From NCBI GenBank assembly GCA_027019175.1, contig JALUXB010000055.1:1-41830 (forward strand): DNA of 41,830 nucleotides, written 5' to 3'. Under the pieces are notes generated by a model. The model did not search any database. It was not told the origin of the DNA and saw only the letters and a program-made list of their open reading frames with translations. This DNA comes from Sulfurovum sp. GTDB taxonomy: Bacteria; Campylobacterota; Campylobacteria; Campylobacterales; Sulfurovaceae. Every line of letters starts with the position of its first letter. The first letter of the stretch is position 1. This document shows positions 1 through 41,830 of this stretch, in pieces. A program made the position numbers and the translations under genes.

Positions 1-2
1 GG

Positions 3-128
3 TATAAACGCTATCGCATATTTTTACAAGAGAAATCCTACAATGAAAAGACAGGGAAATGGCATTATACACATAGAAGAACAAGATCTGCATACAGAAG
101 TTTGAAAAGCAACTTTCCGTATCTATAA
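3..128 (+). pseudogene. C-terminal fragment of a transposase (runs in from the window edge)
   Basis: The frame is open from the first bases of the window and stops at 126-128. The 41 residues contain the stretch TGKWHYTHRRTRSAYRSLK, which I associate with the C-terminal part of DDE-type transposases, where the chain normally continues past 'SLK.NLPYL'. Here it stops right after FPYL, and the stop codon lies inside the first copy of the short repeats that follow. That suggests truncation by the repeat cluster. The family assignment is from memory of the motif only; the upstream part lies outside the window. Confidence 0.4.
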
Positions 129-360
129 GCATAGGGGTCGTAAGCATAGGGGTCGGGTGATAACGATTAAGCATAGGGGTCGGGTGATAACGATAATGCA
201 ACTAAAGAGATCGTATTCTGTCAAGTTGGATTGTAAATTGTATCATATAGAAACATTATTTCAGAAAAATAGGTTATCATTATCACCTGACCCCTCTGTC
301 CCTCTGTCCATTATCACCTGACCCCTCTGTCTGACCCCTCTGTCCTCCTCTGTCCTGTCC
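126..360. repeat. Cluster of short direct and inverted repeats (REP-like)
   Basis: The core AGCATAGGGGTCG occurs at about 128-140, 143-155 and 170-182; the last two copies continue as GGTGATAACGAT. The opposite orientation, TTATCACCTGACCCCTCTGTC, occurs at about 280-300 and 311-331, followed by degenerate copies of GACCCCTCTGTCC up to about 360. The two orientations face each other across about 80 bp of unique AT-rich sequence, so the region could fold into a large hairpin. GGGGTCaGGT motifs are typical of REP-like elements mobilised by REP-associated tyrosine transposases. That link is inference, because no such transposase is visible here. Confidence 0.7.
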
Positions 361-442
361 TAGGAGTTTTGGGTAGGTGAGTTTGTAAGGGAATTTATGG
401 TGTGAGAGCGTTTTTGTTAGCTGGTGGTTTAGATTTTTGTAA

Positions 443-601
443 GAAGGTTTTTTCGCAGTCTCAGGACGGTGGGAACGAGTCAACACCATCACCTTCCTCG
501 ATAACAACAAACTGACCATAGTCAGTGAGAAAGGTGTTAAAACAGAATACACCAAATTTACCGATCCTTCACCGTTGCAGAAGGTACCGGGTAAGAAGTA
601 G
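443..601 (+). pseudogene. 3' remnant of an unidentified gene
   Basis: An open frame preceded by a stop at 440-442 has no start codon. It encodes a stretch that looks like real protein: WERVNTITFLDNNKLTIVSE, then GVKTEYTKFTDPSPLQKVPGKK, ending at TAG 599-601. It reads like the last 40-50 residues of a soluble beta-rich or periplasmic protein. I cannot name the family. A gene end stranded just after the repeat cluster fits deletion or rearrangement at this edge. It could instead be a chance open frame. Confidence 0.35.
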
Positions 602-641
602 CTGACGATCTGCCTACCTGAGTTTTTCACTTGATATCATC

Positions 642-3600
642 CTATTTTTTAATTTGTTTTATCATTTCCTTTTTAGAATTATCATTATCTATATCAAGTT
701 TTGCACAGATAGATTGCTTTTTAGCAAAATCAATATCAAACATATAAATATGTTCCAATACCATTTTCTTTAAAACAGAATCTGTTAAACGATTATTCTC
801 TTCTTTCAATAATTTATGTATCTTTTCAATTTTAGTAACATTTAAGCCTCCTTGAAAATCTAGTGCTATCCCATGGTTGATGAGCTCTATAGCTACATTC
901 CCTTCATTCTTAGAGAGAATTTCTTTATATATTTCAGTTAAATCTTTTGATCCAATAGATTTAGCAATTTTTTTTACAATACCAGTTGAAATCGATGAAA
1001 CCATAGCAAAAATCATATTTGCTATAGTTTCATGAATTTTATCATCAGTAATATATTGTTTTTTTGTAATAACTTCTTTTATCTCTTCTACTAATAACTC
1101 ATGGTTGTTTTCAAAAAATTCTACAAGTGATTTTAGGGATCTTAATCCAATACTATATGTTTCATTAATAAGTTCATATTTAATATCACCATCTAATGAA
1201 CCTGAATAGTTTTTTGTAATTTCACCTAAAATTTCAATCATTTTAAAAGCAAGATTTAACGTTGCAAACTGATTTAATTCTTGTATTTCTTCATTATAAT
1301 CTGCTTCATCTCTATCAATAGTATGATTTAAACTTTTAATTTTATCATTCTTATCTTTTTCTTCTAATTCTAAACTTCGCGACTCTTCAAGAGTTCTATT
1401 CTCTAATTTTAATTTTTCATTCTTGATTGATGAGTTTATTTTTGTTAATTCTTCTGGAGAAAATGTAAACTCAGAAATTTCTTGAAAAACATTTTTTGCT
1501 TCTTCAATAATTGATTCAAGGATAAAGTCCTGAGGAGAATGATGAATAAGAAACATTATTATATTCGCGAATTCTATTCGATATAGTCTCTTACACATTT
1601 GCTTAATTATATATTTTATTTTATCTTTACTAATATTGTCAGATAAATATTGTGCAACAAAAAAATAATAAATATAATCATGAGAAAACCTATACTCATT
1701 TTCATGTTCAGATAATATATTAGATTGCACTAATTTAGTTACAATATCAAAAGAAGGAGAAAATTTCTTTCGGCTACGATATTCTTTATCAAACTCTTCT
1801 AATTCACTTAAACTAAAAGTATATTGTTTTTGTGTTAGACATTCAAATGCTAAAGTAGAGGTATATGTAAAAATTGTATTAATATCTTTGGGTTCCATTG
1901 GAGAATTCGCATTAAGATATTTCATAATTAAAAATTCATAGTAATAACCATATGAACTTTTAGAGAGAGAATTAGTTTCATTTGTTTCCATAGCTTGAAG
2001 CAATGTTAATAAATAAATTGGATATGAAGGTACAATATTATATCCTATTGTTCTATTAATAGATGTGGCTTTTTCCCTAGTCTTAAAAATTAATTCTTTT
2101 CTATCTAAAGTTGTTTCTTGTCCTAATAAAATCCACTTTTGTATGATTTCTTCTCTTAATTTATGCCCAAACTCTAAAAGTTTATAGTGATTGAACTTCA
2201 GTAGTGATTTTGCCAATTCACCTTCTGTAGTCGCTTCTAATTGCAACGATTCATGAGCAAACAATAAAATATTATTGTAATTTAGCTCTGTTAGTGTTTT
2301 TATAAATTTAGCCTTGTACTCATTATTAAGCTTAGCTTCCTGAAAATCATCAATAAATATTAATACCTGATTTTTATCAATTTGTTCAAAAATAGATATA
2401 TCACAATCATATTGCTTCTTAAACGTCCTCTTTATTAATGCTTTAATTTTAGATGAATTACTATCATTACTTTTTATCTCTTTTCCTTGAATAATAATAG
2501 GTATTAATCCATCTCTTTTATATTTAAGTTGCAATATCCGACTTAGCGAAGTTTTTCCTGATGTTTCTGCACCATAAATGATTGAATAACCTATTTCAGT
2601 AATTGATTTGAACTTTTTAGAATTCTCTTCTAAAAATATATTTTTGTTTTTTGTATCACTACTTATAACCTGTAAATCAGGATAAACAAAAATATCCTCT
2701 AAAGTTATATTATCTTTTGTCGGATGTGTAACTTTAAGTCCCAAGACATTTAATTGTTTCTTATAAGTATCTTTTAATGGATAAATTGACTTTTTGCTAA
2801 ACGGTAAAGCAATATTACAATAAGTATGTTTTTTTGCATAGACATTGGTATTCCAACTAAATTCTGAGATATCTTGCTTATTATCTTCTAAATCAATATT
2901 TAATAAATTAAAACTACTACAATTCATATCTTTTGAATCTTGTAAAACTCCTGCTTCAAGATATTCAATGTGATCTTTCCGATCAATTTTTGCTTCTTTT
3001 GTGACACTATGTGTGTGTTCATGTCCTGTCATTACAATATTAGACGTAGAATTGATAAGCTCTTTAAATGATCTAATATTTTGATGCTGAAGCCAATGCA
3101 ATGGATGGTGGAATAAAGAGATAGTAATATTGTAGTTCTCATTTGAAATTAAATCTTTGTTAACCATATTTGAAGGATAAATGATTTCAGACTGTGATTC
3201 TTCTCTTTTTGATGCCCATGCTAAATTATATGAATTAAATGCAATACTATATTCGCCAATACTATATTCATATCGAGTAAATAAAGTATTAGATGCTTCA
3301 GTATTAATATTTCTTAATAAATTCTAAATATTCTTCTTGTACAGAAACACAAGTATCAATAAGTTCAGATGTAATCTTTTTTGGGTCAATAATAATATTA
3401 TCTATTATCAAATTTCTAACATCTTTATTTTTACTAAAATCACAATCATGATTTCCCGGTGTAAAGATAAATTCTATTTTTATATCACGATTATAGTTTT
3501 CTATTAATTCTTTTAAGCTTTCAATAAATAATTCAGCCTCATAATATTCACATGCCTGTCCAGAAAATGCTATATCACCAGTAAATACTATGAATAAATA

Positions 3601-3717
3601 TTTACTATTATCTATTTCATTTTTTATGGCATCAAATATTTTTTCTTTTTTTTTCAAAATACTATTATTCTCTTTTTTAAAGTGAATATCACTTAGTTGA
3701 AGTATTGATATGTTCAA
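642..3717 (-). pseudogene. Metallophosphoesterase-STAND-type NTPase fusion, interrupted by a frameshift
   Basis: Two frames together make one protein of about 1,020 residues. The first (3304-3717) has the calcineurin-like phosphoesterase motifs SDIH (9-12), TGD (46-48) and GNHD (88-91). The second (ending at 642) continues with FHHPLHW and GHEHTH, the remaining metal ligands, then a P-loop NTPase with GAETSGKTS (Walker A) and VLIFIDD (Walker B) and a long helical C-terminal region. Between them, codons from 3168 to about 3317 are open in the second frame and read NSYNLAWAS, typical of the middle of this fold. A one-base shift near 3305-3325 therefore splits one gene. The start is probably TTG at 3715-3717, behind AAGGA. 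The coding is much more AT-rich than the core genes. Nuclease or phosphatase domains fused to STAND NTPases are a common anti-phage design; that role is inferred. It may be a pseudogene, a recoded gene or a sequencing error. Confidence 0.7.
3242..3271. repeat. 15-bp tandem duplication inside the phosphoesterase domain
   Basis: CAATACTATATTCGC is followed directly by CAATACTATATTCAT (13 of 15 identical). On the coding (minus) strand this encodes EYSIG-EYSI, an in-frame five-residue duplication about 40-60 bp from the frameshift. It looks like replication slippage. Confidence 0.75.
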
Positions 3718-3904
3718 TATTTATCCTTTATAAATTTCCCTCTGCAACCCAAAATACACATCCACCGCAAACGCCTCTGATGTACTTTTAGTATATACCA
3801 CGAAATCACCCCTTCCCCTTTGAAGTAATTTATTTTAGCTTAAAAACCTATAGTTTGCAATAGTCTTTAAAAGCCAAACAAATCTCTCCCCCTCAAAACT
3901 ATGC

Positions 3905-3910
3905 TATAAT
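3905..3910 (+). promoter_or_regulatory. -10 box for the AbiE-like gene pair
   Basis: TATAAT lies 33 bp before the ATG at 3944. A strong Shine-Dalgarno sequence, AAAGGAGG, sits at about 3931-3938. There is no clear -35 box, as is usual for Campylobacterota housekeeping promoters. Apart from this promoter I see nothing in the 226 bp between 3718 and 3943. Confidence 0.6.
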
Positions 3911-3943
3911 AATCAAAAATAATCTGAATGAAAGGAGGCGGAT

Positions 3944-4246
3944 ATGCTTCAGTATAGACGGCGCAACTCTACCGAACCGATACCAGATCGACGAACTATC
4001 CGCCATCCGTTATTGACATATACAAACTGGTCATATGACCAAAGTCAGCATCTTGATACACAAAGATTAGGACAACTTCTTAGAGAGTTTGATGAAACCT
4101 ACGGGCATATCTACATAAGACTGTTTAATGAAGTGCCAAGGGATATTATTCTCTCTTTTATGCAACAGGAAGGTATAGACGAAAGCCGGCTTGTTCATAT
4201 ATACCATGCAATGAATCGTCTTGGGGCTGACCTTAGACCCTATTAA
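3944..4246 (+). CDS. Small putative antitoxin partner of the AbiEii-like toxin
   Basis: This 100-residue protein starts behind a strong ribosome binding site and ends 5 bp before the next start codon, so the two are almost certainly one transcript. The N-terminal 30 residues are basic and possibly disordered (LQYRRRNSTEPIPDRR). The rest looks helical, with REFDETYGHIYIRLFNEVPRD followed by a segment suggesting a small helical bundle. It is not the classical AbiEi antitoxin, which is longer and has an N-terminal winged helix. I infer the antitoxin role from position alone. I do not recognise the family. Confidence 0.7.
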   Translation: MLQYRRRNSTEPIPDRRTIRHPLLTYTNWSYDQSQHLDTQRLGQLLREFDETYGHIYIRLFNEVPRDIILSFMQQEGIDESRLVHIYHAMNRLGADLRPY

Positions 4247-4251
4247 GCAAC

Positions 4252-5124
4252 ATGAACACCTATAACTTTTCTTCTCAGTCAGAACTTTTTCAAATAGCAT
4301 TGGAAATCCTTGATGACTATGGCATTAAGTCATGGTCATTTGGTGGAGGTACTGCACTTTCCCTACTTTACTATCAACATCGAATGTCCTATGACATCGA
4401 CATCTTTCTTGAAGATTACAGCGAAATACAAAAAATCATCAGATATCAAGAGGAGATAGCCGGAAATCTTGGCATTGATCCCTTATCGGTTCAATCTTCC
4501 TCTACCGGTGTAACCTTTATTATCGATGATGCCAACTATGGATTGAAAATGGATTTTGTTTATTCTGAACCTCTTACAAAAGATCCATTTCGCTATACTC
4601 AGGTCTTCGGTAGAGACAATATCAAAGTGCAAACTGCCAAAGAGATCATCTCCAAAAAACTGAAATATCGAGAAAAAGCAACGATACGTGATTTTGTAGA
4701 TTATGCCATTGCAGAAAAACGAGATAAAATTCTGACACAACTCAAAGCAGAATCAATCGTAGATATTGATCGATATTTCGATGTAATAGAGAAGTTTAAC
4801 AGTATCAAAAAAACATTTTTCGATAAAGAACTTGAAGGACTAATGCCCGGACAAAAGAAAGTCAAAGAGGATTTTGAAGAGACAATAACTACTTTAATGC
4901 AACCTTCAAACACTGTAACTGTAGCCCTTGATCATACCGGAGAAGTAGTAGCATTTGATGAATTCATTGACGAATACCGTTCACTTTATGAAGAGCTTGG
5001 CAGTTTCTCTATATACACGATCAATAATCCCAGATTAAGCTACAAAGAGATTTTGCAATTGAATAAAGAGGCTGTCTTGGCACTAACAACACAAGAGCAA
5101 AACCATTTTAAAAATGATCCATAG
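4252..5124 (+). CDS. AbiEii/AbiGii-type nucleotidyltransferase toxin
   Basis: The 290-residue protein has the signature of the AbiEii/AbiGii (DUF1814) nucleotidyltransferases: GGGTALSL at 31-38, HR at 43-44 and SYDIDIF at 46-52. The last carries the two metal-binding aspartates, 48 and 50. A later segment, KEIISKKLKYR then RDFVDYAI, matches the Lys/Arg-rich helix that contributes catalytic residues in MenT/AbiEii enzymes. Known relatives add nucleotides to tRNA acceptor ends or otherwise block translation, as type IV-like toxins or phage-abortive factors. The C-terminal 120 residues are less familiar. The pair may be a free-standing toxin-antitoxin module beside the phosphoesterase-NTPase gene. 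Family confidence is high; the activity is untested. Confidence 0.88.
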   Translation: MNTYNFSSQSELFQIALEILDDYGIKSWSFGGGTALSLLYYQHRMSYDIDIFLEDYSEIQKIIRYQEEIAGNLGIDPLSVQSSSTGVTFIIDDANYGLKMDFVYSEPLTKDPFRYTQVFGRDNIKVQTAKEIISKKLKYREKATIRDFVDYAIAEKRDKILTQLKAESIVDIDRYFDVIEKFNSIKKTFFDKELEGLMPGQKKVKEDFEETITTLMQPSNTVTVALDHTGEVVAFDEFIDEYRSLYEELGSFSIYTINNPRLSYKEILQLNKEAVLALTTQEQNHFKNDP

Positions 5125-5155
5125 CTGCTAATGTCATCACGTTTCTTGAGCAACC

Positions 5156-7417
5156 CTAAGCCTCCAACTTCTCCCTCACAAGGTCATTAACCACCTTCGG
5201 ATTCGCCTTGCCGCCTGTCGCTTTGAGCACCTGCCCGACAAAGAAACCAAAGAGTTTTTGGTTGCCGTCTCTGTATTTAGCGACATTGTCAGGGTTCTTG
5301 GCAATGACATCATCGATGATAGGGGCTATCTCGGCAGGGTTGCTGATCTGCTTCAGCCCTTTCTCTTCGACAATGGTCTCCGGTGCTTTTCCGGTGGCAG
5401 TCATCTCTTCAAAAACCTGTTTGGCGATTTTGCTTGAGATGGTCTCCTCATCGAGCATTTTGGCAAGTTCTGCGACCTCTTTGGCACCGAAAGTAAGGCT
5501 ATCGGTACCATTTTCTTTGAACACACGTGCGACATCGTTGGCAACAATGTTGGCGATGGTGACTGGGCTTTCGTGGGCAGCAACAGCTTCGTCGAAGAAG
5601 TGTGAAAGCTTCTCGTCACGCGCAAGGGTGTTTGCCACTTCCGGGTTGAGCTTGTACTCATGGGTGAAGCGGTCGTATCGTCCCTGTTCCTCGGCACTCA
5701 TAGGGGCGACTTCACCCTCTTTTTGTACCGGTTTTGGCTGTTTTTGCTTTTTGGCAGGCTGCGGTTTGGGTTTCTCTTTTTTTGCCCATGAGTCTTTGAG
5801 CCCGACGATCTTGTTAAAGACGGGGTTCTCATCACTGTAATCTACCGGATCAGCATAGAAGTACCCCTCACGCTCGAACTGGAAGCGTACATCGGGCTTT
5901 TCTTCGATCACCGCAGGTTCAATAAGCGCATTCTTGATGACTTTCAAAGAATCTGGGTTGAGATCGTCCAGTCCTTCGGGTGCTTCACATTTAAAGAGTC
6001 TGTCATACACTCTTACCTCTGCTTTTTTGGCAGATGCGGCATCGACCCACTGGATGGCACTGCGTACTTTGATGCCGCTGGTATCTGAGCCGCTTTTGGA
6101 GTCTGGGTAGTACTCGGCTTTGATCTCGACAATGTTGCCTTCTGCATCTTTAACCACCTCTTTGCATGCGATGATATAGGCGTGCTTGAGTCTGACAGGC
6201 TGCTCGGGTGTCAGGCGGTAGTAGCCCTTTGGCGGATGTTCGCTGAAGTCGTTTCGGTCGATGTAGATCTCTTTGGAAAACGGCAGTTTTCGGCTCCCCT
6301 CTTTTGGGACATCGTGCGGATAATACGATGCATCGAGCAGTTCACTGCCCTCATAGTTTTCAATGGTCACTTTCAGCGGGTCAAGCACACACATCACACG
6401 CGGTACTTTGGTGTTCAGGTCATCACGGATGCAGAACTCAAGCTGTGCGACATCGACCGTGGAGTTGGCTTTGGCAACCCCGATCTGCTCACAGAACGTG
6501 ATGATAGACTCAGGCGTGTAGCCTCTGCGTTTGTAGCCGGCAATGGTAGGCAGACGCGGATCATCCCAGCCGTTGACGTAGCCACCCTCTACCAGTTCGA
6601 GCAGTTTTCGCTTGCTCATGACCGTATAGTTCATGTTCAATCTGGCGAACTCATACTGGTACGGGCGCGGCGGCTTGAGCCCAAGTGTCTCGATGACCCA
6701 GTCGTAGATGTCGCGGTTGTTTTCAAACTCCAACGTACACAGAGAGTGGGTAATGCCCTCCATGTAGTCCGAAAGACAGTGCGCAAAGTCATACATGGGG
6801 TAGACATGCCAACCCTCGCCCACACGGTAGTGGCTGGCGTGACGAATGCGGTAGAGCAGCGGATCGCGCATCTTCATATTGGGTGAAGCCATGTCAATCT
6901 TTGCACGGAGTACGTGCGCCCCCTCTTCGAACTCGCCGTTTTTCATACGCTCAAACAGGTCGAGGTTCTCCTCCACGCTGCGCTGGGCATACTTGCTGCG
7001 TCGTCCGGGTTCTGTGACCGTACCGCGGTACTCGCGGATCTCCTCTTCGTTCAGGCTGTCAACATACGCCTTCTCCATTTTGATGAGTTCAACGGCATAG
7101 TCGTAGAGTTTACCAAAGTAGTCAGAGGTAAAGTAGACCTTCTTGCCCCAGTCAAACCCAAGCCACTTGACCGCATCTTTGAGCGCTTCGACATACTTCA
7201 TGTCTTCTTTGGTCGGGTCGGTATCGTCCATTCTGAGGTTACATTGCCCGTTAAAATCGCGTGCAATACCAAAGTTCAGGACAATCGACTTGGCATGCCC
7301 GATGTGCGGAAAGCCGTTTGGTTCGGGCGGGAAACGGGTATGCACTGCCTCATATTTGCCCGCTTTGAGGTCCTCTTCAACAATGGCGCGTAGAAAATCT
7401 TTTTTTGTTTCACTCAT
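5156..7417 (-). CDS. glnS: Glutaminyl-tRNA synthetase with C-terminal YqeY/GatB-like domain
   Basis: This is a class I aminoacyl-tRNA synthetase of 753 residues that charges tRNA(Gln) with glutamine. PPEPNGFPHIGHAKS places HIGH at 38-41, and VMSKR at 266-270 is the KMSKS-type loop. The GlnRS-typical FEFENNRDIYDW-like segment and the beta-barrel anticodon-binding region follow up to about 545. A Lys/Pro-rich linker (about 545-572) joins a YqeY/GatB-tail domain of about 180 residues (573-753), a tRNA-binding module that also ends GatB of the amidotransferase. Such fusions are known in several bacteria. Many Campylobacterota lack GlnRS and use GatCAB, so this gene bears directly on the degenerate GluRS next door. 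It is convergent with the toxin gene, 31 bp away. Confidence 0.96.
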   Translation of the reverse strand: MSETKKDFLRAIVEEDLKAGKYEAVHTRFPPEPNGFPHIGHAKSIVLNFGIARDFNGQCNLRMDDTDPTKEDMKYVEALKDAVKWLGFDWGKKVYFTSDYFGKLYDYAVELIKMEKAYVDSLNEEEIREYRGTVTEPGRRSKYAQRSVEENLDLFERMKNGEFEEGAHVLRAKIDMASPNMKMRDPLLYRIRHASHYRVGEGWHVYPMYDFAHCLSDYMEGITHSLCTLEFENNRDIYDWVIETLGLKPPRPYQYEFARLNMNYTVMSKRKLLELVEGGYVNGWDDPRLPTIAGYKRRGYTPESIITFCEQIGVAKANSTVDVAQLEFCIRDDLNTKVPRVMCVLDPLKVTIENYEGSELLDASYYPHDVPKEGSRKLPFSKEIYIDRNDFSEHPPKGYYRLTPEQPVRLKHAYIIACKEVVKDAEGNIVEIKAEYYPDSKSGSDTSGIKVRSAIQWVDAASAKKAEVRVYDRLFKCEAPEGLDDLNPDSLKVIKNALIEPAVIEEKPDVRFQFEREGYFYADPVDYSDENPVFNKIVGLKDSWAKKEKPKPQPAKKQKQPKPVQKEGEVAPMSAEEQGRYDRFTHEYKLNPEVANTLARDEKLSHFFDEAVAAHESPVTIANIVANDVARVFKENGTDSLTFGAKEVAELAKMLDEETISSKIAKQVFEEMTATGKAPETIVEEKGLKQISNPAEIAPIIDDVIAKNPDNVAKYRDGNQKLFGFFVGQVLKATGGKANPKVVNDLVREKLEA

Positions 7418-7464
7418 TTTGTTTCAACCTTGTGTTTATTAGTCTTTTGCAAATATTCCCGTAG

Positions 7465-7485
7465 GGTGTTGTGCCCCACAACACC
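7465..7485. repeat. Perfect 9-bp stem hairpin
   Basis: GGTGTTGTG, loop CCC, then CACAACACC. There is no T-run on either side, so it is not an ordinary terminator. It may be a REP-like extragenic palindrome, because a second copy of the GTTGT/ACAACACC motif lies at 7555-7573. Confidence 0.7.
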
Positions 7486-7554
7486 AATACTTCTAAGTAA
7501 CAATGAGAACACAGCAACCCGGCACATGATAGAATAGTTAATCAATTCCATGGC

Positions 7555-7570
7555 GTTGTCAGGGGACAAC
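7555..7570. repeat. Hairpin related to the one at 7465
   Basis: GTTGTC, loop AGGG, GACAAC. The flanks extend the similarity (GGC on the left, ACC on the right), giving the same ACAACACC end as the first hairpin. Confidence 0.55.
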
Positions 7571-7743
7571 ACCTTACATGTATTATGGATTTAAAATGAT
7601 TCAAATGCCATAGGGGTATTGTGTCTTCGTAATCTTGGCTGTATTTTATCGAAATAGAGTTAAATATGGCACCTAAAACACCCACACAAAGGAAGAATTG
7701 CCTTTGAGCACAGTGCCTTAAATACGTGTTAACCCTAACCCAC

Positions 7744-7749
7744 TATAAT
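7744..7749 (+). promoter_or_regulatory. -10 box for the gltX-like operon
   Basis: TATAAT lies 32 bp before the ATG at 7782. It probably drives the GluRS paralogue, YggT and slt, which overlap or nearly touch. Confidence 0.6.
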
Positions 7750-7781
7750 ATCGTTTCAAAGAAACCTTCGGAGTCGTATGA

Positions 7782-9059
7782 ATGCTTAGATTTGCCCCCT
7801 CGCCTACCCATGACCTGACCATAGATGAGCTACGTGCCGCAATCATAAGCTTCGTTGTCGCCAGGCAGCGTCAGGAGCCTTTCTTGGTGCGCATTGATGA
7901 CCTTGACAAAGCACATGTTATTGAAGGCAAAGATACCGAGATCATGCAGATTCTCGAAAAATTCTCCATTACACACGACCAGCTCTTTCACCTGAGTGAA
8001 CATGCCAATATCCATCTTACCCTCGCACTACAGCTTCTCAAAGAAAAAAAAGCTTTCATTTGTACCTGTACGGCATCTACGCGTGAAGAGACCGAAAATA
8101 CCCCCTGCCGTGCCGGCTGTGCAACTGTTGAAACAGAGACATACACAAACTTAAAAGAGAACGGTACCCCCTTTGTCATTCGTCTCAAAGCACCTCAGAG
8201 CGATGTTACGTTCCATGACATTTACCGGGGTAACATCACTGCAAAGCCCGAAACTCTGACCGATACGGTCATTCTCCATGCTGATGCAACACCCGGTTGC
8301 GACTTTGCCTCTGCCGCCGAAGATATGCTCAACAATATCAGCCTTGTTATCCGTCCGGAAAACAGACTTGAGAGAACGCCGGTTCAGGAGTATATCAAGC
8401 AAGAACTTGGCTACAGTGAAGAGACACGCTATGCTCACTTGTCCACATTGCTCCCCCCAACAGGCGAAGCACATCTTCCTTCACTGAAAATGCTTTTTGA
8501 AGAGGGGTACATCCCTGATGCGATCATCAACTATCTGCTGCTTACAGGCAACCCTAAAGCGCCAAAAGCAGTTTTTACCCTGCCCGAAGCCATAGCGTGG
8601 TTCGAACTTGAAGCACTCTCTTCCAAGCCTGAGCAGTTCGACATGGAAACCCTGCGCTATCTTAACCGTGAACATCTGCTTCACATGGACGACAAACGCC
8701 TCTCGACACTTTTTGGCTTTGCCGATGCAGCCATAGGAAAGCTGGCGAAAGTCTATCTTGAAGCTGAAAAGGCAAGCACTGTCTCGGAACTGGAAACCTA
8801 TATCCGAGCCATCTTTACACCCAAAAACTTCGAATGTGAAGCAGGTGAAGCAATGCGCAGTCTCAGCGAGATCATCTGGAATGCGCCGATGATCGACACA
8901 TATGAAGCCTTCATTGCCCACCTGTGCCGTGAAAGCGGTACAGACAAAGAGACGCTGATACCGGCTCTGAGACTGCTGCTTACCGGTACAGACCGGGGGC
9001 CGGAACTTGAAACACTCTACCCACACATCAAATCTTATCTACTGGAGGTTATCTCATGA
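7782..9059 (+). CDS. Glutamyl-tRNA synthetase paralogue lacking catalytic motifs
   Basis: The 425 residues align along their length with the second GluRS (about 430-440 residues) of Helicobacter and Campylobacter: FAPSPT at 4-9, ARQRQEPFLVRIDD at 27-40, and a C-terminal anticodon-domain end RLLLTG. The active site is gone. HIGN is replaced by TIDE at 13-16. The RGEDH loop is RPENR at 191-195. The PTYNFA substrate pocket reads PGCDFA. Where KKMSKRD should sit (about 226-232) there is only TGEAHLP, with a gap of about six residues. A Cys cluster (94, 96, 109, 113) resembles the zinc knuckle. ATG 7782 is chosen because the ATG at 7778 runs into a stop. The gene overlaps YggT by ATGA. An intact frame with so many motif losses suggests a non-catalytic role, or decay after GlnRS took over tRNA(Gln) charging. 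Confidence 0.88.
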   Translation: MLRFAPSPTHDLTIDELRAAIISFVVARQRQEPFLVRIDDLDKAHVIEGKDTEIMQILEKFSITHDQLFHLSEHANIHLTLALQLLKEKKAFICTCTASTREETENTPCRAGCATVETETYTNLKENGTPFVIRLKAPQSDVTFHDIYRGNITAKPETLTDTVILHADATPGCDFASAAEDMLNNISLVIRPENRLERTPVQEYIKQELGYSEETRYAHLSTLLPPTGEAHLPSLKMLFEEGYIPDAIINYLLLTGNPKAPKAVFTLPEAIAWFELEALSSKPEQFDMETLRYLNREHLLHMDDKRLSTLFGFADAAIGKLAKVYLEAEKASTVSELETYIRAIFTPKNFECEAGEAMRSLSEIIWNAPMIDTYEAFIAHLCRESGTDKETLIPALRLLLTGTDRGPELETLYPHIKSYLLEVIS

Positions 9060-9334
9060 TCGATGCATTCTTTTTTGCACTGCTGCAAATTGTACATACC
9101 GTTATCAACATTTACATCTGGATCGTTATCATTTCAGCACTGCTGAGTTTTGTACGGCCAGACCCCTACAACCCTATTGTCCAGACACTCTACCGCCTTA
9201 CCGAACCGGTTTACGGCTGGATCAGACGCCGTTTTCCCTTTGTAATCATGGGCGGCATCGATCTCTCGCCGCTGGTCATTATTCTGGCATTGCAATTTCT
9301 CGATATTTTCATGATGCGCGCCTTTTTAGGGTAA
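9056..9334 (+). CDS. YggT family membrane protein
   Basis: This 92-residue integral membrane protein has two hydrophobic segments (about 5-30 and 62-88) separated by a polar loop with RPDPYNPIVQTLYRLTEPV, the YggT hallmark. YggT proteins have been linked to osmotic or ion stress and to chloroplast cytochrome b6 assembly (CCB3); the exact function in bacteria is unclear. The ATG overlaps the stop of the preceding gene (ATGA), indicating translational coupling. slt follows after 3 bp. The same YggT-slt order is known downstream of gltX in Campylobacter. Confidence 0.9.
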   Translation: MIDAFFFALLQIVHTVINIYIWIVIISALLSFVRPDPYNPIVQTLYRLTEPVYGWIRRRFPFVIMGGIDLSPLVIILALQFLDIFMMRAFLG

Positions 9335-9337
9335 ACC

Positions 9338-10624
9338 ATGGTCAGAAAAGTCGCCGGTGCACTGCTGCTGTCGCTCAGCCTTCTTGTCAATGCAGCCGAG
9401 GCAAAAACGTTCACCTACACACAGGTGCATAATATGCCAAAAAGTGTGGAAAAAGACTACTATATCTGGCGTTTTCTGAGACAGCGAAGCACCACTGCGG
9501 CTCAGGCACGCAGCATTATCCGTGAAACCAACAGCTTGAATAAAAAGCTGAAAGAGGCATATCGCCGAAAAACCGGCGGCTACCCTGACTTTCACCCTAA
9601 GCCTGTACGCTACCGGGTCAATGATGCCGACAAGTGGAAAAACCGTTCACAGGGGAACTTCGCTTTTAAAAAAGGCATTGCTATGGTACAGCGGAACGAA
9701 CTCCGCCGCGCAGCAGAATACTTTAACGCTGCCTACCGTATTTACGAAGACCGCTGGGAGAAAGACAAAGCGCTCTTCTGGCTCTACCTTGTAACAAAGA
9801 ACAAATACTATCTTCAACAGCTCAAACACAGTTACCATATCAATATGTATACGCTGCTTGCAGCCGATCTCACCCACAGTAAATACCCAAGCACCATTGT
9901 TGTACCCAAAGTGTCCAAAGACAGTGTCTGGGGCATCGATGCGCAGGATCCTATTGCATGGGCAAAGATGAAACGCAAGATATTTGCCGGCAATATCGAC
10001 CTCGATGACCTTGCAGACACCTGCCGTTCGAAAGAGACCATCGGGATGCACACCTATATCAAAGCACGTGCATGCAACTACCGCAAGTCCTACTTCCCCA
10101 TGCCCTACCGTGACCTGATGAAACACTACAGCGTCGAGCGTCAGGCACTCATCTATGCCATTGCACGTCAGGAGAGCCGCTTTGTTCCTGCTGCTATCTC
10201 CCGCTCTTTTGCACTGGGAATGATGCAATTCATGCCCTTTCTCATCGATCATGTCGCCAAACAGAAAGGGGAACGCATCGACTACGATGATATATTCAAT
10301 CCCTATAAAGCCATTGAATATGCCGACTACCATCTGGACTATCTCAACAAATACCTCTATCACCCGCTCTTCATTGCCTACGCCTACAACGGCGGCATCG
10401 GCTTTACCAAACGACTCATCCGTAAAAAAGGCAATTTCAGACCCGGGCGCTTCGAGCCCTATCTTAGTATGGAAAAAATGAAAAATGCCGAAGCGAGAGA
10501 ATACGGCAAAAAAGTTCTCACCAACTACATTGTTTATATGAACCTGCTGGGCAAGCCCATCCGTTTGCTTCCGTTTCTCAAAACCCTTACCGACCCGAGT
10601 ATGACAGACCGCTTCAGAAAGTAG
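9338..10624 (+). CDS. slt: Soluble lytic murein transglycosylase
   Basis: The 428-residue periplasmic enzyme cleaves the glycan strand of peptidoglycan with formation of 1,6-anhydro ends. Residues 1-22 form a signal peptide ending near AEA. A helical superhelix-like region fills the middle. The goose-type lysozyme SLT domain starts near 268 with IYAIARQESRF, whose Glu279 is the predicted catalytic acid. GMMQFMP and the AYNGG motif follow as expected for family 1 transglycosylases. It is shorter than E. coli Slt70, as in other Campylobacterota. It lies third in the gltX-like transcription unit. Confidence 0.94.
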   Translation: MVRKVAGALLLSLSLLVNAAEAKTFTYTQVHNMPKSVEKDYYIWRFLRQRSTTAAQARSIIRETNSLNKKLKEAYRRKTGGYPDFHPKPVRYRVNDADKWKNRSQGNFAFKKGIAMVQRNELRRAAEYFNAAYRIYEDRWEKDKALFWLYLVTKNKYYLQQLKHSYHINMYTLLAADLTHSKYPSTIVVPKVSKDSVWGIDAQDPIAWAKMKRKIFAGNIDLDDLADTCRSKETIGMHTYIKARACNYRKSYFPMPYRDLMKHYSVERQALIYAIARQESRFVPAAISRSFALGMMQFMPFLIDHVAKQKGERIDYDDIFNPYKAIEYADYHLDYLNKYLYHPLFIAYAYNGGIGFTKRLIRKKGNFRPGRFEPYLSMEKMKNAEAREYGKKVLTNYIVYMNLLGKPIRLLPFLKTLTDPSMTDRFRK

Positions 10625-10693
10625 GTCAGATTTTCAGATGCCAAGATGCCTGCTTTTTAAGAAACCGGTATCCCCTGTCATCTCTTTAAAAAG

Positions 10694-11212
10694 CTAAAAT
10701 GCGGTATGGGTAAAGGTATACTTTGCCTTCTTTGCAAAATCGAGTGTTTTCTTCCCATAGGCTTTGCTCTCAAAAATCAGATGGAAGCGCTGTTTAGGTG
10801 TATAGGGGAAAGTGACCAGGAAGAAGTGATTCCATGGGGCTTTGAAAGAGAGCAGTTTCAGACGCGGATCATGCGCTTTAAGCGGCACAATTGCTTTGGG
10901 CGGCATACCGTCAAGTGTCAGGTTGAAGTCATTCAGCTGTGAGTTGTCTACATTCTCATCGACATAAAGACCGACAATGAAGCGTTCGTCGCACGGTTTG
11001 GCATCTTTGGAAGCATTCTGTTCATTCAGATAGGTCGCGGTCAATACGACTTTGGTCAACCCGTCTTCGTACAGCTGTGCTTTTTCTGTCTTGATGAGCT
11101 CAGCATGGTAGTTTTTTTCTTTCTCATACGAACGTTCGAGCTTTGCCTGTTCTTTGGTTGTACAGCCTGCAAGAAGAAGCACAAGCGAGAGTGCCGCCGT
11201 CATTGTCCGCAT
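10694..11212 (-). CDS. Putative lipoprotein (Campylobacterota-conserved position)
   Basis: I start this gene at the ATG at 11210-11212 because AAGGAG lies 5-6 nt upstream. A longer frame reaches 11251 but would spoil the signal peptide. The protein begins MRTMTAALSLVLLLAGC, a clear lipobox with Cys17. A charged helix (about 20-45) and a beta-rich C-terminal part follow. The predicted location is the periplasmic face of a membrane. A lipoprotein gene in opposite orientation between slt and mobB also exists in C. jejuni (Cj0842). The function is unknown. Confidence 0.85.
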   Translation of the reverse strand: MRTMTAALSLVLLLAGCTTKEQAKLERSYEKEKNYHAELIKTEKAQLYEDGLTKVVLTATYLNEQNASKDAKPCDERFIVGLYVDENVDNSQLNDFNLTLDGMPPKAIVPLKAHDPRLKLLSFKAPWNHFFLVTFPYTPKQRFHLIFESKAYGKKTLDFAKKAKYTFTHTAF

Positions 11213-11271
11213 CACTGCTCCTTCTTTTGATTCGTTGAGCGATTTTAACATAGTTTCAATAAAGGTTGATG

Positions 11272-11277
11272 TATAAT
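11272..11277 (+). promoter_or_regulatory. -10 box for mobB-fbp
   Basis: TATAAT lies 29 bp before the GTG start of mobB, in the divergent gap with the lipoprotein gene. Confidence 0.6.
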
Positions 11278-11306
11278 CGCACTACTATTCAACTGAAGGA
11301 AAACGT

Positions 11307-11804
11307 GTGAGAACGAGAGTTGCCATTGCCTTTACAGGCCCCTCCGGAAGCGGAAAAACCACACTGGTGGAAAAAGTCGCCAAAGCGCTGATACAAACAC
11401 GCAAAGTCGCCATTATCAAGAACGATCCCAAAGACAAAGCACACTTCGATGTTGCAGGCAAAGACAGCTATCGCTTCTTCCAGACCGGTGCTGAAGTCGT
11501 TGTAACCTCACCGACACGTACGACCTACTTCTCTCACCGTGAAAAGCGGCTCGATGAGATCGTTGCCATGGTCAGCGACTTTGACATTCTGCTGGTAGAA
11601 GGGCTCAAAACTCTTCCTCTGCCGCGCATTGCCATCTTCAGAGGCAGTATTGACGAAAGTTACTTCCCCTGCTCCGAAGCGATCGCGATAGATAACACCG
11701 TCGACCTTTCTGCCTACACTATCCCTGACAATATCGATATTCTCGACCTAAACGATCTCGATGCTGTTTTACAGTGGATCGACACCAACGCCAAAGCCAT
11801 ATAA
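11307..11804 (+). CDS. mobB: Molybdopterin-guanine dinucleotide biosynthesis protein B
   Basis: The 165-residue P-loop GTPase has GPSGSGKT (Walker A, about 11-18), an IIKNDPKDKAHFDVAGKDSYRF segment matching the MobB 'H..H...D..GKDS.R....GA' signature, and LLVEGLK near 95. MobB is thought to help MobA or target enzymes load GTP when molybdenum cofactor is converted to its MGD form. The start is GTG at 11307, set by GAAGGA 6 nt upstream. fbp begins 9 bp after the stop. The pairing of mobB with fbp is shared with Campylobacter and seems historical rather than functional. Confidence 0.93.
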   Translation: MRTRVAIAFTGPSGSGKTTLVEKVAKALIQTRKVAIIKNDPKDKAHFDVAGKDSYRFFQTGAEVVVTSPTRTTYFSHREKRLDEIVAMVSDFDILLVEGLKTLPLPRIAIFRGSIDESYFPCSEAIAIDNTVDLSAYTIPDNIDILDLNDLDAVLQWIDTNAKAI

Positions 11805-11813
11805 AGGATACCC

Positions 11814-12668
11814 ATGCATACCATTTTTGAAACCATTGAACAGTGCGCATTTAAAATCGACAACGCGATCAAAACCGAAGATCTCGGCTACTGTGATACT
11901 GAAAACTCTTCCGGAGAAGACCAGCTCAAACTTGATGTCAAGAGTGACTATATCATTGAAGAGGCGTTTAAAAACGTTCCGCTTGTCAAGTCACTGGTAA
12001 GTGAAGAGAAAGAGGGGGAACTGCTGCTGCATGAAGCTGGCAAGTACACTATCTGCTACGATCCGCTGGATGGTTCAAGCCTTGCGGATGTCAACCTTTC
12101 GGTAGGCTCTATTTTCGGCATCTATGAAGGTGAACTGAAAGGTGAAAACCTTGTAGCCTCCGCCTACGTTGTCTACGGGCCGCGTATTGAAATTGTACGT
12201 ACCGTCAAAGGTGAACGTCCTATGCATTACCGTGCGCAAGAGGGATACTTCAACCTTGTCTGCAAAGAACTTGTACTGAACGAGAAAGGCAAACTCAATG
12301 CCCCTGGCGGCACACAGCAGAACTGGTGCGACTACCACAAGCGTTTTGTTGACGATCTCTTTGCGGAGGGGTACCGTTTGCGCTACTCCGGCGGTATGGT
12401 ACCCGATCTGCACCAGATTCTTCTCAAAGGCGGCGGCATCTTCTCCTACCCGGGTACTTCGGACAAACCGCACGGAAAACTGCGCCAGCTCTTTGAAGTG
12501 ATCCCTTTTGCCTTCATTTATGAGCAGGCGGGCGGACAGGCGATCAATGACAAAGGAAAACGCCTGATGGAGCTTGTCCCCTCCCATCCGCATGATACCA
12601 GCCCCTGCTTTTTCGGTTCCAACTACGAAATTGAAAAACTTAAAGCGGCGTACGGAGTGACTGCCTGA
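11814..12668 (+). CDS. fbp: Fructose-1,6-bisphosphatase class I
   Basis: The 284-residue enzyme hydrolyses fructose-1,6-bisphosphate to fructose-6-phosphate, the gluconeogenic step. The metal-binding motif DPLDGSS lies at 83-89, preceded by EEKEGE (metal-site glutamates), and [13 protein letters not shown] is the substrate-site segment. At 284 residues it is shorter than the roughly 330-residue E. coli enzyme but typical of the epsilon group. It is consistent with an autotrophic or acetate-based lifestyle, together with acs. The last base of its TGA is the first base of the next ATG. Confidence 0.95.
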
Positions 12669-12865
12669 TGGCTGAAGCAGTGCTCGATGAGTGGGAGATC
12701 GCCCTTCGGGTCAAAACCGAAGAGTTGAAAAAATGTCAGCAGGAAAAAAACGTAACAAGCTGTACACAGTGTGAGAAACTGCTTTTGTGTGAACTGCGTG
12801 ATGCCTATGTCAAAGCCGTCTACGACAGCATGAACAAAGGAACGGGTGGCGGATTCGAATTCTGA
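12668..12865 (+). CDS. Small Cys-containing protein coupled to fbp
   Basis: The 65 residues are acidic and helical at the start, then contain CQQ...CTQCEKLLLC, four cysteines that could bind a metal, followed by a helix and a Gly-rich tail GTGGGFEF. The ATG shares its A with the fbp stop codon, so translation is coupled. A short gene sits at the same place in C. jejuni (Cj0839c). The function is unknown. The gene ends 1 bp before the convergent gene's stop, leaving no room for a separate terminator. Confidence 0.8.
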   Translation: MAEAVLDEWEIALRVKTEELKKCQQEKNVTSCTQCEKLLLCELRDAYVKAVYDSMNKGTGGGFEF

Positions 12866-12866
12866 T

Positions 12867-13262
12867 TCACTCCACTTCAAAGGGCTTGAAGTAGACACGC
12901 ACCTTGCTGAGTGAAGCCATGATGCTCTGACGCACAGGATCCCACTTAATGAAACCTTTCTGTTTACGGTTTGCCGTATAGCCGCTGCGCTCGAGTTCCA
13001 CTTCGACAACGGTTTCTGCCAACGATTCCATTACCTCTTTGCTGATATAAAAATTATTTTTGTAGTCTTTGATCTTGTAGTACTCTTTACCCTGATAATT
13101 GTAGATCTTTTTGTCAGAAAGATAGCGCCGCAGCGCCTCTTTGCTTTTCTGTTCCTGACGTCTGCGCTCATGCAGCTTCGCCATGATCTTCTTCTTTTCG
13201 TCCGGGCTGAAACGCTTTTCATTTTCAGAAGCGTTCTCTTCCTGTAATTCAAACATCATCAA
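12867..13262 (-). CDS. Conserved hypothetical basic protein
   Basis: The 131-residue soluble protein has a long charged helix at the start (about 8-50, rich in Lys, Arg, Glu). A compact part follows: YNYQGKEYYKIKDYKNNFYISKEVMESL, then a beta-like region ending in VRVYFKPFEVE. Three ATG codons lie in tandem at 13254-13262; GAAAGGGA upstream does not decide between them. It is downstream of, and probably cotranscribed with, the GIY-YIG gene. No function can be assigned. Confidence 0.7.
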   Translation of the reverse strand: MMMFELQEENASENEKRFSPDEKKKIMAKLHERRRQEQKSKEALRRYLSDKKIYNYQGKEYYKIKDYKNNFYISKEVMESLAETVVEVELERSGYTANRKQKGFIKWDPVRQSIMASLSKVRVYFKPFEVE

Positions 13263-13285
13263 TCCCTTTCATATTTTCAAATATA

Positions 13286-13534
13286 TTATAGACTCTCTTC
13301 GATTAACCGAAGCTTTTGTGTACGGCTCATCTTTTTTATGGCATGTTCACGCCTTGAAGCACTGCTTCTGTCTTCACACACTTCACTGTAACACAGTTTT
13401 ACAGGACGTCGTGTACGGGTATATTTGGCTCCTTTTCCCGAGCTGTTATGCTCTTCGATGCGCCGTGCAAGGTCGGTAGTAATGCCTGTATAAAGCGTGC
13501 CGTCGGCACATTCAAGGATGTAAAGATAATACAT
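13286..13534 (-). CDS. GIY-YIG nuclease superfamily protein (UPF0213/YhbQ type)
   Basis: The 82-residue protein is a stand-alone GIY-YIG domain. YYLYILECADGTLYTGITTD contains the two beta-strand tyrosine motifs. ARRIEEHN carries the catalytic Arg, and a conserved Glu follows in SASRREHAIKKMSR. Proteins of this UPF0213 group are presumed DNA nucleases, and YhbQ-like members cut branched or modified DNA in vitro. Nothing nearby suggests a specific partner. Confidence 0.9.
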   Translation of the reverse strand: MYYLYILECADGTLYTGITTDLARRIEEHNSSGKGAKYTRTRRPVKLCYSEVCEDRSSASRREHAIKKMSRTQKLRLIEESL

Positions 13535-13569
13535 ACCGTTAGTTTACCCGCTCCACAGCACTTTTTGGC

Positions 13570-13575
13570 TAAAAT
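13570..13575 (+). promoter_or_regulatory. Probable -10 box for metG
   Basis: GGCTAAAAT contains TAAAAT, 5 of 6 to consensus, 41 bp before the metG ATG. AAGGAA forms the ribosome binding site. Confidence 0.4.
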
Positions 13576-13616
13576 ATCCATTATTAATAAGCTCATTTGT
13601 TTAAGGAACCCCATAC

Positions 13617-15566
13617 ATGTCATCTTGTCACAAAGCCTACATCACCACCCCCATCTATTATGTTAACGATATCGCCCACATCGGCCATGCCTATACAACG
13701 ATCATTGCCGATACACTGGCACGCTACTCCCGCATGAGCGGTTTGGATACATTCTTTCTGACCGGTACTGACGAACACGGCCAAAAGATCGAGGAATCTG
13801 CCAAAGCACGCGGTAAAAGCCCGCAGGAGTATGCGGATGAAATCTCCGCAACATTCAAAAACCTCTGGGACGACTTCGGCATCAGCTACGACAAGTTCAT
13901 CAGAACGACCGATGAAGACCATATGAAAGGGGTACAGAAAGCCTTTAAAGTCATGTATGACAACGGTGACATCTACAAAGATGTCTATAAAGGGCACTAC
14001 TGTATCTCCTGTGAGACATTCTTCCCCGAAATTCAGCTCGTCGACGGTGAGTTCTGCCCCGAATGCGGCAAGCCTACTACAGTTGTAGAAGAGGAGAGCT
14101 ACTTCTTCAAACTCTCCAAATATCAAGACAAACTGCTGGAGTGGTACGATGCACACCCCGAGTGTATTTTGCCGAGAAGCAAGCGAAACGAAGTGATCCG
14201 TTTTGTGGAAGGAGGACTTGAAGACCTCTCCATTACCCGTACCAGTTTCGACTGGGGCGTGAAGCTCCCCGAAGAACTCAACGACCCCAAGCATGTCATG
14301 TATGTGTGGCTCGATGCCCTGATGAACTACGTTACCGCCCTTGGCTATGGCACAGATGAAGCCAAGATGGACTTCTGGCCTGCACGTGTCCACCTTATTG
14401 GCAAGGACATTCTGCGTTTCCATGCCATCTACTGGCCGGCCTTCCTGATGAGCCTCGGCCTTGAACTGCCAAAACACATCGCCGCGCACGGCTGGTGGAC
14501 AAGAGACGGTGAGAAGATGAGCAAATCCAAAGGCAATGTTATCAACCCAAAAGAAGTGGCAGACGCCTACGGACTGGACAATTTCCGCTACTTTATGCTC
14601 AGAGAAGTCCCTTTCGGCGGTGACGGCGATTTCAGCCAGAAAGCGCTCATTGACCGTATCAACTCCGACCTTGGAAACGACCTTGGGAACCTGCTCAACC
14701 GTCTCATCGGTATGAGCGGCAAATACTTCGAAGGACGTGTCGATGCATCAGACACACCAAAGTACTACCAACAGGAACTCGACGAAGTCGAAGCCTCTCT
14801 GGAGAAACTCGAGCCTCTGCTGTTCGAGATGCAGATCCACCGCTACCTCGAAGAACTCTGGCGTCCGCTGACAGTTGCGAACAAAGCCATCGACAAGTAC
14901 CAGCCATGGACGCTCATGAAAGAAGGCAAAGAGGAGGAGGCAATGGCACTCAATGGACTTATTGCCACCATTCTGGCAAAAGTTGCCATTATGCTTTACC
15001 CTGTCATGCCGCAGGTATGCCCCAAGATCGCTACAGCACTGGGCTTTACCATCGACAATGCAAGCTGGCAGAGGCTTATTAAAGAGAAAAAGCTCATCGA
15101 AGCCTTTACCATTGAAAAAGTTCCGCCACTCTTCCCACGTATCGAAGAGCCTCTGCTCGAGCAGGAAAAACCGGCTGAGACAAAAAAGGAAGCTCCAAAG
15201 GCGCCTGCAAAAAAAGAAGAAAAAAAAGAAGAAGGTGTTGCACTGATCGGCATCGACCAGTTCTTCCAGACTTCCCTAAAAGTCGGTACTGTCGTCAAAG
15301 CCGAAGAGGTACCAAAAAGCAAAAAACTGCTCCTGCTTCAGGTCGACCTTGGCGAAGAGAAGCCGCGACAGATCGTTGCGGGGATCAAAGAGTGGTACAG
15401 CGCTGAAGATATGCTGGACACACAGGTGTGTGTCGTCGCCAACCTCAAACCTGCCAAACTGATGGGTTACACAAGCGAAGGTATGCTGCTGGCAGCCAAA
15501 GACGAGGACGGTCTGTGTATGATCCGTCCCGAAAAGCCCAAAAAACCCGGCACACCGATAGGATAA
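13617..15566 (+). CDS. metG: Methionyl-tRNA synthetase
   Basis: The 649-residue class I synthetase charges tRNA(Met). HIGH is at 21-24, a single CXXC...CXXC zinc knuckle uses Cys129, 132, 147 and 150, and KMSKS is at 300-304. After the anticodon-binding helical domain a Lys/Glu/Pro-rich linker (about 510-540) leads to a C-terminal EMAP/Trbp111-like tRNA-binding domain (about 545-649: GIDQFF...VGTVVKAE...GYTSEGML) that supports dimerisation and tRNA binding. The next gene starts 2 bp after the stop. Confidence 0.97.
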   Translation: MSSCHKAYITTPIYYVNDIAHIGHAYTTIIADTLARYSRMSGLDTFFLTGTDEHGQKIEESAKARGKSPQEYADEISATFKNLWDDFGISYDKFIRTTDEDHMKGVQKAFKVMYDNGDIYKDVYKGHYCISCETFFPEIQLVDGEFCPECGKPTTVVEEESYFFKLSKYQDKLLEWYDAHPECILPRSKRNEVIRFVEGGLEDLSITRTSFDWGVKLPEELNDPKHVMYVWLDALMNYVTALGYGTDEAKMDFWPARVHLIGKDILRFHAIYWPAFLMSLGLELPKHIAAHGWWTRDGEKMSKSKGNVINPKEVADAYGLDNFRYFMLREVPFGGDGDFSQKALIDRINSDLGNDLGNLLNRLIGMSGKYFEGRVDASDTPKYYQQELDEVEASLEKLEPLLFEMQIHRYLEELWRPLTVANKAIDKYQPWTLMKEGKEEEAMALNGLIATILAKVAIMLYPVMPQVCPKIATALGFTIDNASWQRLIKEKKLIEAFTIEKVPPLFPRIEEPLLEQEKPAETKKEAPKAPAKKEEKKEEGVALIGIDQFFQTSLKVGTVVKAEEVPKSKKLLLLQVDLGEEKPRQIVAGIKEWYSAEDMLDTQVCVVANLKPAKLMGYTSEGMLLAAKDEDGLCMIRPEKPKKPGTPIG

Positions 15567-15568
15567 GA

Positions 15569-16549
15569 ATGAAAATAGAAGATATCGTAAATCTCACAGA
15601 GGGCACCCTCTCCAACACACCACAGGTACAGGCCATAGAAGGCGCAACCGTATACCCGTCAAAGGTAGACCACGGCGACCTTTTCTTCTCCTCATCGCAG
15701 GAGGAGATAGACAAAGCTGTTGCCAACGGTGCCTACGCCATCGTATACGACAATGATGACATTGTCAGAAATGATGACGAGATCGCATGGATCAAAGTCT
15801 CCGATGTACAACTGGCGGCCTTCAAACTGCTGCGCTATGTCATCATCCAGAAAGAAGCAAAGTTCTTTTGGCTGCTTGAACATGAGATGAGCTTTCTGAA
15901 AATGATCCTTACCCACAAGGGCAACATCGCATTCATCGCTGATGACTGGCGCAAGGCTTTCGAGCAGATCCTCAACTCCGATGACATCCTCTTTGTCGGC
16001 AGTAACAAGGAATTGATGCAGATGATCAAACCGGATGTTCCGCGACTCAACAAAGAGGTCGAGGGATATGCCATATCAGACACCCTCTTCCGCACTACCT
16101 TCAAGGTAGACGGATTTGTCTATCAGGAAAAAGAGATGGCACCATTCCACCTGGAATATCTGCTGCGTGTGGTCGACTTTTGTAAACAGAATGATCTTCC
16201 CTACTCGGTCGACCGCATCCGCTACACCAAACACTTCATTCCGGTCTTCATCGACCACAAACTCAACTCTACCAAGTCGAGCATGAGTGACAAAGTCGCT
16301 ATTTTTGTCGACAACCTGCCCGACATCGAAAAAGCACGCGAGTATGTTAAACGTTCCAATATGTGGGTCAAGAGTATTGTCCTCACACCGCCAAAAACCA
16401 AAGTGCCGGGCATCGATCACCCACACTGGTTCGAAACCGAGGAAGAGGTACGTGAACTGCTCAAGAGCATGCACTTCAACTATGCCTTCATCTACAATGC
16501 CGACCGTTCCATCCTCAACACCATCAAGGAAGAGTACAGCCTCTTTTAA
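15569..16549 (+). CDS. Mur ligase N-terminal-domain-like protein
   Basis: The start is ATG 15569, directly after metG; an upstream extension lies inside metG and is not credible. The 326 residues begin MKIEDIVNLTEGTLSNTPQ, then GATVYPSKVDHGDLFFS and AIVYDNDD, which resembles the N-terminal substrate-binding domain of MurF/MurE. The ATP-binding GKT loop and ligase core are absent, so it cannot be a full ligase. Campylobacterota have a similar gene beside metG, sometimes labelled a peptidoglycan synthetase fragment. A role in cell-wall precursor binding is conceivable but unproven. Confidence 0.75.
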   Translation: MKIEDIVNLTEGTLSNTPQVQAIEGATVYPSKVDHGDLFFSSSQEEIDKAVANGAYAIVYDNDDIVRNDDEIAWIKVSDVQLAAFKLLRYVIIQKEAKFFWLLEHEMSFLKMILTHKGNIAFIADDWRKAFEQILNSDDILFVGSNKELMQMIKPDVPRLNKEVEGYAISDTLFRTTFKVDGFVYQEKEMAPFHLEYLLRVVDFCKQNDLPYSVDRIRYTKHFIPVFIDHKLNSTKSSMSDKVAIFVDNLPDIEKAREYVKRSNMWVKSIVLTPPKTKVPGIDHPHWFETEEEVRELLKSMHFNYAFIYNADRSILNTIKEEYSLF

Positions 16550-16569
16550 TTGCCGATCCTCATGTGACC

Positions 16570-16606
16570 CGTCATCATCAAAATTCCTGCATTCGCAGGA
16601 ATGACG
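16570..16606. repeat. Extragenic palindrome of the ATTCCTGC...GCAGGAAT type
   Basis: ATTCCTGC, loop ATTC, GCAGGAAT form a perfect 8-bp stem (16583-16602). An outer CGTCAT (16570-16575) faces ATGACG (16601-16606). It resembles the widespread 'CGTCATTCCTGC...GCAGGAATGACG' mobile palindromes (MITE/REP-like), here with a few extra bases on the left arm. It may also act as a transcription pause after the Mur-like gene. Confidence 0.65.
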
Positions 16607-16676
16607 AAAAACTATACACTTCCCATTTTAAACCAATTATGCCATACTACAGACAGAGAATAAAAGAGGAAAAAAC

Positions 16677-17567
16677 ATGCCAAAAAGAAAAACGATCTCT
16701 CTGGTACTCGGAAGCGGCGGTGCAAGAGGCCTGGCACATATCGGTGTCATTCACTGGCTGGAGGAACACCATTTTCACATTGCTTCGATTTCCGGTTCCT
16801 CTATCGGTGCACTGATTGGAGGAGTCTATGCCATGGGAAAACTCGATGAATACGAAACATGGGTCAAAGCGATTGACAAGCTCGACATTGTCAGTCTGCT
16901 CGATATCGCCTGGCAGAGTGCCGGGCTCTTTAAAGGTGACCGTATCATCAATACTCTGATTGAACTTGTCGGCGATCAGCACATTGAATCACTTCCCATC
17001 CGATACACAGCTGTAGCCCTCGATATTGAACGGGAAAAGGAGGTCTGGATCAGCAATGGAAGGCTCTTTGATGCCATCCGTGCTTCCATCTCGCTGCCGC
17101 TCTTTTTCACCCCGTTTGAGTACAACGGGAAAAAACTGATTGACGGCGGAGTGCTCAACCCTGTTCCCATCGCCCCAACCTTTCATGACACGACGGATAT
17201 GACCATTGCCGTCAACCTTGGTGCAAAGCCTGAAAAACGTTTTGAAGAGAAAAGCACCAGGACTGAACCTGCTCCCCGGCATACAGACAATGATCTTTCA
17301 GACAAAATTCGCCGCTTCATACGTGAGCTGAAGCAAAATACAGCCTCACTCACCGACATCGACTTTGATATGTATGACATTGCAAACCAGGCATTCGATA
17401 CCATGCAGGGAACGATTGCCCGAGAGAAGCTTGCCGCCTATCCTCCCGATTTCACCATTGAAATTCCCCGCAACGCCTGCGGTACACTGGAGTTTGACCG
17501 TGCGGAAGAAATGGTACTCCTTGGATACGAACGCGCACAAAGAGCGTTGGGAGAACTGATTGAGTAA
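16677..17567 (+). CDS. Patatin-like phospholipase (RssA/YchK type)
   Basis: The 296-residue predicted serine lipid hydrolase has the oxyanion loop GSGGARG (12-18), the nucleophile elbow GSSIG with Ser42, and DGG with the catalytic Asp at about 156. The size and the opening LVLGSGGARGLAHIGV match the RssA/NTE-like bacterial patatin group. There is no signal peptide, so it is cytosolic or membrane-associated. The C-terminal 90 residues contain a charged insertion before a final helical segment. The natural substrate is unknown; phospholipid turnover is the family expectation. Confidence 0.92.
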   Translation: MPKRKTISLVLGSGGARGLAHIGVIHWLEEHHFHIASISGSSIGALIGGVYAMGKLDEYETWVKAIDKLDIVSLLDIAWQSAGLFKGDRIINTLIELVGDQHIESLPIRYTAVALDIEREKEVWISNGRLFDAIRASISLPLFFTPFEYNGKKLIDGGVLNPVPIAPTFHDTTDMTIAVNLGAKPEKRFEEKSTRTEPAPRHTDNDLSDKIRRFIRELKQNTASLTDIDFDMYDIANQAFDTMQGTIAREKLAAYPPDFTIEIPRNACGTLEFDRAEEMVLLGYERAQRALGELIE

Positions 17568-17617
17568 ACTTCCAAAGCCGTACACTGTAGGTACAGCGAT
17601 TTTGTAACGGCAAAAAG

Positions 17618-18451
17618 TTACTCTACCCGTGCCCCGTTTTTATGCCATACTTTCACGGATACTGTATTGCCGTCTTTAATGACTGCTTCATGCTGTTTTT
17701 GACCATTGATGAACCAAATAATGTCATACCCGTCCGGGGTACCGTTTTTAAAACTGCTCTCATGTTTTTTCTGTCCGTTTTTAAACCAGGCGGTACGTAC
17801 GCCATGCAGTTTGCCGTTTTTGTATGTGGCTTCAAGACTTTTTTTGCCACTCCTGAAGTAGTCGACAAAATGCCCCTCTTTCCGGCCTTCTACATAGTGC
17901 CCTTCACTGCTTGGCTTACCGTCTTTATACCATGTCATCCGTTTTCCGTCATATTTACCGTTCTTAAAGTGCATTAGCGCCCGTTTTTCACCACTGTCAT
18001 ACCACATTTCCAGTTTTCCCTGACGTACGCCGTTGTGAAAATGCAGTACCTTGCGATGGGTACCGTTTTGATACCAGTACTTTACTTCCCCCTCTTCTCT
18101 TCCTTTGACAAAATCAGCCTCATATTTCTTGATGCCGTTACGGTGCCACTTGATACATTTTCCCTCTTTCAAACCGTTATGATAATGTGTCTGTGAAGCT
18201 TTTTGTCCATTTTCAAACCAGGTGGTCACTACCCCTTCCGTTACACCGTTTTTAACCGGACGCTCTTCTGAAAGTTTTCCACCCGGATAAAAAGATCGTA
18301 CCGTACCGGTAAAGGGTTTTGTGTCGTTTCGCTCATAAACCATACCGGCTCTAGTAACGGTATTCCAGCTTTTTACACTGTGATCCGATGCACTGACCTG
18401 CACCCATAACATTGCTGCCGCAACTGCTCCAAAACGAAAAAAATACTGCAT
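17618..18451 (-). CDS. Secreted YwqK/MORN-like repeat protein
   Basis: I start at ATG 18449-18451 because GGAGA lies just upstream and the result is a clean signal peptide (MQYFFRFGAVAAAMLWVQVSASD). A longer frame reaches 18493. The mature protein is about ten copies of a 22-24-residue unit of the form 'W+.NGQK..E..Y.NG..+G'. This is the variant MORN repeat of the YwqK 'antitoxin' family. The label comes from Bacillus YwqJK; no toxin gene is adjacent here. Such beta-hairpin repeat proteins are often periplasmic or surface-exposed in Gram-negatives. Confidence 0.85.
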   Translation of the reverse strand: MQYFFRFGAVAAAMLWVQVSASDHSVKSWNTVTRAGMVYERNDTKPFTGTVRSFYPGGKLSEERPVKNGVTEGVVTTWFENGQKASQTHYHNGLKEGKCIKWHRNGIKKYEADFVKGREEGEVKYWYQNGTHRKVLHFHNGVRQGKLEMWYDSGEKRALMHFKNGKYDGKRMTWYKDGKPSSEGHYVEGRKEGHFVDYFRSGKKSLEATYKNGKLHGVRTAWFKNGQKKHESSFKNGTPDGYDIIWFINGQKQHEAVIKDGNTVSVKVWHKNGARVE

Positions 18452-18593
18452 TGTCTCTCCTGAAAAAAGTGCCTGATTGTACAATTTGCGCACTTTGGTG
18501 ATGCTTTTGGAATTGTAGGGTATTTTCGTTAATATAAAAGTGTTATTATTTCTATCACATAAGAGAATATCAATTCAGAAAGGATTCTATACA

Positions 18594-18803
18594 ATGACAC
18601 CACAGGCAAAAGAGCTTGAAATGATGAAAAGTGAGATCGAAAAAGAGGTAAGAGGCATTTTCAAAGCCAATATGAAGATCTTCGACTGGGATATTCCCGA
18701 AAACGACAGTAGAAAAGCGGCAGAACTGATTGTTCACACCATGCAGGAAGCACTCGACGGCATTAAAGCCGAAATTGCTGCCGGAAAATATGACAACTAC
18801 TAA
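18594..18803 (+). CDS. Small helical protein, unknown
   Basis: The 69-residue start at 18594 is preferred because AAAGGA lies upstream; the frame is open further up to 18540. The protein is charged and helical (LEMMKSEIEKEVRGIFKANM, then a second amphipathic helix), with no membrane segment or cysteines. The next small gene follows after 9 bp, so the two are probably an operon. I do not recognise the family. Confidence 0.7.
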   Translation: MTPQAKELEMMKSEIEKEVRGIFKANMKIFDWDIPENDSRKAAELIVHTMQEALDGIKAEIAAGKYDNY

Positions 18804-18812
18804 GGAATAGCC

Positions 18813-19019
18813 ATGAGCAACAGCAATCTGAAACATCTTGAACGCATTAAAGAGAATATCGACAAGTCGACAGAATTAACAGAAGAAGAAAAAAGCAATT
18901 CTTTCAAACACATTGAAGAGTGGTATGCCGAAGACCAGGCATGGGGCACATTCATCAATGAACTGGCAAAAATCTCGCCAAAAGTCGAAGCGATCCTTGC
19001 CGAACTCGGCCTGATCTAA
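18813..19019 (+). CDS. Small acidic helical protein, unknown
   Basis: The 68 residues are mostly helical and acidic (LKHLERIKENIDKSTELTEE, HIEEWYAEDQAWGTFINEL, ending KVEAILAELGLI). The length and composition resemble DUF4404-like small proteins, but I am not sure of this. The stop codon overlaps the convergent signal-peptidase stop (TAA 19017-19019 against TAG at 19016-19018 on the other strand). Confidence 0.7.
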   Translation: MSNSNLKHLERIKENIDKSTELTEEEKSNSFKHIEEWYAEDQAWGTFINELAKISPKVEAILAELGLI

Positions 19020-19615
19020 TCGGCTTCTTTTATCTCAAGCAGTTCCCGCCAGCTTCGGGGACGCTTTACAATAGCAATCACTTTTGACATCACCCATTTT
19101 TTCGGAACAGCACCAAAGAAACGGCTGTCAGCAGAATTGTCTCTGAAGTCTCCCAGCACCAGATAGTGCTGCGGCGCAACCGTACTCAGAGGCAGTGATG
19201 TCAGCACACGGGGAACACGCAGTCCCCAGTCGTGTACCACACCATAATATTTTGCATAGGGTTCTTTAATGAAATAGCCTTCAGGGCGTTTTACCAGCGT
19301 CAGTCCGTATTGTCGTCCCAGTCTCTCCGTTTTTTTGGAATTCCCTTCAATTTGCAAATAGAACATTCTTCCCTGCTCGAAATATCTGTCACCGGGCAGT
19401 GCCGCACAGCGTTTAATATAAAGCCGCTGCTTTGGATCAAGCGGATGCCGGATCACCAGCAGATCACCTCGTTCTATACGGTCATAAAAATGGGTGGAGA
19501 TCACAATATCTCCATCTACCAGACCGTAATTCATACTTGTACCGTCTATCTTGTAGATGCGAAATGCAATAAAAAGTGCGCCAAGCAACACAAGCAAGAA
19601 GAGATACTTTTTCAT
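19016..19615 (-). CDS. Signal peptidase I-like protease (S26)
   Basis: The 199-residue protein has one N-terminal membrane segment (1-21), then the S26 serine motif DGTSMNYGLVDGD with Ser27 and the lysine motif YIKRCAALPGD with Lys68. GDFRDNSADSRFFG is the conserved C-terminal box. It is shorter than the main LepB. It is the last gene of a compact minus-strand run, after the MtfA-like peptidase. It could be a second, specialised signal peptidase or a TraF-like protease. Confidence 0.88.
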   Translation of the reverse strand: MKKYLFLLVLLGALFIAFRIYKIDGTSMNYGLVDGDIVISTHFYDRIERGDLLVIRHPLDPKQRLYIKRCAALPGDRYFEQGRMFYLQIEGNSKKTERLGRQYGLTLVKRPEGYFIKEPYAKYYGVVHDWGLRVPRVLTSLPLSTVAPQHYLVLGDFRDNSADSRFFGAVPKKWVMSKVIAIVKRPRSWRELLEIKEAD

Positions 19616-19618
19616 CTC

Positions 19619-20470
19619 CTACGCCTTGGCTGGAAGCATTGCCGCAGGATCGATATTGTAAAAATCTTTAAGCTCTTTGTAGAGTTCGGGAAAGTGGTGT
19701 TTGAGGCTGTGTGGCGATTCGAAAAAACGCTCTGTCACCACCGCAAAAAATTCCGCTTCATTGGTAGCGGCATAACTGCCAAGCAGTTTGTATTTTCCCC
19801 ACTCACGGTTTTTAAGGGCAACATTATTGAGCTTTTTAAAGTCTTCCAACAGTACTTTCGTCCAGCTGTCATACTTTGAGCGCTCCAGCGGCGGTACACC
19901 ATCCACTTCGCCATCCATATAGTCTATCTCATGGGCAAATTCATGCACAATGACATTATCATGTCGCAAATGATAGGCTTCATAGCGCGCATCGTGCCAT
20001 ACAAGCACCACCGTATCGTTGGCAGACTGCCCGTCAATCAGAAAATCTTCTTTGGTGTAAATGCCCCCATTGTTACGCACATTGTCGAGCACCACCGGCG
20101 AAGGATAGAGAATGATCGTTTTAAGATTGTCGTAGCAGTTATCGGTGTCAATATGCAGCAACAGCAGACAGGCATAAAATGCGATGATCACTTTCATCTC
20201 GTCAGTGACATCCATCTTGACACCGACAAACTCCTTGGTATGGATAAAGCGAAGAATAGAACGTTCAATCTTTTCTTTATCCTCTTCACTCAGATAACGA
20301 TAATGTGGTGTCTTTTCCAGTATTTTCCGATACTTCGGATCAAACGGCATCTGGGCTATTGTTTCAAGCAGTTTTCGCTTTTTGTACCAGCCAAATACCT
20401 GCACAAGGAGATAGATTGCAGTCAATACCAGAACAAAAGCAAGGAGACGGAGATAGTAATAGCTTTCCAT
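19619..20470 (-). CDS. MtfA-like zinc peptidase (M90)
   Basis: The 283 residues begin with a membrane segment (about 5-27), unlike soluble E. coli MtfA. The zinc site is VHEFAHEIDYMDGE with HEFAH at 176-180, and the downstream Glu-containing helix (NEAEFFAVVTERFFE) supplies the third ligand. MtfA binds and inactivates the Mlc glucose repressor in E. coli. That partner is unlikely here, so the substrate is unknown. It is 3 bp from each neighbour in the run. Confidence 0.88.
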   Translation of the reverse strand: MESYYYLRLLAFVLVLTAIYLLVQVFGWYKKRKLLETIAQMPFDPKYRKILEKTPHYRYLSEEDKEKIERSILRFIHTKEFVGVKMDVTDEMKVIIAFYACLLLLHIDTDNCYDNLKTIILYPSPVVLDNVRNNGGIYTKEDFLIDGQSANDTVVLVWHDARYEAYHLRHDNVIVHEFAHEIDYMDGEVDGVPPLERSKYDSWTKVLLEDFKKLNNVALKNREWGKYKLLGSYAATNEAEFFAVVTERFFESPHSLKHHFPELYKELKDFYNIDPAAMLPAKA

Positions 20471-20473
20471 CCG

Positions 20474-21802
20474 CTACTCTTTTTCTGAAATTTCATGTTT
20501 TGTATCAGAGGCTTTTTCCTCTTTTTCAGAGGTACTTTTTTCCGGTGATTTATAGGCTTTGGTAGCATTGTGGCGACGAATGTGGAAATAGAGGTTGGAG
20601 AGGTACTCCACCAGTACCACACTGATACCCGTAGCAATGACAACATTGTAGTCGAATGTTGTCTCCATTGCAAGAATGACTGCGGTCAGGGGCAGTTTCA
20701 TCAGAACCCCCATAAAGACAGCCGCACCGATGGCAGCAAAGTAAAATGGTTCCACAGAAAAGTGCAGCATACTGAACGCTTCGGCAAAGCCGTACCCAAT
20801 CAGTGCACCAATACTCATCAGCGGCAGGAATATTCCCCCGACTGCATTGGAGTAGATCGCCACTGTCGTACCGATAATACGCAGTACGATAATACCGAGA
20901 ATGAAATAGAGCGGAATGCTGCTTTCGGCATTGATCAGATACATCACTACTGCTTTTCCGGAAAAGGCTGCATGCGGCTCGATGAGCAGTACCGTTCCCA
21001 CAACACTGCCGCCAATAAGTGCAAAAATATGATGGCGATACCGTGAAAACTTTTTGAAGAGTTCAAGGTCGATAAAATGCAGCAGACGCTGTTTTAGAAA
21101 AAGATAGAAGTAGACAAATGCTGTAATGAAGGGGATAAAGAGCAGATTTGCATACAGATAATCGGTATCGAGGTGCCGTCCTGTCGAATGCTGAAATATA
21201 ATAGGATCAAGATAATTCAGACTGACTGCAAAGGCCAGGACTGACGCAAGAATCAGATAGGTCACATACTGTTTGATGAACTGATAGGCGATATTTTCGA
21301 TGGCAAATGCCATACCCGTTATGGGTGAAACAAATATGGCGGCAATACCGCTGCTCGCTCCTACACTGATCATCATTTTGATGAGCATTTGGGGCATTTT
21401 GAACATTTTGTGAATCTGGTAGGCGATCATCGCACCGATCCCCGCACTCGGTCCCTCCGTTCCCACGGCAAACCCCGTTGAAAGCGAGAGAGCCGAAGCA
21501 ATAACTTTCAAAAAGAGGGTTCGTACATTCAGAATCATCGTATTTTGTGCAATAGAATCGGCGATCTCCGACACACCGTACTCACGAATATTCTTGTCAC
21601 GGCTTATGAGATGGTTGACAATGAAAATAGCAACTGTCGGCAATGCATAGAGGTACCAAACCGGCAGTGTCGGAATGGTCTTGTAAGGATCACCCATAAA
21701 AAAGAAATAGGTTAAAAAGGTAATGAGCAATTCATAGAAAGTGATAAAAAAACCACTGATAAGACCTGTCAGTACGGCTGCAACGATCAATTTTAAAATC
21801 AT
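20474..21802 (-). CDS. ClC family chloride channel or transporter
   Basis: The 442-residue membrane protein has about ten hydrophobic helices. Key ClC motifs: GTEGPSAG at 114-121 (gating Glu116) and GGIFLPLMSIGALIGY (helix N). The selectivity loop reads EYGVSEI (74-80) in place of GSGIPEI, so the chloride-coordinating Ser is Tyr. At the position of the E. coli internal proton glutamate (Glu203) the sequence is FAIEN, Asn170. Both changes argue for altered ion selectivity or channel-like, uncoupled transport. The C-terminal 35 residues are Lys/Glu-rich and cytosolic. It sits in the run with an APC permease and an HdeD-like protein, a combination reminiscent of acid-stress gear. Confidence 0.92.
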   Translation of the reverse strand: MILKLIVAAVLTGLISGFFITFYELLITFLTYFFFMGDPYKTIPTLPVWYLYALPTVAIFIVNHLISRDKNIREYGVSEIADSIAQNTMILNVRTLFLKVIASALSLSTGFAVGTEGPSAGIGAMIAYQIHKMFKMPQMLIKMMISVGASSGIAAIFVSPITGMAFAIENIAYQFIKQYVTYLILASVLAFAVSLNYLDPIIFQHSTGRHLDTDYLYANLLFIPFITAFVYFYLFLKQRLLHFIDLELFKKFSRYRHHIFALIGGSVVGTVLLIEPHAAFSGKAVVMYLINAESSIPLYFILGIIVLRIIGTTVAIYSNAVGGIFLPLMSIGALIGYGFAEAFSMLHFSVEPFYFAAIGAAVFMGVLMKLPLTAVILAMETTFDYNVVIATGISVVLVEYLSNLYFHIRRHNATKAYKSPEKSTSEKEEKASDTKHEISEKE

Positions 21803-21829
21803 GCCGCACTGCCTTTTTTCATACTGCTA

Positions 21830-22264
21830 CTACTCTTTTGTATAGAGGCTTGCACGTGTTGCTTCCGCCCCTTTTAAGTCGTTCAGAAAACACTTCTTGC
21901 CAATGAAACCCACATTTTCATAAACACTCTGTCCGGTACTGTAGTCAATATAAAAGATGGAAGGGAAAAAATCTTCAGTAAAGACTTTGGGGTACGTGTC
22001 ATGACGGTCAAGAATCAGGGTAACATAGTGTTTCTCCAGTACACTCTTGACATCAGGATCTCCCATGGTGCGGTGAACCAGTTTGCTGCACCATCGGCAA
22101 TTCTCTTTCACCACGACCATTACCAGCATTTTCTTCTGGGCTTTGGCTTTTGCCAACGCCCTCTTAAAATTTGTCTCTGCCCCAAGAAACTGTGCCTCTT
22201 CCCGGGCACTGCTTCCAAACAGTAGGGAAGCGGCAAGTAAAGAAAGAAGAAAAAGCCGCACCAT
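21830..22264 (-). CDS. Periplasmic thioredoxin-fold protein
   Basis: The 144 residues start with a signal peptide (about 1-20) and contain a thioredoxin-like fold with the redox pair CRWC (56-59) in VVVKENCRWCSKLVHRTM. The cis-Pro segment reads FFPSIFYID. It is similar to SoxW/DUF255-type thioredoxins and probably reduces or isomerises disulfides in the periplasm. The partner is unknown. It is 1 bp downstream of the EI24-like gene. Confidence 0.85.
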   Translation of the reverse strand: MVRLFLLSLLAASLLFGSSAREEAQFLGAETNFKRALAKAKAQKKMLVMVVVKENCRWCSKLVHRTMGDPDVKSVLEKHYVTLILDRHDTYPKVFTEDFFPSIFYIDYSTGQSVYENVGFIGKKCFLNDLKGAEATRASLYTKE

Positions 22265-22265
22265 C

Positions 22266-23186
22266 TTACGCCTCTTTTTTGGAAGTCTTAATATAGTAAA
22301 AAAGAGAAATCAGACCGAAGAAAGGTCCAAAAATATTGAGTACCGGCACGAAGTTAAAAAGTACAGTTACAAACGTGATAGACCAGATGGCAGGTTTATA
22401 CATTTTTTTGAGTGAAGGGGTTACGGTTTCATGTGTCAATGCCAGTGCATCATAGGTAATGGTATCTTTTGTCAGCCATATCCACAGGGCAACCTGAATG
22501 AAGATATTCAAAACCGGTATAAACAGCAACGGTACCGCCAGCAGAGAAACGGTAATAAAGATGAGACTGTCTCGGAGGGTATACTTGATGGTTTTCCCGG
22601 TATTGGCCCTTACAACATCATCTTCTGCAAATTCACGTATTTCTATATCTTCAACGATCGCTTCGCTGACCATACTCGTCACAAAGAGCATGGTCACTAC
22701 AATAGCGTTATAGATAAAATAGAAACCGATGAGAAAAGCAATCCCTTTCTCTACAGTTTCAAACGGCAGCCAGGTCAGCAGCTTGACGAACTGCTCGTAT
22801 ATGTAGTGCCCTTTGAAGTACCAAACCACCGCCCAGAATACCCCTGAAGCGGCAAGAATAAAGAGGGAAAGTGAGGTGTATTTCTCTTTGCTTATCTTAC
22901 GCAGTATAAGATTGCCCCAAAAAGCGTACACAAGTGCGAACGTAATGAGTACCAGCTGAAACCACAGGAAGGTTGAGAGCATCCATGCACCATTCGAGCG
23001 TACCAGTGAAAACGGTACCATTTCTATGATCTTGGCACTGAATGCCACAATACCGTCCCACATCAGGTATCCAAGCCCTATCCACAGTGCCGTCACCACC
23101 ATTCCGCTGAGCAGAATGTATTTCATTGTATGCCATTGTACGATCTCTTTGAAACCGAATACGACCGATTTGGAAATATTTCCCAT
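22266..23186 (-). CDS. EI24/CysZ-like membrane protein
   Basis: The 306-residue protein has about six hydrophobic segments and ends with the pair 'ITFVTVLFNFVPVLNIFGPFFGLISLFYYI', which I recognise as the EI24 (PF07264) C-terminal signature also seen in CysZ. CysZ imports sulfate, but the family is broad and many epsilon members are uncharacterised. The N-terminus starts with a cytosolic segment followed by WIGLGYLMWDGIVAF. It is the third gene of the minus-strand run, 2 bp from the permease. Confidence 0.8.
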   Translation of the reverse strand: MGNISKSVVFGFKEIVQWHTMKYILLSGMVVTALWIGLGYLMWDGIVAFSAKIIEMVPFSLVRSNGAWMLSTFLWFQLVLITFALVYAFWGNLILRKISKEKYTSLSLFILAASGVFWAVVWYFKGHYIYEQFVKLLTWLPFETVEKGIAFLIGFYFIYNAIVVTMLFVTSMVSEAIVEDIEIREFAEDDVVRANTGKTIKYTLRDSLIFITVSLLAVPLLFIPVLNIFIQVALWIWLTKDTITYDALALTHETVTPSLKKMYKPAIWSITFVTVLFNFVPVLNIFGPFFGLISLFYYIKTSKKEA

Positions 23187-23188
23187 GC

Positions 23189-24553
23189 TTATTTCTCCTT
23201 TGGGGATACCCGTTCTCTAATTTTATCTTCTATCGTTGAAAGTAAACTTTCTTTGTGTGTCTGTTTTGAAATTGTACGGTGATTCACAAGCCGCAGTGTC
23301 ACTTCCACACCAAATGCCGCAACGAATGCCCCCATCAGATAAAACCCAAGGTCAGGCATCTTTTGGCTGGTATGGTAGAGTGTCAGTGCCGCAATGGCGA
23401 ACATGGCAACCACAGCCAGCAGTACCATCACAAAACTGGCTCCGGTCTGCTTAATGCGGAAAAGATGTCCCACATGGGTGATTCCCTGAATGATCAAGAC
23501 GACCAGAGCCGCGATGGTTGTCACTTCCGAAAGGTTCAGGAAAAGAATCATCGGTACAATCAGAAGTGCACTGACAATAAGCCCTTCGAAAGACTGAAAT
23601 ACGTTATAGGAGTACACCTTTGGAAGCTCCCCGTCTTTGGCCATGGTGTATCCGATTTCAGTCGCGGCATAAAGTGTTGCATTGATCGCCGAAGCTGTCG
23701 CCAGCAGTGCCGTAACAGCCATCACTTTGAAACCAATGGTACCAAAAATAGGCTGTGCCGCCTGAGCAAGCGCATAGTCCTGACTCTTGATCACTTCAGG
23801 CAGTGTCAGGTTACCCAGTACGGCAACTGATGTAAGAATGTAAAGTGCACCGACAAGCAATATGGTGATCACCATCGCACGCAGCATCGTCTTTGCAGGG
23901 TTCTCCATGTCTTCTACCGTATTGGTAATGACACTGAACCCCTGGTAGGCAAAGAAAGTCAGCCCCACAGCAAACAGCATCTCTTTCATCGGCGGCATAT
24001 CAGCCGCACTGAGCAGTTTCGGGTTAATGTAAAAAAGTGCGATTCCTGTGAAAAGCACCAGCACACTCAGCTTGATGAAAACAATGATATTTTCGGACTT
24101 GGCTACCAGAGAAGCACCCAAAAGGTTAATGAGTGTAAAAAAACCGACAATGCCGAGCGCATACCAGTTCGCCATGTGACTGCCCCCCATCAGGGTTCCG
24201 GCATACGTACCGAACGACTTGGCTACCGCTGCAATGGCAATGAGCTGGGAAAAGTAGAAAAGTACCGCAGCGCTTCCCGAAAAAATCCCTTCTCCAAACC
24301 CCTGAACCAGATACTCGACAATCCCGCCGCGCGAGGGGTAGGCAATAGCGAGTTTGGCCAAAGAGTATCCGCTTAAAAGTGCCGCAATACCGCCAAAAAC
24401 AAAAGAGAGCCAGACGAGGTTCCCCGCAATGGCACCCGCTTCTCCGATAACAATGAAGATACCTGCTCCAACCATCGAGCCGATGCCGAGAAATACCGCC
24501 GACCAGAGACCAAATGCTTTTTTTTCTGTAGTATCACTCTTTGTCATCGCCAT
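23189..24553 (-). CDS. APC superfamily amino acid permease
   Basis: The 454 residues form about 12 membrane helices. The opening FGLWSAVFLGIGSMVGAGIF is the substrate-binding G-S-M-V-G-A-G-I-F loop of the APC family. NTVEDMENPAKTMLRAM is the conserved cytosolic loop after helix 6. The start ATG at 24551-24553 lies inside the end of the upstream HdeD-like gene (20-bp overlap), with GAGG upstream. The substrate cannot be read from the sequence; it could be a uniporter, symporter or antiporter. Confidence 0.92.
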   Translation of the reverse strand: MAMTKSDTTEKKAFGLWSAVFLGIGSMVGAGIFIVIGEAGAIAGNLVWLSFVFGGIAALLSGYSLAKLAIAYPSRGGIVEYLVQGFGEGIFSGSAAVLFYFSQLIAIAAVAKSFGTYAGTLMGGSHMANWYALGIVGFFTLINLLGASLVAKSENIIVFIKLSVLVLFTGIALFYINPKLLSAADMPPMKEMLFAVGLTFFAYQGFSVITNTVEDMENPAKTMLRAMVITILLVGALYILTSVAVLGNLTLPEVIKSQDYALAQAAQPIFGTIGFKVMAVTALLATASAINATLYAATEIGYTMAKDGELPKVYSYNVFQSFEGLIVSALLIVPMILFLNLSEVTTIAALVVLIIQGITHVGHLFRIKQTGASFVMVLLAVVAMFAIAALTLYHTSQKMPDLGFYLMGAFVAAFGVEVTLRLVNHRTISKQTHKESLLSTIEDKIRERVSPKEK

Positions 24554-25091
24554 GGGGAACCTCGAAAAGTTTCGCGCCCATCAGCAGGGCGAGTCCGTCA
24601 AAGAAGAGACTAAAACCTACCAGCAGTCCAATCAGCAGTATAGAGGTATGTGGCCACCCCACTACAAAGATAACCGCGATCAGCAGTGAAAGAATGGCAT
24701 TGATCAGCCAAATACCCCAGCCTTTTTTGGGGTAGAATGACATCATAAACGTAAAGCTGCTGAACGAATCCATGAAAAAGTAAATCGAGAACAGCAGTCC
24801 AAGTGTCGCAATACCGCCTGCCGGTGAGACGATCATATAGACCCCTACGCCAAAAAAGATAAGGCTTTTCAGCCACCCTTTCCAGTCGGAAGGATCACTT
24901 TTATAGGTATAAAAGCCCACCAGAAAAGCGCTGAAAAGGAGTAGCCATGCTACAAACAGTACTGTCGTCAGTGACGCTGCAATAGGGAACATGGCTCCTA
25001 AAAATCCGAGAATCATCAAAATGATCCCCACTGTTTTGGCATTCTTCTTGAAAACTTCGAGCTGCTCGAGTTCCTCTGGGTACTTCCACAT
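24534..25091 (-). CDS. HdeD family (DUF308) membrane protein
   Basis: The 185-residue protein has six short hydrophobic helices in a repeated 'GI.lI..G......P' pattern: VGIILMILGFLGAMFPIAAS, then WLLLFSAFLVGFYTY, and so on. This is typical of HdeD/DUF308. E. coli HdeD protects against acid at high cell density. The gene opens the seven-gene minus-strand run (25091-19016) whose members overlap or lie within 30 bp of one another. The C-terminus EVPHGDDKE is cytosolic. The acid-stress link is by homology only. Confidence 0.85.
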   Translation of the reverse strand: MWKYPEELEQLEVFKKNAKTVGIILMILGFLGAMFPIAASLTTVLFVAWLLLFSAFLVGFYTYKSDPSDWKGWLKSLIFFGVGVYMIVSPAGGIATLGLLFSIYFFMDSFSSFTFMMSFYPKKGWGIWLINAILSLLIAVIFVVGWPHTSILLIGLLVGFSLFFDGLALLMGAKLFEVPHGDDKE

Positions 25092-25185
25092 ATTCTGTCC
25101 TTTAATATATATTATCTGTTATGGTAGTACAAATTTACTAACAAAGATGTCACCAGGGTTACATCTTTTCAGGATTTTTTTTGGT

Positions 25186-25191
25186 TATAAT
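25186..25191 (+). promoter_or_regulatory. -10 box for the 25223 gene
   Basis: TATAAT lies 31 bp before ATG 25223, in the divergent gap opposite hdeD. A GATAAT on the minus strand at 25111-25116 is a candidate -10 for the seven-gene run. Confidence 0.6.
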
Positions 25192-25222
25192 AGCTCCATA
25201 TTTTACATGAAAAGGATTGAAT

Positions 25223-25456
25223 ATGATGGATTTTCTCAAAAAAGCAATGGACTGGGCACTTGAAAAAGAGGCAGAAGCAGCCAAAGGATGCCATGCCGAC
25301 CCCAAAGATATTGACAAACAGATCGAAATGATCGAAGCAAAACGCGAAGCACTGAAAAAGCGTTATGAAGAAGAAGATGCAGAATTTGCACATATTCTGA
25401 CAAAACTGAAACTGATCAAAGCAGAAAGCATGAAGTGCCACAACAGCAATAAATAG
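25223..25456 (+). CDS. Small helical protein, unknown
   Basis: The 77-residue protein starts at ATG 25223 (AAAGG 8 nt upstream). A TTG at 25217 is in frame but too close to the Shine-Dalgarno sequence. One long charged helix (DKQIEMIEAKREALKKRYEEEDAEF) suggests a coiled coil, and cysteines sit near both ends (GCHAD, MKCHNSNK). The neighbouring membrane gene follows 11 bp later. I do not recognise the family. Confidence 0.7.
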   Translation: MMDFLKKAMDWALEKEAEAAKGCHADPKDIDKQIEMIEAKREALKKRYEEEDAEFAHILTKLKLIKAESMKCHNSNK

Positions 25457-25467
25457 CAGGTACCCGC

Positions 25468-26226
25468 ATGTTTTTCGCCATTTTGAACTTTACCCTCTCG
25501 GGGGCTATTTTTGTGGTGGGCATACTTACCCTTAACAAAGTCAGTACACCCAAAGAGGTGGTGTTTGCCTCACTGCCCCTCTTTTTTGCCCTGCACCAGT
25601 TCACGCAGGGCTTTGTATGGCTGGGAATGGAAGGGCTTATCAACCACCGGGCACTTGAAATGGCCGAGACACTCTTTGTCTTTTACGCACAGGGGATTCT
25701 GCAATTCCTCGTGCCTCTTGCCGTATGGCTGCTCGAACCGAAAGGATGGCGAAAAAATATTATAGGTCTACTCATGGGGCTGGGTGCCTTTCTAATGGCC
25801 TATTCACTGTATGGGTTGAGTATCAAACCCACTGAAGTCTCTGTCGTACATGGCGTACTCTACTACTACAACCCTATGACCGATCACCTCTGGCTTGGGC
25901 TCGGATATGTATTGACCACCTGCGGCTCACTCATACTCAGCCGCAGCATCGCCATCCAGCTTTTTGGCTGGCTGAATTTTATTGGACTCAGTTTTATCTA
26001 TCTGGTCAACCCTTACGGACTTACCTCGGTCTGGTGTCTCTACGCGGCCGTTGTCAGCGTACTTCTCTACTTCTACTTTGTTGAAAGACGCATCGCCTTT
26101 TTACAGGCCATACGCAAAAAGCAGCACGGTTTGAGCAAAAGACTGGAAAAGGAGCTCGCTTCACTGGCACACCGATACCCAAAATTTAGAGAGCGCATTG
26201 CAAAATATAACCGGCTTCTCCCGTGA
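25468..26226 (+). CDS. Seven-helix membrane protein (DUF6629-like)
   Basis: The 252 residues contain about seven hydrophobic helices, then a basic helical tail (ERRIAFLQAIRKKQHGLSKRLEKEL). The motif LPLFFALHQFTQGFVWLG in helix 2 and the periodic aromatic residues resemble the DUF6629 family of bacterial membrane proteins. No catalytic residues are evident. It is probably cotranscribed with the small helical protein upstream. Confidence 0.72.
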   Translation: MFFAILNFTLSGAIFVVGILTLNKVSTPKEVVFASLPLFFALHQFTQGFVWLGMEGLINHRALEMAETLFVFYAQGILQFLVPLAVWLLEPKGWRKNIIGLLMGLGAFLMAYSLYGLSIKPTEVSVVHGVLYYYNPMTDHLWLGLGYVLTTCGSLILSRSIAIQLFGWLNFIGLSFIYLVNPYGLTSVWCLYAAVVSVLLYFYFVERRIAFLQAIRKKQHGLSKRLEKELASLAHRYPKFRERIAKYNRLLP

Positions 26227-26250
26227 AATATGACAAAATGACATATTTTT
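26226..26250 (+). terminator. AT-rich hairpin with T-run
   Basis: AAATATG (26226-26232), loop ACAAAATGA, CATATTT (26242-26248), then TT. The stem is weak, but it lies exactly at the end of the membrane gene. Confidence 0.4.
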
Positions 26251-26305
26251 AACACATTCGGGATGAATGGGTTACGATACGGTAAATATGATTCAGGAGA
26301 GTAAT

Positions 26306-26632
26306 ATGGACGGGACAATTGAGGTAAGCTACACAGTCATGTGTAAAAACGATGTACGCATTGAAATCACACTGAGTGAACTGCTTGCAAACGAGAAGGT
26401 ACTGCGTACCATCAAAGGCGAATTTGCAAAAGGCCTGCGCAATATCGAAGTCAGTACAAAAGAAGACGTACCTGTTACCTTGAAAACTGCCAAAACAATA
26501 CACACTTTTACCGCAAGCAAGAACGATTTTGCAGACCTGCTCGAACTGGCTGAAGAGGATGCACGCACCCACAAACGTCTCAAAAAAGAGTGCGAAGGTG
26601 TGGAACTTGTCGATATCAGAACCGTTGACTGA
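26306..26632 (+). CDS. Hypothetical cytosolic protein
   Basis: I choose ATG 26306 because AGGAG lies 6-8 nt upstream; the frame extends to 26267 without a ribosome binding site. The 108-residue protein has a mixed alpha/beta pattern (TIEVSYTVMCKNDVRIEITL, then helices, then KTAKTIHTFTASKNDF) and a charged C-terminal helix. It lies between the DUF6629-like gene and the helicase. The function is unknown. Confidence 0.7.
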   Translation: MDGTIEVSYTVMCKNDVRIEITLSELLANEKVLRTIKGEFAKGLRNIEVSTKEDVPVTLKTAKTIHTFTASKNDFADLLELAEEDARTHKRLKKECEGVELVDIRTVD

Positions 26633-26694
26633 TCAAAAGCTCTCTTTACGGGTTGTGGGTTTACCGCCATTTACCTTTCGCAACCACATTTGGA

Positions 26695-26700
26695 TATAAT
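26695..26700 (+). promoter_or_regulatory. -10 box abutting the helicase start codon
   Basis: TATAAT ends 6 bp before the ATG at 26707, so transcription should begin at or next to the start codon. No Shine-Dalgarno sequence precedes the ATG. This predicts a leaderless mRNA. Confidence 0.55.
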
Positions 26701-26706
26701 CCTATA

Positions 26707-29529
26707 ATGGCAAAAAAGAAAAAAAAATATCTAATCAAACTCAACAACAAAATACGAAACTACTTCAAAGGCAAACCTTTCGACGAGGGGGTTGCCCTAC
26801 TTGATGATGAAAAGCTGCTTGAACTGGTGATGCTGCTTGAATTGCAGCTGCCTTCATTCGAACGCGATGAAATGATCCGCGCGCTCAGACGTGTCTGGAG
26901 TGAAGAAGGAGTCGGTGCACGGGAACTGATCGTCTCCTACCTGACACAGAACCACAAAGCGGTTCATGCACAAAAATCAAACCAGCCTCTGGACAAGGTT
27001 GACAAGATTCTTCATCTGCTTGAAGATATTGAACACAGCAAACATGAAGAGAATCTCATTCTCGAATCGTTCATCGATACCAAAAGTGCAAAGATCACCC
27101 TGGACAAAATTGAGAAGAAACTATACTACCTGCGCATGAAGGAACGCATCAGAAATTTTGAGAAGAAGCTCAATATTGTCTTCAACCCACTCAATGAGAT
27201 AGAATTCACCCACAGCTTTACGTTCAAGCTCAAGGCACACGACTTCAGTAAACTGCTGCTGTGCGTCAGCGACCCCATTGCACTCGATGAACTCTGGGAA
27301 AAAGAGGAAGAAGAGATCATCTCTTACCTTGAACAGACAAAAGAAACCTGTATCGAGAAAAAAGAGGCGGAGATAGAAGCATTCCTCGAAGCCCTCTACA
27401 AACGTCCCCATCCACTGCTGAGCGAAGAGGAGATCGCACAGGCACTGAGGAAGATGCCGCCGGACGAAACACTCTACCATGCACCGATTCCTTTTTATAT
27501 CATTGAAAAGATATTAAAAAATATAAGTGATAAGTACGATGTCTTTGAAAGTACCGGACATATCATCATTGAAAAGGAAAAATTCCTCGACTTTTTTGGA
27601 ACGACACTCTTTTACAACACTTCCGTCTCTTATGAAAAGCCTTTCGTCTATAATCTCGTCTGGCGTGGTGAACCGCTGCCTGTCAAGGAGGACATCAACC
27701 GTGTCAACGACGACCTGCTGGCGCACTTCCGTGTCGCAGTCGATGACCTGCTCGAACAGATGCATCTGATGGCTGAAAAACTTGATCTTGATGAAAGTGT
27801 CTATGAAGAGTTCATTGTACGTTTTATTGCACCGCAGATACAAAGTTCCCGTACCCTCAAAATCAAAGAGAAAGCAAAACGCCGTGTGCTCTTTCACTTT
27901 GGAGAATACATCAAGCCGCTGCTTGAGAAACAGAAGCGTGAGGAGCTGTTGGCAAAGACCATCCGTGACTTTAAACGTCTTTTTTCGCTTGCACGTGAGC
28001 TCAAACGCCAGATCGTTTTTCATGTAGGCCCTACCAATTCAGGCAAAACCTACAGCGCACTTAAAGCACTGAAGGAAGCAACTACCGGCTACTACCTCGC
28101 ACCGCTGAGACTGCTGGCACTGGAAGGTTATGAAAATCTTAAAGCCGATGGTGTTAACGTTTCTCTCATTACCGGAGAGGAAGAGATCATCGATGAAGAG
28201 GCAACCCATATCAGCTCTACCATTGAGATGATGAATCCAAGTGTCGATGTTGATGTTTGTGTTATCGATGAAATTCAAATGATTGCCGACCGTGACCGTG
28301 GCTGGGCATGGGCAAACGCCCTCATAGGAGCACCGGCCAAAAAGGTCATTCTTACCGGCTCTGTCGATGCACTGCATGCTGTCGAAGCACTCTGTGAATA
28401 CCTCGAAGAGCCGCTGGAGGTGGTTCATTTTGAGCGAAAAAACCCGCTGGAAGTCATGAAACGTGCCACACCGATGAAGAAGATAGAACCACAAACTGCC
28501 GTCGTCGCCTTCTCACGGCGTGATGTGCTCTCACTCAAACAGCAGCTGAGTGAAAAGTACCGTGTTTCAGTCGTTTACGGCAACCTCTCACCAGAAGTAC
28601 GCCGGGAGGAGGCCCGCCGCTTCAGAGAGGGCGAAAGTGAAGTACTTGTCGCTACAGACGCCATCGCCATGGGGCTCAACCTGCCCATTAGAACCATCCT
28701 CTTTGCCAAGGACAACAAGTTCGACGGTTTAAGACGGCGTGAGCTTACGCCTTCTGAAGTACTGCAGATCGCCGGACGTGCAGGACGATACGGCATCGAA
28801 GAGAAAGGCTTTGTCGGTGCGCTTGATGAGAATACACTCAAAACGATCGATAAAACATTCCATACCCCGCTAAGTGACATTGAACTTCCTGTTTCTGTCA
28901 TGGCGAGTCTTGAGCATGTACTGCTCATTGGGGAAATACTTGAGACAGAAAACATCTCAACCATTTTGAACTTCTTTGCCGAAAATATGGAGTTTGACGG
29001 TCCCTTTGTCGCTGCCAATATTGAGAGTATGCTCGAAATTGCCGCCATTGTCGACGAATACGATCTCGATCTGCGTACCCGCTACTACCTTAGCTGCGCA
29101 CCGGCGAGCATCTCCTCACCCTACATCGAATCAGTCTTTCACCGCTACATCCGACAGATTGAAGCAGGCAGCAAAGTGCTCTACATTCCACCACGCGACC
29201 TGCCCTCTTTCGCACAGACCAACGATATGCTGCTCAATGCCGAAGACCGTGTACGGGAAATTTCACTCTACCTCTGGCTGAGTTTCAAATTTCCAGATCT
29301 TTTTCAGGATACCCAAAAGGCTATTGAAGCACGCGCAAGACTCAATAGCTACATTGAGAACTCTCTGCGCCAGGGACACTTCACCAAAAAATGCCGTCGC
29401 TGCGGAAAAGTACTCGACTTCTCCTACCGTTTTTCCATTTGCGATGCCTGCCACAGCAGTAAAAAACGCGGAAACTCCGGTGACGGACGTCACAGAGGCG
29501 GGTACAGAGGCCGTAACCGAAAGCACTGA
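26707..29529 (+). CDS. Suv3-like RNA helicase
   Basis: The start at ATG 26707 gives 940 residues; an upstream TTG (26653) is unlikely. Motif I is GPTNSGKT (441-448), motif II DEIQ (521-524) and motif III LTGS. The C-terminal core carries AIAMGLNLPI and QIAGRAGRYG. The form 'HVGPTNSGKTY...APLRLLALE...DEIQMI.D..RGWAW' is that of the Suv3/mitochondrial degradosome helicases, which unwind RNA for 3'-5' decay. A C-terminal Cys4 zinc knuckle uses Cys896, 899, 912 and 915, followed by a Gly/Arg-rich tail (GDGRHRGGYRGRNRKH) suited to RNA binding. The first 430 residues are charged and helical and do not resemble Suv3; they may be a separate RNA- or protein-binding domain. Partner nucleases are not nearby. 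Confidence 0.92.
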   Translation: MAKKKKKYLIKLNNKIRNYFKGKPFDEGVALLDDEKLLELVMLLELQLPSFERDEMIRALRRVWSEEGVGARELIVSYLTQNHKAVHAQKSNQPLDKVDKILHLLEDIEHSKHEENLILESFIDTKSAKITLDKIEKKLYYLRMKERIRNFEKKLNIVFNPLNEIEFTHSFTFKLKAHDFSKLLLCVSDPIALDELWEKEEEEIISYLEQTKETCIEKKEAEIEAFLEALYKRPHPLLSEEEIAQALRKMPPDETLYHAPIPFYIIEKILKNISDKYDVFESTGHIIIEKEKFLDFFGTTLFYNTSVSYEKPFVYNLVWRGEPLPVKEDINRVNDDLLAHFRVAVDDLLEQMHLMAEKLDLDESVYEEFIVRFIAPQIQSSRTLKIKEKAKRRVLFHFGEYIKPLLEKQKREELLAKTIRDFKRLFSLARELKRQIVFHVGPTNSGKTYSALKALKEATTGYYLAPLRLLALEGYENLKADGVNVSLITGEEEIIDEEATHISSTIEMMNPSVDVDVCVIDEIQMIADRDRGWAWANALIGAPAKKVILTGSVDALHAVEALCEYLEEPLEVVHFERKNPLEVMKRATPMKKIEPQTAVVAFSRRDVLSLKQQLSEKYRVSVVYGNLSPEVRREEARRFREGESEVLVATDAIAMGLNLPIRTILFAKDNKFDGLRRRELTPSEVLQIAGRAGRYGIEEKGFVGALDENTLKTIDKTFHTPLSDIELPVSVMASLEHVLLIGEILETENISTILNFFAENMEFDGPFVAANIESMLEIAAIVDEYDLDLRTRYYLSCAPASISSPYIESVFHRYIRQIEAGSKVLYIPPRDLPSFAQTNDMLLNAEDRVREISLYLWLSFKFPDLFQDTQKAIEARARLNSYIENSLRQGHFTKKCRRCGKVLDFSYRFSICDACHSSKKRGNSGDGRHRGGYRGRNRKH

Positions 29530-29629
29530 TGCCTTCTCATATCTGTAAAAAGCAGGCGTTTTGACATCAGACAAAAGCACTAACTTTACGTCAAACATCA
29601 AGATCCGGCATCGGGGTTCGGGATGACCG

Positions 29630-30361
29630 CTAAAGCACTTCAAACCTCGCAAAAAGCGGCCGGTGATCTGAGATACCGCCGTCATCGAGTACCCGGTACT
29701 CCAACAGCTTCAATCCGCGGTAGAAGATAAAGTCAAGCGGATTGCCGAACATCGATTTGACCCCGTCACCACTACCCAACGGTACCCGCTTTAGACCAAG
29801 TGAGTCGGCAATCTGCAGAAGCTTCTCACCCCGTGTATTATTCCACGCATTGAAGTCACCTGCGACAATAAGCGGCCCGGTATCTTTTTGCAGAAAGTCG
29901 AGAATGCGTTCTTTCTCTTTTTTGTAGGCACTGTTCTCCCTAAAGTTGATGGCGTGCACATTCGCAACCAGCAGAGCATTTCCGCCTTCAATCGCATAAC
30001 GGCTCAGCAGGAGGCTCTTGTGTGTGGCAAAGAAAAGTTCACGATTCTCGGAGAGGTAAGCTTTTGTCTCGAGTGCACGGCACCTGCTTGCAGTAAGTAC
30101 ACCATAGTTTGATGTCCCAAACGTGATATTGGCTGCCGCATCGAAAGAGTATCCCTCTACACGGCAAGGCTCACCGTCTTTAAACTCTGCCTCCTGTAAC
30201 ACCAGCAGATCGGTATTGAGATGCTGTAAAAATTCGGAAAAACGTCTATCATCCCGGTTTTTTTTATAAACATTCCAGCAAAGCAGTGAAAAAGCGCGTT
30301 GCAGCACATTGTCACTTTCTCTGCAGCAGTGGGTATGGTGTACCTGTTGTGGCTGAAACAT
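29630..30361 (-). CDS. Endonuclease/exonuclease/phosphatase family protein
   Basis: The 243 residues show the EEP fold: CWNVYKKN (metal-site Asn), LVLQEAEF (metal-site Glu), a central His region, VAGDFNAWN (Asp/Asn pair) and the final ISDHRPLFA with the catalytic Asp-His. No signal peptide is obvious. Members cut DNA, RNA or phosphoinositides; the substrate here is open. It begins 3 bp after the cardiolipin synthase stop on the same strand, so the two are probably cotranscribed. Confidence 0.9.
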   Translation of the reverse strand: MFQPQQVHHTHCCRESDNVLQRAFSLLCWNVYKKNRDDRRFSEFLQHLNTDLLVLQEAEFKDGEPCRVEGYSFDAAANITFGTSNYGVLTASRCRALETKAYLSENRELFFATHKSLLLSRYAIEGGNALLVANVHAINFRENSAYKKEKERILDFLQKDTGPLIVAGDFNAWNNTRGEKLLQIADSLGLKRVPLGSGDGVKSMFGNPLDFIFYRGLKLLEYRVLDDGGISDHRPLFARFEVL

Positions 30362-30364
30362 CGG

Positions 30365-31708
30365 CTATACCATCGGCGCGAAGACTTTCATGATATTCTC
30401 GAAAGCCTCCCGCATCTTTCCAGGCTGCGCTATTCCCCGAACAGAAGAGTCCATCAGTCTCTCCATCCACGTCTCCAGTGCTTCAATAAATTTTGGCGAA
30501 TAGACAAACGTGACCACTTCATAGTTGAGAAACAGACTTCGGTTATCCAGGTTGAGCGAGCCTACCATACCGCCAATGCTGTCAATCAGTATTGCTTTGG
30601 CATGCAGCATCTCTCCCTCAAACAGTACTACGTCAATATCGTTTTCATACAACTCCCGCATATATGGGGAGCGTACAAGATCTGTCAGCAAATGATCAGA
30701 CTCTTTGGGTGTGATGAGTTTGACATCTACCCCTTTATGTGCAGCGATTACCAGCGCCTGAATAATATTTTCATCCGGCACAAAATAGGGTGTAACAATC
30801 CAGATACGCTCTTTTGCACTGTAGACAGCATTGAGCAGCGCTTCATAGAGTGCATCTTTGGGAATGTCCGGGCCAGAAGGCACCACCTGAACAAGGTTTT
30901 CTCCCTCAAAGTGCTTCTGTATTGCTCGATTGGGCTCTATCTTGCTGCCTGTGGCATACTCCCAGTCATTTTTGAAAATGGATCGGAAATGCTGTACAGC
31001 CGGCCCCTCCAAACGATACAGCATATCATTCCATCGCTTGCTGCCGTCTGGAGGCCCCATATACTCATTACTCAAATTCATGCCGCCGCTAAGCAGCAGC
31101 TTCTGGTCAAACAGGTAAATTTTACGGTGGTTTCTCAGGTTAATATAACTCTGAAAAGGCTGTTTCATAATTGGCAGGAAAAAGGCTACCTCTCCCCCTG
31201 CCTCCCTGAGTATATCGAACCTGCCCGGACGCAGATAGGCTCCCAGGGATCCGACAGTATCGAGCATCAGGCGCACGGTTACACCGCTGCGTGCCTTTTT
31301 TGCAAGCGTATCGATCATTTTCAGGGTCATTGCATCGAACTCGAACACATAAGTAGCCATCTCGATGCTTGTTTGTGCATTTTCAATCGCTGACATCATG
31401 ATTTCATAAGCTTCGACATCATTGGTGATCAGTTTAAAACAATTCGCCCTGCTTGCCGGGGGAATACCGTTTTTCTTCAGAATATTGGCAAGTGCATGTT
31501 CTGTTTCAAAAATATGGTATTCTTCATATTCTTTAATATTTGGAAATTGTACCATCTCTTTCTTGTAGGTGTTGTCACGTTTGCGTATGCCGATGAGGAA
31601 ATAGAGCGGTGCGGCAATATAAGGGACGAAGATAATGAAAAGCATCCAGGATATCATGCTTGTAGAGGAGCGCTTCTGATAGATAATATGCCCAAGGGCA
31701 GTAAACAC
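30365..31708 (-). CDS. cls: Cardiolipin synthase (phospholipase D family)
   Basis: The 447 residues carry two HKD motifs: HRKIYLFD with GGMN, and HAKAILID with GSLN. These are the two halves of the phosphatidyl-transfer site that makes cardiolipin. A membrane anchor precedes them (ISWMLFIIFVPYIAAPLYFLIG). The only standard start codon in frame is GTG at 31706-31708, inside what looks like the first membrane helix. The same frame stays open upstream and reads IELSGWSIVGSYLFILFGGIL, typical of the Cls N-terminus, with GAGGTG placed 5 nt before an ATC codon at 31769-31771. Either ATC initiates, or the start is lost or misread. Confidence 0.93.
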   Translation of the reverse strand: MFTALGHIIYQKRSSTSMISWMLFIIFVPYIAAPLYFLIGIRKRDNTYKKEMVQFPNIKEYEEYHIFETEHALANILKKNGIPPASRANCFKLITNDVEAYEIMMSAIENAQTSIEMATYVFEFDAMTLKMIDTLAKKARSGVTVRLMLDTVGSLGAYLRPGRFDILREAGGEVAFFLPIMKQPFQSYINLRNHRKIYLFDQKLLLSGGMNLSNEYMGPPDGSKRWNDMLYRLEGPAVQHFRSIFKNDWEYATGSKIEPNRAIQKHFEGENLVQVVPSGPDIPKDALYEALLNAVYSAKERIWIVTPYFVPDENIIQALVIAAHKGVDVKLITPKESDHLLTDLVRSPYMRELYENDIDVVLFEGEMLHAKAILIDSIGGMVGSLNLDNRSLFLNYEVVTFVYSPKFIEALETWMERLMDSSVRGIAQPGKMREAFENIMKVFAPMV

Positions 31709-31794
31709 CAGAATACCGCCAAAAAGAATAAAAAGATAGGATCCGACTATCGACCAGCCTGAGAGTTCGATGGTACACCTCGTTTTTTTAAAAC

Positions 31795-31800
31795 ATTATA
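31795..31800 (-). promoter_or_regulatory. -10 box for cls
   Basis: TATAAT on the minus strand lies about 24 bp before the candidate ATC start and about 87 bp before the GTG. This favours the upstream start. Confidence 0.5.
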
Positions 31801-31836
31801 TCATGTCAAGATTATGTCACTTTTGGAAGCACTCCC

Positions 31837-31867
31837 AATAAATGAGAGTAAAATACTCTCATTTATT
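31837..31867. promoter_or_regulatory. Perfect 14-bp inverted repeat, probable operator
   Basis: AATAAATGAGAGTA, spacer AAA, TACTCTCATTTATT. The right arm covers the -35 region of the promoter whose -10 lies at 31880-31885, so it precedes the transcription start and cannot be a terminator of that RNA. It is most simply the binding site of a dimeric repressor of the superoxide reductase gene. It is unlike the Fur/PerR consensus. Confidence 0.7.
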
Positions 31868-31879
31868 AACTTTTTATGT

Positions 31880-31885
31880 TATAAT
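31880..31885 (+). promoter_or_regulatory. -10 box for the superoxide reductase gene
   Basis: TATAAT in TATGTTATAATAC (an extended TGT form) lies 33 bp before the ATG at 31919. Confidence 0.65.
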
Positions 31886-31918
31886 ACTTCCACAATACCA
31901 AACCAAAAAGGATTAACC

Positions 31919-32305
31919 ATGCCAAAGATCAATAAATATGTTGACATCGATACCGTAGAAAGAGAAGCCAAAAAAGACCTTATCGACAGACATTCACCGT
32001 TCATTACTGTAAAAGGTGAAGCAAAAAAAGGTGAACTTCTTGAAGTACACGTTCAACTCGGACAAGAGTACACTCACCCGGACGATTTTGACCACTACAT
32101 CGAGTCAATCACTCTCTTTGACGGTGACACAAAACTCGCAATGACAACTTTTGTTCCCGGAACATTCGGAAACGAAAAGTCTCACGCACAGGTTACTTTC
32201 TTCATCAGACCGATGAAAAAGAAACTCAACCTCGTAGCACACGGATACTGTACAAAACACGGCATCTGGGAATCTACGCCTGTTGAAGTAGAAGTAGCAG
32301 AGTAA
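31919..32305 (+). CDS. Superoxide reductase, one-iron (neelaredoxin/desulfoferrodoxin family)
   Basis: ATG 31919 is chosen over the upstream ATG at 31814, because AAGGA, the -10 box and the operator all lie between. The 128 residues match the catalytic domain: His25 in DRHSPF, His53 and His59 in HPDDFDHYI, and Cys111 and His114 in CTKHGIW. These are the four His and one Cys that hold the iron. It reduces superoxide to peroxide without making oxygen. There is no N-terminal desulforedoxin domain. The usual Glu-Lys before the first His is Asp-Arg here (23-24), a conservative change next to the active site. A hairpin terminator follows. Confidence 0.88.
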   Translation: MPKINKYVDIDTVEREAKKDLIDRHSPFITVKGEAKKGELLEVHVQLGQEYTHPDDFDHYIESITLFDGDTKLAMTTFVPGTFGNEKSHAQVTFFIRPMKKKLNLVAHGYCTKHGIWESTPVEVEVAE

Positions 32306-32326
32306 TCTCGTCCTTTCCCATTGCAT

Positions 32327-32344
32327 CTCTTTCTTCGGAAAGAG
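32327..32344 (+). terminator. Terminator after the superoxide reductase gene
   Basis: CTCTTTC, tetraloop TTCG, GAAAGAG, then a T-rich stretch (TGTATCTTATTTT). UUCG loops strongly favour terminator folding. Confidence 0.65.
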
Positions 32345-32463
32345 GTGTATCTTATTTTAACCTACCCTCTTTATTTACTTTCAAATATTCTCTTTGTTTG
32401 CACGTGTGCAACTAACAAAATAGTATGCAAAAATTAATAGTTTTTAATATTATTCAATAAATT

Positions 32464-32488
32464 GCCTCTTCCCTTTTTGAAAAGAGGC
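32464..32488 (-). terminator. Hairpin after the 32514 gene
   Basis: GCCTCTT (32464-32470) and AAGAGGC (32482-32488) flank an 11-nt loop. It is placed just downstream of the minus-strand stop at 32514. Only a modest T-rich run follows. Confidence 0.5.
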
Positions 32489-32513
32489 ATGGTAGAAGTT
32501 TAACTTGGGAAAA

Positions 32514-33056
32514 TCAATATTCCAAATCTGCTATTTGGCGGTATACTGCCGGTACGGCTTTAAACTGTGCGATGGCTTTGAAAAGTTCATAGTCATCTTC
32601 AAGAAGATATCTCGTACCTTCGCCTTCATCAGATTTCATCTGTTCACACAGCTCACTTTTCAATGTCCATACATATTCATCATTCGTACCTTCAAGGTAA
32701 AGTTCAAGAGCAGTCTCTTTTATCTCATCGAACAGTGCTGCGGTATCTGCATCTGCTTCCATAAAGCGCTCTTCGCTCTCTTCTTCATTCAAGGCTACTG
32801 CACGCAGGGCATCCGGACTGTCTCCTTCTGCATACATCATCTTCTCTGTATCTAACAGAGCGAACCCGCTGCTGTTTTCGTTTCCGCTGCCTTCCATCCA
32901 AAACAGGTAGTAATTGGTGCTTCCTGCTTCATTTGTCAATGCCCTGACATAACGCATTTGTTTAAAAACTTCAGGCATATCACAAGGCATATCTATCATC
33001 GCTTCAAGATATACAGCACTGCATTCTCCGGGCATTTCATTATTTGAAATCATCAT
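32514..33056 (-). CDS. Hypothetical acidic protein
   Basis: The 180 residues are strongly acidic (many Glu/Asp) and mixed alpha/beta, with no signal peptide or membrane helix. Features are MPGECSAVYLEAMIDMPCDMPEVFK at the N-terminus, a central NYYLFWMEGSGNENSSGFALL strand pair and a helical C-terminal half. AAAGGAG lies upstream of the start. It is flanked by its own hairpin and stands alone between sod-like and acs genes. I do not recognise the family. Confidence 0.75.
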   Translation of the reverse strand: MMISNNEMPGECSAVYLEAMIDMPCDMPEVFKQMRYVRALTNEAGSTNYYLFWMEGSGNENSSGFALLDTEKMMYAEGDSPDALRAVALNEEESEERFMEADADTAALFDEIKETALELYLEGTNDEYVWTLKSELCEQMKSDEGEGTRYLLEDDYELFKAIAQFKAVPAVYRQIADLEY

Positions 33057-33173
33057 ACACTCCTTTTATTTTCTGACATATATTATTGTATCAAAAAAAC
33101 AGAGTGTGTAATGCTACTTTTGTTTTTTATCTAAAAGGATAGGAAGGAAGAGAATGACGCGACGTATACAGGA

Positions 33174-33191
33174 TTCCGGGACAGTCCCGAA
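33174..33191. repeat. Small extragenic palindrome near the acs 3' end
   Basis: CGGGAC, A, GTCCCG (33177-33189) lies in a context 'GAATGACGC...GGATTCCGGGACAGTCCCGAA' that resembles the mobile palindromes seen at 16570. It has no T-run. It could stabilise the 3' end of the acs mRNA. Confidence 0.5.
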
Positions 33192-33215
33192 ATCAGTATC
33201 TGGCACTGAAAGCAC

Positions 33216-35168
33216 TTAGCACTTGCACTGAATGATCTCTTCAATGGTTGTAACAATACCTGGATCTTCAAGTGTAGAAGTATCTTGAGTGATTTTTTCG
33301 CCTTTGACAAGACTTCTCAGGATTCTACGCATGATCTTGCCAGAGCGCGTCTTCGGCAGATCTGGAACGAAGGCCATATCGTCACACAGGGCAATAGCAC
33401 CGATCTCGCTCTTGATGATAGCGTTGATCTCCTTCATCGTCTCAAGCTCATCTGCAACACCTTCATCATCTTTGAGAACGATATAGGCAAAAATACCCTC
33501 CCCTTTGATCTCATGCGGTTTTCCAACAACGGCAACGGCTGCGACATTATCGTGTTTCTTAATGGCCGCTTCGACCTCTGCTGTACCCATTCTGTGACCG
33601 GAGACATTGATGACATCGTCAGTTCTTCCTGTGATGGTAATGTAGCCGTCCTCGTCTTTCATTGCACCGTCACCGGTGAAGTAGACAGGCTTTCCGTCTT
33701 TTTTACAGTCACCGAAGTAGGACTTGACAAAACGGTCAGGATCACCCCAGATAGTGCGTATCATACTCGGCCAAGGCTTGGTGATACACATAAAACCCTT
33801 TTCGCCAACCGGTGTCGGTGTACCATCCTCCTCGATGATCTCTGCAAAGATACCAGGCAGAGGGAAGGTCGCACAGCCGGGCTTGATAGGGGTTGCACCC
33901 GGCAGCGGACTGATCATGTGTCCACCGGTCTCTGTCTGCCAATACGTGTCAACAATAGAGCAGCGGCTGCCGCCAACCTCTTCGTAGTACCATTTCCACG
34001 CCGCAGGGTCAATAGGCTCACCGACAGTACCAAGCACTCTCAGTGAAGAGAGGTCATATTTGGAGGGCTCGTCCGCACCTGTTTTGTGCAGCAGCCTGAT
34101 AGCCGTAGGTGCTGTGTAGAACTGGTTTATCTGATACTCTTCAACCATTCTCCAGCAGCGGCCTGCATCCGGATAGGTCGGCACACCTTCAAACATTACA
34201 GTGGTTGCACCTGCTGCAAGCGGTCCGTAAACGATGTAAGTATGCCCTGTGATCCAGCCCACATCGGCCGTACACCAGTATGTATCGTTCTCTTTGATAT
34301 CAAAGACCCACTCCATTGTCATCTGTGCCCATAAGATATACCCTGCACTGCTGTGCTGTACTCCTTTAGGCTTTCCGGTACTTCCTGATGTATAGAGCAG
34401 AAAGAGCGGATCTTCGGCGTTCATCACTTCCGCTTCGCAGGTGACAGGCTGATTCTTGATGAGTTCATTGTAGGCATAGTCACGTCCTTCTACCCATGTG
34501 ATCTCTTCGCCGTTACGCTCAACAACACAGACGGCTTCAACACATTCGCACCCCTCTTCAAGCGCCTTGTCGACAACCGGCTTGAGCATGTAGGGTTTTC
34601 CTTTTCTAAAGGCACCGTCAGCAGTAACAACCAGCTTCGCCTCCGCATCGATAATACGGTCGCGCAATGCTTCAGCGGAGAATCCGCCAAAGACCACCGA
34701 GTGGATGGCACCGATCTTCGCACAGGCGAGCATGCTGATGGCCGCTTCGGGGATCATCGGCATATAGAGTACGACACGGTTGCCTTTCTTGATGCCAAAC
34801 TCGTTCTTGAACATATTGGCGGTGCGGTTGACTTCGTAGTAGAGTTCACGGTAAGTCAGTGTTTTCTGGTCACCGTTGTCCCCTTCGAATATAATGGCAG
34901 CTTTGTTTTTGCGTGTGGCAAGGTGTCTGTCTACACACTGGTATGCGACATTGAGTTCACCGTCTTCAAACCACTTGTAAAACGGGGCATTCTCTTCGTT
35001 GAGCACTTTTGTAAAGGGCTTGAACCAGTCAAGCTTCTCTTTGGCGTACTTCGCCCAGAAGCCTTCATAGTCCTCTTCGGCCTGCTTTACCAGATCCCAG
35101 TACTCGTCCATACTTTTGATGGCAGCATCTTTGAACAGTTCTTTGTTAGGGTAATAGAGTTCACTCAT
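33216..35168 (-). CDS. acs: Acetyl-CoA synthetase
   Basis: The 650-residue AMP-forming ligase makes acetyl-CoA from acetate, ATP and Co[15 protein letters not shown] is the P-loop/AMP-binding motif, [11 protein letters not shown] the A5-type motif, and [14 protein letters not shown] contains the lysine that is acetylated in regulated Acs enzymes. The size and N-terminal domain match Acs proper, not propionyl-CoA ligases. AAAGGAAC lies upstream of the start, and a TAGAAT at 35200-35205 (minus strand) is a candidate -10. It stands alone, since the ribB terminator lies upstream. Confidence 0.96.
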
Positions 35169-35241
35169 GGGTGTTCCTTTATATGGTTATGTTGTAACAA
35201 TTCTAACATAAAAAGATAACGGATTTGTATGAAGGAAAAAG

Positions 35242-35275
35242 AAAAAAGTTAATTAGGAGTAAATGACTCCTAATT
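35242..35275 (-). terminator. Rho-independent terminator of the ribB gene
   Basis: AATTAGGAGT, loop AAATG, ACTCCTAATT: a perfect 10-bp stem (35251-35275). On the minus strand it is followed after 3 nt by TTTTTT. It separates ribB from acs. Confidence 0.85.
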
Positions 35276-35295
35276 GTAACACTTGGCTGAAATAA

Positions 35296-36330
35296 TTAGA
35301 CGATCTCGATCTTCTCCGCCACTTCAAGTCCAAAGCCGCCAAGCCCCACAAACTCTGTTTCTTTGCTGGTTGTAAGCAGGTTTATTTTTTTCACGCCAAG
35401 ATCTTTAAGGATCTGCGCGCCTACCCCAAACTCTTTGGCCTGCTCCTGTGAGATGACTTTGGTATCAAGAAAGACAAGAAGTCCACCGTTTGTTTTGAGA
35501 TACTCAATAGCGTTGTTAAGCGCATTGAAACGCTTGTCATCAAGTATGAGGTCAATATCACTGCCGATGTTGTGAAACTTGACATTGGCTGTCTCATGCA
35601 AACCGTAAAACTGTATAACCGTATGGCAGCGGTCAAGGTGGTCTTTATAGGTATGCTTTTCTACTTTGATGCCACGCAGGGATGTTTCGGTACTCTCGAC
35701 ACGTTTGACCAGCTGTTCATTGGCAAGACGGTACTCGACAATGTCGGAGATGTAGACAATGTGCAACCCGTGTTTTTCGGCAAAAAGCTTCAGGTCGTCC
35801 ATACGCGCCATTTCACCATTATCTTTAATGATTTCACAAATCACACCCACCGGTGCAAGTCCGGCCAGTTTGCACAGATCGACGGAACCTTCGGTATGCC
35901 CGGTACGCACCAGTGTCCCCCCGTCTTTGGCAATGAGTGGAAAGATATGCCCCGGACGCACGAAATCCTCCGCCACACTCAGCGGACTTGCAAGCTTTCG
36001 AATGCAGTCGTCACGTTCGGCGGCACTAATGCCCGTACTCGCCGTTGCCGAATCTATGGAAACGGTAAATGCGGTTTCATGGTTGGAATCATTACGGCTG
36101 ACCATAGGCATGAGGTCAAGCTGGGCAGCAAGCTCTCGTGTAATAGGCGTACAGATAAGCCCCCTCGCCTCCTTGGCCATAAAATTGACCATGTCCGGTG
36201 TGGAGAAGGTTGCGGCATAAACCAGGTCACCCTCGTTCTCCCTGTCCTCGTCATCCATCATAATGACCATCTTGCCTCTCTTGATCTCATCAATGGCTTT
36301 TTCCACACGTTGTATTGCATCTGTCGGCAT
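35296..36330 (-). CDS. ribB: 3,4-dihydroxy-2-butanone-4-phosphate synthase with degenerate GTP cyclohydrolase II domain
   Basis: The N-terminal 205 residues are RibB: MDDEDRENEGD (metal and substrate site), RTGHTEGSVDL and GVICEI. It makes the four-carbon precursor of riboflavin from ribulose-5-phosphate. The C-terminal 140 residues are RibA-like and keep GVGAQILKDLGV, but they lack the zinc cysteines (C...GD.FGS..C.C) and the catalytic Tyr/Arg loop, so GTP cyclohydrolase activity is not expected. The same split of functions is known for H. pylori RibBA. A separate ribA should exist elsewhere. The short leader (about 30 nt) leaves no room for an FMN riboswitch. Confidence 0.92.
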   Translation of the reverse strand: MPTDAIQRVEKAIDEIKRGKMVIMMDDEDRENEGDLVYAATFSTPDMVNFMAKEARGLICTPITRELAAQLDLMPMVSRNDSNHETAFTVSIDSATASTGISAAERDDCIRKLASPLSVAEDFVRPGHIFPLIAKDGGTLVRTGHTEGSVDLCKLAGLAPVGVICEIIKDNGEMARMDDLKLFAEKHGLHIVYISDIVEYRLANEQLVKRVESTETSLRGIKVEKHTYKDHLDRCHTVIQFYGLHETANVKFHNIGSDIDLILDDKRFNALNNAIEYLKTNGGLLVFLDTKVISQEQAKEFGVGAQILKDLGVKKINLLTTSKETEFVGLGGFGLEVAEKIEIV

Positions 36331-36368
36331 AATTTGTCCTGTTTGGGGTATATGTAAATATGATTGGT

Positions 36369-36374
36369 ATTATA
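36369..36374 (-). promoter_or_regulatory. -10 box for ribB
   Basis: TATAAT on the minus strand, about 38 bp from the start codon. A second one lies at 36385-36390. Confidence 0.5.
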
Positions 36375-36453
36375 GCGTAGGTCTATTATATGTAGAGGAT
36401 GTGGCGGTTTTTGACAGCAGCACAGAGCAAATGTGCGCTGCTGCTTCAAGCCT

Positions 36454-37008
36454 TTAGAGTGTAGAAATATACCCTGCAACAGCTTTGATCTGTGCGTCGT
36501 TCAGTCCGGAAACCTGTGCTTTCATGGTCATTCCCATACCGGTTACATTACGTGTACCCGCTTTGTAGGCTTCCAGCTTCTTAACAACCTCATCGGCACT
36601 CTGCCCGGCAATGACATTAGATTTGCCAAGTGCTTTTTGTTTCCCGTCTTTCCCGTGACACGCCGCACATTTGGCAAAGAGAGCTTTACCATCAATGTCA
36701 GAAGAAGCTGCATTTTCTGCACTTTCTGTTTTAGGTGCAACAACTTCCTTGGCACTTGCTACAGCATTTGCCGCCGCCACTTTTGCTTCCGCAGCTTTCT
36801 TCGCCACAACATCACTTGCAGCAGCAGCTTTTTCCTTGGCAGCCTCTACGGCTTTTTGCGCAGATGTTTTTACATCTTCTGTCGCAGAAGCAACTGTCTG
36901 TGTAGTTGCCTTCGTAGTTTCGGCAGCAGCCTTTTTGGTTTCGTCAGAACATCCGGCAGTAAACAGCACGGAAGCTGCTACGATGGAAAGTATGGTGAAT
37001 TTTGTCAT
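36454..37008 (-). CDS. Cytochrome c lipoprotein with Ala/Lys-rich spacer
   Basis: The 184 residues have a signal ending FTAGC (Cys20, probable lipid attachment). A helical Ala/Lys/Glu/Thr-rich stalk follows (about 21-100), then a class I cytochrome c domain with CAACH (114-118) as the haem site and a Met ligand in GMTMKAQ. The C-terminal helix IKAVAGYISTL is typical. The stalk would hold the haem domain away from the membrane in the periplasm, as in electron shuttles to terminal oxidases. TATAAT at 37040-37045 and AAAGGATC support the start. Confidence 0.93.
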   Translation of the reverse strand: MTKFTILSIVAASVLFTAGCSDETKKAAAETTKATTQTVASATEDVKTSAQKAVEAAKEKAAAASDVVAKKAAEAKVAAANAVASAKEVVAPKTESAENAASSDIDGKALFAKCAACHGKDGKQKALGKSNVIAGQSADEVVKKLEAYKAGTRNVTGMGMTMKAQVSGLNDAQIKAVAGYISTL

Positions 37009-37039
37009 GTTTGATCCTTTGTTGATTGAATGTGCGCGT

Positions 37040-37045
37040 ATTATA
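37040..37045 (-). promoter_or_regulatory. -10 box for the cytochrome c gene
   Basis: TATAAT on the minus strand, 31 bp before the start at 37008. Confidence 0.6.
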
Positions 37046-37073
37046 GTGAAAGAATATAACCGGAATATTACTT

Positions 37074-37308
37074 TTTGGGGGAAATTGGAGATTGGAGGGG
37101 TCTTAAAACACAGATTGGTTCGACTGGACAGAAAGTTACATTATAACAGGTGGCGGTTTGGAGGGGTCTTAAAACTAAGATAACCAAATTGTATCATAAG
37201 GCACAAATTATAACAGGTGGCGGTTTGGAGGGGTCTTAAAACTCATCAGTACGTGTGATGTTTTTCCAGTTTATTATAACAGGTGGCGGTTTGGAGGGGT
37301 CTTAAAAC
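37074..37308 (-). CRISPR. Orphan type II-C-like CRISPR array (3 intact repeats, 1 degenerate, 3 spacers)
   Basis: Identical 36-bp repeats lie at 37140-37175, 37207-37242 and 37273-37308. A degenerate terminal copy lies at 37074-37109 (last 18 plus-strand bases identical). Spacers are 30, 31 and 30 bp (37110-37139, 37176-37206, 37243-37272). On the minus strand the repeat starts GTTTTAAGACCCCTCC and ends CACCTGTTATAAT. That start, the 36/30 geometry and the terminal TGTTATAAT (a perfect extended -10) fit type II-C arrays such as those of Neisseria and Campylobacter, where each repeat carries a promoter for its own crRNA. Minus-strand transcription places the degenerate copy at the leader-distal end. 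No cas gene or tracrRNA is visible in the window; an IS1595 gene lies beside the array. Confidence 0.88.
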
Positions 37309-37370
37309 CGGTATTATGTAGCAAACTCACCAAGCTAAAACACCGTAAATACGGGACTTAATCCACTTAT

Positions 37371-37376
37371 TATAAT
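37371..37376 (+). promoter_or_regulatory. -10 box for the 37418 gene
   Basis: TATAAT lies 41 bp before the ATG, with CGGAGG at about 37403-37408 as the ribosome binding site. The 60 bp between it and the last CRISPR repeat contain nothing I recognise. Confidence 0.5.
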
Positions 37377-37417
37377 ATAATTATACTTTAACAACATTAT
37401 TACGGAGGTATGATTAT

Positions 37418-37849
37418 ATGCAGCATGTTGTAAGCCAATTAATTGAAAAAAAACGGGAGTTGGAAGGAAAAATAAATTACTATCAGGGGAAAATCAATAT
37501 CCTGAAAAAAATTGTAGATAGCATGGAGGTATCTATTAAGGTCTTTGAACCTAATTTTGACCCATTAACGGTTACTGCAAAGAAATTTAATCCCACTACA
37601 CGATATTTTGAGAATGGTGAAGCTTTTTTAAAGGCACTTGATTTTTTAAGAAAAAAAGATGATTGGGCTTCTACTCATGAGATTACGGTTTATCTTATGG
37701 AAATGAAAAAGTATGATAGCACCGATAGGGATTTGAAAAACAAAATCCAAAAAAGTATTCTTCAAGTATTGCGAAGCCAATACAAAAAAGGATTGATAGA
37801 TAAAAAAGAATTATCTGATCGAATGCTATATTGGAAAGTAGCAGATTAG
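37418..37849 (+). CDS. Coiled-coil plus winged-helix-like protein next to the transposase
   Basis: The 143 residues have a coiled coil at the start (LIEKKRELEGKINYYQGKIN, then LKKIVDSMEVS) and a helix-turn-helix-like second half (GEAFLKALDFLRKKDDWAST, HEITVYLMEMKKYD, SILQVLRSQYKKGLIDKKEL). This pattern suggests a DNA-binding winged helix with a dimerising N-terminus. It converges on the IS1595 transposase with overlapping stops (37846-37849) and has the same AT-rich coding. It is therefore probably a passenger or regulator of the element. The family is not recognised. Confidence 0.7.
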   Translation: MQHVVSQLIEKKRELEGKINYYQGKINILKKIVDSMEVSIKVFEPNFDPLTVTAKKFNPTTRYFENGEAFLKALDFLRKKDDWASTHEITVYLMEMKKYDSTDRDLKNKIQKSILQVLRSQYKKGLIDKKELSDRMLYWKVAD

Positions 37850-38874
37850 GCTGCTGATTCAAGCCGTTCCGATACTCGGTGGTTTCCTTGCCAGTATCCT
37901 GTCCATTCGTTAGATTGTAGGGTTTTCATACATTTTTCAGATATATCGTTAAATATTTCTCCATTAGACATTCTCCTGGTATCTTCACGATATGCCATTT
38001 CATTGGCATAGTTCAAAAGATAGAGGTTATCCATTTTGTGAATTTGTCCTTCCTGAAATCTTCTAAATCTTGCAAAGTAGCTTTCAGCCTGGTTGGAACA
38101 AGCACCTTCTTCGGAATAATATTCTACGGAGTGATTGACTCTTTTCATATTGTATTTGGCATGGAGGGGATTATAGGCATCAGATTCATCGGCATGAACT
38201 TCTGAACCTTTTTCAATTATATTATTAGCAATTTTCATAATATCTTTTGAGTTTTCATTTTTCAGAATAAAAGTTAAAGTTCTTTTGCTGCCAACATATT
38301 CTGTTCCTTTCCCATATCTTTGACGAACTACAATAATACACCGCTTTTTAGGGTTTTGATTTTCATACAGTCTTCTATCTATCCTATCTTCTTTTTTATT
38401 TTCAGGTCTTACATAGCCATTGACATAAGCACCATCAATTTCACAAGTGCCATTCATAAGAGTTTCTTCATCTCTTGTTTCAAGAAGTGCTTCTCTTATT
38501 TTATGAAGTAGAACAAAAGCAGTTTTGTATTGAACTTTAAGATCTCTTGATAATTTTAAGGCACTCATACCTTTGGCTTCATTAGAAAATAGAGCAATAG
38601 CGAAAAGATAAGTTCTCAATGGGAGCTTATGCCCAGCAAATAGAGTTCCTGAAGTAACAGAAAACTGTTTATGACACTCTTTGCATTTCCAAACACTTCT
38701 GCCTTTAAGATCATAATGCTTTAAAGAGCCACAACGAGGACAGACAGGCTTTCCATTTGTATTCGCCCATCTTAGCTTACGGAAATAGGATTCGGCTTGT
38801 TTTTCGGTGTATTTTGCGATTTTTAGAAGATTAAGAGTTTTTGCTTGGGAAGAGAGAAGAAAGTGTTGAGCCAT
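37846..38874 (-). CDS. IS1595 family transposase
   Basis: The 342 residues show the IS1595 layout. An N-terminal zinc ribbon has Cys45, 48, 64 and 67 (CPRCGS...CKECHKQFS). A helical segment, LFAGHKLPLRTYLFAIALF, follows. The DDE-type core has Asp147 (EIDGAY), Asp229 (HADESDAYN) and the NQAESYFARFRR helix with Asn261/Glu264. The frame is intact, so the element may be active. I could not find convincing terminal inverted repeats or an 8-bp target duplication, so the borders are not defined. Confidence 0.92.
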   Translation of the reverse strand: MAQHFLLSSQAKTLNLLKIAKYTEKQAESYFRKLRWANTNGKPVCPRCGSLKHYDLKGRSVWKCKECHKQFSVTSGTLFAGHKLPLRTYLFAIALFSNEAKGMSALKLSRDLKVQYKTAFVLLHKIREALLETRDEETLMNGTCEIDGAYVNGYVRPENKKEDRIDRRLYENQNPKKRCIIVVRQRYGKGTEYVGSKRTLTFILKNENSKDIMKIANNIIEKGSEVHADESDAYNPLHAKYNMKRVNHSVEYYSEEGACSNQAESYFARFRRFQEGQIHKMDNLYLLNYANEMAYREDTRRMSNGEIFNDISEKCMKTLQSNEWTGYWQGNHRVSERLESAA

Positions 38875-38901
38875 GTCACTCCTTTACTTAGATAATATAT
38901 T

Positions 38902-38917
38902 ATGTCATAAATGACAT
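38902..38917. promoter_or_regulatory. 7-bp palindrome upstream of the transposase
   Basis: ATGTCAT, AA, ATGACAT lies 28-43 bp upstream of the transposase start, where its promoter should be. It is a candidate operator or part of the element end. Confidence 0.4.
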
Positions 38918-38977
38918 TAGAGATTGCTTAGTAAAATAGAATTTATTTACTTTTTGATTATTGGGGTATAATAAAAT

Positions 38978-39202
38978 ATGGATAAAAAAGATTGGAATTA
39001 TGAAGCTAAAATCATTTTTAAGAAAATTTTAGAAGAACGAAACATAAAATATAACGACTTGGTTCATGCCTTAAATGATAGAGGAATTGATGAGAGTTAT
39101 AATTCTATTGTAACCAAAGTTAATCGGGGAACTTTTAGTTTTGCTTTCTTCTTGGAATGTATGTATGCTCTTGATATTGACTTGAGAGAATTGGATTTTT
39201 AA
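38978..39202 (+). CDS. DUF6471-like small protein
   Basis: The 74 residues read like a small helix-turn-helix domain: WNYEAKIIFKKILEERNIKYN, then DLVHALNDRGIDESYNSIVTK and VNRGTFSFAFFLECMYALDID. This is the pattern of DUF6471 proteins, which look like phage-type Cro/C1 repressor folds. TATAAT at 38967-38972 ends 5 bp before the ATG and no Shine-Dalgarno sequence is present, so the mRNA is predicted to be leaderless. It is the first gene right of the IS1595 transposase and may regulate the island. Confidence 0.78.
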   Translation: MDKKDWNYEAKIIFKKILEERNIKYNDLVHALNDRGIDESYNSIVTKVNRGTFSFAFFLECMYALDIDLRELDF

Positions 39203-39264
39203 ATAATTTTATATAATAAATTTTTCTTATTAAGCTATAATTAAATCAAAAAAGAGAAATCGTT

Positions 39265-39753
39265 ATGAAGTGGTCTAAATTAAAACAAAAAATAGAAGAA
39301 AGATTTGCCGACTCTATCAAACAAAGAGTAAATATTCACCTTACTTCATATAGAGGACATAATGGAAATTCTCGCAGTTGGATTACAGTTGATGGAATAG
39401 AAAAGATAAGTCTTGATAACTTTACCTCATTTAACGAAAATAGTGCATATTTCAATGAGCTTACACCTATAGAAAACTGTTTGACGCACAACAAGATCAA
39501 AGACTTTAAAAGAGATAAAAACTTCTTGTGTGAAAAAGGAGAGTTCAGTAGTTTTGATTTTACATATATGGCAAAAAAATACTTACAAACTTCAGCACAA
39601 GATGCTATCAAGTCTGAACATCCTTTAATTAGATTGTTTAGTGTACTTGATAAAAAAACCGGTAAAAGAAAGATAAAACAACTTCAAAATGATAAAAACC
39701 CAATAGTGTCTTATTTTGCTAAGTTTCGATATGCACTTGAGAACTTAAAATGA
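39265..39753 (+). CDS. SF0329 family protein
   Basis: The 162 residues begin MKWSKLKQKIEERFADSIKQR and contain the strand-turn-strand RGHNGNSRSWITVDG. These are features I associate with the SF0329 family of small proteins found in genomic islands. No catalytic motif is evident, and it is predicted soluble. AAAGAGAAATCG upstream gives a modest ribosome binding site. The next gene's ATG overlaps the stop by 4 bp, so the two are coupled. Confidence 0.72.
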   Translation: MKWSKLKQKIEERFADSIKQRVNIHLTSYRGHNGNSRSWITVDGIEKISLDNFTSFNENSAYFNELTPIENCLTHNKIKDFKRDKNFLCEKGEFSSFDFTYMAKKYLQTSAQDAIKSEHPLIRLFSVLDKKTGKRKIKQLQNDKNPIVSYFAKFRYALENLK

Positions 39754-40118
39754 GAAAGATGAAAAAAACGATCAAGTTAATCATTTTAATTGCTGTAATT
39801 CTTATCGGTATTATTTATCTTGCCTATCAATATGAGGAGAAGACTACATTAAAAAATGAAGTAACTCAAATGAAATACAATATGGTACTCCTGAAAATTT
39901 TAAATCAAGGGGAAACAGAGAGAGTTGGAAAATTACTATCGTATGATGTTCAAAGAGCAATTATCTATTTTGTTACAGAGAACCATCTCAACGATATAGA
40001 CAATTTGTGTGAATATATTGATGAAGAGAATATTGAACTGCTAAAAGTATATGATAAAAATATATCAGTTTTCTATATCAATAAAGTTACTGAATATTGT
40101 TCAAGGACTCCAGAATGA
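39750..40118 (+). CDS. Single-pass membrane protein, unknown
   Basis: The 122 residues have a strong N-terminal membrane segment (about 6-26: TIKLIILIAVILIGIIYLAY). A helical extracytoplasmic part follows, with YDVQRAIIYFVTENHLNDID. The polarity (RKMKK before the helix) puts the C-terminal domain outside. It overlaps both neighbours by ATGA, which implies one co-translated block. An immunity or anchored-inhibitor role would fit the context but is speculation. Confidence 0.7.
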   Translation: MRKMKKTIKLIILIAVILIGIIYLAYQYEEKTTLKNEVTQMKYNMVLLKILNQGETERVGKLLSYDVQRAIIYFVTENHLNDIDNLCEYIDEENIELLKVYDKNISVFYINKVTEYCSRTPE

Positions 40119-40912
40119 TCGAGCATGTAATAGCACTTATGTCAAATTCTTGGACATGGGTTCTGATTGTTTTCTCAATGCTACTTCCTTATATCCTTAT
40201 GTTCATTCGTAGATTTTATCCGGTAGACATACAGGATAAAATTGTTCAATGTGAACTAAAAACAGAGAAAAACATAAAAAGTGGATTAAAAAAACAAGAG
40301 AATAAAATTTTCTTGACAGCTATTGCAATTCTAACATTGTTAATCTCAATGATTTTCATAGGTATAGAATTGGTATTATGTTCCACAATTTCTCAAAAAA
40401 ATATACTTAATTCAACTATATCTGCCGGTATAATATCATTAGGGATAATTGCTATTTTTTATAAAAAAATTTACAGATATGCACTTAGAGAAAAATACAA
40501 AAATTATTTTTGTGCAAGTGATAAATTAATTTTAAAATATCTCTCAAAATCAGGCTATCTCTTTATTGCTATTGGCTTGTTTGGTCTCATCAAACTATCT
40601 TGCATTAGTGAAACTTTTAATCAAAAAATACATATTCAAAATATAAGACAAAAGGAAATAATCATACTTGAGAAAAAAGACTTTCAAAAAAATATTCATG
40701 GTATAAAAATCAATGTTTCCGGCACAATCAAGGGTCAATCTAAGATTTCACTTATACTCAATGATAAAGAATATAAAACAGATAAACTAAGTGGAGACTT
40801 TTCTATTGACTGGAAAAGTGATTGGTATAGCAATACGGCAAAACTTATATATCAACCAATAAATGTCAAAAAAGGGAATGTACTTATACGATATGAATTT
40901 GAAGAGATATAA
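40115..40912 (+). CDS. Multi-pass membrane protein with C-terminal beta domain, unknown
   Basis: The start is ATG 40115 (ATGA overlap); a TTG at 40097 is in frame but inside the previous gene. The 265 residues have four or five hydrophobic helices. After the last (about 155-175), a beta-rich domain is predicted: INVSGTIKGQSKISLILNDK, then DFSIDWKSDWYS. It resembles no family I can name. The gene is AT-rich, like the whole island, and the next start follows 3 bp after its stop. Confidence 0.7.
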   Translation: MIEHVIALMSNSWTWVLIVFSMLLPYILMFIRRFYPVDIQDKIVQCELKTEKNIKSGLKKQENKIFLTAIAILTLLISMIFIGIELVLCSTISQKNILNSTISAGIISLGIIAIFYKKIYRYALREKYKNYFCASDKLILKYLSKSGYLFIAIGLFGLIKLSCISETFNQKIHIQNIRQKEIIILEKKDFQKNIHGIKINVSGTIKGQSKISLILNDKEYKTDKLSGDFSIDWKSDWYSNTAKLIYQPINVKKGNVLIRYEFEEI

Positions 40913-40915
40913 AAG

Positions 40916-41275
40916 ATGGAACAGTATGAAATAATACAAGCAATATTGGGATCACTGCCAATATTTTTTATATTTATAGTGTTTGTTATTGTAAAAAATT
41001 TCAAATGGTCATATAGATATCCAATTGTGGTAATATTTGGTTGGGTTGTTATATTTTTCTCAACAATAGTGCTACAGGAATATTCATTTTATTATGCACC
41101 AACAAAAAAAATTGCCGAAGAAGTTGCAAATAGTGATGGAGCATCGGTAGCTTTTAGCTATTTATTTGGTTGGGGTTATGCTTTGGTTTTAATGCTTGTA
41201 ATGGATATTACTCATAAAACATATTTATATTTATCAAAAAAATATTTATCTTCTAAAAAAAGCTATAATAAATAA
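40916..41275 (+). CDS. Three-helix membrane protein, unknown
   Basis: The 119 residues have three hydrophobic helices (about 8-27, 35-54 and 80-98) and a Lys/Ser-rich tail. A loop EEVANSDGASVAFSYLFGWG precedes the third helix. Its placement 3 bp after the previous stop suggests cotranscription. The function is unknown. Confidence 0.68.
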   Translation: MEQYEIIQAILGSLPIFFIFIVFVIVKNFKWSYRYPIVVIFGWVVIFFSTIVLQEYSFYYAPTKKIAEEVANSDGASVAFSYLFGWGYALVLMLVMDITHKTYLYLSKKYLSSKKSYNK

Positions 41276-41293
41276 AAAAAGAAGTGATATTTT

Positions 41294-41674
41294 ATGGCAG
41301 ATTTTAATAAAAAAAGAATATTCATTTTAATGCTTACAATCAATATTCTTATTCTTTATGCGCTGGAAGGATTTTTATTTAACCCATTTTTTATATGGAT
41401 ATTGCTACCAATTTATATTGGCTACAGCATAGTCCACAAAGCATGGGAAACAAAATCAAAAAAGAAACTTTTGGAAGGGTATGGATTTCTAATTATGAGT
41501 ATTGGGTTTAGCTATTTTTATCATTTTTCTTGGTTTTTTGACTGGGATGGTGCGAAAACCGGAAGTTCTACTGCGACACTGATATTTCTATGGGGTCCGA
41601 TATGGGCTGTACTCTTTGGGTATATTGGTTATTTTATCGGTTCTTTTTCTGAAGATCAACAGCATGGACTATAG
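41294..41674 (+). CDS. Four-helix membrane protein, unknown
   Basis: The 126 residues have about four hydrophobic helices. The segment FFDWDGAKTGSSTATLIFLWGPIWAVLFGY is unusual: an acidic patch followed by a Gly/Ser/Thr-rich turn and a membrane helix. The ribosome binding site is AAAGAAGTG. The protein may belong to the membrane-bound immunity-like proteins found in such islands, but I have no firm match. Confidence 0.68.
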   Translation: MADFNKKRIFILMLTINILILYALEGFLFNPFFIWILLPIYIGYSIVHKAWETKSKKKLLEGYGFLIMSIGFSYFYHFSWFFDWDGAKTGSSTATLIFLWGPIWAVLFGYIGYFIGSFSEDQQHGL

Positions 41675-41734
41675 ATGAAAATCAAAAGATTAATTAAAAA
41701 ATTAAGATGTCATCACTACAGGATAAGAAGATGA
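41675..41734 (+). CDS. Possible 19-codon ORF coupled to the next gene
   Basis: ATG 41675 follows the previous TAG directly. The peptide is basic (MKIKRLIKKLRCHHYRIRR). Its TGA overlaps the ATG of the next gene (ATGA). It may be a leader peptide that couples translation, or chance. Confidence 0.3.
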   Translation: MKIKRLIKKLRCHHYRIRR

Positions 41735-41830
41735 GTCAACTAACAAAAAACTTAAAGCGAAGAGTTATGTATGTTGAAAATAAATCTACTGGTGAAGCAC
41801 GAATTGGTTGGGTCACTTTTTCAAAAACTG
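41731..41830 (+). CDS. Start of a 'VMYVENKS' family protein (runs off the window)
   Basis: The first 33 residues contain RRVMYVENKSTGEARIGWVT, then FSKT. This start is shared by a widespread family of short island and gene-cassette proteins of unknown function, sometimes mislabelled as deoxyxylulose-phosphate synthase. ATAAGAAG precedes the ATG. The rest lies outside the window. Confidence 0.65.
   Translation, partial: MSQLTKNLKRRVMYVENKSTGEARIGWVTFSKT

Follow-up and report, generated by a model that had tools for sequence, protein, structure and literature searches.

Degeneration and retention of the second glutamyl-tRNA synthetase in GlnRS-carrying Campylobacterota

At many loci of the Campylobacterota class, the second glutamyl-tRNA synthetase (GluRS2) has lost its catalytic motifs, a degeneration that recurs across six families and goes together with the presence of a glutaminyl-tRNA synthetase (GlnRS); the degenerate proteins nevertheless remain under purifying selection, and the relative constraint on their parts has shifted. 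One of these genes lies in the window, i.e. the whole stretch of 41,830 nucleotides of Sulfurovum sp. DNA that was analysed. We consider it quite probable that gain of GlnRS freed GluRS2 from catalysis and that the protein has been kept for a second, non-catalytic role residing in the first part of its anticodon-binding domain (AC1) and in its C-terminal helix.

The window protein, its motifs and its surroundings

The gene at 7782-9059 (forward strand) is an ATG-started frame of 425 codons that stays open throughout. Its product matches the Pfam profile tRNA-synt_1c (E 5e-38) and, nearly end to end, the NCBIfam profile gltX_bact (TIGR00464), albeit with 233.7 bits and hence below the equivalog cut-off of 289.95 that marks active GluRSs. 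The AlphaFold2 model (pLDDT 91.8, pTM 0.88) finds its best PDB match in 3afh (Z 34.0, rmsd 3.1, 410 residues aligned, span 1-425), and a complete GluRS fold comprising both the catalytic and the anticodon-binding parts is confidently predicted; a confident fold (pLDDT 91.2) is also predicted for one of the most diverged degenerate orthologs, which has only 371 residues. The open frame, the profile match and the predicted fold thus bear out an earlier note on this DNA, which had described the protein as intact and as aligning along its length with GluRS2. Its closest relatives are GluRS2 proteins, at up to 93% identity as against about 30% to GluRS1, and in the tree it clusters with the GluRS2 of its genus-mates. 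Identity with GluQRS was rejected, given a score of 119.7 against a cut-off of 276.7 bits (TIGR03838) and a length of 425 residues that includes a C-terminal anticodon-binding domain.

When the motifs were compared with those of intact orthologs by alignment, the former ATP-site motif HIGN was found as TIDE (7818-7829), PTYNFA with its glutamate-site tyrosine as PGCDFA (8292-8309), and RGEDH as RPENR (8352-8366), while the KMSKS loop is deleted, KKMSKRD being reduced to EAH (8466-8474; all on the forward strand), as it is absent from most degenerate orthologs. Neither HIGH nor KMSKS, the two motifs expected of an active GluRS, is therefore in place. All four changes had been read from the sequence in the earlier note and are real; its broader statement that every catalytic signature is gone holds for these four motifs but not beyond them, as RFAPSP retains its R3 and S7, and the Glu of RIEDTD has changed no further than to Asp (RIDDLD). 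The protein is thus best described as a pseudo-GluRS2 whose ability to charge tRNA(Gln) with glutamate is predicted from its sequence to be lost, and it presumably has no enzyme activity. Among the sites that are kept are the zinc-knuckle-like cysteines C94-x-C96, C109 and C113 (8061-8120, forward strand); about 90% of degenerate orthologs have Cys in the columns of C94, C96 and C113 (each of the three in 56 to 59 of the 65 degenerate ones of the window's family, f1), and the knuckle may bind zinc.

A complete GlnRS directly upstream and in the opposite direction, likewise pointed out before, is indeed encoded at 5156-7417 (reverse strand; NF011291, 1221 bits); it carries a C-terminal GatB/YqeY-type domain, its HIGH and MSK motifs are intact, and it starts 364 bp upstream of the divergent pseudo-GluRS2 gene. 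Downstream, yggT (9056-9334, forward strand) begins within the pseudo-GluRS2 stop, the two sharing the ATGA at 9056-9059, and is followed by the next gene on that strand, encoding a lytic transglycosylase by its SLT domain match (slt, 9338-10624). The proposed translational coupling to yggT accords with this overlap, but yggT also possesses a Shine-Dalgarno-like GGAGG of its own. Tail to tail with the GlnRS gene stands an AbiEii-type nucleotidyltransferase gene (3944-5124, forward strand; PF08843, E 2e-12; type IV toxin-antitoxin family), which is preceded by a 100-aa ORF and adjoined by a gene (642-3167, reverse strand) for an 841-aa protein with an apparent metallophosphatase-NTPase layout.

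The host genome (2.2 Mb in 87 contigs, 99.99% complete, 4.75% contamination) encodes exactly three proteins with a GluRS/GlnRS catalytic domain, namely the GlnRS, the pseudo-GluRS2 and a canonical GluRS1 (gltX) of 466 aa on another contig. A search for gltX and gatCAB elsewhere in the genome, which had been recommended, thus recovers the former and, for the latter, GatB. No AsnRS scored above its cut-off in a profile search of this genome, and with GatB present GatCAB would be needed for Asn-tRNA whatever befalls Gln.

GluRS2 state, GlnRS presence and selection across the class

GluRS2 was read from 155 genomes (108 of f1 and 47 of other families of the class), and its state was scored on 11 catalytic-site residues, of which all or nearly all are kept in genomes that lack GlnRS and mostly 3 to 10 are lost in those that carry it. 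Among f1 genomes with a completeness of 90% or more, those without GlnRS have 20 intact and 2 degenerate genes, and those with it 5 intact and 49 degenerate ones (Fisher 9e-12); in the other families the respective counts are 18 and 0, and 1 and 28 (Fisher 4e-12). The two f1 exceptions are a genome (G037) with a single such domain in its whole assembly and one (G005) whose gene is a fragment lying at the end of a contig. Eleven genera hold both intact GlnRS-free and degenerate GlnRS-carrying species, and the reverse is found in none. On the GluRS1 tree, which includes one misread row (G081) on a long branch, the state of GluRS2 changes 12-14 times; its strongly supported branches yield seven independent contrasts with a mean of 5.3 in the expected direction and none in the opposite one, although sign tests limited to these branches give p of about 0.06-0.13. 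The association, near-perfect across the class and within genera, strongly supports the idea, put forward in the earlier note, that gain of GlnRS removed the need for the mischarging enzyme. GluRS2 is still intact in seven genomes that carry GlnRS, so catalytic loss is not immediate; these look like recent GlnRS acquisitions. In eight near-complete genomes (G134, G136, G168, G235, G240 (genus g23, family f2), G125, G233 (f5) and G339) neither a clear GluRS2 nor a GlnRS was found, and GluRS1 would have to charge tRNA(Gln) there as well.

In which direction did these events run? The tree of GlnRS disagrees with that of the species, the GlnRSs of genus g1 being scattered over several positions and that of the window grouping with the GlnRS of a g2 genome, which implies repeated transfer of GlnRS. 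Degenerate GluRS2 proteins, in contrast, group with the intact GluRS2 of their own genus. Joint transfer of GlnRS with an already dead GluRS2 is therefore disfavoured, and the trees fit repeated GlnRS transfer, after which GluRS2 catalysis decayed locally. The gene immediately upstream of GluRS2 is often that for GlnRS, in divergent or tandem orientation; by coordinates this applies to 11 of the 20 genomes assembled into one or two contigs, and insertion or exchange of GlnRS at this site seems to be favoured. The immediate upstream position recurs in several families and in two orientations despite the discordant phylogeny (L034, L219, L236, L248), as though GlnRS had repeatedly landed at this site.

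Could the degenerate genes simply be pseudogenes? An ordinary pseudogene or an assembly artefact is ruled out by the omega values and by the recurrence of the same state in many genomes. Neither stops or frameshifts nor an omega near 1 mark these genes: no internal stop occurs among the GluRS2 orthologs that were read, whereas neutral evolution over 17 degenerate pairs should have produced roughly 412 nonsense hits, a rough figure since a few pairs share branches. Between the window gene and its nearest relative, both predicted dead, pairwise dN/dS is 0.123, and maximum-likelihood codon models place omega at 0.086-0.214 in eight degenerate clades against 0.043-0.047 in three intact ones; for the window's clade omega=1 is rejected at a cost of 244 log units (lnL -6405.4 versus -6649.1). 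The comparison of dN/dS among relatives that had been suggested beforehand thus gives values far below 1.

Remaining constraint and its possible explanations

Constraint has not relaxed evenly. From intact f1 pairs to degenerate pairs, most of them also from f1, the catalytic part increases in omega from 0.054 to 0.209, and AC1 (residues 304-348; 8691-8825, forward strand), where degenerate orthologs are most tightly constrained, from 0.063 to just 0.119, so that the AC1/catalytic ratio is 0.57 [0.41-0.76] in degenerate and 1.17 [0.67-1.64] in intact pairs; in degenerate f1 pairs, AC1 identity is 0.60 at a whole-protein identity of 0.42. A seemingly higher conservation of AC1 in degenerate genes than in intact ones was set aside, as it is partly explained by the broader range of species that the intact set covers; when only f1 is considered, the two states conserve AC1 to about the same degree, and the shift lies in the relative constraint. 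The C-terminal helix (9006-9053, forward strand) holds the nearly invariant Y413, Y419 and E422, found in 64, 64 and 65 of the 65 degenerate f1 orthologs. Numbered by T. thermophilus columns, N314, K353, T361, K376, Y451 and Y459 are kept in 64 and E462 in all 65 of these orthologs, in which H15, Y187, the KMSKS loop, R47, K426, K428 and F431 are mostly lost. A protein-contact function would be expected to leave such a pattern, whereas a substrate sensor or a tRNA-charging enzyme would not.

We therefore favour a scheme in which, once catalysis was no longer selected, the contacts to ATP, Glu and tRNA would have decayed, and the folded protein would have been retained for a second role, in the simplest case a protein-protein contact, carried by the helical anticodon-binding domain (304-348) and the C-terminal helix. 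This role may well be older than the arrival of GlnRS, which would have unmasked it; an older function is preferred over new recruitment because many independent losses spare the same region. The reuse in a non-catalytic role envisaged in the earlier note thus gains support from selection as far as the role itself is concerned, and less so as a fresh recruitment. It could be, at somewhat less than even odds, that GluRS2 has two functions throughout the Campylobacterota, with a non-catalytic role also borne by the AC1 helices of the charging enzymes in Helicobacter and Campylobacter, in which case repeated gain of GlnRS would have separated the two, removing the enzyme and exposing the other role.

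Who might the partner be? GatCAB is the leading candidate because GluRS2 and GatCAB of Helicobacter pylori form a transamidosome, as PMC4027206 and PMC8406222 cite from Huot et al. 2011, and because GatB occurs in 40 and AsnRS in none of the 41 GlnRS-carrying genomes tested. That GluRS2 binds or tunes a GatCAB still required for Asn-tRNA(Asn) is nonetheless a tentative proposal. With GatB kept and AsnRS absent nearly everywhere, there is little variation by which co-loss could reveal a dependence. Retention also has its limits: in one genome (G345) yggT and slt come right after GlnRS with no GluRS2 in between, two others (G319 and G178) have a shortened GluRS2, and a profile search found no hidden diverged GluRS2 near GlnRS in G345, G308 or G165. 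GatB persists in all five, which indicates that GatCAB has no strict need for GluRS2, and the residual role would accordingly be useful yet dispensable in some lineages. The clean absence in G345 (locus L255) is the apparent end point of a series of decay.

These truncations and clean deletions are also what would be expected if the gene were functionless and on its way to deletion, with a frame kept open since stops would be polar on yggT and slt; yggT directly follows GluRS2 in 220 of 236 loci, and the ATGA overlap is in keeping with this. Polarity, however, guards the frame alone and would leave the amino acids unprotected, whereas omega is 0.09-0.21 and the polar residues K353, T361, K376 and E462 persist in 64-65 of 65 orthologs; moreover, clean deletion is possible but rare, and yggT has its own ribosome-binding site, all of which makes slow decay unlikely. 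A catalysis-free binder of tRNA(Gln) or tRNA(Glu), acting as a chaperone, decoy or sensor of uncharged tRNA, would agree with the kept fold of the anticodon-binding domain and with the partial retention of R435 (39/65), G444 (48/65) and E358 (48/65), but the basic residues of LKGKxFFKPLR are lost or acidic, often E/D (K426 is kept in 8/65 and K428 in 7/65), R47 is kept in 12/65, and we regard this alternative as quite improbable. The net charge of the catalytic domain, which falls from about -3 to -11 in the degenerate form, points the same way, although the argument is weak as active GluRS1 is equally negative. Finally, the persistence of R3, S7 and the Rossmann core, together with a RIEDTD Glu often merely changed to Asp, might suggest a remodelled active site with altered chemistry or one that senses Glu or ATP. 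However, which catalytic residues are gone, and how, varies from lineage to lineage, no conserved residue has newly arisen in the pocket in their stead and most lineages have deleted the KMSKS loop; the Glu/ATP sensing suggested in the earlier note is disfavoured because the losses affect the very residues by which Glu, ATP and the acceptor end would be bound. Such an active site is very improbable indeed.

Relation to known systems

Degenerate GluRS2 probably has a second, non-enzymatic role that has hitherto been undescribed; a literature search, with most subscription journals outside its scope, returned no published account of GluRS2 degeneration. Non-catalytic synthetase paralogues have so far been known singly, and here the phenomenon is repeated across six families with intact and dead forms within the same genera. 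A second function of a synthetase thereby becomes mappable by comparison alone, and the steps by which a direct route to Gln-tRNA replaces an indirect one become visible. A note of caution follows for annotation, as many 'glutamate-tRNA ligases' of this group are probably non-charging proteins.

Dasgupta and Basu (2014; PMC3927822) reported that six epsilon-proteobacteria, including Sulfurovum, carry both GluRS2 and GlnRS, that the YqeY-type GlnRS of these species was acquired by transfer, and that this GlnRS was suspected to be non-functional since GluRS2 is always present. The present sequences reverse this suspicion and point to GluRS2, not GlnRS, as the idle partner. In H. pylori, the genome of which lacks GlnRS, GluRS2 charges tRNA(Gln) (PMC9976931). 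The window protein is its ortholog by sequence and by the genus-level tree, has the same length and fold, and is followed by yggT in most relatives; it differs in having lost catalytic and tRNA-contact residues and in coexisting with GlnRS.

GluQRS (YadB) is a paralogue of the GluRS catalytic domain that lacks the anticodon-binding domain and keeps catalysis; the window protein, by contrast, has that domain and is predicted to have lost catalysis. In Thermotoga maritima, one GluRS of a duplicated pair is described as inactive (PMC3927822), and there, too, a second GluRS has been reported not to charge tRNA, but that protein is a gene duplicate from another phylum and is not linked there to gain of GlnRS. 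By analogy, the functionally closest known kind is HisZ, a non-catalytic HisRS paralogue that serves as the regulatory subunit of HisG (reviewed in PMC9437257). As in HisZ, catalytic residues are lost from a protein under purifying selection, and a synthetase fold is kept without charging and would, in GluRS2, likewise act by protein contact. The two differ in synthetase class and pathway and in that the partner of HisZ is known, and, unlike HisZ, dead GluRS2 originated repeatedly and in parallel following gene transfer.
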